Assembly: GCF_002727185.1 (NCBI RefSeq)
Contig: NZ_NIZW01000025.1
Location: 1 to 64,000, forward strand
Origin: Rhodopirellula bahusiensis
Lineage (GTDB): Bacteria; Planctomycetota; Planctomycetia; Pirellulales; Pirellulaceae
Direction of reading: 5' to 3'
DNA: 64,000 nt
Shown: positions 1 to 64,000 of the stretch, piece after piece
Layout: the number at the start of each line of letters is the position of its first letter
Position numbering within the stretch: the first letter of the stretch is position 1
The notes under the pieces: generated by a model
Databases searched by the model: none
What the model saw: only the letters and a program-made list of their open reading frames with translations
Told to the model about the DNA's origin: nothing
Translations under genes and position numbers: made by a program

Positions 1-72
1 CGCACGAAGTCTTTCGAATTGGTCCGCGACTACGTGTTCGACCGCCCCGTGATTGCGAGGGTGGAAGAATGA
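1..72 (+). CDS. C-terminal end of an upstream gene (partial)
   Basis: Frame 1 is open from the window edge to a TGA at 70-72, giving the last 23 residues of a protein that ends ...VIARVEE. Its stop overlaps the ATG of the next gene in an ATGA arrangement, the same coupling used by the genes downstream. That makes it a credible first visible member of the operon. The fragment is too short to assign a function. Confidence 0.5.
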   Translation, partial: RTKSFELVRDYVFDRPVIARVEE

Positions 73-1247
73 TTGAACAGCAAACCAGAGGTGAACAGCT
101 TGCCGCGTTGCGGAAGATCAAGATTGAATCCGCCAAGCATCGAGGCCGAACTGTATCGGGCGCGATCTGCAAAACGGTTTTGCGTGTCATCGACGATCGA
201 GCGGGGCAGGAAGGTTGCTTTGCGAGCCAAGCGACCATTGCCGAGGAAGTTGGTTGCAGCGTCGCAACCGTATCCCGAGCGGTGGCGGTGCTCACGTCGA
301 TGGACCTGATCACCATCGAGCGGCCCAACCCGTATTCGTCGAATCATCACCGCATCAACTGGACGGCCGTTTTTCAGTGCGTTGCAGGATGCCAAGACGG
401 TGATGGCACCATGCCAACACAGACTTGGCCAGACGCCAAGTCAGACTTGGCACCATGCCATGCCACACTTGGCACAGAGCCAAGACCGTCTTGGCCAGAA
501 GCCATGGGAAACGCCCCATCAATCGCAGATTCATTCGCCCCCACCAATCGCCCCGATCAATGGGCGGAGGTGGTGGACGAGATGTTTCGATGGGGATTGA
601 AATCCGCCGCGGTCGCAGTGGATGCCGGTCGCCAGTCTGGTTGGTCGACCGGGTACGTTCGCGAATTGTTCATCGAGGCCGGAGGCAACCGTGAGGCCCA
701 GCGATGGGAGCCAGGGCAGCTTGCCAACTGGTTAACCGGCAAGACCCCGCCGCCGTTCGATGAGCACGAAGCCGCCCAGCGTGCCGCCGATCGAATCGAT
801 GGACCCGCCAAGCGTGACGCCAACGAGCTCCGCGAATCCGTCCGGCGTGATGGGCTGTCCCGTGGCGTTGCCGAGTTCATCATCGAGGGGCTGACGTTCC
901 GCAAGTTGGCCGCGGCTGGCCTGGATCGCTTCGCCACCGATGCGGAAAAAGCCGCCGCCGTGCGTCTCGATGAACTGGACCGGGAGCGGAGCGAAAAACC
1001 GTCTCACACCGTCAACGCTCGCAGCGGTTCAGCACCGAACGCGATTAATGAGCCACAGAACCGAGAGCGTGCGACAGCGAGCCACACGGGACGCCAAAGA
1101 CAAGACGCGGCAAATCACTCCCATGCCCGCACGCAAAATCGCGGATTGTTCCAACGGATCCCATCAAGCAACCGTGGGACCAGAGCGTTTGATCGGAAGC
1201 GAGCGGAGCTCGCCGAGTCGTTGGCCATCGGAGGAACACAACCATGA
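69..1247 (+). CDS. Winged-helix replication-initiator-like / DNA-binding protein
   Basis: A 392-aa protein. Residues about 45-85 (FASQATIAEEVGCSVATVSR) form a helix-turn-helix of the HTH_36/MarR-like type, common in replication proteins of plasmids, prophages and integrative elements. The rest is hydrophilic. Residues about 105-140 have skewed composition because the DNA there is a cluster of GCCAAG/CTTGGC palindromes (391-495). The C-terminal third is Arg/Ala-rich and probably disordered or DNA-contacting. The start ATG overlaps the preceding stop (ATGA) and the end overlaps the next start (ATGA), so translation is probably coupled. Function inferred: replication initiator or master regulator of the element, possibly binding its own internal repeats. 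A plain transcription factor is the alternative. No catalytic motif was found. Confidence 0.6.
   Translation: MIEQQTRGEQLAALRKIKIESAKHRGRTVSGAICKTVLRVIDDRAGQEGCFASQATIAEEVGCSVATVSRAVAVLTSMDLITIERPNPYSSNHHRINWTAVFQCVAGCQDGDGTMPTQTWPDAKSDLAPCHATLGTEPRPSWPEAMGNAPSIADSFAPTNRPDQWAEVVDEMFRWGLKSAAVAVDAGRQSGWSTGYVRELFIEAGGNREAQRWEPGQLANWLTGKTPPPFDEHEAAQRAADRIDGPAKRDANELRESVRRDGLSRGVAEFIIEGLTFRKLAAAGLDRFATDAEKAAAVRLDELDRERSEKPSHTVNARSGSAPNAINEPQNRERATASHTGRQRQDAANHSHARTQNRGLFQRIPSSNRGTRAFDRKRAELAESLAIGGTQP
391..495. repeat. Cluster of GCCAAG palindromes (iteron-like) inside the rep-like gene
   Basis: Two perfect 17-bp palindromes share one architecture: GCCAAGTC-A-GACTTGGC at 435-451 and GCCAAGAC-C-GTCTTGGC at 479-495. 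A further half-site GACTTGGC lies at 422-429 (inverted relative to 435-442), GCCAAGAC lies at 391-398 and CTTGGC at 468-473. TGGCACCATGCCA occurs twice, at 404-416 and 448-460. Repeats this dense within a coding sequence are not expected from protein constraint. Inference: iterons or operators bound by the encoded winged-helix protein, comparable to plasmids whose origin lies inside rep. Confidence 0.65.
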
Positions 1248-1576
1248 TGTTTTCGAATTTCGAAACGTACTCAATCGCGGAGGTGCAAAACCTTTGCGGG
1301 TATCGAAGCCGAATTGATGCAGAAGCCGAGTTGGCATCCAACAACGTGGTGGGCGTTCGCATGGGGGCGACTCTCGTTTATCACGGCCAAGTTTTGAACG
1401 ACATGGTCATGCGAGTGTCCGCGACCCATCAAGACCGTGGAGAAAGCATCAAGCGGAAACAACAGAAGCGATCCGTTGGCGGAAAGTTTGTTGCGACCCC
1501 GTGCCCCAAGTGTTCCGCAGCGATGAGCCGCGGCAAGTGCCCCGAATGCGATCGAACAAAGGACAAAACCAAATGA
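1244..1576 (+). CDS. Small DNA-binding-like protein with C-terminal zinc ribbon
   Basis: A 110-aa protein. The N-terminal half (YSIAEVQNLCGY...) resembles the start of AlpA/excisionase-type helix-turn-helix proteins. The C-terminus holds CPKC-x7-CPEC (residues about 87-101), a four-cysteine zinc-ribbon pattern, followed by a Lys-rich tail. It overlaps both neighbours by 4 bp (ATGA), so it belongs to the same translationally coupled operon. Function inferred only: a small nucleic-acid-binding accessory factor of the element. No specific family recognised. Confidence 0.6.
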   Translation: MMFSNFETYSIAEVQNLCGYRSRIDAEAELASNNVVGVRMGATLVYHGQVLNDMVMRVSATHQDRGESIKRKQQKRSVGGKFVATPCPKCSAAMSRGKCPECDRTKDKTK

Positions 1577-1788
1577 CATCGACCAACCATGATGGCATCA
1601 TCGACGACAACCGGGTTTATACCACCAAGGCGTTGGCGGTCATTCTCGGATACAAGCAAGCGAGGTCATGCGAAAACGCTTGCGAGCAGATCGGTTGCCC
1701 CGTGAAGCGGATCGGCGCGAAGTCGCTCGTTTCGGGATACGAGTTTCGGCTTGCACTTGAAGCATGGGACGGAACCGATGAGTCTTGA
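1573..1788 (+). CDS. Small excisionase/AlpA-like helix-turn-helix protein
   Basis: A 71-aa protein. The ATG at 1573 is chosen because it overlaps the previous stop as ATGA; an upstream in-frame start at 1501 would lie deep inside the zinc-ribbon gene. The sequence VYTTKALAVILGYK followed by SLVSGYEFRLAL looks like a short winged helix of the kind found in excisionases and AlpA-type regulators. It shares its layout with the N-terminal half of the preceding protein, so the two may be paralogous modules. Role inferred: recombination directionality or regulation of the element. Confidence 0.55.
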   Translation: MTSTNHDGIIDDNRVYTTKALAVILGYKQARSCENACEQIGCPVKRIGAKSLVSGYEFRLALEAWDGTDES

Positions 1789-2173
1789 AGCTCTTGACCG
1801 CTACCGGGAAGCCATCGAGCGAACAGCCGAGGCCGAAAAGGCGTTGATTGATTGGCGAGCTCGTTTGGCGATCATCGAGAAAGAAATCGAGTTGAGCGGG
1901 AAGGCATCCGATACGCCGTCCAAGTCGAGCACCGAGCAGTTTATCGATGACCACCGGGACAAGCTGGAACCCGACGACATCGAGTTCCTTTCGGAACGAC
2001 ACCGCGGAGCCAAAGAGGTGGTTCGCTATTCGGGAGTCTCAGAGTCATCGCTCAAACGCATGGCAGACGACGGGACGCTCGAGATTCGCCGCACGGATTC
2101 GGGGCATCGTCGCTACCGCACGCTATCGGTGGTCCAGTACTTGATCACCGGGAGGGACGAACAGGATGTTTGA
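1778..2173 (+). CDS. MerR/excisionase-type helix-turn-helix protein
   Basis: A 131-aa protein starting at ATG 1778, which overlaps the previous gene by 11 bp; a TTG at 1751 is also in frame but less likely. The N-terminal part (residues 1-60) is charged and helical. The C-terminal part carries VVRYSGVSESSLKRM followed by DSGHRRY, the classic MerR/Xis pattern of a GVS helix-turn-helix with the GHRRY wing. Known: proteins of this type act as excisionases or as DNA-binding parts of serine transposase systems. Its place as the last gene before the tRNA-proximal end fits a directionality factor. Exact role is inferred. Confidence 0.6.
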   Translation: MSLEALDRYREAIERTAEAEKALIDWRARLAIIEKEIELSGKASDTPSKSSTEQFIDDHRDKLEPDDIEFLSERHRGAKEVVRYSGVSESSLKRMADDGTLEIRRTDSGHRRYRTLSVVQYLITGRDEQDV

Positions 2174-2338
2174 CCCGAGGCGTGCGGAGTTGGGGGCCCG
2201 CCTTGGGTCCTCCCAGGACTTTGAACGTTGACCCGTGCGGTTCGCAGGCCCGGACTTGCGAGAGATAGTCCGTCCGGTGGATGCAATGGACCGCTCTAAC
2301 CGAGAAGGAATCGAGTTAATGCAGCGAGCCAAAAACAA

Positions 2339-2370
2339 AAAGGCAGGTAACCCGAAGGTAACCCGCCTTT
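2339..2370. terminator. Imperfect hairpin between the element and the tRNA gene
   Basis: A 14-bp left arm (2339-2352) and right arm (2357-2370) pair with two mismatches around a CGAA loop. The stem ends in AAA/TTT on its two sides, as in a bidirectional intrinsic terminator, but the T-run is only three bases. It lies between the plus-strand element operon and the minus-strand tRNA-Leu, where a terminator serving both would be expected. Confidence 0.4.
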
Positions 2371-2403
2371 GTGGAAACGCCGCAAAAAACGACGTTTATT
2401 CGA

Positions 2404-2485
2404 TAGGGCTGACAGGAATCGAACCTGCACTCCCGAAGGAACTAGATCCTAAATCTAGCGCGTCTGCCAGTTCCGCCACAGCCCC
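2404..2485 (-). tRNA. tRNA-Leu (anticodon TAG)
   Basis: On the minus strand a full cloverleaf folds: the 7-bp acceptor stem GGGGCTG/CAGCCCT (one G-U pair), T8 and G9, a D-arm with GCG/CGC stem, an anticodon loop TTTAGGA giving TAG (reads CUA), the long variable arm typical of leucine tRNAs, a TTCGAAT T-loop, and discriminator A. CCA is not encoded. It follows rplI on the same strand. Its 3' end faces the integrated element, so it is the likely integration target. Confidence 0.93.
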
Positions 2486-2632
2486 GTGGCAACCAGACTC
2501 AAGGCCTGGTCGTGTCTCAGTGCAATCCGTGCAAGCATTCGACACGAAAGTCGAACATCGGTGCACGGTTGCTTCTATCTCTTCTGGCGTTTTGCGTCGC
2601 GGATTGCAACGCCAAAAATATCGCAGTCCAGA

Positions 2633-3166
2633 TCAGCTGGCGCCTGGTTCGCCGCCTTCTGCCGCAACCGTTGGCACGACCCAAACCTTCAGGCTGGCAT
2701 CGACTTCACTGTGCAGGTGAATCTTCACCGTGTACAGACCCAACTCTTTCAAAGGACCTTCCAAACGGATTTGGTCTTGAGCCAAGGTGATGCCACTGGC
2801 CTTGAGAGCGTCGACGATCTCGTGAGGTCCAACGCTGCCGTACAAGTGACCTTCGTCGTTGGCGTTGGCTTCGATCGTGATCGACTGCTTGGCCAATTCG
2901 TCGGCTTGCTCGCGGTAGCTTTTCAGCTTTTCCAATTCGATCGCACGCAATTTTTCACGGTGCTTCTCGACCATCCGTTTGTGGTGGTCGGTTGCGATCG
3001 TTGCCAAACCTTGTGGCAACAAGTAGTTCAACGCGTAACCGGCTTTGACTTCGACCAAGTCGCCTTGGCGTCCGAGGTGTTCAACGTTGTGGATCAACAG
3101 CAGTTCGATACCGCCATTCTGGCCTTTTGGAAGCCGCTTGAAGTGGCTAGTCGCTGATTTTGACAT
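2633..3166 (-). CDS. rplI: 50S ribosomal protein L9
   Basis: A 177-aa protein. After about 20 extra N-terminal residues it shows the L9 core: ELLLIHNVEHLGRQGDLVEV, then a Gly/Ala-rich GYALNYLLPQGLA motif, the long connecting helix (residues about 60-95), and a C-terminal domain including LYGSVGPHEI. L9 binds 23S rRNA near the L1 stalk and affects translation fidelity. It is the last gene of rplY-pth-rpsF-ssb-rplI. The N-terminal extension relative to canonical L9 (about 150 aa) may be real or reflect a later start, but no internal ATG precedes the conserved core. Confidence 0.93.
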   Translation of the reverse strand: MSKSATSHFKRLPKGQNGGIELLLIHNVEHLGRQGDLVEVKAGYALNYLLPQGLATIATDHHKRMVEKHREKLRAIELEKLKSYREQADELAKQSITIEANANDEGHLYGSVGPHEIVDALKASGITLAQDQIRLEGPLKELGLYTVKIHLHSEVDASLKVWVVPTVAAEGGEPGAS

Positions 3167-3244
3167 GGTTCAGGGTCGAAGGATAAAGGGTTCTGATTCG
3201 GGATGATCGGAGGTGATCGAAAACGTCACTTGGCGGGCTGGATG

Positions 3245-3748
3245 CTAGAACGGAATGTCCGGTTCGTCGTAACCAGGGCCGTCTCCGGTCGGTTGTGAAT
3301 CATGCGAGGAAGGAGTATTGGAATTGACGTAGTTGGAACGTTGCGACTCGGCAGGAGCCCCACCGGAATTCGGTCGTGAAGCAGCGGGTCTTCCGCCTCC
3401 ACCACCGCCACCGGATTCACCTCGGCCGCCGATCATTTGCATGCGTTCGCCGATCACTTTGACCTTGGAACGCTTCTGACCGTCTTTTTCCCACGTGTCC
3501 TGTTTCAGACGGCCTTCGACGAAGATCGGTGAACCTTTGGAAAGGTATTCACTGGCAACTTCTGCGGTGCGTCCAAAAAGCGTGATTTCGAAGAACGAGA
3601 CATCTTCGACCCACTGTCCATCGGACGCTTTGCGTTTTTCGTTGACTGCGATCGAAAACTCCGCGACGGCCATCCCACTGGGCAAGTAACGCAGTTCAAT
3701 GTCGCGGGTCAAATTGCCCATCAACATCACGCGGTTAAAACTTGCCAT
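3245..3748 (-). CDS. ssb: Single-stranded DNA-binding protein
   Basis: A 167-aa protein with an N-terminal OB fold (residues 1-108: [20 protein letters not shown], later [12 protein letters not shown]), a Gly-rich and Ser/Pro-rich disordered linker, and the acidic tail ending DEPDIPF. The tail is the conserved tip that recruits replication and repair partners. SSB coats single-stranded DNA in replication, recombination and repair. A good Shine-Dalgarno (GGAGGA) lies about 8 nt upstream of the ATG, at 3756-3761 on the complementary strand. It sits between rpsF and rplI as in many bacteria. Confidence 0.95.
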
Positions 3749-3782
3749 GGTTAAGTCCTCCGAGAATTCGAATCAATCAAAA

Positions 3783-4205
3783 TCAAGCATCCGCGGTTTC
3801 AGCAACCGCTTCGCCGGAGTTTTCGGATGACTCTTCAGCGGCACCTTCTTCACCGGTTGGTCCGGCGAAGTGTTCGCCGCGAGCGTTGGCCAAAATTGGC
3901 TCGACCAAACGTGGGTCCAACTTGATCGTCAGCTCACGAATGACGGGCTCCGACAATGCGAACGCACGAGCGAGCGTGGTCAAGTTGGGGCCTTCCATGC
4001 TGAAGTAAATCAGGTAGTAGGTGCCCTTTTGGTGCTTCTCGATTGGATAGGCGAGCTTTTGCTCCATCCACATCCGGCTGACTTGCACTTCACCACCGTT
4101 CTCGGCGATCAGCTCTTCGAGCTGTTTGGCGACGCCACCGGGATCGCGTGCGTAGTGGTTGCTATCGAGGATGAACAGCGTTTCGTAAGTGTTGACTTTT
4201 GCCAC
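3783..4205 (-). CDS. rpsF: 30S ribosomal protein S6
   Basis: The GTG start at 4205 gives a 140-aa protein beginning MAKVNTYETLFILDS, the usual S6 opening. A longer frame up to 4310 would run into the end of pth and has no S6-like residues, so it is rejected. Core motifs include the KLAYPIEKHQKGTYYLIYF stretch and LSEPVIRELTIKLD. The acidic Glu/Ala-rich C-terminal tail (last about 30 residues) is longer than in many S6 proteins. S6 binds the central domain of 16S rRNA with S18. It lies directly upstream of ssb. Confidence 0.92.
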   Translation of the reverse strand: MAKVNTYETLFILDSNHYARDPGGVAKQLEELIAENGGEVQVSRMWMEQKLAYPIEKHQKGTYYLIYFSMEGPNLTTLARAFALSEPVIRELTIKLDPRLVEPILANARGEHFAGPTGEEGAAEESSENSGEAVAETADA

Positions 4206-4246
4206 GGGAAAGATCGCGGGAGGTGCGGGAACGGGAAATAAATTGA

Positions 4247-4819
4247 CTAAGCGCCGCTGGCGGCATTGTAACGGTTCATGGCTTCCGTCACTCCATTGGC
4301 CACCCAGCAAGCGGTGGCGTCACAGGAATGCACGACGGCATGTTCCATTTCTTCTAATTCGGTTTTGTCAAACTTGCCCAAAACATAATCGGACACCTGC
4401 CATTTCGCTGGCGGACGTCCAATTCCGATCTTTAGTCTCGCCCATTGTTCGCTGCCGAGGTGACGAATGATGTCAACCAGGCCTTTTTGACCACCTGCGG
4501 AACCAGATCGTCGCAATCGAACGCGACCGGTTTCGAGGTTCAAGTCATCACAAATGACGAGGATGTCTTCCGGGGAAAGTTTGTAAAAATCCATTGCCTT
4601 GCGGACACTTTGCCCACTGGCGTTCATGTAAGTGTGCGGGCAAAGCACCAAAACCTTTTCGTTTTCGATGCGACACTCGCTGATCTCTCCCTCAAATTTG
4701 GTCGTCGGGGGAGAACCGACATACCGACGCACCAGGGCGTCGGCGACCATGAATCCAATGTTGTGGCGGGTTTGGTCGTACTTGCGACCAGGGTTACCCA
4801 AGCCGACGACTAACTTCAC
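4247..4819 (-). CDS. pth: Peptidyl-tRNA hydrolase
   Basis: A 190-aa protein of normal family length. It releases tRNA from peptidyl-tRNAs that drop off the ribosome. Family residues are visible: LGNPG with N9, the catalytic His19 in TRHNIGF, N66 in TYMNASG, and D92 in CDDLNL, which positions the histidine. The GSAGGQKGL motif is also present. The GTG start overlaps the stop of rplY (GTGA), so the two are translationally coupled, a common pairing in bacteria. Confidence 0.95.
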   Translation of the reverse strand: MKLVVGLGNPGRKYDQTRHNIGFMVADALVRRYVGSPPTTKFEGEISECRIENEKVLVLCPHTYMNASGQSVRKAMDFYKLSPEDILVICDDLNLETGRVRLRRSGSAGGQKGLVDIIRHLGSEQWARLKIGIGRPPAKWQVSDYVLGKFDKTELEEMEHAVVHSCDATACWVANGVTEAMNRYNAASGA

Positions 4820-5433
4820 TCTTCTGCTTCGCCGGAGCCTTTGCTGATCACCTCAGGTTCCGCCAAGGCGTCGCCAGCTTCGGCGATTTCTTCGTCGCGT
4901 TGAGCTTCGATGTGTGCGATCACGACGTCGCCGTCGGTGACCAATTCAACGCCTTCGGGAAGCGTCAGGTCGCCGGCGGTCTTGTGCTCGCCAACACCGA
5001 GTTCGGCGACTTCCAGAACCAAATGGTCCGGAATCGAGCCAGCTGAACAACGAATCTCAACTTCGTGTACGTTTTCGAGCAACATGCCGCCTTCGCGAAC
5101 GCCAACCGCTTCGCCGTGAAGCACGATCGGCACGCCCAATTCGACCTTTTCCTTCAGGTTGACCCGAATCAGGTCCATGTGAAGGACTTCGATGCCCAAG
5201 GGATCCCACTGCATGTCGCTGACCAAAGCGGTCTCATCGACATCGCCAGCCAATTGAACGGTTTTGCTGTGGTGACGCAGCAGACCTTTGACTTGTGCCG
5301 AAGGAACCGCCAAGTGTTCGTTGGCTTCGCCGTGACCGTACAAGACTGCGGGGACATGACCGTCGCGACGCAGACGGCGAGTGGCGGCCGTGCCGGTGGA
5401 TTCACGTTTGGTGACTTGAATGACGTCCGTCAT
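4816..5433 (-). CDS. rplY: 50S ribosomal protein L25 / general stress protein CTC
   Basis: A 205-aa protein from ATG 5433; an upstream TTG (5454) adds seven residues of no family character. The N-terminal L25 domain binds 5S rRNA (KRESTGTAATRRLRRDGHVPAVLYG). A second beta-rich domain (residues about 95-185) marks the long CTC/TL5 form, followed by an acidic tail. It is first in the operon with pth, rpsF, ssb and rplI. The promoter should lie in 5434-5631, where no clear -35/-10 pair was seen. Confidence 0.93.
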   Translation of the reverse strand: MTDVIQVTKRESTGTAATRRLRRDGHVPAVLYGHGEANEHLAVPSAQVKGLLRHHSKTVQLAGDVDETALVSDMQWDPLGIEVLHMDLIRVNLKEKVELGVPIVLHGEAVGVREGGMLLENVHEVEIRCSAGSIPDHLVLEVAELGVGEHKTAGDLTLPEGVELVTDGDVVIAHIEAQRDEEIAEAGDALAEPEVISKGSGEAEE

Positions 5434-5631
5434 AACGGGGACCGACCTGGGCAATGAAAGTGGATATGGAAGGGGAAAACCGCTTTGAAATCGTGTTCGC
5501 AGCCATCATCGTTGAATCAAAAACAGCACTTTGAGAAGTGCGATTCCGAACACGGGGCGCGGGATTCCTGGCGGAGCAATTTTTCGAAGCACGGCAGTAT
5601 GCCGATTTCCGGCCTGCCTGCAAGGCCAAAA

Positions 5632-6630
5632 CTACCTGTTTTGCGTCGCCGATCCAGTCGCTTTGGCAATCGCATCGTTGATCACTTCCAGCATTCCACC
5701 CAGCGACGCATTGTCAAACGTTCGATTTCCCAAATGCTCTCGCAAAGCGGGAGTCCAGGAAACCTGCGTCTTGCCAGGCAATCGCTGCAGTGCGAACGCC
5801 CGGTCACTGGGTATCGTCCAGGAGATTTCATCGCCTTCAACATGAATCGCACGATCCTCGACCGTGTCGGCCGGAATCAGATGAATCGGCATCGCGGACT
5901 CAATCGCCCACTGTTTTGCACCCGGTGGCGTGATTTCTTCGTTCAGCAACCAAACCGCCATTGCCGTTCGCCCCGTCTTCGGATGGGTCCAAATCAAATG
6001 CCGCATCCGACGGTCGACATGTTGACCGTTGATTGACATCAGCGCAGTGACATCGAAGACGATCAACGAGGTGGTTTGAATCACAACGATTGGCGGATCC
6101 ATCATCGCTTCATTCTTCGCCAACACGCGACTGGCGATCATCCCCAGGTCCGCCCCAAGCGATTTGGCTTTCTCTGAATTGACGATCGTCGGTCGTTTGC
6201 CAATCAAATAGGAATGCCCCAGTCCGACCTCGCGAAGCTGGAACTCGCCGTCTTCTTGGACGACGGTTGCCATGATCGCCAAACCAAACAGACTGCTGTT
6301 CTGACGAACCATTTCCGTCACATCGCTCACGTCGCCATGTGTCAGCTTGGGCGTGCCCAGAAACAACAGCTGGTTGAAGCGATCACGTTGCATCGACCGA
6401 GCGACCAAACCAGGCGGCAAGCGAACGACACCCGAGTCGATTCCCCAGGCGGCTTTCGCGAGCGGTTGTTTCGCGAGCGGTTGTTTCGCGAAAACGGAAC
6501 CTGGGTCCGCTGACGATGACAGCACCAGGGTTGCGAAGATCAACGCACACCGAACGGCAAACGCCAAACCAACCTGAAACAGGCGGGTTTGGCGTTGCGA
6601 GTCAGATTTCAACGAAAGGATTCGTTTCAT
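5632..6630 (-). CDS. Secreted or membrane-anchored protein of unknown function
   Basis: From ATG 6630 this is a 332-aa protein with a basic N-terminus and a hydrophobic stretch (LFQVGLAFAVRCALIFATLV) ending near an AFAK-like site, consistent with a signal peptide or signal anchor. Just after it, a 15-bp tandem duplication in the DNA produces QPLAK twice. The remainder is a mixed alpha/beta soluble domain without recognisable motifs. It begins 16 bp downstream of the clpX stop on the same strand and may be cotranscribed with clpX. The ORF could start eight residues earlier but would then overlap clpX. Confidence 0.7.
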   Translation of the reverse strand: MKRILSLKSDSQRQTRLFQVGLAFAVRCALIFATLVLSSSADPGSVFAKQPLAKQPLAKAAWGIDSGVVRLPPGLVARSMQRDRFNQLLFLGTPKLTHGDVSDVTEMVRQNSSLFGLAIMATVVQEDGEFQLREVGLGHSYLIGKRPTIVNSEKAKSLGADLGMIASRVLAKNEAMMDPPIVVIQTTSLIVFDVTALMSINGQHVDRRMRHLIWTHPKTGRTAMAVWLLNEEITPPGAKQWAIESAMPIHLIPADTVEDRAIHVEGDEISWTIPSDRAFALQRLPGKTQVSWTPALREHLGNRTFDNASLGGMLEVINDAIAKATGSATQNR

Positions 6631-6646
6631 CGGGGATTCGAAGAGC

Positions 6647-7930
6647 TCAGGCACTCTTGGTCGTTGGCATTTGGAACAAGTCTTGTTTGCCGGTCACAAT
6701 CGCTTCGTCGATCGTGTAGACCTTGCCGTCTTCTTGTTCCGGAAGGTCGTACATGATGTCCAGCATCACGTCTTCCATGATGCCTCGCAAACCACGAGCC
6801 CCGACGCCCTTGTCGACCGCTTTCTTCGCGATCGCATGCAAGGCTTCTTCGGTGAACTCAAGTTCGCAATTTTCCATCGCAAACAACGCTTGGTACTGCT
6901 TGACCAATGAGTTCTTTGGTTCGGTCAGAACTTGAACCAGACCTTCCAAGTCGAGCGGCTGCAGGTAACTGATGACCGGCATCCGACCAACGAGCTCAGG
7001 AATCAAACCGAACTTCAGGATGTCCTCGGTTTGGACTTGAGCGACCAATTCGCCCGGAGTTTGCTCGTTGCGGACGTTGGCACCTTCGCCAAATCCGAGC
7101 GTGCGATGGCCGAGACGACGGCGAATGATCTCTTCAATTCCGACGAACGTTCCGCCGCAGATGAACAGAATGTTGCTCGTGTCCAACTGGATGTACTGTT
7201 GCTCGGGATGCTTGCGTCCGCCTTGCGGTGGAACATTGGCAACGGTGCCTTCCAGCATTTTCAGCAAGCTTTGCTGAACGCCTTCGCCCGACACGTCACG
7301 AGTGATCGAGACATTGCCGTTCGTGCTGCCGATCTTGTCCACTTCGTCGATGTACAAAATCCCACGCTGAGCGGCTTCGACATCGAAGTCGGCTGCGTGC
7401 AACAATTTGAGTAACAGATTCTCGACGTCTTCGCCAACGTAACCGGCTTCCGTCAACGTGGTCGCGTCACCAATTGCAAACGGCACATTCAGCATGCGAG
7501 CGAGTGAGCGAGCCAGCAATGTTTTGCCGCTACCCGTTGGCCCGGCCAACAGGATGTTGCTCTTCTCGATCTCGACTTCGCCGTTGCTGCCGTCGGCACC
7601 ATTGCTGAGCCGCTTGTAGTGGTTGTGAACCGCCACCGCCAAAACGCGTTTGGCTGAGCCTTGACCGATGACATAGTTGTCCAGGTGCTCGACGATCGAC
7701 CGCGGCGACGGGATATCGCTGAACAGTGACTTGGACGGACCGCGACGACGTTGTTCCTGGTCCAGAATGGATTGACACAGGTCAATGCACTCGGCACAGA
7801 TGTAAACGTCTCCGGGGCCTTCGACGAGGGGACCGACGTCACGATAACTCTTACGACAGAAGCTGCAAAACGCATTCTTCTTCGTCGCTGCGCTGCCGCG
7901 GCGAGAGTTCGAAGTTTCCTTGGTGGGCAT
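6647..7930 (-). CDS. clpX: ATP-dependent Clp protease ATP-binding subunit ClpX
   Basis: A 427-aa AAA+ unfoldase that feeds substrates to ClpP. The N-terminal zinc domain has C22, C25, C45 and C48. Walker A is GPTGSGKT (residues 130-137), Walker B is [10 protein letters not shown], the LGF loop that docks to ClpP follows HRT, and the sensor regions GRMPVIS and GARGLRGI are intact. The start is fixed by a Shine-Dalgarno AAGGAG upstream of ATG 7930; an ORF extension to 8047 lacks family residues. No clpP lies next to it, unlike the frequent clpP-clpX order. Confidence 0.95.
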
Positions 7931-7936
7931 ACACGA

Positions 7937-7942
7937 CTCCTT
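7937..7942 (-). promoter_or_regulatory. Ribosome-binding site deciding the clpX start
   Basis: AAGGAG on the minus strand ends six bases before ATG 7930. Such clear sites are uncommon in this window, and this one selects 7930 over the longer ORF. Confidence 0.75.
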
Positions 7943-8021
7943 ACTTTTATGAGTCCAATATTGCGGGCTCGTCCCTCGGTGTCGGTGGATGACGATCAAT
8001 GAGGTTTTCGCGGGCAATCGA

Positions 8022-8049
8022 GCGCCAACACCGAATTCGGCGTTCACGC
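8022..8049. promoter_or_regulatory. Interrupted dyad upstream of clpX
   Basis: A perfect 10-bp core palindrome CCGAATTCGG (8031-8040) is flanked symmetrically by AAC/GTT and then GCG/CGC, making a 28-bp interrupted dyad about 95-120 bp upstream of the clpX start. The position suits an operator, but no regulator is known and the pattern could be chance. Confidence 0.3.
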
Positions 8050-8367
8050 TTTATTGTACGCGATTCCTCGCATCCACCGAACATTGAAGGCTCGTTCTCG
8101 CAAAAGAACTCGACACATCGAACGGATCGGCCACGACTCGAATGCTTTTCAACACCTAGCGACCCGGATTTGCATCCGAATCAACCCGCGCCGAAGGAAC
8201 ATCCTTGTCCTCGAAGCTCGAGCCACTCGTGGTTTGGTAATGGGTTTCATCGTTTGTCGATGATTGGTATGCCCGAGAATTGGGAGGGCGAACCATCGAC
8301 GGTTCATTGGTTAGCGACGGGATCGGTCGATTTCGGCGACTCACCGTTTCTCCGGAACCTTATTCGT

Positions 8368-8724
8368 TCAGGTTCGCGATTCATTCTCACTCTCTTCGTC
8401 GAGACGAGGAGAAGGGGAAGCATCGAGACCGGAATCGGCCTGGGAGGCTGTGGGAACCGGAGGATGAGTTGTCGAAGCGGAAGTTGACCGCGTCGCTGCT
8501 TGTATAGTTCGGAATTCCTCTTCGCTTATGTCACCTTTGCGACGCATTTCTTCCAGGTTTACGAACCCTTCTGGGGTGTCTAGCTGGTCTTCAGTGTTGT
8601 AGTCGCGCAACCTTGCCAACACCCAAAATGCGAGTGCAATCAAGATGGCTAGAACCACTAGAGCAATGCCAGCCTGCACGGCCGGCTTTGCAATCACATC
8701 TGTCACAACCGAGACTTCGTTCAT
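8368..8724 (-). CDS. Small single-pass membrane protein with SHOCT-like segment
   Basis: A 118-aa protein. One transmembrane helix (residues about 15-40, GIALVVLAILIALAFWVLA) is followed by NLEEMRRKGDISEEEFRTIQ, the pattern of short C-terminal SHOCT-type domains (a helix with GxIsxEEF), and a Ser/Thr/Pro-rich disordered tail. SHOCT segments are thought to mediate oligomerisation; the specific job is unknown. No operon partner is evident. Confidence 0.65.
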   Translation of the reverse strand: MNEVSVVTDVIAKPAVQAGIALVVLAILIALAFWVLARLRDYNTEDQLDTPEGFVNLEEMRRKGDISEEEFRTIQAATRSTSASTTHPPVPTASQADSGLDASPSPRLDEESENESRT

Positions 8725-8867
8725 AAGTGCGGACTTGGAAGTTCGACACCAGCGTGAACCCTGAGAAGAGTCCTTGCCGGTGCTCTTTGATCATAGGAGT
8801 GTCCCGGTTGGCCGGTCCACTTGCAATTGTCGCAAAAAACGGGGCTTTCAGGTTTCACGAAACCGTT

Positions 8868-9818
8868 TCACGCCCGCTCGCACGCCTGACGCCACCATCG
8901 GCAATGCAGCAAGTGCTGCATTCCTAGACGCGGAATTCGCAGGCCTTGTTCGCAGTGCCCTTCGACACGAGCGATCACGGGGCCGGTGAACCCCATCTTC
9001 CCCAGCGTCTCGGTGACCCGGCGCAGCGTCAGCTCGCCCGTGCCGATCGGTGTGTCATCACGCCCGACGGTTCCCAGCGGCAAATCGCGAGGTGGCTGGC
9101 CCGGCCATCGATGATCGCACAAATACACCAGCTTCAGTCGCTCAGCGTTCCGCTGCAAACGAGCCCCCAGCGGCATCTCGCCCGCCGAAACCATTTCTCC
9201 CAAATCGGCCGCCAGCCCCAGATCAACGCTGGGGGACAACCACTGACACATCCGCTCAAACTCAGCGACGCTGGAGATCGCCTGGCCCGTCGCTGGCCGA
9301 AGTGCAATCGGAACGCCCCGTTTCTCCGCGTACGAAACCAGCGATTCCAGCCGTGCGGCCAATCGCTCCAGGTCTGATTCGCTCAATCCCGGCGAAAACT
9401 CGTCTCGCGGCCAAACTCCTGATCCCAGCGTCAACATCGTTCCCGGTCGCCGCTCGGCCATCCGAATCCAGTGCTCGCACCAATCGATCGTGGCCTGAAC
9501 CAAATCTTCATCTGGATCCGCCAGCGACGGCATCGCCGCTTTTTCGCGGTCCAGCACAAACGGTGATTCGGTGTCAATCACGACCTGACAACGATGCAAA
9601 CGGGCCTCATCGAGAAAGCGATCCCACGAATCCGCTTCCGTTCCGCTGGTCGGATTCGGCAACCGCCAATCACCCGCTGGACCTTGTTCCCAGGAAAGGA
9701 TTCCCCGCCTCGGGCGAACCGCGACGCAGCGATAACCCATCGACGCCAAAGGTTCGATCGCCGAGATCGGGTCGTGCAGCAGCAACCCGCCTGTGTGGTA
9801 ACCCGGTGTCATCGGCAT
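8868..9818 (-). CDS. Sugar phosphate isomerase/epimerase-like TIM-barrel protein
   Basis: A 316-aa cytoplasmic protein with the pattern of the xylose isomerase-like/AP endonuclease 2 family: alternating strands and helices, a short acidic strand (QVVIDTE), a mid-protein helix pair around LSESDLERLAARLESL, SVDLGLAADLGEM, a carboxylate/His-rich strand (LVYLCDHR) and a late VIARVEGH strand. Such proteins bind divalent metals and isomerise sugars or inositols. Substrate not predictable. The gene stands alone on the minus strand, divergent from the MFS transporter. Confidence 0.65.
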   Translation of the reverse strand: MPMTPGYHTGGLLLHDPISAIEPLASMGYRCVAVRPRRGILSWEQGPAGDWRLPNPTSGTEADSWDRFLDEARLHRCQVVIDTESPFVLDREKAAMPSLADPDEDLVQATIDWCEHWIRMAERRPGTMLTLGSGVWPRDEFSPGLSESDLERLAARLESLVSYAEKRGVPIALRPATGQAISSVAEFERMCQWLSPSVDLGLAADLGEMVSAGEMPLGARLQRNAERLKLVYLCDHRWPGQPPRDLPLGTVGRDDTPIGTGELTLRRVTETLGKMGFTGPVIARVEGHCEQGLRIPRLGMQHLLHCRWWRQACERA

Positions 9819-10026
9819 GATGGTAACCTTGCGTCTCGAATCATCGCTCCCTTTCGGTGGCTCCCGATCGGATTCATCTGGAAGTCAACGGACAAACCTC
9901 GAAGAATGAGCGAACGGCCCGGCACCCAACGGGCACCTTGCTCGGTAGATGCAGTCCATCTTCCCTGCGACAAAGCTCGAACGCATCGCCTCCGCTCAAC
10001 TCGCTTTCCACTGTAACTGAATCTCC

Positions 10027-11538
10027 ATGTCAGATTCTCCCACCGCATCGTCCTCCACCGACAACCCGTACGCCGTCGGTGAAGCGACAACGCCAACCGA
10101 CGTGGATCCCGGCGTCCAAACGACGAACGACGGCCCAATCGATTCGCTCAGCCATCCTTCATTCATCGGTTTCATCGCGACCCAGTTCTTCGGTGCCTTC
10201 AACGACAACCTGTTCAAACAGTTGCTGCTGTTGCTCGCCATCCCCACCGCGGTCGCGGCAACCGTCGCGGATGGGACTGTGATCGAAGGAGCCGCTGCGG
10301 TCGAAGTCGCCGGCGAGCTGACGGATGGACCGGCGGCAAAACCCGCCGGCGGAGGTGACTTGCAAGGGATCGCCACGGTGGTGTTCGGCTTGCCGTTCGT
10401 TGTCTTTGGCGGTTTGGCCGGATACCTCGCGGATCGGTACAGCAAGCGCACGATCATCGTGACCAGCAAAGTCGCCGAAATCGCGGTCATGGGACTCGGA
10501 CTGCTCGCGTTCCTGGCCACGCCCATGATCGGATTCGCGGGACTTTGGATCGTGCTGTTCTTGATGGGCCTGCAAAGCACGTTCTTTGGCCCCGGCAAAT
10601 ACGGCATCATGCCGGAGATGCTGTCAGGCAACCAACTCAACCGCGGCAACGGTTTGGTTCTGATGACCACATTTATCGCGATCATCATCGGCACCGCGGT
10701 CGCCGGTCCACTGAAGGATTCGATCGTGCCGGCGGGAGTCCCACAAATGCAAGCCGCCTCGGGTTTGTGGATCGGATCGCTGGTGTGCGTCGGAATCGCC
10801 ATCGTGGGAACAATCACCAGTCTCCTGATCATTCGACTGCCCGCCGCCGATCCGACGTTGAAACTCAAAGCGGAATATTTGGCGATCCCAAAAGCGATGC
10901 GAACGCTGCTGAAAACCGACACGCCGCTGTTGATCGCCCTGTTGGCGTCCTGCGTGTTTTGGTTGATCGCCGGCCTGACCATCCAAGCCGTCAACTCGCT
11001 CGGCAAAACCCAGCTCGAAATTTCTGACACAAAGACCAGCTTGATGGTGTCCCTCATCAGCGTCGGAATCGCCGCCGGTGGCGCCGCGGCCGGTGCCCTG
11101 AGCCGCAAACTGTCCGACCGGGTCGTCATTCAAATTGGCATGTGGGGTGTCGTTGCCTTCTGCGCCGTGCTCGCGATTTCGATGCCCGGCGGACAACACT
11201 TGCTCGGCTTTGGCGGTTCGATCCCCGTGCTGATGCTGCTGGGTGCCTCGGCCGCATTTTTCGCGATTCCGATTCAGGTGTTCCTGCAAGCCCGTCCGCC
11301 CGAGGAACTCAAAGGCCGCATGATTGCGGTCATGAACCAAGCCAACTTTTTCGCGATCGTAATGTCAGGCGTGCTGTATCAAATCCTCAACACGATTCTG
11401 ACCTCCGCCGATCTGCCACGAAGCACCGTGTTCGGCGCGATGGCAGTGTTGTTCTTGCCCGTGGCAATCTTCTATCGCCCTTCGCTTGATCGAACGGTTT
11501 CGCCAGTCGCCCCCGCAACGACCACTCCCGTCAACTGA
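10027..11538 (+). CDS. MFS transporter, LplT-like (lysophospholipid transporter family)
   Basis: A 503-aa protein with about 12 hydrophobic segments. After a 45-residue polar N-terminus comes FIATQFFGAFNDNLFKQLLL, the hallmark opening of LplT-type major facilitator proteins, and later LADRYSKRTIIV, the loop 2-3 MFS signature. A hydrophilic insertion (residues about 90-118) separates the first two helices. In Enterobacteria LplT flips lysophospholipids for re-acylation, often fused to or beside an acyltransferase. No acyltransferase is nearby here, so the substrate is uncertain. Confidence 0.8.
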   Translation: MSDSPTASSSTDNPYAVGEATTPTDVDPGVQTTNDGPIDSLSHPSFIGFIATQFFGAFNDNLFKQLLLLLAIPTAVAATVADGTVIEGAAAVEVAGELTDGPAAKPAGGGDLQGIATVVFGLPFVVFGGLAGYLADRYSKRTIIVTSKVAEIAVMGLGLLAFLATPMIGFAGLWIVLFLMGLQSTFFGPGKYGIMPEMLSGNQLNRGNGLVLMTTFIAIIIGTAVAGPLKDSIVPAGVPQMQAASGLWIGSLVCVGIAIVGTITSLLIIRLPAADPTLKLKAEYLAIPKAMRTLLKTDTPLLIALLASCVFWLIAGLTIQAVNSLGKTQLEISDTKTSLMVSLISVGIAAGGAAAGALSRKLSDRVVIQIGMWGVVAFCAVLAISMPGGQHLLGFGGSIPVLMLLGASAAFFAIPIQVFLQARPPEELKGRMIAVMNQANFFAIVMSGVLYQILNTILTSADLPRSTVFGAMAVLFLPVAIFYRPSLDRTVSPVAPATTTPVN

Positions 11539-11597
11539 ATCGGTCGGCAGGAACACGAAGAGTCCGTTGCGCAGGCAGGCGAGATCACTCGCTGGTT

Positions 11598-13100
11598 TCA
11601 TCCGACCAACAAAGCCATCGCCGCGAGTCGTTGCAAGTTCGACGCCATCTTGGCATTCACCAACGGACGTAGGTTTTCCTCTCCGGTAACGACTTGGTCG
11701 CCGTCCACCAAGCCACCGTTGGCCGTCGCGTAAGCGATCATGCTCTCGATCAAATTCGCATGGTCCGTTTCCCCATCGCAGCACCGGATCAGGTGCGTTG
11801 TTGTGTCATCCAGGCGAATGGGCTGGTGTCGAAGATTTGTGACCGTGTCGCCAAGCAACACTTGTTCTCGCGAAAGATCCGTTGCGCGCGGGTGCGAGGA
11901 GACTTCGCGGCAAGCCTCAGTCGGTGACGCACTAACGGACACCAATCCCACGCATACAAGATTGAACAAATCGGCTTTCAAAGTTGCGAGCGCGACAGGC
12001 TCTTGAGATTCGCCGACCGAGCAAAGTTCCTCGAAACTCATCGATGTCGGGTACTGACTGACCAGGTGCTGAATCGCTTGTTGAGTCGCGGGATGATCAA
12101 CCGTCCCGCTCAATCCATTCGAACCGGTGATCTGATCTCCCTGCAGATTTGATGACGTCACAAAGTGCATCGACTCCATCGCAGAAGCCTGCAATTGCTC
12201 GCTAACGGCAACCGATTGATGACAAAGCAAGGTCTGCCGAAACGTTCGTCTCCGAAAGAAGTCCAAAGTCTGTGCGCGTCGGATTTTCGGCAGCGACGCG
12301 AGCGCGGACGCAACGTCGGGACGAACTTGTTCGTAGGTCGAATCGCCCCAGTCCGCTTCGGCGATGGTTTGCAAACAGTGTGTGCCGGCTTCGGCCGCGA
12401 ATTCGTGAAAGTAGCGAGGCCGGTTGGTGTCTTCGAATTGCTCGTGATAGATATACGCCTCGTTGGCTTGCTCCAATGCTTTCAGCTCTTCCTCCAAAGC
12501 CACGCGGTACGCGGACCCTTGCGGTACGTTTTGGGCAACCGAACTGAGCAAGGCTTTGCCATGTCGCAGTCGCGTTTGCGGATCCTCGATGCCTTCGGCG
12601 TGATATCGCATGATGTCACGAGCCATTTGACGCTGATGCCATCCCGGATAGGTGTTGTAGCTAATCAGCGCGACGCCGTTGGCAGACAACCGCGTTTGGC
12701 AAATCGCCAGGATCGCCTGCCTGGCTTCTTCAGGCACCCAGGAATACACGCCGTGCGCGATGATGTAATCGAATCGGTCCTCATCACTTTCGGCTTCCGT
12801 CATCCAGTCTTCGATCCTGCCGTGATGCAGCTGGATGTTGGTGAGACCGAGCTTCCCGATCATCGTGTTGCCAGTTTTTACGTGACCCGCCGACAAATCG
12901 ATCCCTTCAAACTGGCTAAGGGGCAAGAGACTTGCCAACGAAATCAGATTGCCGCCAGGACCACACGCGAGTTCGAGAACACGACATGATTCAGGTGGAG
13001 GTGCATTCACACCGTGCAACCGAGCAATCGCGGCCATGTTGCCCGGATGAGTCGCCGGGTGAATGAAATCAGGATAAGGGACTTCGTCGTAGTTGCTCAT
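11598..13100 (-). CDS. SAM-dependent methyltransferase with regulatory domain
   Basis: A 500-aa protein from ATG 13100 (MSNYDEVPYPD); the ORF extends to 13166 but the upstream part has no family character. Residues about 40-190 form a class I methyltransferase domain with motif I VLELACGPGGN and a later DYIIAHGVYSWVP motif. The middle and C-terminal regions match the predicted methyltransferase regulatory domain pattern: helical, winged-helix-like, with HLIRCCDGETDH near the end. Families of this type are proposed protein methyltransferases. The target is unknown. It is divergent from the nucleoside transporter. Confidence 0.75.
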   Translation of the reverse strand: MSNYDEVPYPDFIHPATHPGNMAAIARLHGVNAPPPESCRVLELACGPGGNLISLASLLPLSQFEGIDLSAGHVKTGNTMIGKLGLTNIQLHHGRIEDWMTEAESDEDRFDYIIAHGVYSWVPEEARQAILAICQTRLSANGVALISYNTYPGWHQRQMARDIMRYHAEGIEDPQTRLRHGKALLSSVAQNVPQGSAYRVALEEELKALEQANEAYIYHEQFEDTNRPRYFHEFAAEAGTHCLQTIAEADWGDSTYEQVRPDVASALASLPKIRRAQTLDFFRRRTFRQTLLCHQSVAVSEQLQASAMESMHFVTSSNLQGDQITGSNGLSGTVDHPATQQAIQHLVSQYPTSMSFEELCSVGESQEPVALATLKADLFNLVCVGLVSVSASPTEACREVSSHPRATDLSREQVLLGDTVTNLRHQPIRLDDTTTHLIRCCDGETDHANLIESMIAYATANGGLVDGDQVVTGEENLRPLVNAKMASNLQRLAAMALLVG

Positions 13101-13236
13101 CAACTTCGCATGAGATGGGGAGTGATCGGGCGGGACTCTGAATCTTTCGCATCCGAGGACCGTCATTCTGGATGATATGATCGACGACGAAGTTTATCAC
13201 GGGCGATGTTGATCGCAGACCACGTATCTGAGCCAG

Positions 13237-14544
13237 GTGTCACAGTTGAACGAGATCTTTCCACGAATGGTGTGCGTCCTGGGCATCGTCGTGTTCGTGG
13301 CGATGGCATGGTCAATCAGCACCGATCGTCGTCGGTTTCCCTGGAGGATCGTGATTGGTGGGCTGCTGCTGCAATTCACGCTCGCCGTGTTGGTTTTACA
13401 AACGGATTTGGGACGTCAAACATTCAAACACATCGGCGATGGTTTTCAAACGCTGATGAGCACCGTCGACGCGGGTTCTGGCTTTCTGTTTTCGACCGGG
13501 CCGGACAATCCCTTGAGTGATTCACTGCTGGCAACTTTCGCGTTTGGAGTGTTGCCGACGGTGATCTTCTTTTCCTCCCTGATGAGCGTGCTGTATCACC
13601 TCGGTGTGATGCAACGCATCGTCTGGGTGATGGCCTGGGTGATGAAGTTCTCACTGAAAACCAGCGGCCCCGAAACATTGGCCGCGGCGGCAAACGTCTT
13701 CGTCGGTCACACCGAGGCTCCCTTGGTCGTCCGTCCCTACCTGTCCAAGATGAGCCGCAGTGAACTGTGCGCGATGATGACTGGTGGATTCGCCACCGTG
13801 ACGGGAGGCTTGCTGGGTGCGTACGCGAAAATGGGCGTGGACATCAGCCACCTTCTGACCGCGTCGATCATTAGCGCCCCAGCGGCACTCTTGATCGCGA
13901 AAGTCATGGTTCCGGACACGCCCGTAGAACCAGATGCCGAGCGTTCGGGCGACAAACAGAATCCTGACGACGATGCGATGACGCTGAAGATCGAGCGAAC
14001 GCATGTGAATGTCATCGGAGCCGCGGTCGAAGGTGCCAGCGATGGATTGAAACTGGCACTCAATGTGGGCGCGATGTTGATCGCCTTCCTCGCTCTCATC
14101 GCCCTGATTGATCTCCTACTCGGCGGCATGTGCACGACGTTTGGTTGGGTCAACTCGAACGATGAACCCCGAGTTACCCTCGGTGTGATCCTGGGATACG
14201 CATGCTGGCCACTGGCTTGGTTGCTGGGCATTCCAGCCTCGGAATGTCGAGCGGCGGGCGAACTGATTGGGCTCAAAACCGTCGCCAATGAATTCATTGC
14301 TTATCAACAACTCGGCCAGATCGTTCAGTCGGAGGAGCCAACGATCAGCGCCCGCACCGCGACGGTGTTGACGTATGCCCTGGCAGGATTCAGCAATTTC
14401 GCAGCGATCGGTATCCAGGTCGGCGGCATCGGTGGGCTAGCCCCGGAACGAAAGTCCGACCTCGCTTCTCTGGGTCTGCGAGCAATGTTCGGTGGATTGC
14501 TGGCGTGCTGCATGACCGGAGCCATCGCAGGCATGATGCTCTGA
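13237..14544 (+). CDS. Concentrative nucleoside transporter (CNT/NupC family)
   Basis: A 435-aa membrane protein. Family signatures are clear: NVFVGHTEAPLVVRPYL (the G-x-(S/T)-E-x-P motif that binds nucleoside), SELCAMMTGGFATVTGG, NSNDEP, and the C-terminal SNFAAIGIQVGGIGGL. The GTG start at 13237 includes the first helix; ATG 13267 is an alternative. CNT proteins take up nucleosides with Na+ or H+. A charged linker at about residues 225-250 (EPDAERSGDKQNPDDD) is an insertion relative to short members. Confidence 0.88.
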   Translation: MSQLNEIFPRMVCVLGIVVFVAMAWSISTDRRRFPWRIVIGGLLLQFTLAVLVLQTDLGRQTFKHIGDGFQTLMSTVDAGSGFLFSTGPDNPLSDSLLATFAFGVLPTVIFFSSLMSVLYHLGVMQRIVWVMAWVMKFSLKTSGPETLAAAANVFVGHTEAPLVVRPYLSKMSRSELCAMMTGGFATVTGGLLGAYAKMGVDISHLLTASIISAPAALLIAKVMVPDTPVEPDAERSGDKQNPDDDAMTLKIERTHVNVIGAAVEGASDGLKLALNVGAMLIAFLALIALIDLLLGGMCTTFGWVNSNDEPRVTLGVILGYACWPLAWLLGIPASECRAAGELIGLKTVANEFIAYQQLGQIVQSEEPTISARTATVLTYALAGFSNFAAIGIQVGGIGGLAPERKSDLASLGLRAMFGGLLACCMTGAIAGMML

Positions 14545-14659
14545 TCAGCCGGGCCTTTTCGCCCAGAACAAGCAACTGCCCCGATCCGAAACCCGGAACG
14601 CTGAATCGGACAGTGAGTTATACTGAGGGTTCCCACCTTCCGACCCTCCCGCACTCCGA

Positions 14660-15613
14660 GTGAACACCTTGAACCTCTGCCGTTTACATCTCGTCCCCGC
14701 CCTGTTTTTGCTGTTCATCACCGCAGCGATTGTTCCCCAAACCAGCCAAGCAGAAACTCAAAAGCTTGTTTTGGTCGCCGGCAAACCTTCCCACCCGCCT
14801 CGAATGCACGAGTTCAACGCGGGCGTGCAACTGCTGGCTGATTCGCTCAAGGATGTTGAGGACTTGGACGTCGAAGTGGTCCTCAACGGATGGCCCAAAG
14901 ACGAGGCCATCTTCGAGAACGCGAACGCAGTCGTGTTTTACATGGACGGAGGCGGTCGCCACGAAATCGTCCAAGAGGACGGTCGTCGCCTGAAGATGAT
15001 CGACGAATGGGTCGAGAACGGAGTTGGCCTCGGATTCATGCACTACGGCGTGGAAGTCGTCGCCGATCAAGCCGGTGAGGAAATGACGCGATGGATCGGC
15101 GGTCACTACGAAAATCAATTCTCATGCAACCCAATCTGGGAACCCACTTTCGCGGTCTTCCCCGATCACCCCGTCACCAGCGGTGTCCAACCGTTCCAAG
15201 CCAATGACGAGTGGTACTTCAACATGCGATTCTTGTCAGGAATGGCTGGCAACCAAGCCAAGGAAATCGACGGCGTTCAATTCCAGCCAATCTTATTGGC
15301 CAAACCATCCGACGATGTTCGTGATGGCCCCTACGTTTACCCACGAGGCCCTTACGATCACATCCAAGCATCGGCGGGTCGCGCTGAGGCAATGATGTGG
15401 GTGGTCGAACGTTCCGATGGCGGTCGCGGATTCGGATTCACCGGCGGGCACTTTCACGACAACTGGGGCATCGACGACTATCGCAAAGTCGTGCTCAACG
15501 CGTTGGTTTGGACTGCGAAGGGAAATATTCCTGAAAATGGAATTGAATCCACCGTCAGCGAGGAGCAATTGGATCAGAACCTGGACCCCAAAAAACCTCG
15601 CAAGAAGAAGTAG
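14660..15613 (+). CDS. Secreted ThuA-like domain protein
   Basis: A 317-aa protein starting at GTG 14660. An N-terminal signal peptide (LHLVPALFLLFITAAIV, cleavage near SQA-ET) is followed by a ThuA-like fold related to glutamine amidotransferases: KLVLVAGKPSHPP, VVFYMDGGGRHEI, GLGFMHYGVEVV, WIGGHYENQ, then FTGGHFHDNW near the end. ThuA was named from trehalose utilisation. In planctomycetes such exported domains are numerous and their substrates unknown. The C-terminus is Lys-rich. The operon seems monocistronic; a terminator lies about 170 bp downstream. Confidence 0.8.
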   Translation: MNTLNLCRLHLVPALFLLFITAAIVPQTSQAETQKLVLVAGKPSHPPRMHEFNAGVQLLADSLKDVEDLDVEVVLNGWPKDEAIFENANAVVFYMDGGGRHEIVQEDGRRLKMIDEWVENGVGLGFMHYGVEVVADQAGEEMTRWIGGHYENQFSCNPIWEPTFAVFPDHPVTSGVQPFQANDEWYFNMRFLSGMAGNQAKEIDGVQFQPILLAKPSDDVRDGPYVYPRGPYDHIQASAGRAEAMMWVVERSDGGRGFGFTGGHFHDNWGIDDYRKVVLNALVWTAKGNIPENGIESTVSEEQLDQNLDPKKPRKKK

Positions 15614-15648
15614 AACGTCCGTCCAAACCGCGTCCTTCGCATAACAGC

Positions 15649-15756
15649 CTGTTGATTTAATCGTATATCGAATGACAACAATTAGCCGATGGGTATTAGC
15701 CCCGGTTGGCGTCTGATCAACCGCCGCTAACGCGGTACGGCTCATTAAATCAACAG
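15649..15756. repeat. REP-like long inverted repeat
   Basis: Perfect 13-bp arms CTGTTGATTTAAT (15649-15661) and ATTAAATCAACAG (15744-15756) enclose about 80 bp. Inside, AATTAGCCG pairs with CGGCTCATT with one mismatch, and ACCGC/GCGGT forms a small stem-loop. The whole can fold into a large branched hairpin typical of dispersed palindromic elements. No coding content. Confidence 0.75.
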
Positions 15757-15784
15757 TCCGATAAGCGATGGGCTACCTGATTCA

Positions 15785-15818
15785 GCCGGAGCAGCCATCA
15801 AGCTGCTCCGGCTTTTTT
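15785..15818 (+). terminator. Rho-independent terminator downstream of the ThuA-like gene
   Basis: A perfect 11-bp GC-rich stem (GCCGGAGCAGC / GCTGCTCCGGC) with a six-base loop is followed directly by TTTTTT on the plus strand. It serves plus-strand transcription from the ThuA-like gene. The minus strand lacks a T-run after the stem. Confidence 0.9.
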
Positions 15819-15866
15819 GTGCCTGGATGACTTCCTGCTGAGTTGTCGTAGCGTTCGAACCAGCAC

Positions 15867-16358
15867 TCAGAACATCACGGGTTTGCCACATTCTCGGCGA
15901 ACAGGGACGACTTGTCCGGCGTGCATCATTGGGTGAGTCCCGATCAGAATCATCATGTCGCCGACGGTTGGGCAGAAAGCTCGCATCTGCTCAGGAGCTG
16001 GATCATCGAGTTTGGATTCATCCATCGCTTCGAGTGCCGCCAACGTGTTCGCACGAACCTTGGTCATCAGTTCCAAGTATTCAGCCAGCGTGTTGAACTT
16101 TGATGGGTCTTCACAATCCACGTTGTCTTTGTGGTGGGTTTCTTCAAAGCCTTCGGGCAATTCCGTTTTGAACTCCGGAAACATCCCGCCCAGCATCATC
16201 ACTTCTGCGACCACCAAGTGGCCGATTTGCCAAGCCAAGTGATTGCAACCTGTTCCGGGACGACGCATCAGGTCCGAATCTTCGAGGTCACCGAGATAGC
16301 CTCGAAAGACCATGTCACTCAAATTCATCGTTGATCGGATCGCATCTTTGACTTGCAT
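15867..16358 (-). CDS. DinB/YfiT-like four-helix-bundle protein
   Basis: A 163-aa protein. The family's putative metal-binding histidines are at H47 (LAWQIGHLVV) and H142/H146 (GTHPMMHAGQV), in the expected order with a helical bundle between. DinB-like proteins bind Zn or Ni. Some are thiol-dependent S-transferases, but most are uncharacterised. It is a standalone gene on the minus strand with its end facing the plus-strand terminator. Confidence 0.8.
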   Translation of the reverse strand: MQVKDAIRSTMNLSDMVFRGYLGDLEDSDLMRRPGTGCNHLAWQIGHLVVAEVMMLGGMFPEFKTELPEGFEETHHKDNVDCEDPSKFNTLAEYLELMTKVRANTLAALEAMDESKLDDPAPEQMRAFCPTVGDMMILIGTHPMMHAGQVVPVRRECGKPVMF

Positions 16359-16483
16359 CGCAAATACCTTGGCTTGTAACGGAATTGGCTCTCCGAATTG
16401 GATGAAGCGGATTTCGATCCAAAGAAGATCCAGCGAGCCGTCGGCGTGAGTCTAACGCATCCACAACAGCTCGAAACCGCGGC

Positions 16484-18616
16484 TCAAGCTAAGCAACTTG
16501 CTCCGTATTCGACGAAGACCGAGTCAACCAAGGATGGTGCGAGAACACTGGATGAAGATTCGGTTTCTTCTTCGTGATGAGTGTCATCATGCGACAGCTC
16601 ATCGTCGTGATCGTGATCATCCAGAAGGACTGACACCACGGCAGGAACAAATCCACTCTCACTCGAACCTTCCGAGTCGGTCTCGTCTGCACTCGTCTCG
16701 TCCGCCGCAAACGCGGCGGCCGATGCACTGGCGACACCAGTCTCAGAATTCGCGGAAGTTGGACCGGACAACGTGTTGATGACTCGCAGAGCGTCGAGGG
16801 ATGTCACCGTCCCATCTCCGGTAACGTCGTAGTAATTCCCTTCTTCCAACACTTCGTTATTAACGTTGATCTCGGATGCATCGGCCGCATTCAACGCATT
16901 GATCACTCGCAATGCGTCCAAGGCCGAAACTTCGCCATCCCCCGTCACGTCCGATGGTTGCAAAACGTTGGTGGGGCTGTCGTTGTTGATGACCTGAAAA
17001 CCGGCGGTCGATGCAATTTGATATTGCGCGGCTGCCGACCGAGCTTCGAATCGCAACACGTAGTTCTGGTTGGCGGACAAAGTCACGGACAAATCGCCGG
17101 CACCGTCGTATTGACCGATCGGTTCGAGATCTTCGTTGAGCACGAAGAACGCTTCCAATGGTGCTGTTGCTCCGACCTTGGTCACTCGCAATGTCGTGTT
17201 CGCAGAAGCACGAAACAAATACGCAACTGGCTGGTTGTTCCCAGGAACTGTGATCGCGGTGCTACTGAATTCTGGCTGGTTCAGCTGCGTTTGTCCGACC
17301 GGGGATCCATCGTCGTCCAAAATGACGACCAGTGCTTCCGCCTCCGCTCCCAGCTTGGCGACACTCGAATCCACCAAACGAACCGTCAATGATTCGAGAC
17401 CTTCGTTGACTGCATTGTCGACAACATTCACGGTCATCGTTGCCGTGCGCTGGCCAGATGCGAAGTTGAATGTGGCGGGCGTGACCGTGTAGTCGGAATT
17501 CACCGACGCCGTCCCCGAAATCACCACCGGGACTGAAATGTTCTGCGAAGGTGTCGCCGATAGAGTCGCACTGAGCACCACAGTCCCCTCGGATTCAGGA
17601 ACCGTTTGTTCGAGTGTTGTGATCTGAACGGTCGGCCTGGTGTCCGGTGTAAGCTCCCAACCGATGTCATCCAAAATCGCGAAATCGAGTTCGCTGAGTG
17701 TCCCATCAAAGCGAGCCGTCATCGTGGTGGGCACCACGTCGAGAACCGAGTCCGCCAAGTGACTGGTGCCGTTGAGCGGAATGTTTGCCGAGCCGGGAAA
17801 GACCGCGTTGGCTTGGGGTCCAGAAAAACGACCGCCGGAAACATAACGAGTGAACGATGGTGCGGTTCCAAATCCCAAGACATGAGCAAACTCGTGAGCC
17901 ACCACCGCGCGGAAGTCCGACTGGCCTGGTTCGCCAGTATCAACCGCTCCGAAGTTCCAATCCACTTCGCTTCGCGTATCAATCGTGATCGCACCCACCA
18001 CCGGTGCGAAATCACTGGGTGTGGAGGCGCCCGCACCCGTCTCACCTCGAGTCGTCAAATTGCTGATGAACGCGTTGGCTTCATTGACACAAGCTTGATC
18101 GGGGCAGTTGTAACCGACGCCAAATGTGTTGTAGCCGCCCAAACCACGAGTCAACCCGGTCAGGTTGTTGCCGCGAACGTAGACGACAATCTCATTGGCC
18201 GCGGCCCGAAACGATGTGGGCAACGCCGTCAGACCGCCCGTGCGTGGATCCAAAACCGCGGGCTGCCATTGAATTTGCGAACGGCTCGGCGGATTGACCG
18301 CGGCCAATGTGTCGTTGAACCGGGCCACGACTTCGTCCACCGCCTCCTGCATCGCCGCTTTGGCTTGCGGGTAACGAGTCGTGAAGAAATTGCTGCTGTC
18401 CAACGAAAAATCCAGCCGGACTTTGAGGACACTTTCGCCCTCCGCTTCTCGTCCCGAAACATCTTGCGTGGAAACGTCCTCCGCCGCCGCCATCGCGGAG
18501 TCCAACGCAACCGCGCCCCAAGCATCCGGGTACTGGGGACCGATCATCGAATCAGCGGCCAACAGTCGTCGATGTTCTAGGTTTTCAACGCGAAGGCGTC
18601 GGGAAGACTTCTGCAT
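16484..18616 (-). CDS. Secreted metalloprotease-like protein with Calx-beta and dockerin repeats
   Basis: A 710-aa protein. The N-terminus contains VENLEHRRLLAA, the planctomycete exported-protein signature. Residues about 40-335 resemble a zincin domain with HEFAHVLGFG (H241, E242, H245). The matrixin third ligand is absent at the usual spacing; H286 in TSHLADS could serve, as distant histidines do in leishmanolysin-like enzymes. A Calx-beta domain follows (about 340-450), then a beta-rich domain, and two dockerin-type Ca-binding repeats (DVTGDGEVSALDALRVINAL and DVTGDGTVTSLDALRVINTL). The C-terminus is Ser/Asp/His-rich. Likely secreted and surface-associated; proteolytic activity is inferred. 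Confidence 0.8.
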   Translation of the reverse strand: MQKSSRRLRVENLEHRRLLAADSMIGPQYPDAWGAVALDSAMAAAEDVSTQDVSGREAEGESVLKVRLDFSLDSSNFFTTRYPQAKAAMQEAVDEVVARFNDTLAAVNPPSRSQIQWQPAVLDPRTGGLTALPTSFRAAANEIVVYVRGNNLTGLTRGLGGYNTFGVGYNCPDQACVNEANAFISNLTTRGETGAGASTPSDFAPVVGAITIDTRSEVDWNFGAVDTGEPGQSDFRAVVAHEFAHVLGFGTAPSFTRYVSGGRFSGPQANAVFPGSANIPLNGTSHLADSVLDVVPTTMTARFDGTLSELDFAILDDIGWELTPDTRPTVQITTLEQTVPESEGTVVLSATLSATPSQNISVPVVISGTASVNSDYTVTPATFNFASGQRTATMTVNVVDNAVNEGLESLTVRLVDSSVAKLGAEAEALVVILDDDGSPVGQTQLNQPEFSSTAITVPGNNQPVAYLFRASANTTLRVTKVGATAPLEAFFVLNEDLEPIGQYDGAGDLSVTLSANQNYVLRFEARSAAAQYQIASTAGFQVINNDSPTNVLQPSDVTGDGEVSALDALRVINALNAADASEINVNNEVLEEGNYYDVTGDGTVTSLDALRVINTLSGPTSANSETGVASASAAAFAADETSADETDSEGSSESGFVPAVVSVLLDDHDHDDELSHDDTHHEEETESSSSVLAPSLVDSVFVEYGASCLA

Positions 18617-18728
18617 GCATCCGGCTCAAATAGAAAAGCTGCGTTCCGGTCTCATTCGTCCCGCCTCGCGAAAACATTCTACGAGCCAGCCAATTCAAAT
18701 CGAGACGCGCAAATCGAATTGAGTGGAA

Positions 18729-19490
18729 TCACGGACGCAAATCCCACTCCTTCATCTCGTCGAGAAGTTCATCTCGAGTCAAGTTGAAATGAAGGGGGGT
18801 TAACGTCACACACCCCTCTCGAAGCTGGGTCACATCGCTCATTTCCGCCGGTGGCTTGTCGGGTTGTGTCCACAACGCCCAATAGTAATCACGTCCACCA
18901 GGATCCTGACGCTTTTCATAGCGTCGTCCGTACTGCGCCAATCCCATCGGCACGACCTTCACTTCGCTCGCCGATTCCGTTGCAGCCGTGGGAACATTCA
19001 AATTGAACAACCCACCTCGAGACTCATCATGACGAACGATTTCGCCAATGACGTTTCGAGCAATCACCGCAGCCGCATCGAAGTCGTTGTCGTCGGAATT
19101 CTCCAACGACACGGCGACGCTGGTCACGCCAAAGAAAGCTCCTTCGATCGCAGCCGCGACCGTGCCGGAGTACAGCACATTGATGCCCGCGTTCAGCCCA
19201 TTGTTGATGCCGCTGACAACCAAATCGATCGGCTCGTCAACAAACAATTCCGCGAGCGAAAGCTTCACACAATCAGCCGGCGAACCTTCGACCGCCCACG
19301 CCCAATGAACGCCATCGCGGTGGATGGATTTTGGAACCAAAGGCGTCAAATAAGTGATCGAATGACCGACGCCACTTTGTTCCGTTGCCGGAGCAACCGT
19401 GATGACTTCGCCCAAGTGACGCAGTTGCTGACGAAGTGCCGCCAAACCCGGGGCATGAACGCCATCATCATTCGTTAACAGAATTCGCAT
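18729..19490 (-). CDS. surE: 5'/3'-nucleotidase SurE
   Basis: A 253-aa protein from ATG 19490, giving the canonical MRILLTNDDGVHAPGL start; the ORF extends 13 codons further without family residues. Metal-binding DD and the motifs SGVGHSIT, VSGINNGLNAG and YSGTVAAAIEGA are all conserved. SurE dephosphorylates nucleoside monophosphates and short polyphosphates. The gene is on the minus strand, downstream of selO. Confidence 0.95.
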   Translation of the reverse strand: MRILLTNDDGVHAPGLAALRQQLRHLGEVITVAPATEQSGVGHSITYLTPLVPKSIHRDGVHWAWAVEGSPADCVKLSLAELFVDEPIDLVVSGINNGLNAGINVLYSGTVAAAIEGAFFGVTSVAVSLENSDDNDFDAAAVIARNVIGEIVRHDESRGGLFNLNVPTAATESASEVKVVPMGLAQYGRRYEKRQDPGGRDYYWALWTQPDKPPAEMSDVTQLREGCVTLTPLHFNLTRDELLDEMKEWDLRP

Positions 19491-19541
19491 GAGAAGTGTA
19501 TGTCCATCGATGTGCGCGGCTCGAACCAATCCGAAGATAGG

Positions 19542-21170
19542 TTATGAACTGCACGACAACATCGAACAACCCGGACGGTGACGCGCCCACTCCGGTCGCT
19601 TTTCAGCAAAACGTTCTTTGCCGGGCTGATCGTCGTACGGACGTCGAAGCACATCCAGCAACTCAGACACCATCGAGTCATCGCCTTTGTCGCACGCATC
19701 GATTGCCAACTGAGCCAAGTAGTTCCGCAAAACGTACTTCGGATTCACCACGTTCATGCGCTGCCGCCGCTGCGAATCGTCGGCAGGAAAACCGTCGTCC
19801 GCCAAAACACGCGATTGATAGGAACGCATCCAATCCATCAACGCCTGCTTGTATTCTTCCGTGACCTCATCGGCAACGTAGTGAGCCTCCGAAAGATGAT
19901 TTAGCACAACCGCCAGTTCCAAAGCGACCGGTTGCTCTCGCGTCCCAAGTTCAATGTCCGCCAACCGGCGATAGAAAATCGTCATGTCGGTTTCAGCCAA
20001 CTGCAACAACGTCAACAACGAGTCGACCAACTCGTCATCGGTTTCACTTTCGTACTTCGACAGCCCCAGCTTGCCAGCCATCATCGAGTGCCAACTCTTT
20101 TGGAACTCCTCGACGTAAACCGCGATCCCACGCTGCAGCGGTTCCGCTTCCTTGACCAATGGAACCAAAGCGTTGGCCAAAGCCACCAAGTTCCACTGGG
20201 CGATCTGAGGCTGATGCGCGTAACGATACCTTCGACCTTGCGCGTCGGTGGTGTTCGGTGTCCAGTCGGGATCGTAATCCTCCAGCCAACCGTACGGTCC
20301 GTAGTCAATCGTCAGCCCAAGAATCGACATATTGTCGGTGTTCATGACACCATGGACAAAACCGACTCGCATCCAGTGCACCACCATCTCCGCGGTCGTC
20401 CGGCAGACCTCTTCGAACATCGCCGCAATCACGTCGGGGCCAATCTCAGTATCTGGCCCATCCCCGGAGAGCAAGTGCGGGAACTCCGATCGAATCGTGT
20501 GTTCCACCAACGTTTGCAACGTTTCAGTGTCTTCCCGCGACGCGAAGATCTCAAAGTTGCCAAACCGGATGAACGACGGTGCGACTCGGCACACCACAGC
20601 ACCCAGTTCATGTTCGGGGTGCCCGTCGTAGAACATGTCGCGAAGCACCTTCTCACCGGTCAGCACCAAACTGAGAGCGCGCGTGGTCGGAACGCCCAAG
20701 TGGTGCATCGCTTCGCTGCAAAGAAACTCACGAACGCTCGATCGCAGAACCGCCAAACCATCGGCGGTCCGAGAGTACGGCGTCAGCCCGGCACCCTTGA
20801 GCTGCAACGTCCAGTGCTTCTCATCCGCGGTGACCACTTCGCCAAGATTGATCGCACGTCCGTCACCCAGTTGCCCGGCCCAGTTTCCAAACTGATGACC
20901 GCCGTAGCACATCGCAAAGGGATCCATGCCATCGGTCAGAGCGTTACCGGCCAACACCTCGGTCAGCTCAGACGATCCCAACCACTTGGGGTCCAAACCA
21001 ATCAGGTCCGCGACTTCTTTGGACCCGGCCACCCATTTCGGAGCCGACACCGGCGTCGGTTGCACTCGCGAAAAACCCGCCTGGTGGACTTGGCGAGTGA
21101 AATTTCGCGGCTCCGCGTCCGCGGGCAAATCTCGCGTGAATCGATTGTCGAACGTCAGATCAAATGTCAC
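19542..21170 (-). CDS. selO: Protein adenylyltransferase SelO (YdiU/UPF0061)
   Basis: A 542-aa pseudokinase-fold enzyme that AMPylates proteins. Family motifs are complete: FAMCYGGHQFGNWAGQLGDG, QLKGAGLTPYSRTADG, GVPTTRALSLV, HGVMNTDNMSILG and IDYGPYGWLEDY. The C-terminus is SCSS, the cysteine version of the CxxS redox end that carries selenocysteine in eukaryotic homologues, and here UGA is not used. It lies about 50 bp upstream of surE on the same strand. Confidence 0.95.
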   Translation of the reverse strand: MTFDLTFDNRFTRDLPADAEPRNFTRQVHQAGFSRVQPTPVSAPKWVAGSKEVADLIGLDPKWLGSSELTEVLAGNALTDGMDPFAMCYGGHQFGNWAGQLGDGRAINLGEVVTADEKHWTLQLKGAGLTPYSRTADGLAVLRSSVREFLCSEAMHHLGVPTTRALSLVLTGEKVLRDMFYDGHPEHELGAVVCRVAPSFIRFGNFEIFASREDTETLQTLVEHTIRSEFPHLLSGDGPDTEIGPDVIAAMFEEVCRTTAEMVVHWMRVGFVHGVMNTDNMSILGLTIDYGPYGWLEDYDPDWTPNTTDAQGRRYRYAHQPQIAQWNLVALANALVPLVKEAEPLQRGIAVYVEEFQKSWHSMMAGKLGLSKYESETDDELVDSLLTLLQLAETDMTIFYRRLADIELGTREQPVALELAVVLNHLSEAHYVADEVTEEYKQALMDWMRSYQSRVLADDGFPADDSQRRQRMNVVNPKYVLRNYLAQLAIDACDKGDDSMVSELLDVLRRPYDDQPGKERFAEKRPEWARHRPGCSMLSCSS

Positions 21171-21289
21171 GCGAAAATCTCATGGAAGCAAACGGTGCGA
21201 AGGAAGGCTACTGGATCGCTGAAACTCTACCAGTCGATCCAGTCCACACCACCGCAATTGCTTTCCCTGCATCGCGAAGGATCTCGAAA

Positions 21290-22648
21290 TCACACGAGTC
21301 CGGACAGCGAACCATCGCCGCAGAAGTCGGGGTTTCCGAACGTTTTTTGAGCGAAACCCATCTGCTCGGCAATCGTCAGCAAGAATCGGTTGTGAGAAAC
21401 CTTGCCGTAGTCCTTGGCTCGACCGGTTCGCAGTCCCAAGCCACCACCGACACATACAAACGGGATGTCGTTTCGGGTGTGCGAGTTGCCTTTGCCAAGC
21501 TCATTGGTCCAGATGATGGTGGTGTTGTCCAGCATCGATCCGCTGCCACCGGGCTCGGGTGTGTCCTGCAAACGTTTGGCCAAGTGAGCGATTTGTTCGC
21601 AGTACCAAGTGTTGATTCGAATCAGCTTCTCGTATGCGTCTTCGTTCGAATCGGGCTCGTGCGACAGTCCGTGGTGTCCTTCGTCGATGTCCAACCAACG
21701 CATGCGAGGCTGGCCAACACTGTTGGTGATTTGGAACGTTGCCACGCGAGCGAAATCGGCCGCCATCGAACTGACCAACAACTCCATTTGCATCCGAGTG
21801 ATCTCGGGCATGTTGTCGTTTTGGACTTCGACGTTGGGCGTCAATTCAGGAACCGCGTGGCCGACCGACTTGGTGCTGGCTTCCAGTTCGATCTTCAGGT
21901 CCTTTTCGACCTTGCGAACCAACTCGACGTGCTGCTGCAACAAGTGCCGATCTTCCATGCTGACCATCGACTCGATTTTCTTGAAGTCGTCAGTCAAATC
22001 GTCCAAGACACTCGCCAGCAACTCACGGTTCTTGGCTTGGCCGTAGAGTTTGTCGAACATCTTGTAAGGATCGTCGATCGGAGCGACCGGCTGGTTGGCT
22101 CCCGCGTAAGACATGCGAGTCCAAGTGTCGGCTCGATCGGGAACCATCACACCGAATTCCAACGAACCAAATCGTGTTCGCGTCGATGGATCCGCTTGCA
22201 GTTGATTCTTGAGAAATTGGTCAATGCTGATACCCATCGACCATCCCGCGGGCGTGTCGCTGCCGCCTTGGATGTCACCGGGGAACAACTCGATGCCGGT
22301 CAGCAAGCAACCCATGCCGCGCATGTGCCCGTCGCCGTCACCTTGGATTTGATTACACAAACCCTTGATCGTCAGCGTTTGGTCCGCGAACGGTTCGAGT
22401 GGTTTCAAGATCCGCTTGAATTCCAACTTCTCTTCGTCACCCTTTGGCCAAAAGTGATCCGGGATCACGCCGTTGGGGCTGAAGACGATGATCAATCGCT
22501 GACGCGGCGTGGCATCGGCCGCCAAAGCCAAGCTGGGCAGGTTCATCGTGAAGTTCAACGCCGCAGCACTGATACCGGTGCGTTTCAAGAACCGACGACG
22601 TGAAAGACGTTTCGATGGTTTACGCTGCGCGATGGGTTCCATATTCAT
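21290..22648 (-). CDS. Tat-exported DUF1552 (HXXSHH) family protein
   Basis: A 452-aa protein from ATG 22648, two bases after the stop of the DUF1592 gene. The twin-arginine motif [10 protein letters not shown] and a hydrophobic stretch mark Tat export. The rest is a DUF1552 domain: [31 protein letters not shown], and the family motif here as HGLSHE rather than HxxSHH. Such proteins pair with DUF1592 cytochrome-type proteins in planctomycetes. Their biochemistry is unknown; periplasmic metal-dependent hydrolysis has been suggested from sulfatase/alkaline-phosphatase-like folds. Confidence 0.85.
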
Positions 22649-22649
22649 T

Positions 22650-25139
22650 TCAAGCTCCCGCCGTTTGGTTGTTCTTGGGTTGGTTCTTCTTCGACTCTGA
22701 CTCAGGCAACACGTCACTCGCCGCAATCACGGCAATGTCGACCAACAACTTCTTGATGTTGAAATCCGATTGCCGAAATGATTCCGTCAATTCATCTAAG
22801 CGATGGGCGCCATAAGAGGCCACCGGTTGCTTCACAAAGTACTGGAACATCCGAGTCACAAAGGCTCGATGCGTGTCCGGATTCGCGATGGCCACTTCGG
22901 CCAATCCACGAGCCCCTTCGAAATTGATTCGTTCGTCATCGCGAGTCAGATAACTGCCAGCCGCGTTGACTTTCTTGTTCATGTCCTTGTCCCGGAATCT
23001 GCCCACCGCATCAAAATGCTCGAGCGCGAAGCCCAACGGGTTGATTCGCGAGTGACAAATTTGGCAACTCTCGGGACTTGTCTGCAATGCGACACGTTCG
23101 CGAGTCGTCAAATCGGGATGCAAGTCGGGACTGAGCGGCGAGAACGCTTCGTTGGGTGGGCGCAGAGTCCGTCCCATCACGTGGCGAATCAGAAACACGC
23201 CGCGATGGATCGGCGACGTCGCCGCATGGTAGGACAATCGAGCCATCACCAACGGATGTGTCAGCACACCCACATGAATGTTCGGTTCGCGAATGGTCTG
23301 TGTCCACTCGTCTGATCCACGTTTGTCATCCGCCTTCTCGCCATCGGTTTCGGCTGGTTTCCAAGCGTCCCCGTAGAATTCCGTCAAACGCTGGTTCGTG
23401 AACGCCCAGTCAGCCCCCAGCAATTGCCGGAAGTCACTGGTTTCGCTCCAAACCGTTTCATCCAGGAATCGATCCAACGAGCTCCGCAAATCCGCGATCA
23501 ACTCTTCGCTGAAACCGGGATACTTTTCATCGTCTTTGCGAAGGTCGTCCTCGGGACCAAGCTCCATCCAGTGATAGAGCATTTGCTTCAGCTTCACTCG
23601 GGTACGAGCGTCATCGAGCATCCGCTCGGCAGCCTGCCGAATCGATCGTTCGTTCTTCAACTGATCTTTTTTGATTTGCGTCAGCATCCAACTTTCGGAT
23701 GGCAGAGAATCGTGCAAAACCAATGCCAAGCGATTGCCCGCTTGTTGCGAAACCGTTCGATCGGCATCAAGACTCGGGTACAAGAAACGAGGTGATTTCA
23801 GCGTCATCAACACGACTGATTTGATGATATCCGTTTCGTCCTCGAAAGCTTCCATGGCTGGAACCACGATGCGTTCGGGCTGGACCGCTTCTTCACTTCC
23901 GCGGTGAGCGACGGTGACGAAGTCGAGCAAAAATCCCTTCAGCTTCTCCTCTCGCGAGCGATTGTCTTTTCGGTTCTTGCGAGCAAAATCATGCCACAAA
24001 TGGTCTCGCATCGAGTTAGCAAACTCGATCGAAGCATCCGTGACGGCGGTGTCCCAAGCAACATCAACAGAGATCCCACGCTCAAATCCGTAGCTGCTGT
24101 CATCGGGCGGCATTCTGGTGGACATCTGAAACGCCGGCGGATTCCAACCTGGAACCAACGCCGAGGCGGGAATGATTTGCTCCACTCCACCAGGCGGGAC
24201 CCACGACAACGAAATGCTCGCTGGCGGCGTTTCACCTTTTCGTTTGCGTTGATTGAAATCGATCTTCAGTGGGTAGACGCGACCGCCAGTCAACATCAGC
24301 GTGCGGCGAAACTCATCACGACCTTCCGACTGAACATGGTTGTCGATCAGCTGATTTGAGTCGTGACCAAAATCCATGGTGAAGGAAGTCTTGCTGCGAA
24401 CAATGATTTCATAGCGACCCGTTTGCTCGACGCGCAATCCACCATCCCAGTGAGCATGGAACTCGTCCCAAGGAACTTCTTCACCAGGTCCTTCCTTGCC
24501 AAATTCAAAATCGACGACCGGGTCAACTCGTTCGATCTTTCGGTCCTCTTTTTTCCGACCTTTGCCGGTGTAAATCTCGACCGACAAACCATGTTCCGAC
24601 TGGTGCTTTTCCCAAGTCGTTTGTTGCAAGCCGGCAAACTTGGCATACAAGTCCGACAGGCTTTGACGGAACTGTGCCCCGGTCAAGCGTTGCAATGATT
24701 GACGCGGCGGACGATTCCGAATCTGCGCCGCTTCGCTGTAGAACGCATGATGGATGTAAGCGGCCACCGCAGCAGCGTCTTCGCCAACACAGAGATCGGG
24801 ATCTTCTTCTGGCATCGTGTCGACGATGATTTCGGTCAGCTCGCCGATGGAACCATCACCCACCAATGCATCGGGGTAGTAGTCTTCCGTTCCGACACCT
24901 TTGTCGCCGTGACATTCCAAGCACTGCTTGGAATAGATCTTCAGTCCCGCGGAGAGAATCGGATCTTCAGCGATCACGGTATCAAGCGTGCTGTTTTCGG
25001 CGGCCGAAGTCGGTTGAGCCATGCAAGCTAGCAAAGCGAACGATGCGGCCGCACCGATCCAAGAGCTCATTCCCACGCGGGTGAAAATTCCCGAGCAGCA
25101 GATGGCGGAGGCGCGTACCAAATTTGGAATGCGTCGCAT
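22650..25139 (-). CDS. Exported planctomycete cytochrome-type protein, DUF1587/1592/1588/1585 family
   Basis: An 829-aa protein from ATG 25139. A signal peptide precedes a cytochrome c-like haem site CLECH (C73, C76, H77). After it come a PSD3/DUF1587 region ([17 protein letters not shown]), a PA14/CBM-like insert (residues about 170-340), PSD5/DUF1595 and PSD4/DUF1592 (SRFLYPS-like, [10 protein letters not shown]), PSCyt3/DUF1588 ([36 protein letters not shown] with a second CxxCH), and a C-terminal PSD2/DUF1585. Two haem sites suggest periplasmic electron transfer. It is cotranscribed with the following DUF1552 gene. Confidence 0.88.
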
Positions 25140-25479
25140 GTTTTCAATAGGAAGGAAAGGATGTGAACCCGTGGGGGTGGGAGCCAGAAAACTGACGTTG
25201 GATTCACCAAGGCAGGGCATACTATTTTAGGCAACTTAGGCGAATGAAACACCCCGAAAAGCTTCATTTCGAGGAGTCAGGCCCCCGATTTGCCTCCATA
25301 GAGTTTGTTTTGGCTTCGCAGTGCGGTCGAAAACACCGTTTTTCGGCCTTTCGATCGTTTGGTTCATTCAGATAGGCTCGGCGAATCAGATTCCACTGAT
25401 CCAGTCGGTCCCCGTTCAATTGACCGGCCAATCCGATTGACCCGTTGGTCCGCCTCCCTATTTGTTACGAGCGTCAAGG
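25140..25479. other. Divergent intergenic region
   Basis: This 340-bp stretch separates the minus-strand DUF1592 gene from the plus-strand TIGR03009-like gene and must hold both promoters. No clear -35/-10 pair, dyad, terminator or small gene was seen. Confidence 0.6.
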
Positions 25480-26433
25480 ATGATGCGTTTGAATTTTTCG
25501 GTGTTTCGCCGTCCGTTCTCCACAAGTGCAGCGTTCCTCACGGTTTTGGTTGGCGTGGCTGGTTCTGTGGTCACAACCGCTCAACCGGTGGCTGCGCAAG
25601 GCCGAGCTGCCGCACCCGCGAATGCAAACGCGGCACCCTTTGCACCGCTCAGTGCTGCCGAGCAACAACGTCTCGATCAAATTCTGGCGGCCTGGGAACA
25701 ACAAAGCAAAGGCACCAAGACACTTGAGTGCGACTTCAAACGCTGGCACTATGATCTCTTCGCCGCACCCAAGGGCGACTACGCCAACAAAGCCGAAGGC
25801 GTCATCAAATACGCCAATCCCGACAAAGGATTGTTCCATGTCAAAGCAGTCGTCAGCTACGACGGCAAGGACGAAAAGGGACAACCCAAGTACTCGGCCA
25901 AACCAGGCCTGTTCGGCGAACATTGGGTTTGCACCGGCACCGAACTGAAAGAGTTCGACCATGCGACCAAGCAGTGCAAGATCCAACAGCTGCCGCCAAA
26001 CATGCAGGGACAACGCATCATCGAAAGCCCGCTACCGTTTGTGTTCAATGCGGATGCGCAACAGATCAAACAGCGATACTGGGTCCAACCGATGCAGTCG
26101 AACAATCCAGGCCTGATCCTGATCGCTGCGTACCCGAAGCACCAAGCAGACCGTGCTCAGTACAAGGTTGTGCAAATCGCATTGGACGCCAAAACGTTCT
26201 TGCCGCAAGCGTTGATCATGTACGCTCCCAACTTCAACGAAAAAACACAACCGAAGTTTGACCACTACGAGTTCACAAACGTCAAACGAAACTCCATCCA
26301 GGCCAGCTTGCAGAAGTTCTTCTTGCAAAGCTTCATCGATCAAGAACCACCGTCCGACTGGAAAGTCTTCCGCGACAATTACAACGGACCACCTCAAATG
26401 GCCGAAGGCCAGAACGAAGCTCGCCGCAACTAA
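25480..26433 (+). CDS. Exported TIGR03009-like planctomycete protein (LolA-like fold)
   Basis: A 317-aa protein starting at ATG 25480. A signal peptide (AAFLTVLVGVAGSVVTTAQPVAA) is followed by an Ala-rich segment and the conserved pattern beginning LDQILAAWEQQSKGTKTLECDFKRW. Known: TIGR03009 is a planctomycete-restricted family with resemblance to LolA-type lipoprotein carriers. Role inferred: periplasmic lipid or lipoprotein handling. No partner gene is adjacent. Confidence 0.75.
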   Translation: MMRLNFSVFRRPFSTSAAFLTVLVGVAGSVVTTAQPVAAQGRAAAPANANAAPFAPLSAAEQQRLDQILAAWEQQSKGTKTLECDFKRWHYDLFAAPKGDYANKAEGVIKYANPDKGLFHVKAVVSYDGKDEKGQPKYSAKPGLFGEHWVCTGTELKEFDHATKQCKIQQLPPNMQGQRIIESPLPFVFNADAQQIKQRYWVQPMQSNNPGLILIAAYPKHQADRAQYKVVQIALDAKTFLPQALIMYAPNFNEKTQPKFDHYEFTNVKRNSIQASLQKFFLQSFIDQEPPSDWKVFRDNYNGPPQMAEGQNEARRN

Positions 26434-26478
26434 GAACCGAAAATGGTCGCGGGCACTTCTTCACCGCGCTATCAAAAA

Positions 26479-26505
26479 TAGCGGAAGGGCGGGAGTCCTC
26501 CGGTG
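26479..26505. repeat. Dispersed repeat, family TAGCGGAAGGGC (partial copy)
   Basis: TAGCGGAAGGGC-GGGAGT-CCTCCGGTG matches the left half of the repeats at 37255 and 41843, with two differences. It lies just after the TIGR03009-like gene. The right half (CACCGGGCGG...) is absent. Confidence 0.6.
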
Positions 26506-26590
26506 ACACACGGTGTGACTCCCAATATTTCGCGATCACCGAGTTCTGGCGAATCCGGCTACGAAACTCGGAAGCGACCTAGCGAAGCTT

Positions 26591-27568
26591 CTAAGCCGTC
26601 GGCCAATCTTGGTTGGCGGCCGATAGCTCATCATGCCAACGTTGGACTTCGTTGGCTTCTCGGCATGGGCGTCCGTTGCCAAACGAATCCACGTAGCGAC
26701 ACGCCGCGTGTTGTTGGCGAGCTTGATCGTATTGCTTCACCCAAGCCTCACGTGCGGGCAGCCTTTCGGGAGCAATCGGCCAAACACCGGGTCGCGGCTT
26801 CATGTGTTCGCTCATCCCAACCCGCCACGGCTTGGGTGACACTCGCGCGCGGAAGCAATTCTGGTTGAAACACATCCGCACGTAGACCGGGTCGGCTTTG
26901 ATTCGATCAAAGAAGTCCAGTGCTTCCGCTCCACGTGGATCAAACGTGGCGTGAGTGACCAACACCCGAAAACCCATTGGGGTCTCGTACAAACGAAGCG
27001 TCCATTCGGGATGCGATTTCGCAAAGGATGCGATTCGTTTGCGTGCGATCGTTTGAGGCGTGCCGCTTACCCGGCGGCGAACCGTTTCGATCATGCTGCC
27101 AAACAGTGCCGCTGACAGCATCGACAAGAACAGCACCAAGAAGATCGGGTTGGTGATGTCCATTTGATGGGCCACGAGTGACAGCACCCCGACACTGATG
27201 ACGTATGCGATCACGTAGGTCATGCAGCCACTCGATCGCGGAACATCGACATCGGCGAACAGGACGTCGGGCGTGTTCAAGCACAACGCGCCATAGGCAT
27301 TGCGAGTCAGCACAGCGTCGCCGCGACGGTCAATGATCTCTTCGCGAATCGGCAATCCATCGGCGCCGTTGTAGGCGACCTTGGGCTCGGTGAACGGCAA
27401 CATCTCGCCGCGTTTGATTTCAGCGATGGCGTCCGCAACACGTTGGTTGGCGTGCTGCTGCGCCTCTTCGACACTGACGTCGGACCAACCAAAACGTTTG
27501 ACTTGCCGTTTGGTTTTCGCCCCGACAATGCGTTCGCTCGCTTCCGCCCAGTACTCCGGAACAATCAT
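26591..27568 (-). CDS. Membrane protein of unknown function paired with a radical SAM gene
   Basis: A 325-aa protein with two adjacent transmembrane helices (residues about 115-160) between soluble domains. The N-terminal part (MIVPEYWAEASERIVG, FGWSDVSVEEAQQHA) looks cytoplasmic. The C-terminal part ends with conserved-looking RPGVWP and a Trp/Cys-rich segment (PVYVRMCFNQNCFRARVSPK). It starts three bases after the radical SAM stop, so the two genes form an operon. No known family name recognised. Confidence 0.7.
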   Translation of the reverse strand: MIVPEYWAEASERIVGAKTKRQVKRFGWSDVSVEEAQQHANQRVADAIAEIKRGEMLPFTEPKVAYNGADGLPIREEIIDRRGDAVLTRNAYGALCLNTPDVLFADVDVPRSSGCMTYVIAYVISVGVLSLVAHQMDITNPIFLVLFLSMLSAALFGSMIETVRRRVSGTPQTIARKRIASFAKSHPEWTLRLYETPMGFRVLVTHATFDPRGAEALDFFDRIKADPVYVRMCFNQNCFRARVSPKPWRVGMSEHMKPRPGVWPIAPERLPAREAWVKQYDQARQQHAACRYVDSFGNGRPCREANEVQRWHDELSAANQDWPTA

Positions 27569-27571
27569 GGA

Positions 27572-28858
27572 TCAGTTCAGCACTGGCAACTGCGAATCAG
27601 CCTGCCTCGCCGACGACTTCGGCGGTTGCTGATCCGGATCTTGATACTGGCTTTCTTGATAGTGTTTGCCATATGTGCCGAAGTCGTTGAACGCATACTT
27701 CTTTGCCCAACGATAAACAAAGCTGCGTTCGGGAATCTCATCTCCCGGTTGATACTGACTGCGTCGCGGTTCGACGTTGCGAAGTTCCTCCATCACCTTG
27801 CCGCGAGCCGTCGTGTCACGGGCCCCGTGCTTGTCAGCCAATTCGAGCAACAGATCAGGCCGTTCCATGATCACACATCCGCGAGTGTTCTGGGCCGTTA
27901 GTTCGCGGAAGTCACGAAGGAAGCCAGACTCGTTGAAGGTTTCTTTGAGCGGTTTGCTGTCGTGGATCGATTCCGTCGCCAACTGAATCACGGGACACGG
28001 TTCAATGTCGCCCCAAGGTCCCACGTGATGCGTGAACCCGGTGACCGCCGGACACAACGCATTGCCGGCATCGTCGTGATAGGCATCGATGACAATGATT
28101 GGCTTGGTCGCTCGCGTGTCGACAACGAATTGACGCACACGTCGTTGCTCTTCGCTGGACAACGCCAACTGCGGATTGGGTTCAGGACCAACGGGCCGAT
28201 AGATGTGGAACCATGTGTACATCACACCCATCTCGATCAATCGATCGACCCACTTGTCGCGGACCAAATCGTCGATGTTGGATTTACAAACGCTGGTGCA
28301 AACACCGACCAGCAATTTGTTTCGAACCGCGGCTTCGATGCCGGCGATGGTTTGATTCAAAACGCCATCACGGCCGCGCCGCGTATCGCTGATGATCTCG
28401 GATCCTTCCACGCTGATCAGCGGCGTGACGTTGCCGCACTTGCGAAGTCTCGCGGCGACTTCATCGGTGATGAAGTGGCCGTTGGTGAAGACTTGGAAGT
28501 AAACGTCCGGATGAGCCTCGAACAAGTCCAGCAAATCTTTGTGCATGAAGGGTTCGCCGCCCAAGATGCCAAAGAAGCTGTTGCCCATCGCCTTGGCTTG
28601 CTCGATCGTTCGATTGGCAGCGTCCAGTTCGATCTTGTGTTGCTTAGCGCCGACATCGACCCAGCAACCTTGGCAGCGCAGGTTGCAACTGTTGATCACC
28701 GACAGATACAAGAACGGCGGAAAGAACTCGCCGCGTTTGAGCCGTCGTTTGTGACGATGAACGCTTCGCAACCCTTTCACACCGAGTGCCCAGACTGCTT
28801 TGGCGAGCAACCGTTTATCGGTTTCCATCGCGAATCGTTTGGCCATACGGAGGTACAT
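27572..28858 (-). CDS. Radical SAM protein (SPASM-like C-terminus)
   Basis: A 428-aa protein from ATG 28858; a GTG at 28957 is also open but the extension lacks family residues. The 4Fe-4S motif is CNLRCQGC (C58, C62, C65), followed by FFGILGGEPFMH (GGE motif for SAM) and FTNGHFIT. A second Cys-containing region (NALCPAV...GDIEPCPVIQ, and GCVIMERPDLL) suggests an auxiliary cluster domain. Such enzymes carry out radical chemistry, often on peptides or lipids. The coupled downstream membrane protein may be a substrate, partner or chaperone; the target is unknown. Confidence 0.85.
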   Translation of the reverse strand: MYLRMAKRFAMETDKRLLAKAVWALGVKGLRSVHRHKRRLKRGEFFPPFLYLSVINSCNLRCQGCWVDVGAKQHKIELDAANRTIEQAKAMGNSFFGILGGEPFMHKDLLDLFEAHPDVYFQVFTNGHFITDEVAARLRKCGNVTPLISVEGSEIISDTRRGRDGVLNQTIAGIEAAVRNKLLVGVCTSVCKSNIDDLVRDKWVDRLIEMGVMYTWFHIYRPVGPEPNPQLALSSEEQRRVRQFVVDTRATKPIIVIDAYHDDAGNALCPAVTGFTHHVGPWGDIEPCPVIQLATESIHDSKPLKETFNESGFLRDFRELTAQNTRGCVIMERPDLLLELADKHGARDTTARGKVMEELRNVEPRRSQYQPGDEIPERSFVYRWAKKYAFNDFGTYGKHYQESQYQDPDQQPPKSSARQADSQLPVLN

Positions 28859-29267
28859 CGGTATCTCAATCAATTGGGGCGTTGAATCTTTGGTGCCATT
28901 CAGGCGACCAAATTCGTTGTCAAAAGTCCAGTCGCATTGTCCGAGTCCCACTCGCAAACCAGCTCATTTCGGTGGATCGGCCGACACGTTCTCATCTTAA
29001 TGGCGAAGCAATCCAGGTTCTCGCCACGGACGCGAAATCGGTTGTTCACCGCATTTCGACCCGACAAAACAGCCCGTTTCCGTGGTATTTCATCGATTGC
29101 CACGGAATCCAGTTGGCTCGATTTTGATCGACACGTTCGAGTATACTGCACCAATTGTTTGCTAAAAGAAGCGGCATCTGAGGACGCGTCTGGCGTGTCT
29201 CATCGTTCGCCCGCGGGATTGGCCCCGCATTTCTTCCCTGCCCTTTCCCTCCCATTGAGGTCCCACC
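28859..29267. other. Divergent intergenic region
   Basis: About 400 bp between the radical SAM gene (minus) and the Gfo/Idh/MocA gene (plus). A TATACT hexamer at 29142-29147 could be a -10 box for the plus-strand gene, but no convincing -35 lies 17 bp upstream. No gene or dyad recognised. Confidence 0.4.
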
Positions 29268-30634
<1,367 letters not shown>

Positions 30635-30638
<4 letters not shown>

Positions 30639-32164
30639 GGTTTGGCTTCGCTTGATCCCAGATAGTCGCATAGCAATCGCACGTTCTTCACGAACGTTGC
30701 CGACTGAATGACACCTTCCTCTGGTGTCACTTTGCGGCCATCAGGATCTCGCACAAACCCTGGTTCACGCCAACCACCATCGTCATGCTGAGCCGCCAAG
30801 ATTTCTGCGATTCGATTCGCGGAGATCTTGGCGGCTTTTTCTGTTTTGCGTTCGCGAATTCGAAGGTAACGCTGTTCAATCGAATCCAACCTGGATTTTC
30901 CGACGAACCCGTAGTGATCCGGCATCTCTGAATCGTCGCTGGTGAGTTCGTACTGCAAATTGAAATACAACGGCTTGTTGGTCTTCAACTCCGAATACCG
31001 AGGCAATCCGCCGTCCGGTCGCAAACAGGTTTTCAAATAAGCGATCGCCGGTTCAATTGGCTGAAGGAACCTGGCGTCCTGGGTTGCTTCATACAAATCC
31101 ATCAATGTTTCGATCGCGGTTTGCGATTCAGACCCCGAGATGGCAGGCGGCTCGAACTTACGATCCCAAACCGGGTGCATGTGTCGATCGTACTGCTGAG
31201 CCCACGCGGGTTGCGGGTCCGGCATTTGAGCCCGTAGCAAAAACTCGCCGCCACGAATCGCACTGTCACGGTAGCGATCGTCACCGGTCAACTGCCAAGC
31301 CAGCAGCATCATGCCAATCATGTTTTGCGTGATGTTGTCGTTCAGCATGTAGCAACCGGCGTACTCCTTCGTCCAAGTGCGAGACCAGTCGTCAGGGTAG
31401 CTGGCGTCCAAAATTGGATAGTGCGAAACACTTGGCTGTTGGCGAGGCATGCGATCGTAATTGTGTCCCCAAGCACCGACGGGATACTGGGCCAAACGAG
31501 TGGACGTCAGAGCAACTTCGATTGCGTCGTCCAAAGTGGCAGACGATTGCTTGGTGCTTTGCTGCAGCATGTGTCGCAAACGCAGCAAGAACGACAACGC
31601 CGCGGAGGTTGTGTCGTCGTCGAGAACCGTCTTGTTGTGCTTCCATTTGCGTTGTCTCCAGATTTCCCATCCACCGGGTTCGGGTGTTTGGTTCATCTTC
31701 TCGGCGTTCACTGGAGCACTGGTTCGATAAGGAATCTTCGCTCGTTCGGCATCGCCAAAATCGATCGAATATCCCCAACCTCCGGATACGACCTGGCCCT
31801 CGATCAACGCTTTGCCAACTTCCGAGGCTGCTTTCAAATGAGACGCATCGCCGGTCGCGGCATAAGCCTTCAGAAATGCCTCGCCCACGGCGGGGGTCCC
31901 GGGCGGTTGCACCCAAATTCGATCGTTGGTGCAGGCTCCTTCCCCGTTGCTGAATTCCCCATCGACGCTGCTGACCCAAGCGTATCCGCCGTGGTCTGCG
32001 ATGGTCGTGGACATGTAATGGGTTGCCCGCGAAAGCGATTGCTGAACATCCGCCTTCGATGGTGCATCTTCAGCGATGACTCTTGGCGTCCCGCCGGGTA
32101 GCAGAATCATCCACCCCATTGTCGCTGCGACTGCGAAACAACATTGTCGACGTAAGCAACACAT
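30635..32164 (-). CDS. Secreted pectate lyase, PL10-like
   Basis: A 509-aa protein from ATG 32164 with a signal peptide (CCFAVAATMGWMILLP). It matches the polysaccharide lyase family 10 pattern: GGYAWVSS and GGWGYS (family GGW/GGWP repeats), DDDTTSAALSFLLRL, AWAQQYDRHMHPVWDRKFEPP followed by SGSES, and QHDDGGW near the end, all in an (alpha/alpha)-toroid-like repeat. PL10 enzymes cut polygalacturonate by Ca-assisted beta-elimination. Substrate assignment rests on motif similarity alone. Confidence 0.8.
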
Positions 32165-32358
32165 CGGCGAATCCTTGGACAAGCACGGAGGTGGGGGATG
32201 GCGGGAATCAGCCATTCTACCTCACCTCGATTGACGTTGCCCCGGTCAAATCGCCTCGACCCCCTGAGGTCGCAATTGGCCCGTTTGGGTTTGTCCGGGG
32301 CCGCTGATCTGTTTCGCCCGCTATATCCCCCGTAGGTCCAGGCGTTTATCCTACGACC

Positions 32359-33912
32359 ATGAGCGAATTCCTCCTCTATTACCGACGACCCGACCCGACG
32401 ACGTGGGTCTACATGTCGTCATTTTTGACGATTGGGTTGTTCTTTGTCTTCCGTCGGTTCTGGAGCATCCGCAACCTCGACATCGTCCTGTTGATCTTGC
32501 TGGCTCCCGGATTGTTGATGGTCAACGAGGGATACCGTCGGCAAACGCGTCTGGCCCGCTTGGCGTCCGCGGAAATCAGTGCCGCCGCCAACACCATTCC
32601 CGTCGAAGAGGAAGTGGCCCCCGAGGAGGCTGCGCCAGCCGAGTTGTCTCCCACCGATAAAGCGACCTCCGAATCCGGAACAATTCCCGATGAGCAGCCG
32701 GTGGCGGCGGAAGCCCCCGCCGAACCCGAATCACCTCCCGCGCCGCGTGAACTGACCGCGGAAGAATTGACTCGGCTTCAAGAGTCCGAACCCTACCGCC
32801 GAGCCGCGGGGTTGCAGCGAGCTGGTTTCATCACGTTGTTCGGCATTCAGTTTCTGGTGCTCGTGCGAATGTTGCTCGACCCGTTGATGGTGCGGCGTCC
32901 GCTTTTGGATCCCAACTTGACCACCGGCGGATTGAACTTCCTTGGCATTTCTTTGTTCATCTTCATGATGGCCAACGTCGTCGCCAGCACACCTGAGATT
33001 CAACAAGAACAGGGCCCCAAGCTGGGTCCCGGCTACGCGCTGATCAACATGTTGCCGGCCATTCCCACACGACCGATCAGCGAAGCGATCGCAGGTGCCG
33101 AACCACCGACGATGGCTGAATTGACCGCCGCGGAACAACGCCGAACAATGATCGCGAAGATCATCGCCATCTTGGCTCAGTCGGCCGTGTTGATTGGCAT
33201 TCTGTTGATCGGCAATCGACACTTCGGAAACCTCCGCGCCGGTGCCGGTTGTGCGACGTTGTATCTGCTCATGCCTTACACCGCTCAGATGACCGGTCGT
33301 GTGGATCACGTGGTCCCCGCTGCGCTGATTCTGTGGGCGGTGCTGATGTATCGCAAACCACTGATCGCCGGACTATTCATCGGTGCTGCGGCCGGGTTGT
33401 TGTACTACCCGCTGTTTCTGTTGCCGCTGTGGTGCAGTTTCTACTGGCAGCGCGGCGTCGGACGATTCGCGGGAGCCGTGCTGGTCTCGCTGACAGTGTT
33501 GATGGCGTTGCTTGCCTTCGCCGGGGGTGAACCATTCCTGACGCATGTCCAGCGGATGTTCGGGGTGCTGAATCCCAACAAAGGTCCCAATGAGCTGACC
33601 GGGATTTGGGAACTGGGTTGGAATCCCATTTGGCGTTTGCCAGTGATCGTCGGCTACGTGATCCTCAGCTTCTTTTTCGCGGTTTGGCCCGGACAAAAGA
33701 ACCTTGGCATCTTGATCAGTTGCTCGGCGGCGTTGATGGTCGCGGCTCAGTTCTGGCACGGCTACGGCGGCGGCCTGTACATGGCTTGGTTCTTGCCACT
33801 GTTGTTGCTGACCATTTTTCGACCCAACCTTCAAGACCGCGTGGCAACGAAAGTCATTGATGGACGCTCGCGTCCTTCCCGCCGGTCCTCCACCGCATTG
33901 GATGCAGCCTGA
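32359..33912 (+). CDS. Polytopic membrane protein of unknown function
   Basis: A 517-aa protein with about 10 hydrophobic helices and a long Glu/Pro/Ala-rich insertion (residues about 70-140) after the second helix. Aromatic-rich C-terminal helices resemble the glycosyltransferase-C type fold seen in some sugar transferases, but no DxD-like motif is evident and the family is not recognised. It ends five bases before the MutS-like gene, so the pair is probably cotranscribed. Confidence 0.65.
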   Translation: MSEFLLYYRRPDPTTWVYMSSFLTIGLFFVFRRFWSIRNLDIVLLILLAPGLLMVNEGYRRQTRLARLASAEISAAANTIPVEEEVAPEEAAPAELSPTDKATSESGTIPDEQPVAAEAPAEPESPPAPRELTAEELTRLQESEPYRRAAGLQRAGFITLFGIQFLVLVRMLLDPLMVRRPLLDPNLTTGGLNFLGISLFIFMMANVVASTPEIQQEQGPKLGPGYALINMLPAIPTRPISEAIAGAEPPTMAELTAAEQRRTMIAKIIAILAQSAVLIGILLIGNRHFGNLRAGAGCATLYLLMPYTAQMTGRVDHVVPAALILWAVLMYRKPLIAGLFIGAAAGLLYYPLFLLPLWCSFYWQRGVGRFAGAVLVSLTVLMALLAFAGGEPFLTHVQRMFGVLNPNKGPNELTGIWELGWNPIWRLPVIVGYVILSFFFAVWPGQKNLGILISCSAALMVAAQFWHGYGGGLYMAWFLPLLLLTIFRPNLQDRVATKVIDGRSRPSRRSSTALDAA

Positions 33913-33917
33913 AACGG

Positions 33918-35825
33918 ATGTCCGACTACGCCTCCCAGATCGAGACCTTCGATCACGATTTGCAAGAACTCGAAGCTTCCGATTCACGGTTTGCCGTCTG
34001 GCGAATGGTGTTCTTTGTCGGACTGGTCTTGGGCATCGGTTTTTCACTTGCAACTCAACATGTGATTTGGGTCTGCGTCGCCGTTGGATCCCTGATCGCG
34101 TTTTTGGTGACTGTGGTTCGCAACGAAACCGTTCGCGATCGAATGGAACTGCTTCGCAACCAATCCCGAACCTTGCACCGATTGCAAGCTCGATTGCAGC
34201 GTGACTGGAAATCACTGGCCCGTGACAGCATCGGCATCCGAGCGTCCGAGATTGAGCTCACGCCTGAGCAACAAGCCCTCGCGGGTGACTTGGACCTCGT
34301 CGGCGATGCGTCGCTGTTTCAATTGACTTCCATGGCGGCAACCACCCCTGGCGTTCGCACCTTGGCCAATTGGTTGTGCAGCCCAGTTGATCCTCCGCTC
34401 GCGAAAGACCGACATGCCTCGGTCACACACTTGGCGGACCAACCCGAAAACCGATTGCGGTTCTATGTGCTCGCCCGCGACATCGGCGGAAGCTCCGGTG
34501 ACCCGGAATCATTCGTCCAGTGGTCCAAGGAACCCAATTGGTTGCCGCCGCATCGATGGTTGATTCCCTGGGGCAACTTCACCGCGGTTGTTGCCATCGC
34601 AATCATCCTTGGCATGGTCGCTGGCGCGATCACGGATCAAGGCGATTGGGTCCGAATGGGAATGTACGGGCTGATCGGAATCGCGGTTGTGAATCTTGCC
34701 ATCGGCTCTTTTTTGCTGGGCCCCGTCGCGGCAATTTTCCAAATCGCGATGGCCTCGCGGCGCAGCGTCAACGAATACGCCGAACTGTTTGACGCCGCCA
34801 ATTGGTTGCCCGAATCTCCCGCCGATTCCGCTGGGCCGACCGCTCACATCCGCCGGACGCTACTCGGAGACGCCGGGGGTTCCCAATCGGCTTCCACAGG
34901 CATGCGTGAACTGGCGCAAGTCGCTCGCATGGGCGGGCTGAAGCAAACCGCGTCGACGTTCCTGCTGTATCTGCCACTGCAAGCGTTCTGGTTGTGGGAC
35001 GTTCGCGTGCTTCGTCGCTTGGAAGATTGGAAGTCGCGATACTCTAGCCAAATTCCTGAATGGTTTGACGCCCTCGGCGAACTCGAAGCTTTGATGTCGA
35101 TCGCCGCCCTGCAACACGATTCACCAGATTGGTCGTCGCCCGAGTGGCTCGAAGATGAATCCACCATCACATTCAAAGGGTTGGGGCACCCGTTGCTGAA
35201 AGACGACGCACGAGTCACCAACGATGTCACCATCGGCCCAACCGGAACGTTGTTGCTCGTCACCGGCAGCAACATGTCTGGAAAGAGCACGATGCTTCGA
35301 AGTGCTGGGCTGAACGTCGCTCTCGCCATGGCCGGCGGACCGGTGTGCTGTCGACACATGAGCCTGCCGCCTCTCGAGATGGGAACCAGCATCCGAGTCA
35401 GCGATGACCTCAGCCAAGGCGTCTCTTACTACATGGCGGAATTGAATCGCTTGTCCGCCGTTGTGACGCATGCCCGCAAGTTAGCCGAACAACGTGCCGC
35501 CGGCTCCACCAACCGAATCCAGTTCTTCTTGCTCGATGAGATTCTGCAAGGAACCAACAGTCGCGAACGTCAGATCGCCGTTGCCCGCGTGCTGCGGTTC
35601 TTAGTCGACGCCGGTGCGATCGGTGCCATCACGACTCACGACTTGGAACTCGCGGATGATCCCGAACTGATGAAGCTCGCGCACACCGTTCACTTCCGCG
35701 AAACGATCACGCCCGACGCCAGCGGCGATGAACGAATGACGTTCGACTACAAAATGCGAGACGGCGTGTCACCCACCACCAACGCCCTGCGTTTGCTCGA
35801 AATCGTCGGCCTGGGCGAGAAGTAA
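33918..35825 (+). CDS. MutS-family ATPase with membrane segments
   Basis: A 635-aa protein. The C-terminal third is a MutS ATPase domain: Walker A GSNMSGKST (about residues 449-457), the STxxMAEL-like segment SYYMAELNRLSAVV, Walker B FFLLDEILQGTNSRER, and the HDLELAD motif. It lacks the mismatch-binding domain I, and its lever region is short. Two hydrophobic blocks (about residues 28-65 and 207-265) look like paired transmembrane helices, which are foreign to DNA-repair MutS. The function is probably not canonical mismatch repair. Related MutS-like membrane proteins are known in Bacteroidetes and planctomycetes without assigned role. Confidence 0.8.
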   Translation: MSDYASQIETFDHDLQELEASDSRFAVWRMVFFVGLVLGIGFSLATQHVIWVCVAVGSLIAFLVTVVRNETVRDRMELLRNQSRTLHRLQARLQRDWKSLARDSIGIRASEIELTPEQQALAGDLDLVGDASLFQLTSMAATTPGVRTLANWLCSPVDPPLAKDRHASVTHLADQPENRLRFYVLARDIGGSSGDPESFVQWSKEPNWLPPHRWLIPWGNFTAVVAIAIILGMVAGAITDQGDWVRMGMYGLIGIAVVNLAIGSFLLGPVAAIFQIAMASRRSVNEYAELFDAANWLPESPADSAGPTAHIRRTLLGDAGGSQSASTGMRELAQVARMGGLKQTASTFLLYLPLQAFWLWDVRVLRRLEDWKSRYSSQIPEWFDALGELEALMSIAALQHDSPDWSSPEWLEDESTITFKGLGHPLLKDDARVTNDVTIGPTGTLLLVTGSNMSGKSTMLRSAGLNVALAMAGGPVCCRHMSLPPLEMGTSIRVSDDLSQGVSYYMAELNRLSAVVTHARKLAEQRAAGSTNRIQFFLLDEILQGTNSRERQIAVARVLRFLVDAGAIGAITTHDLELADDPELMKLAHTVHFRETITPDASGDERMTFDYKMRDGVSPTTNALRLLEIVGLGEK

Positions 35826-35839
35826 ATTTGACCACTCGA

Positions 35840-35893
35840 TGGCCAACGGCCAAATTCAGCTCTTTATTTCCGGTTGATCATGGCCGTTGGCCA
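35840..35893. repeat. Inverted repeat downstream of the MutS-like gene
   Basis: TGGCCAACGGCCA (35840-35852) and its exact reverse complement TGGCCGTTGGCCA (35881-35893) are separated by 28 bp. Each arm also has internal symmetry. It lies 14 bp after the MutS-like stop and could act as a transcript-end hairpin, but there is no T-run. Confidence 0.6.
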
Positions 35894-36037
35894 AGGAAAC
35901 CATCTCGCAAAACGCGACGTCGGAAATTGCTCCTCGAACTGATATTTCAGCGACGCGAACTACCGGTCGACATTTCGAGTTATGATCGAGCCCCCACCAG
36001 GCTCCCTCAAAACTCCCCACCTTCTGAGTGATCGATC

Positions 36038-37219
36038 ATGCAACGACGACACTTTCTCGCCGCCACCGCAGCGGCCAGCCTCGCAACACCCGCTCTCGCC
36101 CAAGCGAACTCAGGCTCACTCAAAGCGGTCGCAATCGGGCACACCGGACGAGGCGACTTTGGTCATGGACTCGATAGCATCTGGCAACGCTTGCCCGACA
36201 CCAAACTGGTCGCCATCACGGATGCCAACCCGGAAGGACTGAAACGAGCCCAACAGCGGCTCAAGGTGGATCGCGGCTATGACGACTACCGCGTGATGCT
36301 TGATGAAATTCGTCCCGACATCGTGGCGGTGTGCCCGCGACACGTGGACCAACATCACGACATGGCCATGGCTGCGATCCAGTCCGGTGCCCGCGGCATC
36401 TACATCGAGAAACCATTTGTTCGAACAACCGCGGAAGCAGACTCACTCATTGCTGCCTGCAAACAACACAACGCGAAAATCGCGATCGCTCATCGGAACC
36501 GATACCATCCCACACTGCCGTTTGTACGCGAGCTGATCGAGGGCGGTGAAATCGGGCGTCTTCTCGAAATTCGTGGTCGAGGCAAAAGTGATCCTCGCGG
36601 CGGAGTCGAAGACCTCTGGGTCTTGGGAACCCACGTTCTGAACCTGACGCATTATTTGGCCGGTGACCCCGTGTCCTGCTCGGCATCGTTGATGCAAGAC
36701 GGTCGCTTGGTCGAACCATCTGACATCAGAGAAGGTCGCGAGGGTTTAGGGCTGATGGCAGGCAACGCCGTGCATGCTCGCTATCAAATGAAGAGCGGCA
36801 TCGTCGCGACGTTTGATTCCATCGCCAATGATGGCACCGAGAACGCAGGGTTCGGGTTGCGACTGATTGGAAGCAAAGGCACGATCGCGATTCACATCGA
36901 CAAGAGTCCGCTGGCGTACCTGTTGCCCGGCAACCCCTTTCGAACACCGACCGAACCAGTTGCCTGGATCCCCATCACCGCCGCGGGAATCGGCCAACCC
37001 GAACCGCGAAAGGATCTGCGACAAATGGTCGAACACCATGGCTTCCCCGCTCGCGATTTAGTCACCGCGATTCGCGAAGATCGCCAACCGCTTTGCGATG
37101 CCAGCCAAGGACGTACGACCGTCGAGATGGTTTGTGCCGTTCTCGAATCACACCGTCAGAACGGGGCCGTGGTGCCGTTTCCGTTGAAGCACCGCGACAA
37201 CCCGCTCTCGCGTTTTTAG
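36038..37219 (+). CDS. Exported Gfo/Idh/MocA family oxidoreductase
   Basis: A 393-aa protein. The N-terminus MQRRHFLAATAAASLATPALAQ is a short Tat-type signal (RRHFL). The nucleotide-binding domain reads LKAVAIGHTGRGDFGHGL, with an ITDANPEGLKRAQ strand and IYIEKPFVRT (EKP motif). The C-terminal domain includes HRNRYHPTLP and VLGTHVLNLTHYLAG. Substrate unknown. It differs strongly from the paralogue at 29268, so the two probably serve different sugars. A copy of the dispersed repeat follows the stop. Confidence 0.85.
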   Translation: MQRRHFLAATAAASLATPALAQANSGSLKAVAIGHTGRGDFGHGLDSIWQRLPDTKLVAITDANPEGLKRAQQRLKVDRGYDDYRVMLDEIRPDIVAVCPRHVDQHHDMAMAAIQSGARGIYIEKPFVRTTAEADSLIAACKQHNAKIAIAHRNRYHPTLPFVRELIEGGEIGRLLEIRGRGKSDPRGGVEDLWVLGTHVLNLTHYLAGDPVSCSASLMQDGRLVEPSDIREGREGLGLMAGNAVHARYQMKSGIVATFDSIANDGTENAGFGLRLIGSKGTIAIHIDKSPLAYLLPGNPFRTPTEPVAWIPITAAGIGQPEPRKDLRQMVEHHGFPARDLVTAIREDRQPLCDASQGRTTVEMVCAVLESHRQNGAVVPFPLKHRDNPLSRF

Positions 37220-37254
37220 AGAGCTGGTGCAGGACGACCTCCCGGTTCCCTTTG

Positions 37255-37305
37255 TAGCGGAAGGGCGCGAGCCCTCCGGTATCGAGGCACCGGGCGGCTT
37301 GCCCC
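37255..37305. repeat. Dispersed repeat, family TAGCGGAAGGGC (full copy)
   Basis: TAGCGGAAGGGC-GC-GAGCCCTCCGGT followed by CACCGGGCGGCTTGC, the most complete copy in this orientation. It lies between the ends of the Gfo/Idh/MocA and manA genes. The reverse-complement copy is at 41843-41895. Confidence 0.75.
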
Positions 37306-37347
37306 GCTTCGCTAGAAAAAGAATGCTCTTTCGGGATAGTTTTCGAA

Positions 37348-38328
37348 TCAAATGCTTGTTGGTGGTGACATCCACAGCACAGTCGCGTCACCAGATTGCA
37401 CTTGAATGGCCCCGCACGCGGCGGGCAGCAACACGCTCTCGCCGGTCGCCATTTTCATTGGGCCATCTTGGTTCGACAGAGTCGCTTCGCCGGAAATCAC
37501 CGTCAACAAGTGACAACGGTCATCACCGCCGATCGTTTGATCGGTGTCGTGCACCCGTCGCAGAACGAACTTGTCGCACTCGACCAACGTTTCCGTGCCG
37601 CTGTGAATCGGTTTTCGAATCGGATCCACCGGGCCTCGTTCGTAGTCCGAAACTTCGAGTGACGATTCAATATGCAGCGGTCGGGATTTGCCCGAAGCAT
37701 CCACGCGATTCCAATCAAACAACCGAAACGTCGTGTTACTGGATTGTTGAATCTCCGCGACGACCAACCCACCGCCCAATGCGTGCACGGTTCCCGCGGG
37801 AATGAAGACGCAATCTCCCACTTCGGGATGATAGGAGTGCAGCGCACGATCGGTTTCACCGGCCAACATCATCTCACGCAAGGATTCGCGATCGACGCCT
37901 TCCTTCAATCCTGAATAGATCACGCTGTCAGGTTCGCTGTGCAGGATCACCCAAGCTTCGGTCTTGCCCAGATCCGGCGGTTGCATCGTCGCACCGTAGG
38001 CATCGTCCGGGTGCACCTGCACCGACAACACACGGTTGCAATCCAGAAACTTCAGAAGCAACGGAAAGGTCTTTGCATCTGGGTTTGCTTCCACCCAGTC
38101 CTTGCCCATCAACCACTGGCGACGGTTGGTAAATAGTTCGCCCAACGATTGTCCCGCCAGTTCGCCACTGATGACGACGCTTTGGTCTTCGCCATGATCG
38201 ACGATCTCCCAGCTCTCGGCGTAGTCGTCCGCGTCACCGATCGGCTTGTGAAGCATTTCGCCCAATCGGCGTCCGCCCCAGATTGTCTGTTTGAGCAGCG
38301 GGCGAAAACGCAGTGGTGTCGAAATCAT
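37348..38328 (-). CDS. manA: Mannose-6-phosphate isomerase, class I
   Basis: A 326-aa cupin enzyme interconverting mannose 6-phosphate and fructose 6-phosphate. The N-terminus LRFRPLLKQTIWGGRRLGEM is typical. Zinc ligands appear in VLSVQVHPDDAY (Q/H), KTEAWVIL (E) and IPAGTVHALGGGLVVAEIQQSSNTTFR (H). The length matches the short Bacillus-type enzyme. It is a single gene on the minus strand. Confidence 0.92.
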   Translation of the reverse strand: MISTPLRFRPLLKQTIWGGRRLGEMLHKPIGDADDYAESWEIVDHGEDQSVVISGELAGQSLGELFTNRRQWLMGKDWVEANPDAKTFPLLLKFLDCNRVLSVQVHPDDAYGATMQPPDLGKTEAWVILHSEPDSVIYSGLKEGVDRESLREMMLAGETDRALHSYHPEVGDCVFIPAGTVHALGGGLVVAEIQQSSNTTFRLFDWNRVDASGKSRPLHIESSLEVSDYERGPVDPIRKPIHSGTETLVECDKFVLRRVHDTDQTIGGDDRCHLLTVISGEATLSNQDGPMKMATGESVLLPAACGAIQVQSGDATVLWMSPPTSI

Positions 38329-38398
38329 GGAAGTGTCCGGTTGTTTCCAGCAAAGTGTGTCGTAAGCAAGAACCTGATTTTATTTTCAACGCCTTCGT

Positions 38399-38953
38399 TC
38401 ATTTCACTGACTCGATCGCCAACGCCCATGCGTTAGCAAACTCTTCGACGAGCCCGAGCTTCTTTGCCCACTCTTGGAGATATCTTTGATCGAGCTCTTG
38501 GTAGTTCACCGCGATCACACCCAGCACATCATTCTTGTCTTGGGGGCGAGACCAGATGAGCTTTTGCAGGATGACGTCTTCTGGTGTCGGAATCCAAACC
38601 TCGTCGCCTGCAATGGTGACTTTTTGACGACGCTCAAACCGCACTTGATCAAAAGGTTGGTCGGTCAAACGAAACAGCTCGATTCGGAACGGGCTGCCCA
38701 CGATTTGAATTTCATTCTTGATCGAACCACCAATGGTCTCAAAAGAGAGCTGTGGATCAAACTTGAACTCGCTGCCAAGCGAGTTTGAAAGTGACTGAAT
38801 ATCGAAATCAGCAGTGCCGATCACAAAGTCGGCATCCGTTGTGGATCGTGGAAATGAATAGTACATGCTGGAGAACGATCCGACGAGCATGTAATCCAGT
38901 CCAGCCTCATTGAGAGCGGCGATGATTCTCGAAACCGATTGTTGAAGATTCAC
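38399..38953 (-). CDS. Nucleotidyltransferase-fold protein, possible toxin
   Basis: A 184-aa protein with the minimal nucleotidyltransferase pattern: YMLVGSFSSMYYSFPRSTTDADFVIG gives the GS and D-x-D motif, then PFRIELFRL (third Asp replaced by Glu) and WIPTPEDVILQKL, as in AbiEii/DUF6036-like families. Known: such proteins often act in toxin-antitoxin or phage-defence pairs. The GTG start overlaps the stop of the small gene 38950-39186 (GTGA), so the two are coupled. Its catalytic state is uncertain. Confidence 0.75.
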   Translation of the reverse strand: MNLQQSVSRIIAALNEAGLDYMLVGSFSSMYYSFPRSTTDADFVIGTADFDIQSLSNSLGSEFKFDPQLSFETIGGSIKNEIQIVGSPFRIELFRLTDQPFDQVRFERRQKVTIAGDEVWIPTPEDVILQKLIWSRPQDKNDVLGVIAVNYQELDQRYLQEWAKKLGLVEEFANAWALAIESVK

Positions 38954-39186
38954 TGCTCCGACAAGGTCCTATTCTGCATGCGACGCATCAACTCGATCCG
39001 CTCGAACAACAATCGCTTGACCGTCGCTTCATCGGCGTGTGGATCACGCTCGCGAATGCCGTCTTGCACCACGCGGATCGCCAGTTCCGAATGTTCCAAT
39101 CCCGCTAGCACGCGTTGCTCTCGCGACGTATTGGCCGCCTGAGCCACGCGGGATCGCAACGGATCGAAAGGTGAGGAAGAACTCAT
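38950..39186 (-). CDS. Small helical partner of the nucleotidyltransferase, possible antitoxin
   Basis: A 78-aa protein from ATG 39186; a TTG at 39249 gives 99 aa. The sequence contains an Arg/Glu-rich helix (ELAIRVVQDGIRERDPHADEATVKRLLFERI) without known domain. It precedes the nucleotidyltransferase and overlaps it by 4 bp. Inference: antitoxin or targeting partner, as in many two-gene nucleotidyltransferase modules. Confidence 0.6.
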   Translation of the reverse strand: MSSSSPFDPLRSRVAQAANTSREQRVLAGLEHSELAIRVVQDGIRERDPHADEATVKRLLFERIELMRRMQNRTLSEQ

Positions 39187-39305
39187 ACTCTTCGCTATTG
39201 AAAACTCAGTTTGACCAGATGAACTGGTGACCGAAAAACCGTCAATCAATTGTACCCGAATGCTCGCAAAAAAAGCCGGCCGGTTTCACGAGGTTCTGAA
39301 CGATG

Positions 39306-40214
39306 TCACCGGAGCGGATCAGGCACTTCTTTGGACCTACTCTTCGGCAAGCGATACCACTCGAGCCCAATGGATGTCGAGTGACTGGCAACCAACCATC
39401 TTATCAATAGAAAATTGCATGCGATCCAGCCCGCCGTCACCGAGAAAGTGATCCAGAAATCAGGTTCCGTCCAGTTCCCAATCCAAGCAATCGCGGCCAC
39501 CACCAACCATGCGAGATAGAACGCCGTCCAGACAACGCGACGGCGTAGATCGCTCCAATGCCGAGCCATCGAAATCCAAGTTGGCAATAGAACGACGAAC
39601 CAACCCATCAAGCCCGCGGTCAAACTGAGTATCAAGACAATGACGAAAACGAAGGATGGTCCCAAGAATTCTTCATTCGGTTCGAAGACCCATTTCTGTT
39701 GCAGTCGAGCAACCGTGATGTAGACCGCGACTACCGTCGTCAGCAGCATCAGATCGACCAACGAAACCTTCGCAGGTGTGATTGGGTCGCCGCTCACGCG
39801 ATCACGCAGGCGAATTCGAAACAGCTTCCATCCGCCCACCCAAAACATGGTGGCCAACAAAGAGATCGTGGTTGCGAATGAAGTCGCAGATAGCAACGCC
39901 AAGTGATCTGGCCAGTCCGCCGCACGTGCCGAGCGACCTTCAACCCACAAACTCAACACATGTGCGGTCGTGAGCAACAATAGAAACGCGTGTGATACCA
40001 GCCACGTTTTCAAAACATCGATCCAGATTCGCCCTGGACACAGAACGCACCGAATCGCTGACCAAGTGATGAACCACATGAACCCGGTCATCATGACCAA
40101 ACTGGACGCCACCTCGGCGGCAGCTCCATTGCCTAGAAATTGAATCACTGCACCGAAGGCAATCAGTCCCAGAGCAAACCACTGCAGCCGTTCGATTCGT
40201 TGTATTGGCGTCAT
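39306..40214 (-). CDS. Multipass membrane protein of unknown function
   Basis: A 302-aa protein from ATG 40214; upstream in-frame starts at 40244 (ATG) and 40265 (GTG) are possible. About seven hydrophobic helices alternate with short polar loops, some Trp-rich (WSAIRCVLCPG, WTEPDFWITF). No family recognised. It lies between the nucleotidyltransferase pair and sufD but shares no operon spacing with either. Confidence 0.55.
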   Translation of the reverse strand: MTPIQRIERLQWFALGLIAFGAVIQFLGNGAAAEVASSLVMMTGFMWFITWSAIRCVLCPGRIWIDVLKTWLVSHAFLLLLTTAHVLSLWVEGRSARAADWPDHLALLSATSFATTISLLATMFWVGGWKLFRIRLRDRVSGDPITPAKVSLVDLMLLTTVVAVYITVARLQQKWVFEPNEEFLGPSFVFVIVLILSLTAGLMGWFVVLLPTWISMARHWSDLRRRVVWTAFYLAWLVVAAIAWIGNWTEPDFWITFSVTAGWIACNFLLIRWLVASHSTSIGLEWYRLPKSRSKEVPDPLR

Positions 40215-40310
40215 TTGGTCCTCAGGGTGAGTGATCCTGACCATTGTAAGCCAGGGTTCATTCACCTGCTGCTTGACCGTTTCCGCTTCGAATCACGCTC
40301 TTGGCGAAGT

Positions 40311-40388
40311 CACGGTGGGGGACCACCGTGCTACAGGAATGCGGCTGAGAGCCCTCTGGATTCTCACCGGGCGGCTCGCGCCACTCCG
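40311..40388. repeat. Divergent copy of the dispersed repeat with a hairpin
   Basis: A perfect hairpin CACGGTGG-GGGA-CCACCGTG (40311-40330) is followed by a diverged copy of the TAGCGGAAGGGC family (40332-40388: GAGAGCCCTC..., then CACCGGGCGGCTCGC). It sits just beyond the sufD stop. Confidence 0.6.
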
Positions 40389-40410
40389 GTAAGACAAACG
40401 GAACTCGAAA

Positions 40411-41721
40411 TCACTCGTATTCGCGGACTTGGCGTGCGATCGCGGCGGCCAGTGCGTCGCGGACGCTTTCGATCGTGATCCGGTCAAAGATCTGCTGGAA
40501 GAATCCACTGACGATCATGCGAGTGGCTTCCTTCTGCGTGAAGCCTCGGCAACGAGCGTAGAAGATTTGCTCTTCGTCGACCTTGGCCGTCGTGCTGCCG
40601 TGGGTGCAACGCACGTCATCCGCTTCGATTTCCAGTCCAGGAATCGAGTCGGCTCGCGAATGGTTGGACAGCACCAAGTTGTCGTTGCGTTGGTAACCGT
40701 CGGTCTTCTGAGCGACCTTGTCGACCTTGATCATCCCACGCCACACGGTGCGGCTCTTGTCCTGCTGAGCGGACTTGTACAAGAAGTCGCTGTGGCAGTT
40801 CGGCGCCCGGTGGTACTGCTGGGTGTGATAGGCCAGATGCTGGCGGCCTTCCGTGAACATCACGCCGTTGACTTGGCAATTGGCACCCTCGCCCACCATA
40901 TCGACCGATTGGTTGACCTTGGACAATCCGGAACCCATCGCAGCGATGGTCCATTGCAATTGCGAGTCGCGGTCGATGTTGGCTTGTTGGTGCGCGAAGT
41001 GATACGTCTTGTGGCCCCATTCTTGGACGTTGACGTATCGCAGATGCGAACCGGGTTTCTGGATCAGCTCGACCGCACCCATGTGCAAACCGGCCGCTTC
41101 TGGATTGGCACTGTTGCACTCGTGAAGAACGGTCGCTTCGGCGCCGTCTTCCAACACGATCAATGTGTGAGCCGTGTCGGTTCCGCCGTCGCTCAACGTC
41201 GAACCGAGGTAAATCGGTTTTTCGATCACGACGCCACGGGGCACGTACAGGAATTGACCACCGGACCAGAACGCAGCATGCAGAGCGGCGAACTTGTCGT
41301 AGTCAGGATCCACAACGGTGTAAAGGAACGGGCGAACCTTGTCCGGTTGTTCGCGGCACAGACGTTCCAAGCTGCCGAAGATCACACCTTTGGCGGCGAG
41401 TTCTTCGTCGAGCGATTCGGAAATCACTTGGCTGTCGTAGGTTTCCAAAACTCCGCCCGGTTCCACCCCATCGCGAAGCTGGTGAACAGCGGGGACATCG
41501 CCTGCGGTCGCTTCAACGGGCGGAGCGAACTTTTTGATTTGGAAGGTTCGAATGTCCGTGCGAATCCATTCTTCGCTACGACGAGCGGGCCAATCCATCG
41601 CATCGGCATGCGAGAAGGATTCCCGTCGCAGGTCGGTCAACCATTGCGGTTCATCTTTCCGCGATGCGAGAAAGGCTTCGAAGCCAGCGGCATCGAACGT
41701 GAGGGTTGAGGTGGTGGTCAT
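40411..41721 (-). CDS. sufD: Fe-S cluster assembly protein SufD
   Basis: A 436-aa protein from ATG 41721; the ORF continues to 41871 but lacks family residues. It is the structural partner of SufB in the SufBC2D scaffold. Core repeats include FWSGGQFLYVPRGVVIEKP and VNVQEWGHKTYHFAHQQ, and the C-terminus has NHSRADSIPGLEIEADDVRCTHG (the conserved His) and EEQIFYARCRGFTQKEATRMIV. It is last in sufR-C-B-D; a dispersed repeat copy separates it from sufB by about 240 bp. Confidence 0.93.
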   Translation of the reverse strand: MTTTSTLTFDAAGFEAFLASRKDEPQWLTDLRRESFSHADAMDWPARRSEEWIRTDIRTFQIKKFAPPVEATAGDVPAVHQLRDGVEPGGVLETYDSQVISESLDEELAAKGVIFGSLERLCREQPDKVRPFLYTVVDPDYDKFAALHAAFWSGGQFLYVPRGVVIEKPIYLGSTLSDGGTDTAHTLIVLEDGAEATVLHECNSANPEAAGLHMGAVELIQKPGSHLRYVNVQEWGHKTYHFAHQQANIDRDSQLQWTIAAMGSGLSKVNQSVDMVGEGANCQVNGVMFTEGRQHLAYHTQQYHRAPNCHSDFLYKSAQQDKSRTVWRGMIKVDKVAQKTDGYQRNDNLVLSNHSRADSIPGLEIEADDVRCTHGSTTAKVDEEQIFYARCRGFTQKEATRMIVSGFFQQIFDRITIESVRDALAAAIARQVREYE

Positions 41722-41842
41722 GGAGAAAAAATGAAAAGGGTGTTTTGTGGTGGCTGGAAAATGGAAGGTCGCTCGGTGAAAACGCTCTCGATAGGGAACC
41801 GCCGAGCAACAGGTTGTGTGGTGGACAACAAATCGTCTTGGC

Positions 41843-41895
41843 GGAGCGACGCAAGTCGCCCGGTGCGTCACCGGAGGGCTCGCGCCCTTCCGCTA
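41843..41895. repeat. Dispersed repeat, family TAGCGGAAGGGC (reverse-oriented copy)
   Basis: The reverse complement of the copy at 37255: GCGACGCAAGTCGCCCGGTG then CACCGGAGGGCTCGCGCCC and TTCCGCTA. It lies in the gap between sufB and sufD and could fold in the suf transcript. Confidence 0.75.
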
Positions 41896-41964
41896 TCAAT
41901 GCGCCGTTTTCAAGGGCGACCAAGTAAAGTCGCGAGCGGCGAGTGTTTGCAGGTCGGCGATGAA

Positions 41965-43371
41965 TCAGCCGACGCTGCCTTCCATTTGCAGTTGGATCAA
42001 TCGGTTCATCTCGACGGCGTATTCCATCGGCAACTCTTTGACGAGTGGTTCGATGAAACCGTTGACGATCATCGTGCTGGCTTCTGATTCGGTCAGACCG
42101 CGGCTGAGCAGATAGAACATTTGCTCTTCGCCGATTCGCGAAACGCTGGCTTCGTGACCGATCTGAACGTCTTGTTCAGCGATCTCGATGTACGGGTACG
42201 TGTCGCTGCGGCTTTCCGGATCCAAGATCAACGCATCACAAACAACATTGTTCTTGCTGTTGTGAGCCCCCGGTTCAACGCGAACCAAACCGCGGTAGCT
42301 GCTGCGACCGCCGTTCTTGCTGATCGACTTGCTGATGATTTGGCCCGTTGTGTTGGGCGCCGCATGCACAAGTTTGGCACCCGCATCTTGATGCTGGCCG
42401 GCTGACGAGAACGCGATCGAAAGGATCTCGCCACGAGCACCGGGTTCCATCATGTGAACGGCGGGGTACTTCATCGTCAGCTTGCTGCCGAGGTTGCCGT
42501 CGACCCACTCCATCGTCGCGTCCTGATAGGCGTAGGCACGCTTTGTCACCAGGTTATAGATGTTGTTGGCCCAGTTTTGGATCGTCGTGTAACGACAACG
42601 AGCGTCCTTCTTGACGATCACTTCCACGACCGCACTGTGCAACGATTCGGTTGTGTACATCGGAGCGGTGCAGCCCTCGACGTAGTGAATGCTGGCACCT
42701 TCGTCGACGATGATCAACGTTCGTTCGAACTGGCCCATGCTCTCCGCGTTGATACGGAAGTACGCCTGCAATGGGAATTCGATCTGCACGCCGGGTGGCA
42801 CATAGATGAACGAACCGCCGGACCAAACCGCGCTGTTGAGAGCCGCGAATTTGTTGTCAGTCGGCGGGATGACTTTGCCGAAGTACTCTCGCAGCAATTC
42901 AGGATGATCGCGAACCGCTGCGTCCGTGTCAGTGAACAAGACGCCCTGCTTGGCGAGGTCTTCTTGCAACGAACCGTAGACAACTTCGCTTTCGAACTGA
43001 GCCTTCACACCGGCCAAGAATTTCTTCTCCGCCTCGGGAATGCCCAATTTGTCAAACGTGTCTTTGATTTCTTGGGGAACATCGTCCCAAGACTTCTCGG
43101 ACTGGCCGGTTGGTTTGAGGTAGTAGTAGATGTCTTGGAAATCCAAATCCAGCGCACCGCCCCATTTCGGCATGGGGCGTGATTCGAACTCGGCCAGTGA
43201 CTTCAAGCGGAATTCCCGCATCCAGTCTGGCTCGTTCTTGATGTCTGAAATTTGATTGACAACATCCGCGTTCAGGCCTTTTTGGGCCTTGAAGACACCG
43301 GTGGTTTCGGTGCGGAAATTGTACTTATTGATTTCGCCGATTTGGTCGTTTTCAGTGACGTCGGTCGCCAT
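41965..43371 (-). CDS. sufB: Fe-S cluster assembly protein SufB
   Basis: A 468-aa scaffold subunit of SufBC2D. Recognised by [15 protein letters not shown]-like and [16 protein letters not shown] segments, the cysteine in [20 protein letters not shown] (equivalent to the E. coli Cys405 region), and [23 protein letters not shown]. The N-terminal [15 protein letters not shown] motif is also typical. It follows sufC by 58 bp on the minus strand. Confidence 0.95.
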
Positions 43372-43429
43372 AGGTAAATCTCAGTAGGCGTGGTGTGGAG
43401 TCTGTTTCGGTAGGAATCGTCGCAGTCGA

Positions 43430-44245
43430 TCAGACAGCGGTTTCTTCAGCCAACATCTCTTGGTTGGCAGCTTCGGCCTCGGGGTACGACTTGCGAATCC
43501 GGTCGTAACCATGCTCGTGCAATTCCACGGCCAATTCTTTGCCGCCGGTTTCAACCAGACGGCCACCAAGCATCACGTGTGTGAACTCGGGCGGGTTGTG
43601 CACCAACAATTTGTCGTGGTGCGTGATGATCAACAGTCCCATTTTCTCGCGACCGATGTCGGCGATCGATTCGCTGGCCAAACGCACAGCGTCGGCATCC
43701 AACCCAGAGTCGGTCTCATCGAGAACCGCGAATTTAGGTTGCAGCATGGCGAGTTGAAGGATCTCAGCTCGCTTCATTTCACCGCCGGAGAAACCGTCGT
43801 TGACGTAGCGGCGTGCGAACTCAACATCCATACGCAGGTGAGCCATCTTCTCTTTCAGTTCCTTGCGGAATTCCCGCATCGGAATCAGCTCTTCGCCTTC
43901 TTTGCGATCCGGGTTGCGAACGTTGGTCGTTGCGTGACGAAGGAAGTCAGCCATCTTCACGCCTGGAATTGCCATGGGACGTTGGAACGCCATGAAGATT
44001 CCGGTGCGAGCACGTTCATCGGGTGCCATCGCAAGGACGTCTTCGCCGTCCAACGTGATGCTGCCTTCGGTCACGGTGTAACCCGGGTGACCCATGATCG
44101 CCAAACCGAGCGTGCTTTTGCCGCTTCCGTTGGGTCCCATCAGGGCGTGTGTTTCGCCGTGTTTGATCGTCAGGTTGACCCCACGCAGAATCGGTTTGTC
44201 GCCGACGGAAACGTGCAGGTTTTCGATTTTCAGGATGTGATTCAT
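43430..44245 (-). CDS. sufC: Fe-S cluster assembly ATPase SufC
   Basis: A 271-aa ABC-type ATPase from ATG 44245; an upstream start at 44263 adds six residues. Walker A GPNGSGKST, Q-loop MAFQRPMAIPGV, signature FSGGEMKR and Walker B FAVLDETDSGLDADA are all intact, and ITHHDKLL holds the H-loop. SufC powers cluster assembly on SufBD. It lies between sufR and sufB. Confidence 0.95.
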   Translation of the reverse strand: MNHILKIENLHVSVGDKPILRGVNLTIKHGETHALMGPNGSGKSTLGLAIMGHPGYTVTEGSITLDGEDVLAMAPDERARTGIFMAFQRPMAIPGVKMADFLRHATTNVRNPDRKEGEELIPMREFRKELKEKMAHLRMDVEFARRYVNDGFSGGEMKRAEILQLAMLQPKFAVLDETDSGLDADAVRLASESIADIGREKMGLLIITHHDKLLVHNPPEFTHVMLGGRLVETGGKELAVELHEHGYDRIRKSYPEAEAANQEMLAEETAV

Positions 44246-44308
44246 TGCAAGACAAGCCTTCAAGAGATAACAGTTGGTCGTATAGCGAAATCGGTGAGTC
44301 TGGTTCTC

Positions 44309-45154
44309 TCAGCCCGATTCGGAATTGGAGGGTGAATTGGGTTCGTTGTCGGATTTGGTTGAAAACTGGCAACATGAGTCGCCGTCCATCCGGCAGCTGC
44401 TCAGATGGACGTCTTCGCCCAAGGCTTCGGACAACATTTGTTCTTCGAGTCGGCACATCGACCGGTCGCCCGCCGCAGCGGTCAAACTTGGATAGGGACA
44501 TGCCTCGATGTCCAAAACCGGCAGGACACCGTCTTGTTGAGAAGCCGGCTCGATCAGCGAGGCCGAAATCTCCTTCGTTTGCAGCATTGCCGTCAATCGC
44601 TGCATCCGTTCTTGGAACGAATCCTGGTCCGCGTCAGTTTGCTGGCACGAACACGGCGGCTTCTTTTCGTCGTGAACCGCGACGCCATCAGCATCGCCTC
44701 GCAATGCCGCGGCAAATTGACGCCCCAGTCGAGACGCGATCGCGGTAATCAATTGTTCGCGAACATCACCGTCAGCCATTGCGACGATCTCCGCCCACAT
44801 GGCCTCAGCCAATTCGGTCGCGTCCGCACCCGCTCGGCGATAACCCGCGGGCGTCAAAACGTAGTGGTAAGTCGGCCGACCACGACCAGCGACGACTTTC
44901 TCTCGAGCGATCAACCCAACCTCGAGCAACCGTTCGACACGCTGCCGAACCGCCGTCGCGGTCACGCCCAATTGTTCCGTCAAATCACCAATCGACTTCG
45001 GCTTTCCACTGCGAAGACAAAGCAACAACTCGCGATCCACGCTCCGAACCGCTGCTGCATTCACCGCCGGTTGCGATCGCGAAGGAACCACCGAAATGGG
45101 GCCTTCGGTCGACGTGTCGGTGGTCGATTCAGAAGTGGAAGGAGATGTTGCCAT
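44309..45154 (-). CDS. sufR: SufR-like iron-sulfur transcriptional repressor
   Basis: A 281-aa protein. The N-terminal winged helix (residues about 38-90: RELLLCLRSGKPKSIGDLTEQLGVTATAVRQRV, with GLIAREKVVAGRGRPTYHY) is ArsR/DeoR-like. The C-terminal domain carries clustered cysteines C219, C234, C254 and C261/C262, matching the Fe-S binding set of SufR, with CRLEEQML-like context. SufR represses suf genes until clusters are lost. Gene order sufR-sufC-sufB-sufD and the adjacent dyad support the assignment. A Ser/Thr/Glu-rich N-terminal tail of about 25 residues is an extension. Confidence 0.88.
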   Translation of the reverse strand: MATSPSTSESTTDTSTEGPISVVPSRSQPAVNAAAVRSVDRELLLCLRSGKPKSIGDLTEQLGVTATAVRQRVERLLEVGLIAREKVVAGRGRPTYHYVLTPAGYRRAGADATELAEAMWAEIVAMADGDVREQLITAIASRLGRQFAAALRGDADGVAVHDEKKPPCSCQQTDADQDSFQERMQRLTAMLQTKEISASLIEPASQQDGVLPVLDIEACPYPSLTAAAGDRSMCRLEEQMLSEALGEDVHLSSCRMDGDSCCQFSTKSDNEPNSPSNSESG

Positions 45155-45177
45155 ACCTCCAGTATTCCAATCCTTTG

Positions 45178-45205
45178 ATTTTTGACAACCGTTCTTGTCA
45201 AAAAT
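45178..45205. promoter_or_regulatory. Probable SufR operator
   Basis: A perfect 11-bp inverted repeat ATTTTTGACAA-CCGTTC-TTGTCAAAAAT begins 24 bp upstream of the sufR start, in the divergent gap to the dehydrogenase gene. The only nearby regulator is SufR, which auto-represses in other bacteria. Binding is inferred. Confidence 0.7.
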
Positions 45206-45348
45206 ACATAGAGAACCCCCTCACGGGAAATTCGCCGTCTCGCTAGGATCTGGGCGGTTTGTGGGCGATTCTGTCTTCCGAACCGATTGGCGGGGTCGAA
45301 AGCGGCCTCCAATTTTTCTTCGACACCCCCAGATGAGTGGATTTTTTG

Positions 45349-46452
45349 ATGAAAGCCGTCGCGGTCAAGCCGGGAACTCCCAACAGTGTTCACATGCAAG
45401 AGATCGCTCGTCCGTCGGTTGACCAAGTCGCCGACGGCCTGGGTGTGCTGGTCAAAGTCTTGAAGGTTGGCGTCGACGCGACCGACCGCGAAATCAATGA
45501 CGCGTTGTATGGCAACGCTCCCGACGGAGACGATTACCTGGTCATCGGCCACGAATGCTTTGGCATCGTCGAAGCCGTCGGCGAGAACGTCAAACGAGTC
45601 AAACCCGGCGACTACGTGACCGCCACCGTCCGCCGTCCTGGTAACTCGATCTATGACTTGATCGGCACCAACGACATGACCAGCGAAGAAACCTACTACG
45701 AACGCGGCATCAACCTGCGTCATGGTTTCTTGACCGAGTACTTCGTCGACGAAGAAGAATACATCGTTCGCGTGCCACAAGGTTTGCAACACCTGCACGT
45801 GTTGCAAGAACCAATGAGCTGCGCGGCCAAAGCGGTTCACCAAGCCTACGAAGCACAACGCCGGATGAAGGTTTGGAACCCCAAGGTCGCTTACGTCCTC
45901 GGTGCCGGACAAATCGGTTTGTTGACCACGTTGGTGTTGAAGCTTCGCGGACTGGAGGTCTTTACCCTCGCCCGCGGCGAAGCTCCCAACCTGAAAGCTG
46001 AAATCGTCGAGGGAATGGAATCGACCTACGTCAGCACCTCGCAAACTTCGATGACGGAATTGGTCGCCAAGACCGGTCGCCCTGATTTGATCGTTGACGC
46101 AACCGGATTTAGCCCGCTGGCGTTCGAAGCGATGGAACACATCGGTCACAACGGCGTCGTGGTTTGGACCGGCATCACCGGTGGCGAACGCAAAACCGAA
46201 GTCCCTTCGGACAAGATCAACATCGAATGGGTGCTCGGCAACAAGCTCTTGCTCGGCAGCGTCAACGCCAACCGCGGCCACTTCGAGATGGGAATCCGCG
46301 ACCTCGCACTCGGTGACATGATGTTCCCCGGTGTGCTGGAAAAGATCCTGACCAACCCGGTTGATGGCCTCGACAACTACAAAGAGATGATGCGTTTGTT
46401 GGTCGAAGACAAAGATGCCCTGAAGGTGTTCGTCAATGTCGCAACCGCGTGA
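45349..46452 (+). CDS. Glucose 1-dehydrogenase-like zinc alcohol dehydrogenase
   Basis: A 367-aa medium-chain dehydrogenase from ATG 45349. The catalytic GHECFGIV zinc motif, nucleotide-binding [17 protein letters not shown], and [24 protein letters not shown] are typical of archaeal-type glucose dehydrogenases. It would oxidise glucose (or a related aldose) to the lactone with NAD(P). It overlaps the next gene by 17 bp, so the two are coupled. Confidence 0.85.
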
Positions 46453-47515
46453 ACGATTGCCGCTCAGTGAGATCGACTCGGTTCGCCGAGTCGTCTTGTG
46501 CTACCCCGCCCTGCCGCGACACATCGAACAACTCGAAACAACGCTCGCGGAATTGAAGGCGGACCCGAACTGCCAACTCAACCACGATGTCGAAGTCGTG
46601 GATGCCGGTCAGGAACGCATCGACGAATTGCTCCCCACGGCAGACATTTTCATCGGGCACGCGAAGGTTCCCGTCGACTGGGATCGCGTCTTGGCGGCCG
46701 GACGTTTGGGTTGGATCCAATCCAGCGCCGCTGGCCTGGATCACTGCCTCGTTCCCGGCGTGATCGCGAATCCGGACATCATGGTCAGCAGTGCCTCGGG
46801 GCTGTTTGCACCTCAAGTCGCCGAGCAAACATTCGCGTTATTGTTCGGCGTTTTACGTCGCATTGGGCTGTTTGAACGAGCCCGTCCCAAACGTGAATTC
46901 GTTCGTCTTCCCACCGACGATCTCCGCGGAAAGACCGTCGGCATTGTCGGACTGGGCGGCAACGGGCGAGCCATCGCGGCGAAGCTGGCTCCATGGGATG
47001 TTCGTCTCATCGCGACGGATTTTTACCCGGAAGACTGCCCGCCTGAAGTCGAAACGCTTTGGCCAGCCGTTCGCGTCAACGATCTGTTCGCGACCAGCGA
47101 TATTGTGATCCTGACATTGCCCTTGAACGCGTCAACTCGCAAGTGGATCGGCCCCGAACAGATTGCCGCGATGAAACCGGGCGGCTACTTGATCAACGTC
47201 GCTCGCGGTCAGGTGCTCGACGAAGAAGCCTTGGTCGATGCTTTGCAAAGCGGTCACTTGGCGGGCGCCGGCGTCGATGTGACGTACACCGAACCGTTGC
47301 CCGAAGACAGCCCGCTGTGGGACGATCCCAATGTGTTGATCACACCACACGTCGGCGCACAATCCGCTCGCCGAGTCGATGACTCAAACGATTTGGCGTG
47401 CGTCAATCTTCGACGTTACTTCCACGGTGAAACGATCATCAACCGAGTCGACAAGACACTCGGATTCCCTCACCCAAACGATTCGCACGCAGCCTGGGTT
47501 CAATCGAGATCATGA
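46436..47515 (+). CDS. D-isomer-specific 2-hydroxyacid dehydrogenase
   Basis: A 359-aa NAD-dependent enzyme. The Rossmann motif is [14 protein letters not shown]; catalytic residues lie in [17 protein letters not shown] (Arg) and the [11 protein letters not shown] region (His), with the Glu in between ([10 protein letters not shown]). Substrate not predictable; glyoxylate, hydroxypyruvate or phosphoglycerate-type acids are possible. It sits between the glucose dehydrogenase-like gene and a 77-aa ORF, all overlapping, suggesting a small sugar-acid operon. Confidence 0.85.
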
Positions 47516-47745
47516 GCAGTTGGCGAGAGACTCTTCCTGGCGATGCGATCCTGTTCCAAGGCGACCACGCGGAGGGTCCCTTGCTGATGCCGCCGACGCA
47601 TCAGGAATCGTTTGTTGAAGAATTCAATCGCACCTATCAATCCATCAATCTGTCGATCACGGTTCGACAACCTGACCCGAACGACGACTCAACCGATGCG
47701 AAGTCAACCTTGCAAATCCAGCAGGCTCAATCGAGCCAGCAATGA
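47512..47745 (+). CDS. Small protein of unknown function
   Basis: A 77-aa protein overlapping the preceding dehydrogenase by ATGA. The N-terminal half (SWRETLPGDAILFQGDHAEGP) and the FVEEFNRTYQSINLS region look structured; the C-terminus is Gln/Ser-rich. No motif or family recognised. The coupling suggests a real product linked to the dehydrogenases. Confidence 0.55.
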   Translation: MSSWRETLPGDAILFQGDHAEGPLLMPPTHQESFVEEFNRTYQSINLSITVRQPDPNDDSTDAKSTLQIQQAQSSQQ

Positions 47746-47803
47746 TCAGACGGGAGCAGCCATTCGACTTCCCAGTAGCCGGGTTCGCCAGAATTCGGTT
47801 GTG

Positions 47804-48475
47804 TCACGGCGAGAGTCGCTGCATCATCCAATCGTTTGAGTCGGCGTTATCGCGTTTGTAAACCAAACGATCATGCAATCGGCTCGGTCGTCCTTGCCAA
47901 AACTCAAAGCTCATCGGCGTCACCGCATAGCCGCCCCAGTTCTCAGGCAATGGGATCTGGGTGCCTTCGGGATAGCGAGCTTTCAATTGTTCCAGCGATG
48001 ACTCCATCGCTTCGCGGGAGTCGATGACCGAAGACTGCTGACTGACGTGAGCTCCCAGTTGGCTGTCACGAGGTCGCGAATGAAAGTACGTTTCCGACAT
48101 CTCTCGCGAGACCTTGTCCACCGTTCCTTGAATGCGGACTTGGCGTTGACAGTGCGGCCAAAACAAGCACAGCGAAACCCGCGGGTTGGCTCGCATCTGC
48201 GATCCTTTGGTCGAATCGTAGTTCGTATAGAAGAGGAACTTTTTTTCTTCAACTCCCTTCAAAAGAACGATGCGGCTGGTGATATCGCCGCTGGGACCGC
48301 TCGTCGACAACGTCATCGCATTGGGCTCGAACCAGCTGGGAACGTCCTCCAAGGCTTCTTCGAACCAGGACTGGAACTGAACCAAAGGGTCAGATTTCGC
48401 GTCGTTTTCATGGAGCCCTCCCAAGGAGTAGTTCTTTCGCATTTGGCCCATCGCGGGTGGAATGAAATCGCTCAT
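47804..48475 (-). CDS. pdxH: Pyridoxamine 5'-phosphate oxidase
   Basis: A 223-aa FMN enzyme that makes pyridoxal 5'-phosphate. Key motifs are MTLSTSGPSGDITSRIVLLKG (FMN/phosphate binding), FYTNYDSTKGSQM, FWPHCQRQVRIQG and the C-terminal PMSFEFWQGRPSRLHDR. Length is normal. It is a single gene on the minus strand, convergent with the dehydrogenase operon. Confidence 0.94.
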   Translation of the reverse strand: MSDFIPPAMGQMRKNYSLGGLHENDAKSDPLVQFQSWFEEALEDVPSWFEPNAMTLSTSGPSGDITSRIVLLKGVEEKKFLFYTNYDSTKGSQMRANPRVSLCLFWPHCQRQVRIQGTVDKVSREMSETYFHSRPRDSQLGAHVSQQSSVIDSREAMESSLEQLKARYPEGTQIPLPENWGGYAVTPMSFEFWQGRPSRLHDRLVYKRDNADSNDWMMQRLSP

Positions 48476-48625
48476 AGCTGTTTGAGACCGGAAATCAGGG
48501 GCTTTTAGAGAACTCGGGAGGCCGCGAAATCGCGTTTGGCGCGCCGCTTGCCTATCTACTCAGCAGTCTTCACGGGTGACTGTCTTTTTGGCAACCACCC
48601 TCGTCTCCGTCCATTTGGAAATCAC

Positions 48626-49351
48626 ATGCAAAACGTTCAAGCGGGTAATTTGCTGGTCAGCTCGACATTGGTCGATGGCACGGTGCTGAACCAAGCGGTT
48701 TGCCTGATGGTCCATGAAGACTCCGAACACGCCATTGGATTGATGCTCAACCGCCCCATGCAAGCCATGGCGGGTGCGATCACCATCCAAGGGAATCCGC
48801 AAGAAACGCCGAAAATCCCTCGCTGGAACGCGGAAGAGATAGACGAGACAGCGGAGATCGACGGAAGCCTCGATCAGCAGGCGAACGCGTCAGATCAGCC
48901 GGTCGAGGGCGTTCCTGCAGTCGTGATCTCGGGTGACCAAAAAGATCAATTGGCACAACAGCTCATCGCAGGAAAATTGGCCAACGGCTCGTCACTGCAC
49001 TTTGGTGGACCACTGTCGGGACCCATCGTCGCGGTTCACTCCAGTCGCGAACTGGCGGAAGCCGAATCGGGCGAAGGCATTTTCGTTGCCGCTCAACGCG
49101 AGAACTTAGAAGCGTTGATGAAGTCGGATGAACATCCCTACCGGTTGATCGTCGGCCATCTGGGTTGGACTGCTGAACAACTCGAAACCGAAATCGAAGA
49201 GGGAATTTGGCACCGAATCCCGGCCACATCGGATATTCTGAATGCAGACGACGCGACCATGTGGCCCCGCATGATCCGTCGTGCGACGGCAAATTCAGTC
49301 GCTCGTTGGCTGGATACGACTGACGTTCCTGGATCGGCCGAGTTAAACTGA
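48626..49351 (+). CDS. YqgE/AlgH family protein
   Basis: A 241-aa protein from ATG 48626; an upstream start at 48536 adds 30 unsupported residues. Motifs typical of YqgE/AlgH are GNLLVSSTLVDGTVLNQAVCLMV, AIGLMLNRPM, SLHFGGPLSGP and LIVGHLGWTAEQLETE. An acidic/Gln-rich insertion (residues about 60-100) is unusual. The function is not settled. The cold-shock-domain gene starts four bases later. Confidence 0.85.
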   Translation: MQNVQAGNLLVSSTLVDGTVLNQAVCLMVHEDSEHAIGLMLNRPMQAMAGAITIQGNPQETPKIPRWNAEEIDETAEIDGSLDQQANASDQPVEGVPAVVISGDQKDQLAQQLIAGKLANGSSLHFGGPLSGPIVAVHSSRELAEAESGEGIFVAAQRENLEALMKSDEHPYRLIVGHLGWTAEQLETEIEEGIWHRIPATSDILNADDATMWPRMIRRATANSVARWLDTTDVPGSAELN

Positions 49352-49355
49352 CCGT

Positions 49356-49739
49356 ATGAACCGACCTCGAACAGACCATTCCGACGATACAGAAAAGCCG
49401 TTTCGCATCCAGAAACGACGCTTGGGCCGCATCAAAGTCATCAAGCCCGAAGGCGAATACGGCTTCATCGACTCGGACGATTTCCGCGAAGACGTCTTCT
49501 TCCACTTCAAAGCATGGGAAGCCTACAACGGCGAGACCTTCGACATCGATTCCTATGTCGAATTCGAATTGGATGATGACCAATTCGATGAAAAGAAACG
49601 TCTGCGTGCAAAAGTGTTCCGTCCCACCGACCGTCCCGATGGCAAAAAGCTATCGGCCCGCGACGCGACCTTTGATCTGGTTTACCACCATCCCAAAGCC
49701 CGACGTCGACGCCCAAGTTGGCGCGACAACCAGTCCTGA
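49356..49739 (+). CDS. Cold-shock-domain protein
   Basis: A 127-aa protein. Residues about 22-85 carry a cold-shock-like OB fold: GRIKVIKPEGEYGFIDSDDF, EDVFFHFKAWEAYNG, VEFELDDD. The aromatic FFHF motif binds RNA or ssDNA. The C-terminal 40 residues are basic (KARRRRPSWRDNQS). It lies four bases after the YqgE/AlgH gene and abuts the minus-strand DUF1592 gene. Confidence 0.8.
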   Translation: MNRPRTDHSDDTEKPFRIQKRRLGRIKVIKPEGEYGFIDSDDFREDVFFHFKAWEAYNGETFDIDSYVEFELDDDQFDEKKRLRAKVFRPTDRPDGKKLSARDATFDLVYHHPKARRRRPSWRDNQS

Positions 49740-52253
49740 TCAGCGGCGAAAAAGTTCGCTGGTGACGATGGATTCAATCAGCCGAGCGGTCGGGTAGTCC
49801 TCGGCCTTCAGCGGCATCAGGATCGCATCAACCGCTGGACGGTCGGTCGGTTCCATTCGTCGACCAAGTGCATGCGTTAGCAACCGTTCGGTGACGGTCC
49901 GAGCGATGAAATCCTTCCGTTCGACCAGTTGCTGCTTCAATTCCTCGGGACCATCAAACTTGGCACCACCGGGAAGTTCGCCGGACGTAAAGATCGGTCG
50001 CCCCGATTTGATGTTGTAGACCTTCCGCGACTGACCAATCGCGTCGAAGCCTTCCATCGCGAAACCAAGCGGATCGATCTTTCGGTGACACTGAAAGCAA
50101 GTCGCATCCTCACGATGTTTCAACAACTGATCGCGGATCGTTTTCGCACCTCGCGTATCAGGCTCGATCGCCGGCACGTCATCTGGTGGCGGCGGCGTGG
50201 GTGTGCCGAGAACATTTTCCAGCAACCAAACCCCGCGAGTCACGGGCGACGTTTCGATGCCATTGGCAGAGACCGTCAAAATGCTGGCCTGGCCCAACAA
50301 TCCACCGCGACCAAGCTTCCTTTGAACAGGCGACTGTGCGAAATCGAAGCGTCGGAATTCAGAGGCATTGTCCGGCGGAAAGTGTTCATCGACTCCGTAA
50401 AGCTTGGCCAAGTCACGATTGAGGAAGGAATGCGAAGCGGTCAACAATTCGTTCAGCGAAGCATCTCGATCGATCAGGTCTCGAAAGAACATTCGAGTTT
50501 CCGTTTTCATATCGACTTGCAAATCGCCGGAATAGAAAGCGGCAAACTCCCTTGGATCCGGCGGCATCGATCCGAGCGAACGAAGATCCAACCAGTTGTC
50601 GAGAAAGTCGGCCACAAACTCATCGGACTCCTCTGAGGCGAGCAATCGTCGGGTTTGTTGCCGCAGAGTTTCGGGATCGTTGAGCTTTCCCTCATCAGCC
50701 AATTGACGCAGTGTGTCATCGGGCATGCTCGACGTCAGGAAGTACGACAAACGCTCTGCCAATGCATGGTCTGAAAGCTGTCCGTCTTCCGTCGTTGATG
50801 TTTGGAAATACAAGAACGAAGGGCTGCAAAGAATCGCTTTGGCGGTGTCGCCATAGGCCTGATGCGACGAGCGTCCAAATGCTTTTCGTGAATCGAAAAA
50901 CGCAACCAATCCTTCAACCTCAGTTTCAGTAACCGGACGCCGGTAGGCTCTCGATGCAAATCGTTCGATCCGATCCCGCACTTCCGAATCGGTCCAATGT
51001 TCTTCGCCGGTCACGTTGCCGCCGAATAAAGCCTGCTGACTCTCAGTAGGCCATTTCACATCAAGCGGCCCGCGAACCTTCACTTCATCAATTCGCAAGT
51101 GGGGAAGTGTCCCCTCACTGATGATGGCAATGCGTTGTTCAAAGATGCCCCGCGTGTCGCGAATTTCTTGAGGAAGCAAATTGAAATGCATCCGGTAGAT
51201 ACGGGCGAACGATCCGCGGACATCATGCATTCCGTTTTCAAATGTGAATCGCGGAACGAACCCTTGATCCAGCGGGACCTCAAATCGGATCCACTCAAAC
51301 TCATCGTCCGAAACGACTGACTCAGCCAGCAAGGGCTGGATTGGTTGCCGGTGCGGCATGTCACCGATCCGCGAATCACCGGGTCGGATTCCTAATCGAA
51401 ACGGTTCTTCCAAGTCGATTTTGACCGCTCGTTCGCTGTACTTTGTATCTCGATGCATCGCTTTCGCATGCACCCAGACCTCATAAACACCATCGACCGG
51501 AACGCCTCCAGCAAACGCTTCGATGTGACCGTATCCGCCCTCGGTTTTGTCGTTGAATGGATGATCGTACAGACACAGATATCGATTGAGAAACGCGCGA
51601 GCGTGGGCCGTCCGTAGTTCCGCTTGTTGCGGGAACTTGCGATGGAATCTCCATTCCTGAGTGCTGGGTCGCTCGTTTGGGCCAACCGCTTTGGTGACAC
51701 ACTGTTCGGCCGCATCGAGGTAGCGTTCCAAAAGATGGCCGGACATCACCAATGTGTCACCAACATTGTCAAAGTGTTCCGACAAATTGTCCGCCGGAAA
51801 CTCGTGCGTCGGATCGAACATGGTCATGTCGATCTTCAACAGATCAGAAACCGTTTCTCGATATTCGCGACGGGAGAGTCGTCGCAACACGGTGCGACCG
51901 TTGGTGCTGCTTGATTCCTGACGCATTCGAGTCAATTGCTGAGTCAACGCGTCGATCGCGGCCAAGCGTTCTTGCTCGGACGGTTGGTCGCCGTCTTCTG
52001 GCGGCATCGATCGAAGCGTCAACTGATCGATCGCTTCCTGCAACGCTAGCTGCGTGTCCCAGTGCGAATCGCCCAAATTGAGTGACTCGAAGTCTCGCTC
52101 ACCTGCCGGATCGTCAGCAGTATGACAATCGATGCAATAGTTCTCGAGAAACCCAACCGGGTCGATTGGCTGAGCTTCCTCTGCCAGCCCGGCAACACAC
52201 GGTTGCAACAAAACGCAGACGACCAATAGCCGAAACACATGCGACGACAGCAT
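49740..52253 (-). CDS. Exported planctomycete cytochrome-type protein, DUF1587/1592/1588/1585 family (second copy)
   Basis: An 837-aa protein from ATG 52253, which overlaps the DUF1552 stop as TGATG. After a signal peptide (FRLLVVCVLLQPCVAGLA) comes the haem motif CIDCH (C40, C43, H44) of PSCyt1 type, then DUF1587 (RRLSRREYRETVSDLLKID), a large DUF1595/1592 region, DUF1588 with CFQCHRKIDPLGFAMEGFD (second CxxCH), and DUF1585 at the C-terminus. It lacks the PA14-like insert seen in the copy at 22650, so it is not a recent duplicate. Confidence 0.88.
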   Translation of the reverse strand: MLSSHVFRLLVVCVLLQPCVAGLAEEAQPIDPVGFLENYCIDCHTADDPAGERDFESLNLGDSHWDTQLALQEAIDQLTLRSMPPEDGDQPSEQERLAAIDALTQQLTRMRQESSSTNGRTVLRRLSRREYRETVSDLLKIDMTMFDPTHEFPADNLSEHFDNVGDTLVMSGHLLERYLDAAEQCVTKAVGPNERPSTQEWRFHRKFPQQAELRTAHARAFLNRYLCLYDHPFNDKTEGGYGHIEAFAGGVPVDGVYEVWVHAKAMHRDTKYSERAVKIDLEEPFRLGIRPGDSRIGDMPHRQPIQPLLAESVVSDDEFEWIRFEVPLDQGFVPRFTFENGMHDVRGSFARIYRMHFNLLPQEIRDTRGIFEQRIAIISEGTLPHLRIDEVKVRGPLDVKWPTESQQALFGGNVTGEEHWTDSEVRDRIERFASRAYRRPVTETEVEGLVAFFDSRKAFGRSSHQAYGDTAKAILCSPSFLYFQTSTTEDGQLSDHALAERLSYFLTSSMPDDTLRQLADEGKLNDPETLRQQTRRLLASEESDEFVADFLDNWLDLRSLGSMPPDPREFAAFYSGDLQVDMKTETRMFFRDLIDRDASLNELLTASHSFLNRDLAKLYGVDEHFPPDNASEFRRFDFAQSPVQRKLGRGGLLGQASILTVSANGIETSPVTRGVWLLENVLGTPTPPPPDDVPAIEPDTRGAKTIRDQLLKHREDATCFQCHRKIDPLGFAMEGFDAIGQSRKVYNIKSGRPIFTSGELPGGAKFDGPEELKQQLVERKDFIARTVTERLLTHALGRRMEPTDRPAVDAILMPLKAEDYPTARLIESIVTSELFRR

Positions 52254-53587
52254 CACGCCCAACCTCTTAACGTTCCGGTGCTGGTCGCGAAAGCATCGGT
52301 TTCGACTCCGAAGTCTTGCAGCATGGAGACGAACAAATTTGTCAAAGGCGGACGGTCTCTTGCTCTCTCATAAAACGCCAGCAATCGCCCGTTCTTGCCA
52401 CCACCGCCGGCGACGACTAGTGGCAAATTGGAATTGGTGTGAGAATTCGCATTGCCCATTCCGCTTCCAAACAACACCGAAGTCTGATCGAGCAACGGCC
52501 CGTACTCATCATGGGTGCTCGCCAGTTTATTGACGAAGCGAGTGAACTGTTCGACTTGGTAACGTTCGATCGCGACCAGTTTATTGATGTTCTCTTGGCG
52601 TTGCCCGTGATGCGACAAAGCGTGGTAGCCACCTTTGATCCCCAAATCATTTGGATTGAAGTCACCACCAATTTCGAGCGTCGCGATTCGTGTCGAGTCA
52701 GTCTGCAACGCCAGCACAATCAAGTCGTACAGCAACGGCAAGTCTTCGACGAGATTGCGATTCTTCGGAGAATCAAACGGAGCTTCGGGCTTCGGCACGT
52801 CGATCCAATTTCTACGTAGAGCCAACCGTTCCTCCACGTCACGAACCGAAGTCAGGTACTCGTCCAACTTGTGGCGGTCCTGTTGGTTCAGTCGTTTTTT
52901 GAGGTCGTTCGCGTTCCAATGCACCAAATCCAAAATCGAGTTCTTCAGTCCGATGCGTTCCGCAGCGGCTTGTTTCTTTTTTGGATCGGTCCCCACAAAC
53001 AATGTTTCAAACAATTGCTGTGGTCCAGGAATCGGTGGCACCCGCGTTCCACTTCGCGTCCAAGAAAGCTGACACCCGCCATGGATTCCAGATTCACTTC
53101 CGATCGTCAGCGTCGGAAACCTGGTTTGCCCAGAGACCGACTGGGCCGCGAACTGGTCAAGCGTGATATTGGCCATTGGCATCGTATGCGCGTCGACTTG
53201 ACGAACACCGGACAAGAACGCATGAATCGCGAAGTGGCCGCCTTTGAGTCCATGATCGAGCCCGGAGATGACGGTCAGTTGCTCTTCAATCTCAGCGAGC
53301 GATTGGCTGGATTCGCCGAACCGCATCTGATGATGTTCGACCAAACCTTGGCTGACTTGTGTGGTAGACGCTGAATCAGGTTCGGCTGACTGCTTGGGCC
53401 AAAACGCATCCGGATAAAACCCCAACATGTTGCCGATGCAGACCATACGACGTTTCGCTTTGGTCCTCTCCGGTTTGCGTTTGGCTTCTTCCGCAGACGC
53501 ATCATGGACTGACAAGGATGCAAACGCCGGCAAGCCCACCGAAACACCCGCGGCACGCAAAACATTTCGTCGAGTAAACGAACTCAT
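52253..53587 (-). CDS. Tat-exported DUF1552 family protein (second copy)
   Basis: A 444-aa protein from ATG 53587, with Tat motif TRRNVLRAAG and a hydrophobic stretch. The family motif is intact here as HALSHH, unlike HGLSHE in the other copy. It includes IPGPQQLFETLF and NANSHTNSNLPLVVAGGG near the end. Here DUF1552 precedes DUF1592, the reverse of the first locus. Function unknown. Confidence 0.85.
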   Translation of the reverse strand: MSSFTRRNVLRAAGVSVGLPAFASLSVHDASAEEAKRKPERTKAKRRMVCIGNMLGFYPDAFWPKQSAEPDSASTTQVSQGLVEHHQMRFGESSQSLAEIEEQLTVISGLDHGLKGGHFAIHAFLSGVRQVDAHTMPMANITLDQFAAQSVSGQTRFPTLTIGSESGIHGGCQLSWTRSGTRVPPIPGPQQLFETLFVGTDPKKKQAAAERIGLKNSILDLVHWNANDLKKRLNQQDRHKLDEYLTSVRDVEERLALRRNWIDVPKPEAPFDSPKNRNLVEDLPLLYDLIVLALQTDSTRIATLEIGGDFNPNDLGIKGGYHALSHHGQRQENINKLVAIERYQVEQFTRFVNKLASTHDEYGPLLDQTSVLFGSGMGNANSHTNSNLPLVVAGGGGKNGRLLAFYERARDRPPLTNLFVSMLQDFGVETDAFATSTGTLRGWA

Positions 53588-54024
53588 CGCTCTTTCCAAG
53601 GGAGACACATCTCAAAACCGATCGCCCAGTCTACCAGCGATGACGCAAGGCAATGAAAAAACGTGTGGCTCGTATCAATGCTGCCCACCACCGAGTCCGC
53701 CCCGTCAACCGGGAAGCCAGCCTCTCCCAGCGAGTTGGCGCCAGGCAAACAAATGCGGCTGGTTTTCCCCAAGCGGATTCGCTTGCATCGCCATTGCGAT
53801 TCCGACAAACTGAACACAACCCAACGGGGGGAGACGCCGCTGAGAACAAGTTCCCGTTCGGTGAGAACAAGTCTCCGTGGAGCCCAAACACTCGACTTGT
53901 TCTCACCAACAAACCGGCAAAAACACCCCCAAAATCCATATTCCAGTCGGTCCGACGACTGAGAAACAAGTTATCCGAATGAGACCCATTTGCTTCACTG
54001 CCTTCAACGGTTTTTCAAGCTGAC
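53588..54024. other. Intergenic region with GGTGAGAACAAGTC repeats
   Basis: About 440 bp between the DUF1552 gene and the small membrane protein. It holds GGTGAGAACAAGTC (53860-53873) with its exact reverse complement 20 bp later (53894-53907), plus a third copy TGAGAACAAGTT at 53841-53852. No gene is seen; open frames there are short and compositionally poor. Confidence 0.6.
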
Positions 54025-54381
54025 ATGTCTCGCAGTTCCATATTTAAGGCTTCGCTGTGTGCACTGGCTATTTCGATTTCAGTCCTTGCATGGGTTTGGG
54101 CGATTGACCAGCGTGACCAGCCGGATTTCTCGCAGCAATTGCAAAATTCTTATTCGCGGATGATCTCTTACCAAGAACTAATGCTTGAGTGCGATCCATC
54201 AAGCCAAGACTACTCCCGTTTCCAACGAGAGGTATCGGTCGCGGCAAATGAGAAGATGCGGCTTAAAGCCAACTTGTTGTTGCGTACCCTGATCCGCCTT
54301 GTTTGTGCTACCGTGATTGTCCTCGCTGGGATTGTCGCAGTTCGATTCCGTCCGTCACCTGGTCGGATAACTAAGCTGTGA
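54025..54381 (+). CDS. Small two-helix membrane protein
   Basis: A 118-aa protein with an N-terminal hydrophobic helix (LCALAISISVLAWVWAI), a soluble helical centre and a second hydrophobic helix near the C-terminus (LIRLVCATVIVLAGIVAV). No known family. The stop is overlapped by the GTG of the ankyrin gene (GTGA), so the two form an operon. Confidence 0.6.
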   Translation: MSRSSIFKASLCALAISISVLAWVWAIDQRDQPDFSQQLQNSYSRMISYQELMLECDPSSQDYSRFQREVSVAANEKMRLKANLLLRTLIRLVCATVIVLAGIVAVRFRPSPGRITKL

Positions 54382-55562
54382 ACCGGAGAACGTCTTGCAG
54401 GGTTTTACAAATGGAAAGTCCACTGTCCGTTCCCGGTTACGGCAAGCGTTCCCCGATTGAACCTAATGTGGTCATGCGAAAAGTCGAATCGACAATGATT
54501 TCACGCCTCGAAAAGGGCGTGTCTGCCGAGGAATTGGGCGAGATACTGGATCACGCTTCGTCCAATGGTTTTGCGCCAGTGCTTGAATGCGCAATCAGTT
54601 CTGGATTGCTGACTGAATCGGATGAGATCAATTACAAGTTACTCCGCAACGCCAGTAAGTTCGGTCATGACCATCCCAAAACTGTTCGACTGCTCTTGGA
54701 TTTGGGTGTCGACCCAAACGATGGGATTGTGATGGAATACAGCGGTGTCCAGTCACTCGCTGTGCTCGCGGAATATGGCGGTAACATCGAGGGCAACCGA
54801 CACAACTCACTGCATGTCTCGATTAAAGAGAGACGCAAAGACGACAAGGCACTTGCGTTGATTGACCTTGGCGTTGATGTCAACTTTGCCGACCCCGCTG
54901 GCCGCACACCGCTAATGTATGCGTCGGCCTTCGGTCGAAAAGCGACCTTTGACGCATTGATCGCGGCTGGTGCCGATCCGCTGCGCGTCGATCATACCGG
55001 TCGCAGCGCATTGCGTTACGCCTTAGAGTCGCTCTGCCGAAACATCCCGTCCTTCGATGGCCGTCGGGCCCATCTTCTTCAGAATCAGGCAGGTGCAAAG
55101 AGCATTGCGCGTACGCTGCGCGACTATCTTCCCGCGCAACCTGAGGACTATGTCATCGTCGATGCGGTCCTCAATGACCGAAAAGCCCTGAAGCAGAAAC
55201 TGGAGTCGGGGCTTGATCCAAACACATTGTTCCGGGGCGCTATCGGCGATCTCGATGTGATGTGGGATCTAGTGCTGCGTGATGCGCCTTCGTCCGACCG
55301 GAAGGCCAGGATGCAACAACTCGTTGATGACGCGAACGATTTTCGTCGCCAAGTGAAAAACGCGGAGACTCTCTCGAAGGAATTCGGCCAGTCGACGATC
55401 TTGATGTGGGCGGTCCTCGCTGAATCAATTTCGGTCATTAAACTACTGCTGGATTACAATGCGGACCCGGATCTCGAAACTGAGAATGGCTTGTCTGCAT
55501 GCAAGCTCGTAGCGAAACTCCCACTCAAAGAACAGATCAGGGATCTCATCCACGGCTCCTAA
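54378..55562 (+). CDS. Ankyrin-repeat protein
   Basis: A 394-aa protein from GTG 54378; ATG 54411 is an alternative. Ankyrin repeats are visible: AGRTPLMYASAFGRKATFDALIAAGADPLRVDHTGRSALRYAL in the middle, and STILMWAVLAESISVIKLLLDYNADPD near the end, with degenerate repeats before. The protein has no signal peptide. It is cotranscribed with the small membrane protein. Ankyrin proteins mediate protein binding; in bacterial accessory islands they often appear in immunity loci. Confidence 0.75.
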   Translation: MNRRTSCRVLQMESPLSVPGYGKRSPIEPNVVMRKVESTMISRLEKGVSAEELGEILDHASSNGFAPVLECAISSGLLTESDEINYKLLRNASKFGHDHPKTVRLLLDLGVDPNDGIVMEYSGVQSLAVLAEYGGNIEGNRHNSLHVSIKERRKDDKALALIDLGVDVNFADPAGRTPLMYASAFGRKATFDALIAAGADPLRVDHTGRSALRYALESLCRNIPSFDGRRAHLLQNQAGAKSIARTLRDYLPAQPEDYVIVDAVLNDRKALKQKLESGLDPNTLFRGAIGDLDVMWDLVLRDAPSSDRKARMQQLVDDANDFRRQVKNAETLSKEFGQSTILMWAVLAESISVIKLLLDYNADPDLETENGLSACKLVAKLPLKEQIRDLIHGS

Positions 55563-55693
55563 TTCACAACGGCGGCTAACGATGCGATGATGACGAAGCG
55601 GCGGTGGTCGCCGGTCTGAAGTGGTTAGTTAACTGCCGCCGCCCGCATATCGCTACCGTTCGCCGACCGTAGTACGCTCAAAGCTTCACCTCG

Positions 55694-56794
55694 ATGGATG
55701 ACTCTACCCGCGACCAAGTGCTTGCCGTAGCAGAAGACCTCTTCGACCGTGACTCGCTCTATAAACTTGCGGCTTCGGTTGTTGAGGCACGGAAACGCAA
55801 AAGCCTTCGCTTTTGGCAAGACGAAATGCTGTCGGAACTGAGCAAACACGCTGGGGTCGATGTCACGTCGAAATTGAAGTTTATTGCAGTGTTCAAAGGT
55901 ACGGCGGATAAATACTACACGCCACCGTCACCCGAAGAGCAAGCAGAACTCGACGAAGCCAAAGGCCAACTGCGAGATCAAGTCAGCGAGATCGGTAAAA
56001 CGATTCGCAAAATTGCACGTCGCGGGGAATACATCACTCCGCCTGGAGTACCTCAGGAACCGTTGAATAATGCCGCTCGTGAGATTGGATTTCACGTCAC
56101 ATTCTCGCTCCAAGAACTTGTGGAGTCACTCCTTCAACACGCTGAAGAAGACGGCCACAACAAACGCAATCAGCACATCTGCTGTGAATTGATACGTGCG
56201 AGGCATTTGGGTGCGAATGCCCCGCTTCCAAAGCTTATCAAGCTTGCTAGCGATTCGGTTGATTCCGCAATCGAATATTTCGACGCTGGAAAGACAAGTC
56301 TTGACGGCTGGTATCGGCCGCTAAGCGAAGGCATTTTCCTCTGCGGTTACTTGGACATGAACGAAAGAATGGAACGGCTTTGCCAATGGGCCACACCGCG
56401 CAAGAAGTCGGGCTACGAAGGTCCACTCGACAGCGAGATTCAAGAACTGACACTGGTTACGGCCGGTCTTTTTCAGGGTGATTTCAAGCCTGGTTTCGGT
56501 CGCAAACTCTCACGGTGTTCCGACAGTCGAAAAGCTCGAGTTCGACTTTTGGCAAACATCGTGCAGGCGATCGTCGACGAAGATCAAGACGCCTTCCATG
56601 TATCAACACAAAAAGCTGTGCAGAACTACCGCAAACGCAAGGCTCCTGATCCAAACCTAGCCCTTCTTTCCGAATGTCTTCCGGTCCACATTAACACCGC
56701 GTACTATGCCGGACTATGTCGCGGGATGTCGCGATGCGATTTCCCCGACAACATCGCTGCGTACTTGTACCGGCCGATGAGTACCGAGACGTGA
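55694..56794 (+). CDS. Uncharacterised protein, weakly Imm49-like
   Basis: A 366-aa soluble protein, mainly helical, with a charged segment (residues about 75-110). The second half (SAIEYFDAGKTSLDGWYRP, ending in AAYLYRP) resembles the layout of immunity protein 49: a long helical domain closing with a YLP/YLYRP-like end. This match is by eye and low-confidence. It lies near the ankyrin gene and before the repeat field. If the Imm49 link holds, it would protect against a contact-dependent toxin. Otherwise function is unknown. Confidence 0.45.
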   Translation: MDDSTRDQVLAVAEDLFDRDSLYKLAASVVEARKRKSLRFWQDEMLSELSKHAGVDVTSKLKFIAVFKGTADKYYTPPSPEEQAELDEAKGQLRDQVSEIGKTIRKIARRGEYITPPGVPQEPLNNAAREIGFHVTFSLQELVESLLQHAEEDGHNKRNQHICCELIRARHLGANAPLPKLIKLASDSVDSAIEYFDAGKTSLDGWYRPLSEGIFLCGYLDMNERMERLCQWATPRKKSGYEGPLDSEIQELTLVTAGLFQGDFKPGFGRKLSRCSDSRKARVRLLANIVQAIVDEDQDAFHVSTQKAVQNYRKRKAPDPNLALLSECLPVHINTAYYAGLCRGMSRCDFPDNIAAYLYRPMSTET

Positions 56795-56858
56795 TGAATG
56801 CGGCGAACCATCGCAATCGGGATAAGGGCCCGGTTGCCCGGGACCCCTCCCAACCCAG

Positions 56859-57053
56859 GGACGGTCAAAGGGGACGACGGTCAAAGGGGACGGAGGTCGT
56901 TTAACCATATTTGTGCACCGGAGCAATTCGGTAGTCCCCACGACGGCCCCGTCCGGGGCGACCTGCTGGGTTCCGCATCGGTCTCGGGGCTTCCGCCCCG
57001 AGCTACGGACGATTGCCCCATCCGGGGCGAAAGTGGAGAAGCCCGATGAAGCC
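56859..57053. repeat. Modular repeat, copy A
   Basis: Contains module 1 (GACGGAGGTCGTTTAACCAT ... TGCACCGGAGC) and module 3 (TCCCCACGACGGCCCCG ... CGGTCTCGGGGCTTCCGCCCC ... GATGAAGCCGG). Copy B follows immediately as a tandem duplicate with few differences. Coding by these repeats is improbable. Confidence 0.75.
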
Positions 57054-57232
57054 GGGGACGGTCAAAGGACGGCGGGCGTTTAACCATACTCGTGCACCGG
57101 AGCAATTCGGTAGTCCCCACGACGGCCCCGTCCGGGGCGACCTGCTGGGTTCTGTCATCGGTCTCGGGGCTTCCGCCCCGAGCTACGGACGATCGCCCCA
57201 TCCGGGGCGAAAGGGAAACCCGATGAAGCCGG
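57054..57232. repeat. Modular repeat, copy B
   Basis: A near-identical tandem copy of 56859-57053, sharing modules 1 and 3, with small substitutions and indels in module 1 and at its right end. Confidence 0.75.
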
Positions 57233-57845
57233 CTCCCTTTTCAGAAAGCCTCCAAAACGCACGAGGTGATCTCCGTCGTATAGGGAGGCTTCACCATTCC
57301 TCCGCGAAGATTCAATCGGACCGGCCTCGTCAGACGCGAAAAAGGGACGGAGGTAGTTCTACCATTGGTCTGCACCGGAGCTCTGCAGTAGCATTCTTGC
57401 TACCGGATCGTCGGATGGTACCTGCCAGCGTTTTTCCGTTCTCCCTCCCGAGGACGTTGCGATTTGGATCGTCATTTCACCCTCCTGATTCATGCGCTAC
57501 CCAATGTCGTAGTACATCGGTCCGTGTTCAGGGCGGATGCCCTGTGAGGACAGCGAGATGTAGCTGACCTCGATCACTCTCATGGAGTTGGCACCTCATC
57601 GGAGCGGTCAGCGGCTCAGTTTGCGGTGTATGGCCGCTACCCAACCGGAAGGTCCGACCCACAGAGAGCCACACCAGCCACTTCACCTCTTCGACTTCAC
57701 CGCGCTATCGCCGCTCATCGCCTCGAGTAACGACATTGCGTCGGTGTATGGATGGGTGACACGAAATTCCCCCATTTGGTGGCATTGGCCGAAAACACGA
57801 CCTATCGTTTTAGGATCAGAACAAACTTGACCTGAAGCGAGCAGA
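57233..57845. other. Noncoding stretch between repeats and orphan gene
   Basis: About 610 bp. It holds a third copy of module 1 followed by module 2 (57351-57420). The rest shows no gene, RNA or clear hairpin; open frames are low-complexity or shadowed by repeats. Confidence 0.6.
57351..57420. repeat. Modular repeat, modules 1 and 2
   Basis: GACGGAGGTAGTTCTACCAT ... TGCACCGGAGC (module 1), then CATTCTTGCTACCGGATCGTC with ATGGT (module 2). Module 2 recurs at 58314-58345, so modules can be mixed. Confidence 0.65.
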
Positions 57846-58223
57846 ATGATGAAACAATTGATTGGATTTGTTGGCGCCGTCACCATCTTGGCATGCCTGG
57901 CGATTTGGATGCCTGAGTACATGGAGGCTCGAGAAAGCCGGGGCGGTCATCGGGTCAATGTTTTGTCAAATCAAAGCGGTGGAACATCGGACCCTGAGTT
58001 CATTGCATTCTGGGAATCGATTCATCGGGATCGGCTGCTCGAGTACGTTGATCGATACAATGAGACCGGACAGGTTGATCTGGACTCGCTCTCGAAGTGC
58101 GCCGATTTTGATGCCTATTCAGTCTACTTGCGAATCTCGAAATTGGAGTCCGTCAAGAAGTTTGAGTATGCACTGCGTTTCACAGACAGCCTGTTGGAAT
58201 TTCAAGACCGTTTGACGCGTTGA
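57846..58223 (+). CDS. Small exported or membrane-anchored orphan protein
   Basis: A 125-aa protein. The N-terminus (MKQLIGFVGAVTILACLAIW) is a signal peptide or anchor; the rest is soluble, with acidic and aromatic residues (DYxx, FxSx patterns). No family recognised. It lies between two repeat clusters with its own start and likely ribosome-binding purines, so it is probably real. Confidence 0.55.
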   Translation: MMKQLIGFVGAVTILACLAIWMPEYMEARESRGGHRVNVLSNQSGGTSDPEFIAFWESIHRDRLLEYVDRYNETGQVDLDSLSKCADFDAYSVYLRISKLESVKKFEYALRFTDSLLEFQDRLTR

Positions 58224-58268
58224 CTTGTGGCGTGTGTTGGGGGTCAAGTTGCCGGGAGCGATAAAGGG

Positions 58269-58560
58269 GGACGGAGTTCTTTTAACCAAATCGCTGCACC
58301 GGAGAGCTTCGGACGCATTCTTGCTGGTGGATCGTCGAATGGTGCCAAGCACCATCGTTCGGCTCGATAAGGCCCGAAGGGCCGATACATCCATTGCCGG
58401 GGTCGTCAGGCCCCGGAACGATGAACCGCCCAAACAGTCCCCACGACGGCCCCGTCCGGGGCGGCCTGCTGGGTTCCGCATCGGTCTCGGGGCTTCCGCC
58501 CCGAGCTACGGACGATTGCCCCATCCGGGGCGAAAGTGGAGAAGCCCGATGAAGCCGGCT
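58269..58560. repeat. Modular repeat, modules 1, 2 and 3
   Basis: Starts with module 1 (GACGGAGTTCTTTTAACCA...GCACCGGAG), then module 2 (CATTCTTGCTGGTGGATCGTC), a spacer, and module 3 from 58437 (TCCCCACGACGGCCCCGTCC...GATGAAGCCGG). This copy combines all three modules. Confidence 0.7.
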
Positions 58561-58981
58561 CGTTTTCCAAAAAGCCTCCAATACGGAGGTCGTGCAGTTT
58601 TGAAGTGCCGTGCTCGCAAGGTTGAAATCAGCCTCCTGAACGCAATTGGGGAGGATCGGAATGCGAGCGTTCAGCGAGAATTCCGGGGAGGGTAATGTGC
58701 GCCTTTTCCCATGCTCGGCCCTCACCCTCGCGTACGCCTGAACGGCGTCGCTCGACCGCTCACCAAACTTCGTTTCAGGAGAGGTACGCCGTGTGGGAAT
58801 CTGCCGAAAAGCGGCATCAAAAAACCGCACGATCTCTACTCACGGCAGATTTGCGTGTCGATCAATTGATCGTTCCCACAGCAGCGACGTTCTTACAATG
58901 GACAAGATCCTTGTGGACGTTGCTGGGTGCCAATAGCGAATGGGCAAAGAGGCGTTGAGGCGAGAGGCGTCCAAAGGTGCC
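58561..58981. other. Noncoding stretch before the transglutaminase cluster
   Basis: About 420 bp with no gene, terminator or repeat recognised. The open frames lack protein character. Confidence 0.55.
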
Positions 58982-59911
58982 TCAGGCAGGTGGCCCCACC
59001 TCTGTTGGCAGTTCGACCGGTGCGACGTCCACCTTGACGGCAAGGGTCGTGTCGCCGCCGCCTAGTACGATGCCGCGCATGGGGCTGATGTCGTCATAAT
59101 CTCGACCCACACAAACCGGAATATGGTCGACGCCGATTTGACACGCATTGGTCGGATCAAAATCGATCCAGCCCAACGTTTCTCCCGCGTAGACACTGAT
59201 CCACGCGTGCGATTCGTCGTTGCCAATCAATCGCGGTTTTCCCGGGGGAGGCAAGGTTCGCAAGTAACCGCTGACATAACGGGCCGGCAATCCTAGGCTT
59301 CGCAAACATGCAATTTGGACATGCGAAAAATCTTGGCAAACACCCGCTTTCAATTCGAACGCGGCTTGTGTGGTGGTCGCGACATCGGTGGCCGTCGAAT
59401 CGTATTGAAAGTCCTCGTTGATGTGCTTGGTCAAATGAAGCACTGCATCCAAGAGCGAGGAGGACTCGTCCATGATCGACCTGGCATACTCGGCGAAGTG
59501 GTCGCCCAAAGGAATGCGAGGTGAAGCGAAGATATATTCCTTCGCGAAAAGATCCGACTCATTTTGGCCCGTTCGAATCGCGTTGACCAATTCAGCCACC
59601 GTTGGAATGCCGGGCGAATCGAATGGGTTGATCGCGTTGACTTGCACCTGACTGGTGACATTGACGACCAAAGCCTCATGCGGCGATTCGATTGCAAACG
59701 AATCGACAATGTTGCCAAAGTAGTCCGGGTGCATGTCGATTTTCGCAGGCACCGGATCAATCGAAACCGAACACTGGTTGCAAACCACCGACGGCGGACG
59801 AGTTTGCGGACGCATGCGAAGTTGATTCAAGCAGACCGCAACGGGTTCGCTGTATCTGTACTTCGTTTCGTGAACGATGTTGTAAGTAACCGACCGAGGC
59901 ATAAAATTCAC
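58982..59911 (-). CDS. Transglutaminase-like protein of the ATP-grasp/alpha-E cluster
   Basis: A 309-aa protein. The catalytic triad reads C192 (AGVCQDFSHVQ), H235 (ESHAWISVY) and D252 (GWIDFDPTN). The N-terminal domain (YNIVHETKYRYSEPVAVCLNQLRMRP) is the usual partner domain. The GTG start overlaps the ATP-grasp stop (GTGA); ATG 59902 is an alternative. Transglutaminase-like folds of this type act as peptidases or amide-forming enzymes in peptide-modification systems. Confidence 0.88.
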   Translation of the reverse strand: MNFMPRSVTYNIVHETKYRYSEPVAVCLNQLRMRPQTRPPSVVCNQCSVSIDPVPAKIDMHPDYFGNIVDSFAIESPHEALVVNVTSQVQVNAINPFDSPGIPTVAELVNAIRTGQNESDLFAKEYIFASPRIPLGDHFAEYARSIMDESSSLLDAVLHLTKHINEDFQYDSTATDVATTTQAAFELKAGVCQDFSHVQIACLRSLGLPARYVSGYLRTLPPPGKPRLIGNDESHAWISVYAGETLGWIDFDPTNACQIGVDHIPVCVGRDYDDISPMRGIVLGGGDTTLAVKVDVAPVELPTEVGPPA

Positions 59912-62580
59912 CCTTGAGTCGCTTCGGGAGGCATCAATGACTCATCCAACGTTTGTTCGCGGTCACCAGTCAGAGTTTGTTCCGGCGCGGTGTGGATGAG
60001 GTATCGCCCCGCGATGGCATTGGCGAGCTGAGGGATTCTGGCCTGGACCAATTCGAGTAAGCGTTGCAGTTCGGCACGATTCCCCGACTCGCTGACTTCT
60101 GTCAATGTCGCCACGTCGGCAATCAACAACGGGTGCTGAAGTTCTCGCGCCAAACGCTCGTCTGCACCCAATGCGACCCGTCCGGGTTCGGTTGGCAAAT
60201 CGTTGAGCAACTGTTGGATGTCGTTGAGTTGAAAACGCAGTGATCGTGGGTTGGTTTCATCCGTGACCATCAAATCAATCGTCGGTGCGGGACGAACCAA
60301 CGACAAATATCGCGAACGATACGTCATCAAACTGTCGGTCGCATCGAGGATGCTTTCGCACAAGCCGACTTCGTCCGCGATCGGTCGGACCATCGTGGCA
60401 AGCAACAATTCCGCGGTCTGATCGGCTCGTTCCAAACGACGTCCCAACAAGACAAAACGCCATCCATGGGTTCGCGTGAGGCTTTCCGCAGTCAATCCAC
60501 TGAACGCCATCAGGTGAGTGATCAGACGATTGAGTCGCTCCATCGCTCGAGAAACGTTGATCGTCGATGGTCGCCGCGAACCAGAAATATCCGCGTGCAC
60601 ACTCTGGAAAATTCGATAGGCATCGAGCGAGATCCGATCGCGAACCGCGGTCGCGTTGTGCAGCGCACTGGCGACCGATATTTGCAATGCGCGTGGATTG
60701 GAGGTGTCGAACACACTGGCGGGCAACATGCTGTCCACTTGCGGCATCGCGCCGTCGAGACCTTCAATCGCGTAGTCCGGTTCCAATTGGCCGACAGCCG
60801 CCAAAGCAGCAATCAACCTCGACATTTCGGGCGGATCAGTGAGGTCGTCTTCACCGACCAAACGAGCCAACGTCGTCCGCAGCAATCGTGCAATGGATTC
60901 ACAACGCTCGACATAACGTCCCAACCAAAACAGATGCTCCGCCACGCGACTCGGCAATTCGGCGCCGCTACGTCGCAACACAATCGTGCTCTCGTCATTC
61001 GATAGCAACGTCGTGTCATGGTCGACGGGTTTGTCGCTCACGATCCAACAATCTTGCGTCAGCTGACCCTGCGTGGGCGAGTTGCTCAGCAGATCCTCTT
61101 TGGGACTGACACGAGCCAAGGCACCCGGCAACACTTCGATACTGGTTTTGGTCTGCAACACGAACGTTCGCAGTGAGACGTGCCACGGTTCGAATCGCTC
61201 GCCGTGCCACACGGGCGTGACGCTGTGAGCCAAACGATGCTGTCCGACAAATCGGTTGGGCTGCGCCTTGATTCGACGAACCAACGCCTCCTTCTCTTCG
61301 GCTGTGCAGCGGACCGGCATCACCGGACGAGTGTCGTTGACCGCGAATGCGTCTCGCAAAACCAATTCGTCGAGATGTTCCAGCACATAGCGACGTTCTT
61401 TCTCGGCCCCACACCAATACGTCGCGACGCTGGGGAGTTGCAGCGTTTCACCGAGCAACAACTTTGCGGCAGCGGGCAAGAATGGAATCAAAGCGGGCAT
61501 CTCGGCGATCGCGGTGCCGATGGAATTGACCACCGCCAATTGGCCGCCGCGTTTGCATCGCAACAAACCTGTCACGCCTTCGGTCGAATGACCATCCAAT
61601 TCCAGTGGATCACACTTCCGATCAGAAACGTGTCGCCAAAGAACTTCGATGGGCAGCAATCCACCCAACGTTTTCAAATGCAACCGCTCGCCACGCACGG
61701 CCAAATCACGGCCTTGCACGAGTGTGTATCCCAGATACCTCGCCAAATAAGCGTCTTCAAAATCGCGGTAACTGCCGTGTCCGGGCGTCAGCAAAGCAAC
61801 CCGTGGATTCTCGTTTTGGCGAGGTGCCAGTGAACGGAAGTGCCGCCGCATCGTCCCGAAAAAAGATGCCAATCGACGCACGTTCGCTGCACGACTGAGA
61901 TGCGGGAAAACGCGGCCGTGAACGATGCGGTTCTCTAGCAAATAGCCCAATCCGCTCGGCGCCCGGGTGCGATCACCGGTGACCCACCAAGCGCCATCGC
62001 TGGCACGTGCGACATCGAAGCCAACCAAGTGCAACCGATGTCCGGCCGAGACGGACAAGTTGTGATAGACGCGAAGGAACCGGGGATTGTCCCACAACAA
62101 TTCCGGCGGCAACACGCGCTCGCGAATGAGTCGTTGAGGCCCAAGCAGGTCAGCCAAGATGGCTTCGAGGACGCGAGTTCGTTGTGCCAACCCGGTCGCC
62201 AACCGATTCCAGTCGTCGTCCGCGATTGCCATTGGAACGGTTGCCAATTGCCACGGACGAGTCTGCGTGCCTTCGCCCGTATCAATCTGAAAAGTCGAAC
62301 CGTTTTCGCGAATCAATTGCTCGATTTGCGATTCGCGATCGTTCAGTCCCGATGCGCCGAGTGCCGAGACTTCATCGGCAATGCTTTTCCAACACGGACG
62401 CAACGGCCCATCGGGCAGCCGACATTCGTCGTATCGTTCCGCCATCGTGGCGTAGTTTGCCAGTGACAGAGCCGGGGGCGGTGCCGGCGATGATTCACTG
62501 GATTGGGCAGCTGCGGTGGGAATCGGCACGTTCACCTGTGGTTCGATCTGAGTTGGCAACAGCGACGACCCAAGGATCAT
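59908..62580 (-). CDS. Circularly permuted ATP-grasp plus alpha-E fusion protein
   Basis: An 890-aa protein. The N-terminal two-thirds is a type 2 circularly permuted ATP-grasp (PRFLRVYHNLSVSAGHRLHLVGFDVARASDGAWWVTGDRT, VALLTPGHGS and later GKRLHLVGFD-like strands). The C-terminal third is the alpha-E domain (helical, LFWLGRYVERCESIARLLRTT, HGWRFVLLGRRLERADQ). Elsewhere these are usually two genes. Known only by comparative genomics: predicted ATP-dependent peptide-bond formation with neighbouring transglutaminases. Cytoplasmic; substrate unknown. Confidence 0.85.
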   Translation of the reverse strand: MILGSSLLPTQIEPQVNVPIPTAAAQSSESSPAPPPALSLANYATMAERYDECRLPDGPLRPCWKSIADEVSALGASGLNDRESQIEQLIRENGSTFQIDTGEGTQTRPWQLATVPMAIADDDWNRLATGLAQRTRVLEAILADLLGPQRLIRERVLPPELLWDNPRFLRVYHNLSVSAGHRLHLVGFDVARASDGAWWVTGDRTRAPSGLGYLLENRIVHGRVFPHLSRAANVRRLASFFGTMRRHFRSLAPRQNENPRVALLTPGHGSYRDFEDAYLARYLGYTLVQGRDLAVRGERLHLKTLGGLLPIEVLWRHVSDRKCDPLELDGHSTEGVTGLLRCKRGGQLAVVNSIGTAIAEMPALIPFLPAAAKLLLGETLQLPSVATYWCGAEKERRYVLEHLDELVLRDAFAVNDTRPVMPVRCTAEEKEALVRRIKAQPNRFVGQHRLAHSVTPVWHGERFEPWHVSLRTFVLQTKTSIEVLPGALARVSPKEDLLSNSPTQGQLTQDCWIVSDKPVDHDTTLLSNDESTIVLRRSGAELPSRVAEHLFWLGRYVERCESIARLLRTTLARLVGEDDLTDPPEMSRLIAALAAVGQLEPDYAIEGLDGAMPQVDSMLPASVFDTSNPRALQISVASALHNATAVRDRISLDAYRIFQSVHADISGSRRPSTINVSRAMERLNRLITHLMAFSGLTAESLTRTHGWRFVLLGRRLERADQTAELLLATMVRPIADEVGLCESILDATDSLMTYRSRYLSLVRPAPTIDLMVTDETNPRSLRFQLNDIQQLLNDLPTEPGRVALGADERLARELQHPLLIADVATLTEVSESGNRAELQRLLELVQARIPQLANAIAGRYLIHTAPEQTLTGDREQTLDESLMPPEATQG

Positions 62581-62726
62581 CCATCTGGGTCAACACACTT
62601 CGTCGCGGTTAAGCGTTGACGCTCAATTGTAACGAAGCTCGTGGATTAACGAATAACCTGATCAGCGGCTGGTATTCACCATTTCCAAGGAAACTCGCGG
62701 CCTCAACAACGGTTTTCAGAGTTTCT

Positions 62727-64000
62727 TTATCCGCGTCGTAGATCCATCGTCACAGGGAACGGCTCAAATCCAGTTCGCGGTGGCAATCCAGGCAACACAA
62801 TTTCGCCACCCGTCAGCGTCAATTCACGGAAACGCGATGCGCGACGCGATTCGGCTTCCTTCGGATTGACCGGGAAACGCTCGTGACTGAGTCCGCCCGG
62901 GTGGACGGTGTGGTAAGTGCACCCGCCAATGGAACGATGAGCCGCTCGGTTCACCAGATCAAATCGCAGCGGGGTGTGGATGCCGATTGTCGGATGCAAA
63001 CATCGAGGTGGCTGCCACGCTCGATAGCGAATGCCAGCGACGTATTGCCCAGCGACGCCGGTCGCATGAAGCGGAACTTCGCGGCCCGCAACCATCAACG
63101 CGTGACGATCGGGTTCCAAACCTTCGACCAAGACCTGCAATCGTTCGAGCGATGAATCAACAAACCGAGTCGTGCCGCTCGCGCCGGGTTCTTCGCCCAT
63201 TACGTACCAAGGCTCGATCGCACTTCGAAGTTCCACACGCATTCCATCGAGAACCATTTCCCCAATCAACGGGAACCGGAATTCGTGATGCACCGCGAAC
63301 CAATCCGCTGACATCGGGGATCCCTTGGCGTTGAGTTCCCCGACCAGTTGCGTGAGGTCCTGCCAAGCAAAGTGAGGCAGCAAGAATTGATCGTGAAGCC
63401 GTGTGCCCCAGTGTTGGATCGGGCGGTCGTAGGGTTTTTGCCAGAACGCGGCGACACACGATCGAATCAATAACAACTGAGCCAAACTCATTTGTTCGTG
63501 CGGCGGCATTTCAAAACCACGCAATTCGACCAAGCCCAAACGACCGGTGGAACTGTCCGGCGAATACAACTTGTCGACGCAGATTTCGGCGCGGTGCGTG
63601 TTGCCGGTCAAATCAACCATCAAGTCACGGAACAAACGGTCGACCAACCACGGCGGTACATCCGTTTCTGACGGCGGCAACTGACTCAGCGCGATATCCA
63701 TCTCGTAAGCCGCGTCCTGCCTTGCCTCGTCCATCCGAGGCGCTTGGCTGGTCGGGCCGATGAAACGACTGCTGAACATGTACGACAGCGACGGGTGATT
63801 GTTCCAGAACCGAATGAAGCTGGCTAACAAATCTGGCCGTCGCAAGAACGGGCTTTCGTTGGTTGATCGCCCGCCCATCACGATGTGGTTCCCGCCACCA
63901 GTCCCAGTGTGGTAGCCGTCCAGATCGAACTTCTCGGTTCCCAACCGTGATTTGCGGGCTTCGTGATATAGCGATTCAGTCAATTCAACCAACTCATCCC
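62727..64000 (-). CDS. DUF2126 / large transglutaminase-type protein (C-terminal part, truncated)
   Basis: Open to the window edge; about 424 C-terminal residues are visible. The sequence matches DUF2126: DGYHTGTGGGNHIVMGGRS, LSYMFSSRFIGPTSQAPR, VELRGFEMPPHEQMSLAQ, SIGGCTYHTVHPGGLS. Full-length members are about 1100 aa and carry an N-terminal transglutaminase domain, which here would lie beyond the window. It completes the three-gene system with the ATP-grasp and transglutaminase genes. Confidence 0.85.
   Translation of the reverse strand, partial: DELVELTESLYHEARKSRLGTEKFDLDGYHTGTGGGNHIVMGGRSTNESPFLRRPDLLASFIRFWNNHPSLSYMFSSRFIGPTSQAPRMDEARQDAAYEMDIALSQLPPSETDVPPWLVDRLFRDLMVDLTGNTHRAEICVDKLYSPDSSTGRLGLVELRGFEMPPHEQMSLAQLLLIRSCVAAFWQKPYDRPIQHWGTRLHDQFLLPHFAWQDLTQLVGELNAKGSPMSADWFAVHHEFRFPLIGEMVLDGMRVELRSAIEPWYVMGEEPGASGTTRFVDSSLERLQVLVEGLEPDRHALMVAGREVPLHATGVAGQYVAGIRYRAWQPPRCLHPTIGIHTPLRFDLVNRAAHRSIGGCTYHTVHPGGLSHERFPVNPKEAESRRASRFRELTLTGGEIVLPGLPPRTGFEPFPVTMDLRRG

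Follow-up and report, generated by a model that had tools for sequence, protein, structure and literature searches.

A phased half-site array inside a phage-type initiator-like gene of Rhodopirellula bahusiensis as a probable origin of a proposed tRNA-Leu prophage

Phages are known to carry the DNA sites recognized by a replication initiator within the gene that encodes this protein. In phage lambda, the origin is laid out as iterons within the initiator gene O, as described in the available portions of two reports (PMC6022878; PMC7466680). The accessible text on phage SPP1 presents gp38 as an origin-binding protein with oriL inside gene 38, along with a separate loader and a DnaB-type helicase (PMC6316719). 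Similarly, the replisome organizers ORF13 of TP901-1 and Rep2009 of Tuc2009 bind in-gene repeats that serve as the origin, according to the consulted part of PMC8965321. A further prophage system, BstA/aba, includes a protein and a cognate DNA element that overlaps its gene, with specificity varying between versions, as stated in the available sections of PMC8585504. Among the open-licence papers listed by our literature searches, none deals with where the phages of planctomycetes initiate replication. By our analysis, the locus described herein has a layout of the known kind represented by lambda O, SPP1 gp38, and TP901-1, here with an unusually regular array.

The array occupies positions 391–506 of the window, which is the 64,000-nucleotide stretch analyzed in this report and which begins at the start of contig C25 of Rhodopirellula bahusiensis. 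It is defined, on the basis of its half-site register and of protein-preserving shuffles, as 11 alternating half-sites of the types GCCAAG and CTTGGC with a 22-bp unit. Half-sites start at 391 + 11k (k = 0 to 10) in an exact 11-bp register that fades to either side, and seven of them match at 6/6 positions, three at 5/6, and one at 4/6. Palindromes are centred on every second spacer and equally on the spacers between. Those at 435–451 and 479–495 are 17 bp long, each with 8-bp arms flanking one unpaired central base, and TGGCACCATGCCA is present at 404–416 and 448–460. A first-pass annotation of this DNA had drawn attention to the two palindromes, the extra half-sites, and the two TGGCACCATGCCA copies. 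All of these are present, but the array is larger than was described. The top period of the array is 22 bp, with 44 bp next. Because 22 bp does not divide into whole codons, the reading frame shifts from unit to unit, and the units encode different peptides.

Several measurements speak to the rarity of this arrangement. The pattern GCCAAGN5CTTGGC with at most one mismatch occurs at five places in the window, four of them in the array, compared to a mean of 0.20 per dinucleotide shuffle, and five places were reached in 0/100 such shuffles. Across the whole genome, a three-half-site pattern (at most one mismatch) is found at 14 places, 13 of which are within the arrays of C25 and of a second contig, C10. 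The repeat score of the window gene was reached by 0/300 protein-preserving synonymous codon shuffles (z about 10.4). Moreover, 61 of the 66 letters of the half-site register are matched, and 0/1,000 synonymous shuffles reach this value (mean 50.1, maximum 57), although the protein sequence alone already accounts for a mean of 50/66. As a control, the repeat test was applied to 33 other open reading frames (ORFs) of the window, chosen from 38 by a script that left out those before 1300 or longer than 700 amino acids. The mean z was 0.58, with an outlier of 6.7 and a next highest value of 3.0. The outlier (5635–6630, reverse strand) results from a short amino-acid repeat, QPLAK, and is unrelated to the array. 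Judging from the shuffled sequences, this coding sequence is under selection for DNA symmetry beyond the needs of the protein. An AT-rich tract 3′ of the array was not found in the window, where the GC fraction directly after the array is 0.57–0.62, and scans for promoters and terminators yielded nothing informative.

The array is carried by a gene (69–1247, forward strand) for an initiator-like protein of 392 amino acids, which is composed of a winged helix, a disordered linker, and a helical C-terminal domain. The winged-helix DNA-binding domain (codons 7–98, positions 87–362, forward strand) is indicated by HTH_36, by initiator profiles, and by an AlphaFold model. It is followed on the same strand by a predicted disordered linker (codons 110–160, positions 396–548, pLDDT below 50) and by the C-terminal domain (codons 163–309, positions 555–995), in which NWLTGxTPPP is conserved. 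The array corresponds to codons 108–146 and therefore lies nearly entirely within the predicted disordered linker. The AlphaFold model, made from a 12-row alignment, has a mean pLDDT of 69 and a pTM of 0.33 and places the winged helix at about residues 7–109, and a separate model of the C-terminal domain (codons 158–312) has a mean pLDDT of 89. The latter model matched no solved fold in the PDB (best E 2.7). Fold searches with the whole model recovered generic winged helices from the PDB (best E 0.033) and, from BFVD, helix-turn-helix phage proteins (best 3.2e-6) with poor superposition, and a profile search of the PDB gave generic regulators (best 0.0085).

Residues 43–81 match HTH_36 past the Pfam cut-off (4.1e-7), and residues 35–107 match the phage replication-initiator profiles phrog_270 (2.3e-7) and phrog_8102 (4.4e-6). 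The O-like PHROGs phrog_391 (4.4e-6, residues 36–106) and phrog_678 (3.6e-4) are matched as well. A phage-type initiator looks likelier than the plasmid-type one that had been suggested. The 13 Pfam families matched at E ≤1, of which generic HTH_36 is the best, include neither a plasmid Rep family nor an O-family model, and a single-protein search at E 0.01 gave no match among 72,556 plasmid records, nor any among 50,697 phage records. In addition, NCBIfam offered no initiator family, and viral contigs yielded no relative either by single-protein search or by a search with profile A3.

The genome carries four copies of this gene, of which those on C10, C6, and C55 are 84%, 68%, and 64% identical, respectively, to the window copy on C25. 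The C10 gene has the same array, and its repeat score is reached in 1/300 synonymous shuffles. Between the C25 and C10 arrays, half-sites differ at 3/66 bases and spacers at 12/50 (Fisher p 0.0038), and these changes are distributed across codon positions. Over the same pair, protein drift has lowered linker identity to 76%. At the same place, C6 and C55 carry a different array (class B), in which a CCCGCCCAGCGTG-type repeat recurs five times in direct orientation at intervals of 21 to 23 bp, with a top period of 22 and with scores reached in 2/300 and 0/300 synonymous shuffles, respectively. Identities for the winged helix, linker, and C-terminal half are 89/76/83% and 98/85/84% within the array classes, and 57/23/81% between them (L001–L003). 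These values show that the winged helix and the array were exchanged together between classes and that the C-terminal half was not, as would be expected if the protein binds this array.

Counting the host genome itself, a single-protein search gave matches in 9/241 genomes of its family, and a profile search gave matches in at least 19/396 genomes of its order, which is a lower bound because at most five candidates were scored per genome. A first scan of genome contigs found none, and a second found one locus, in Rhodopirellula solitaria CA85. The window gene, its three paralogues, and relatives form a set of 31 ORFs from which duplicates (L020–L024, L039, L043, L044, and L046) were dropped and whose members are not fully independent, given that L015/L016, L018/L025/L040, L026/L041, and L045/L047 are close. 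In protein-preserving shuffles, the repeat peak is significant at 1% in 27 of these ORFs and at 5% in 29. A 5%-significant repeat starts between −5 and +50 residues from the winged-helix end in 27/31, where the offsets for the most distant rows come from a rough added alignment. The remaining four comprise L032 and L034, whose peaks are non-significant (15/150 and 77/150 shuffles as good) and outside this range, L042, whose peak is ahead of the winged-helix end, and L029, whose peak is 78 residues beyond. This consistent placement and the joint exchange lend support, at the level of sequence, to the proposal of the first-pass annotation that the array is an origin or operator bound by the encoded protein.

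Array sequences differ widely among family members, as exemplified by CGGACATTATGTCCG, CGGTCATGATGACCG, GGGTCAATTTGACCC, and CGCCACTAGTGGCG. A top period of 21 or 22 bp is seen in 21/31 ORFs, one of 12 bp in four, and other values in six. The refuting condition named in the first-pass annotation, homologues without the palindromes, needs to be restated: in most family members an array is retained in this position, usually with another sequence, and 11/31 are without a perfect palindrome with arms of at least 6. The array of L031, a family member from genome G005, includes a perfect 32-bp palindrome, TTTCCGATGCGCCACTAGTGGCGCATCGGAAA. Among 26 ORFs (L016, L032, L034, L040, and L042 left out), winged-helix identity tracks array similarity in a Mantel test that does not fully correct for descent (rho 0.28, p 0.002), and C-terminal identity has no clear link to it (rho 0.12, p 0.11). 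For example, CGGACA half-sites are common to L015, L018, L025, L029, and L030, which have similar recognition helices of the form (S/H/T)ER(S/T)(V/I)RRA, and the C-terminal halves are only 18–28% identical in four comparable listed pairs of these members. However, L026 has CGGACA half-sites despite a different helix, SEKTIQRA, and the link between residues and sites is therefore loose.

Over the 60 bases that follow the array in the 31 ORFs, G+C is not below that of the gene (mean −0.020, p 0.37), and it is lower by at least 0.14 in L013, L017, L035, and L038. A PHROG scan of seven relatives identified initiator families in six at E ≤0.001 and none in L014. The L017 protein matches the O-like phrog_391 across residues 40–253 (5.9e-35) and a DnaD-like loader family (7.8e-36), and its C-terminal part alone matches the O-like phrog_277 (4.5e-21).

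The genomic setting points to a prophage. A tRNA-Leu gene (anticodon TAG; 2404–2485, reverse strand) is the proposed integration site, with the prophage on its 3′ side (window 1–2402). The proposed att core of 23 bp (2403–2425) is the 3′ end of this tRNA gene, and an exact copy exists at C26:6380–6402, where there is no tRNA gene and where an integrase gene (phrog_1, 3e-23) is located about 170 bp away. Also near this copy are a DnaB-like helicase gene (7.7e-75) and a second initiator-like gene (phrog_9474, 8.9e-32) that overlaps its start. This second gene is without an array, as its repeat score is ordinary (92/300 shuffles as good). An initiator- or loader-like gene together with a DnaB-like helicase gene spans L064:934–3122 on C26 and L008:16499–18879 on C10, and thus the prophages of C26 and C10 may have two initiator genes each. 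The second initiator-like gene of C10 has a weak repeat peak (3/300 shuffles). The orientation of the parts fits one prophage, probably with its left end on C26 and its right end on C25, the middle of which is absent from these contigs. The integrated element in a planctomycete that had been envisaged earlier can accordingly be described as a prophage with a proposed att site in tRNA-Leu and with a relative in R. solitaria.

Upstream of the initiator gene, and overlapping its start, is the 3′ end of another gene (1–72, forward strand), full copies of which encode 305 amino acids in C10, C6, and C55. The order on C6 is a tail tape-measure gene (phrog_1533, 1.4e-85), a recombinase, the 305-aa gene, and the initiator. 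The recombinase and then the 305-aa gene precede the initiator in the same order on C55 and C10. The C10 recombinase matches tyrosine integrase families, and the tape-measure-like gene of C55 is recognized from its similarity to that of C6. Elsewhere in the family, L065 (R. solitaria) and L066 have large tail-protein-like ORFs upstream, named by eye, and L067–L069 have an integrase-like ORF nearby, identified by tblastn for L067 and by eye for the others. We considered whether recombinase, 305-aa gene, and initiator form a separate nested element, but tblastn detected neither the recombinase nor the 305-aa gene in the 12–17 kb that surround 10 other family members, and thus the initiator does not depend on their presence. 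The conserved 305-aa protein (L008:9427–10344, reverse strand, and its equivalents on C6 and C55) matches neither Pfam nor PHROG families at 0.01, and its residues 191–236 give a weak HEPN-like match in PADLOC (E 0.0067). On C10, the initiator within the region L008:3696–11975 is surrounded by a D12 adenine methyltransferase and two tyrosine integrases, with a tRNA-Leu (TAA) close by, and the region possibly represents nested elements. A 1036-aa ORF adjoining another family member (L069:9280–12390) is by eye like a type I restriction subunit, and is possible defence cargo. Downstream of the window gene, a small ORF without a family match (1573–1788, forward strand) and a small MerR/HTH_17-like protein with weak excisionase-type PHROG matches (1751–2173, forward strand) also occur in the C10 prophage. 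None of the three ORFs that were tested in the interval 1244–2173 matched a helicase loader in Pfam or PHROGs.

Given these findings, we believe there is a good probability that the winged-helix initiator recognizes the array within its own gene as its cognate site and that this array is the replication origin of a temperate planctomycete phage that now resides as a tRNA-Leu prophage. The evidence from sequence covers the array, its fixed place, selection at the DNA level, the joint exchange, and the prophage setting, and we infer binding by the gene product, strand opening, helicase loading, and origin activity. In the proposed mechanism, the prophage would excise and the initiator gene would then be expressed. 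Winged-helix dimers would bind the half-sites, all of which would point to the same side of the DNA (11 bp is about one turn and 22 bp two), and the bound dimers would build a compact nucleoprotein array. The replicative helicase could then be brought in via the C-terminal domain or via a second initiator-like protein. Both the DnaB-like gene and the second initiator-like gene would come from the opposite end of the same prophage. Once the phage genome is circular, the prophage ends would be joined at attP, and only a few kilobases would then separate the array from the DnaB-like gene, with about 1.9 kb contributed by the window side and about 4 kb by the C26 side. Because another initiator-like gene of the prophage overlaps the start of the DnaB-like gene, the gene examined herein may not be the main initiator. 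Also counting against this reading are the negative search for an AT-rich tract after the array, the C-terminal model that matched no solved fold, the four family members whose repeat peak is displaced or non-significant, and the arrays whose 21-bp period is a codon multiple.

Each half-site has an equally spaced partner in both directions, and for this reason two interleaved binding frames can be imagined. A bolder proposal, which we regard as doubtful, is that this is a register-free form of the intragenic origin, in which dimers occupy the array in both frames and coat it as a continuous helical filament instead of binding as discrete dimers, and that, in planctomycete phages, the winged helix moves with the target inside its gene as one cassette, whose exchange would change the origin specificity of phages that are otherwise alike. 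If the cassette proposal is true, then the two classes in one genome are natural matched pairs of binder and site.

Other explanations for the array can be offered. The same sequence evidence for binding would suit an operator only, whereby the protein represses or shapes its own transcription through the intragenic array while the origin is elsewhere, and the second initiator-like and DnaB-like genes at the opposite prophage end are in line with this. However, the site is about 320 bp into the gene, and initiator genes with phased arrays in this position represent the known layout of origins (lambda; SPP1, PMC6316719; TP901-1, PMC8965321, as far as the available text of these sources describes it). 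Consequently, we consider an operator-only function unlikely. There is a far smaller chance that the array is a self-immunity or incompatibility element in which in-gene DNA neutralizes its own product, as does aba in the bstA locus. The available sections of PMC8585504 do provide a prophage precedent for a DNA element overlapping its cognate gene, and the aba terminal repeat CCCGCC is also present in the class-B unit of C6 and C55, perhaps by chance. In the same sections, however, aba is 63 bp long with two terminal repeats and overlaps the gene start, and the family profiles in our case are those of replication initiators. PADLOC matches are confined to the helix-turn-helix (at best 0.008 to CasR for the window protein, 5.7e-4 to Csa3 for L017, and none for L004), and at E ≤1 none is named BstA, in a library whose BstA content is unconfirmed.

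An RNA structure in the mRNA that serves as an attenuator or regulator is equally remote, even though the window array folds at −58 kcal/mol (z −8.0, 0/200 shuffles as good) and a stretch of L003 reaches z −3.5. This stretch spans only part of the L003 array plus upstream sequence, the class-B array of L004 is at z −1.7 (13/200 shuffles as good), and the 11 arrays that are without a perfect palindrome were mentioned above. Most arrays share the helical phasing of DNA rather than pairing. Finally, a coding minisatellite might expand neutrally in a linker that is predicted to be disordered, and the 21-bp arrays, found in 13/31 members, are codon multiples. This seems the least probable explanation, because 22-bp arrays shift the frame, half-sites are kept while linker residues change between C25 and C10, and protein-preserving shuffles never reach the window array.

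With the array taken as the probable origin and cognate site, the family has several uses. Because each gene carries a DNA-binding domain and its presumed target a few codons further on, the family provides many matched pairs for the study of DNA choice by winged helices. From sequence alone, family arrays could also help to locate the origins of phages in genomes, and the array described herein is an example of coding sequence selected for DNA symmetry.

Among known systems, lambda permits the closest comparison. When the same repeat test was run on lambda gene O as a control, its peak fell at codons 116–155 (z 12.4, 0/200 shuffles), where the four annotated iterons occupy codons 117–145. This span nearly coincides with codons 108–146 of the window gene. 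As in lambda O and ori-lambda, an N-terminal DNA-binding domain is followed by an array-encoded linker and a C-terminal domain, and inverted-repeat sites are spaced near two turns (20, 24, and 23 bp in lambda). In contrast to the four separate 18-bp palindromes of lambda, the half-sites of the window form one continuous alternating 11-bp register. Also unlike lambda, in which gene P is directly downstream, the window has neither an AT-rich tract adjoining the array nor a loader match in the downstream ORFs tested, and the matches to O-like profiles are largely limited to the winged helix. Because an AT-rich tract and an adjacent loader gene were sought and not found, we do not claim membership in the lambda O family. 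BstA/aba differs in its defence function and in the location of aba at the gene start, per the available text. As described in the consulted portions of the reports cited above, SPP1 has direct repeats, an AT-rich region, and a second origin, and the repeats of TP901-1 and Tuc2009 are direct as well, unlike the alternating half-sites of the window. For both, the likeness described here is one of layout: as with SPP1 gp38, the putative sites are inside the gene of the protein itself and a loader-like gene and a DnaB-like helicase gene stand apart from it, and as with the TP901-1 ORF13 kind, an initiator-type DNA-binding protein is encoded by a gene that carries phased repeats within it.
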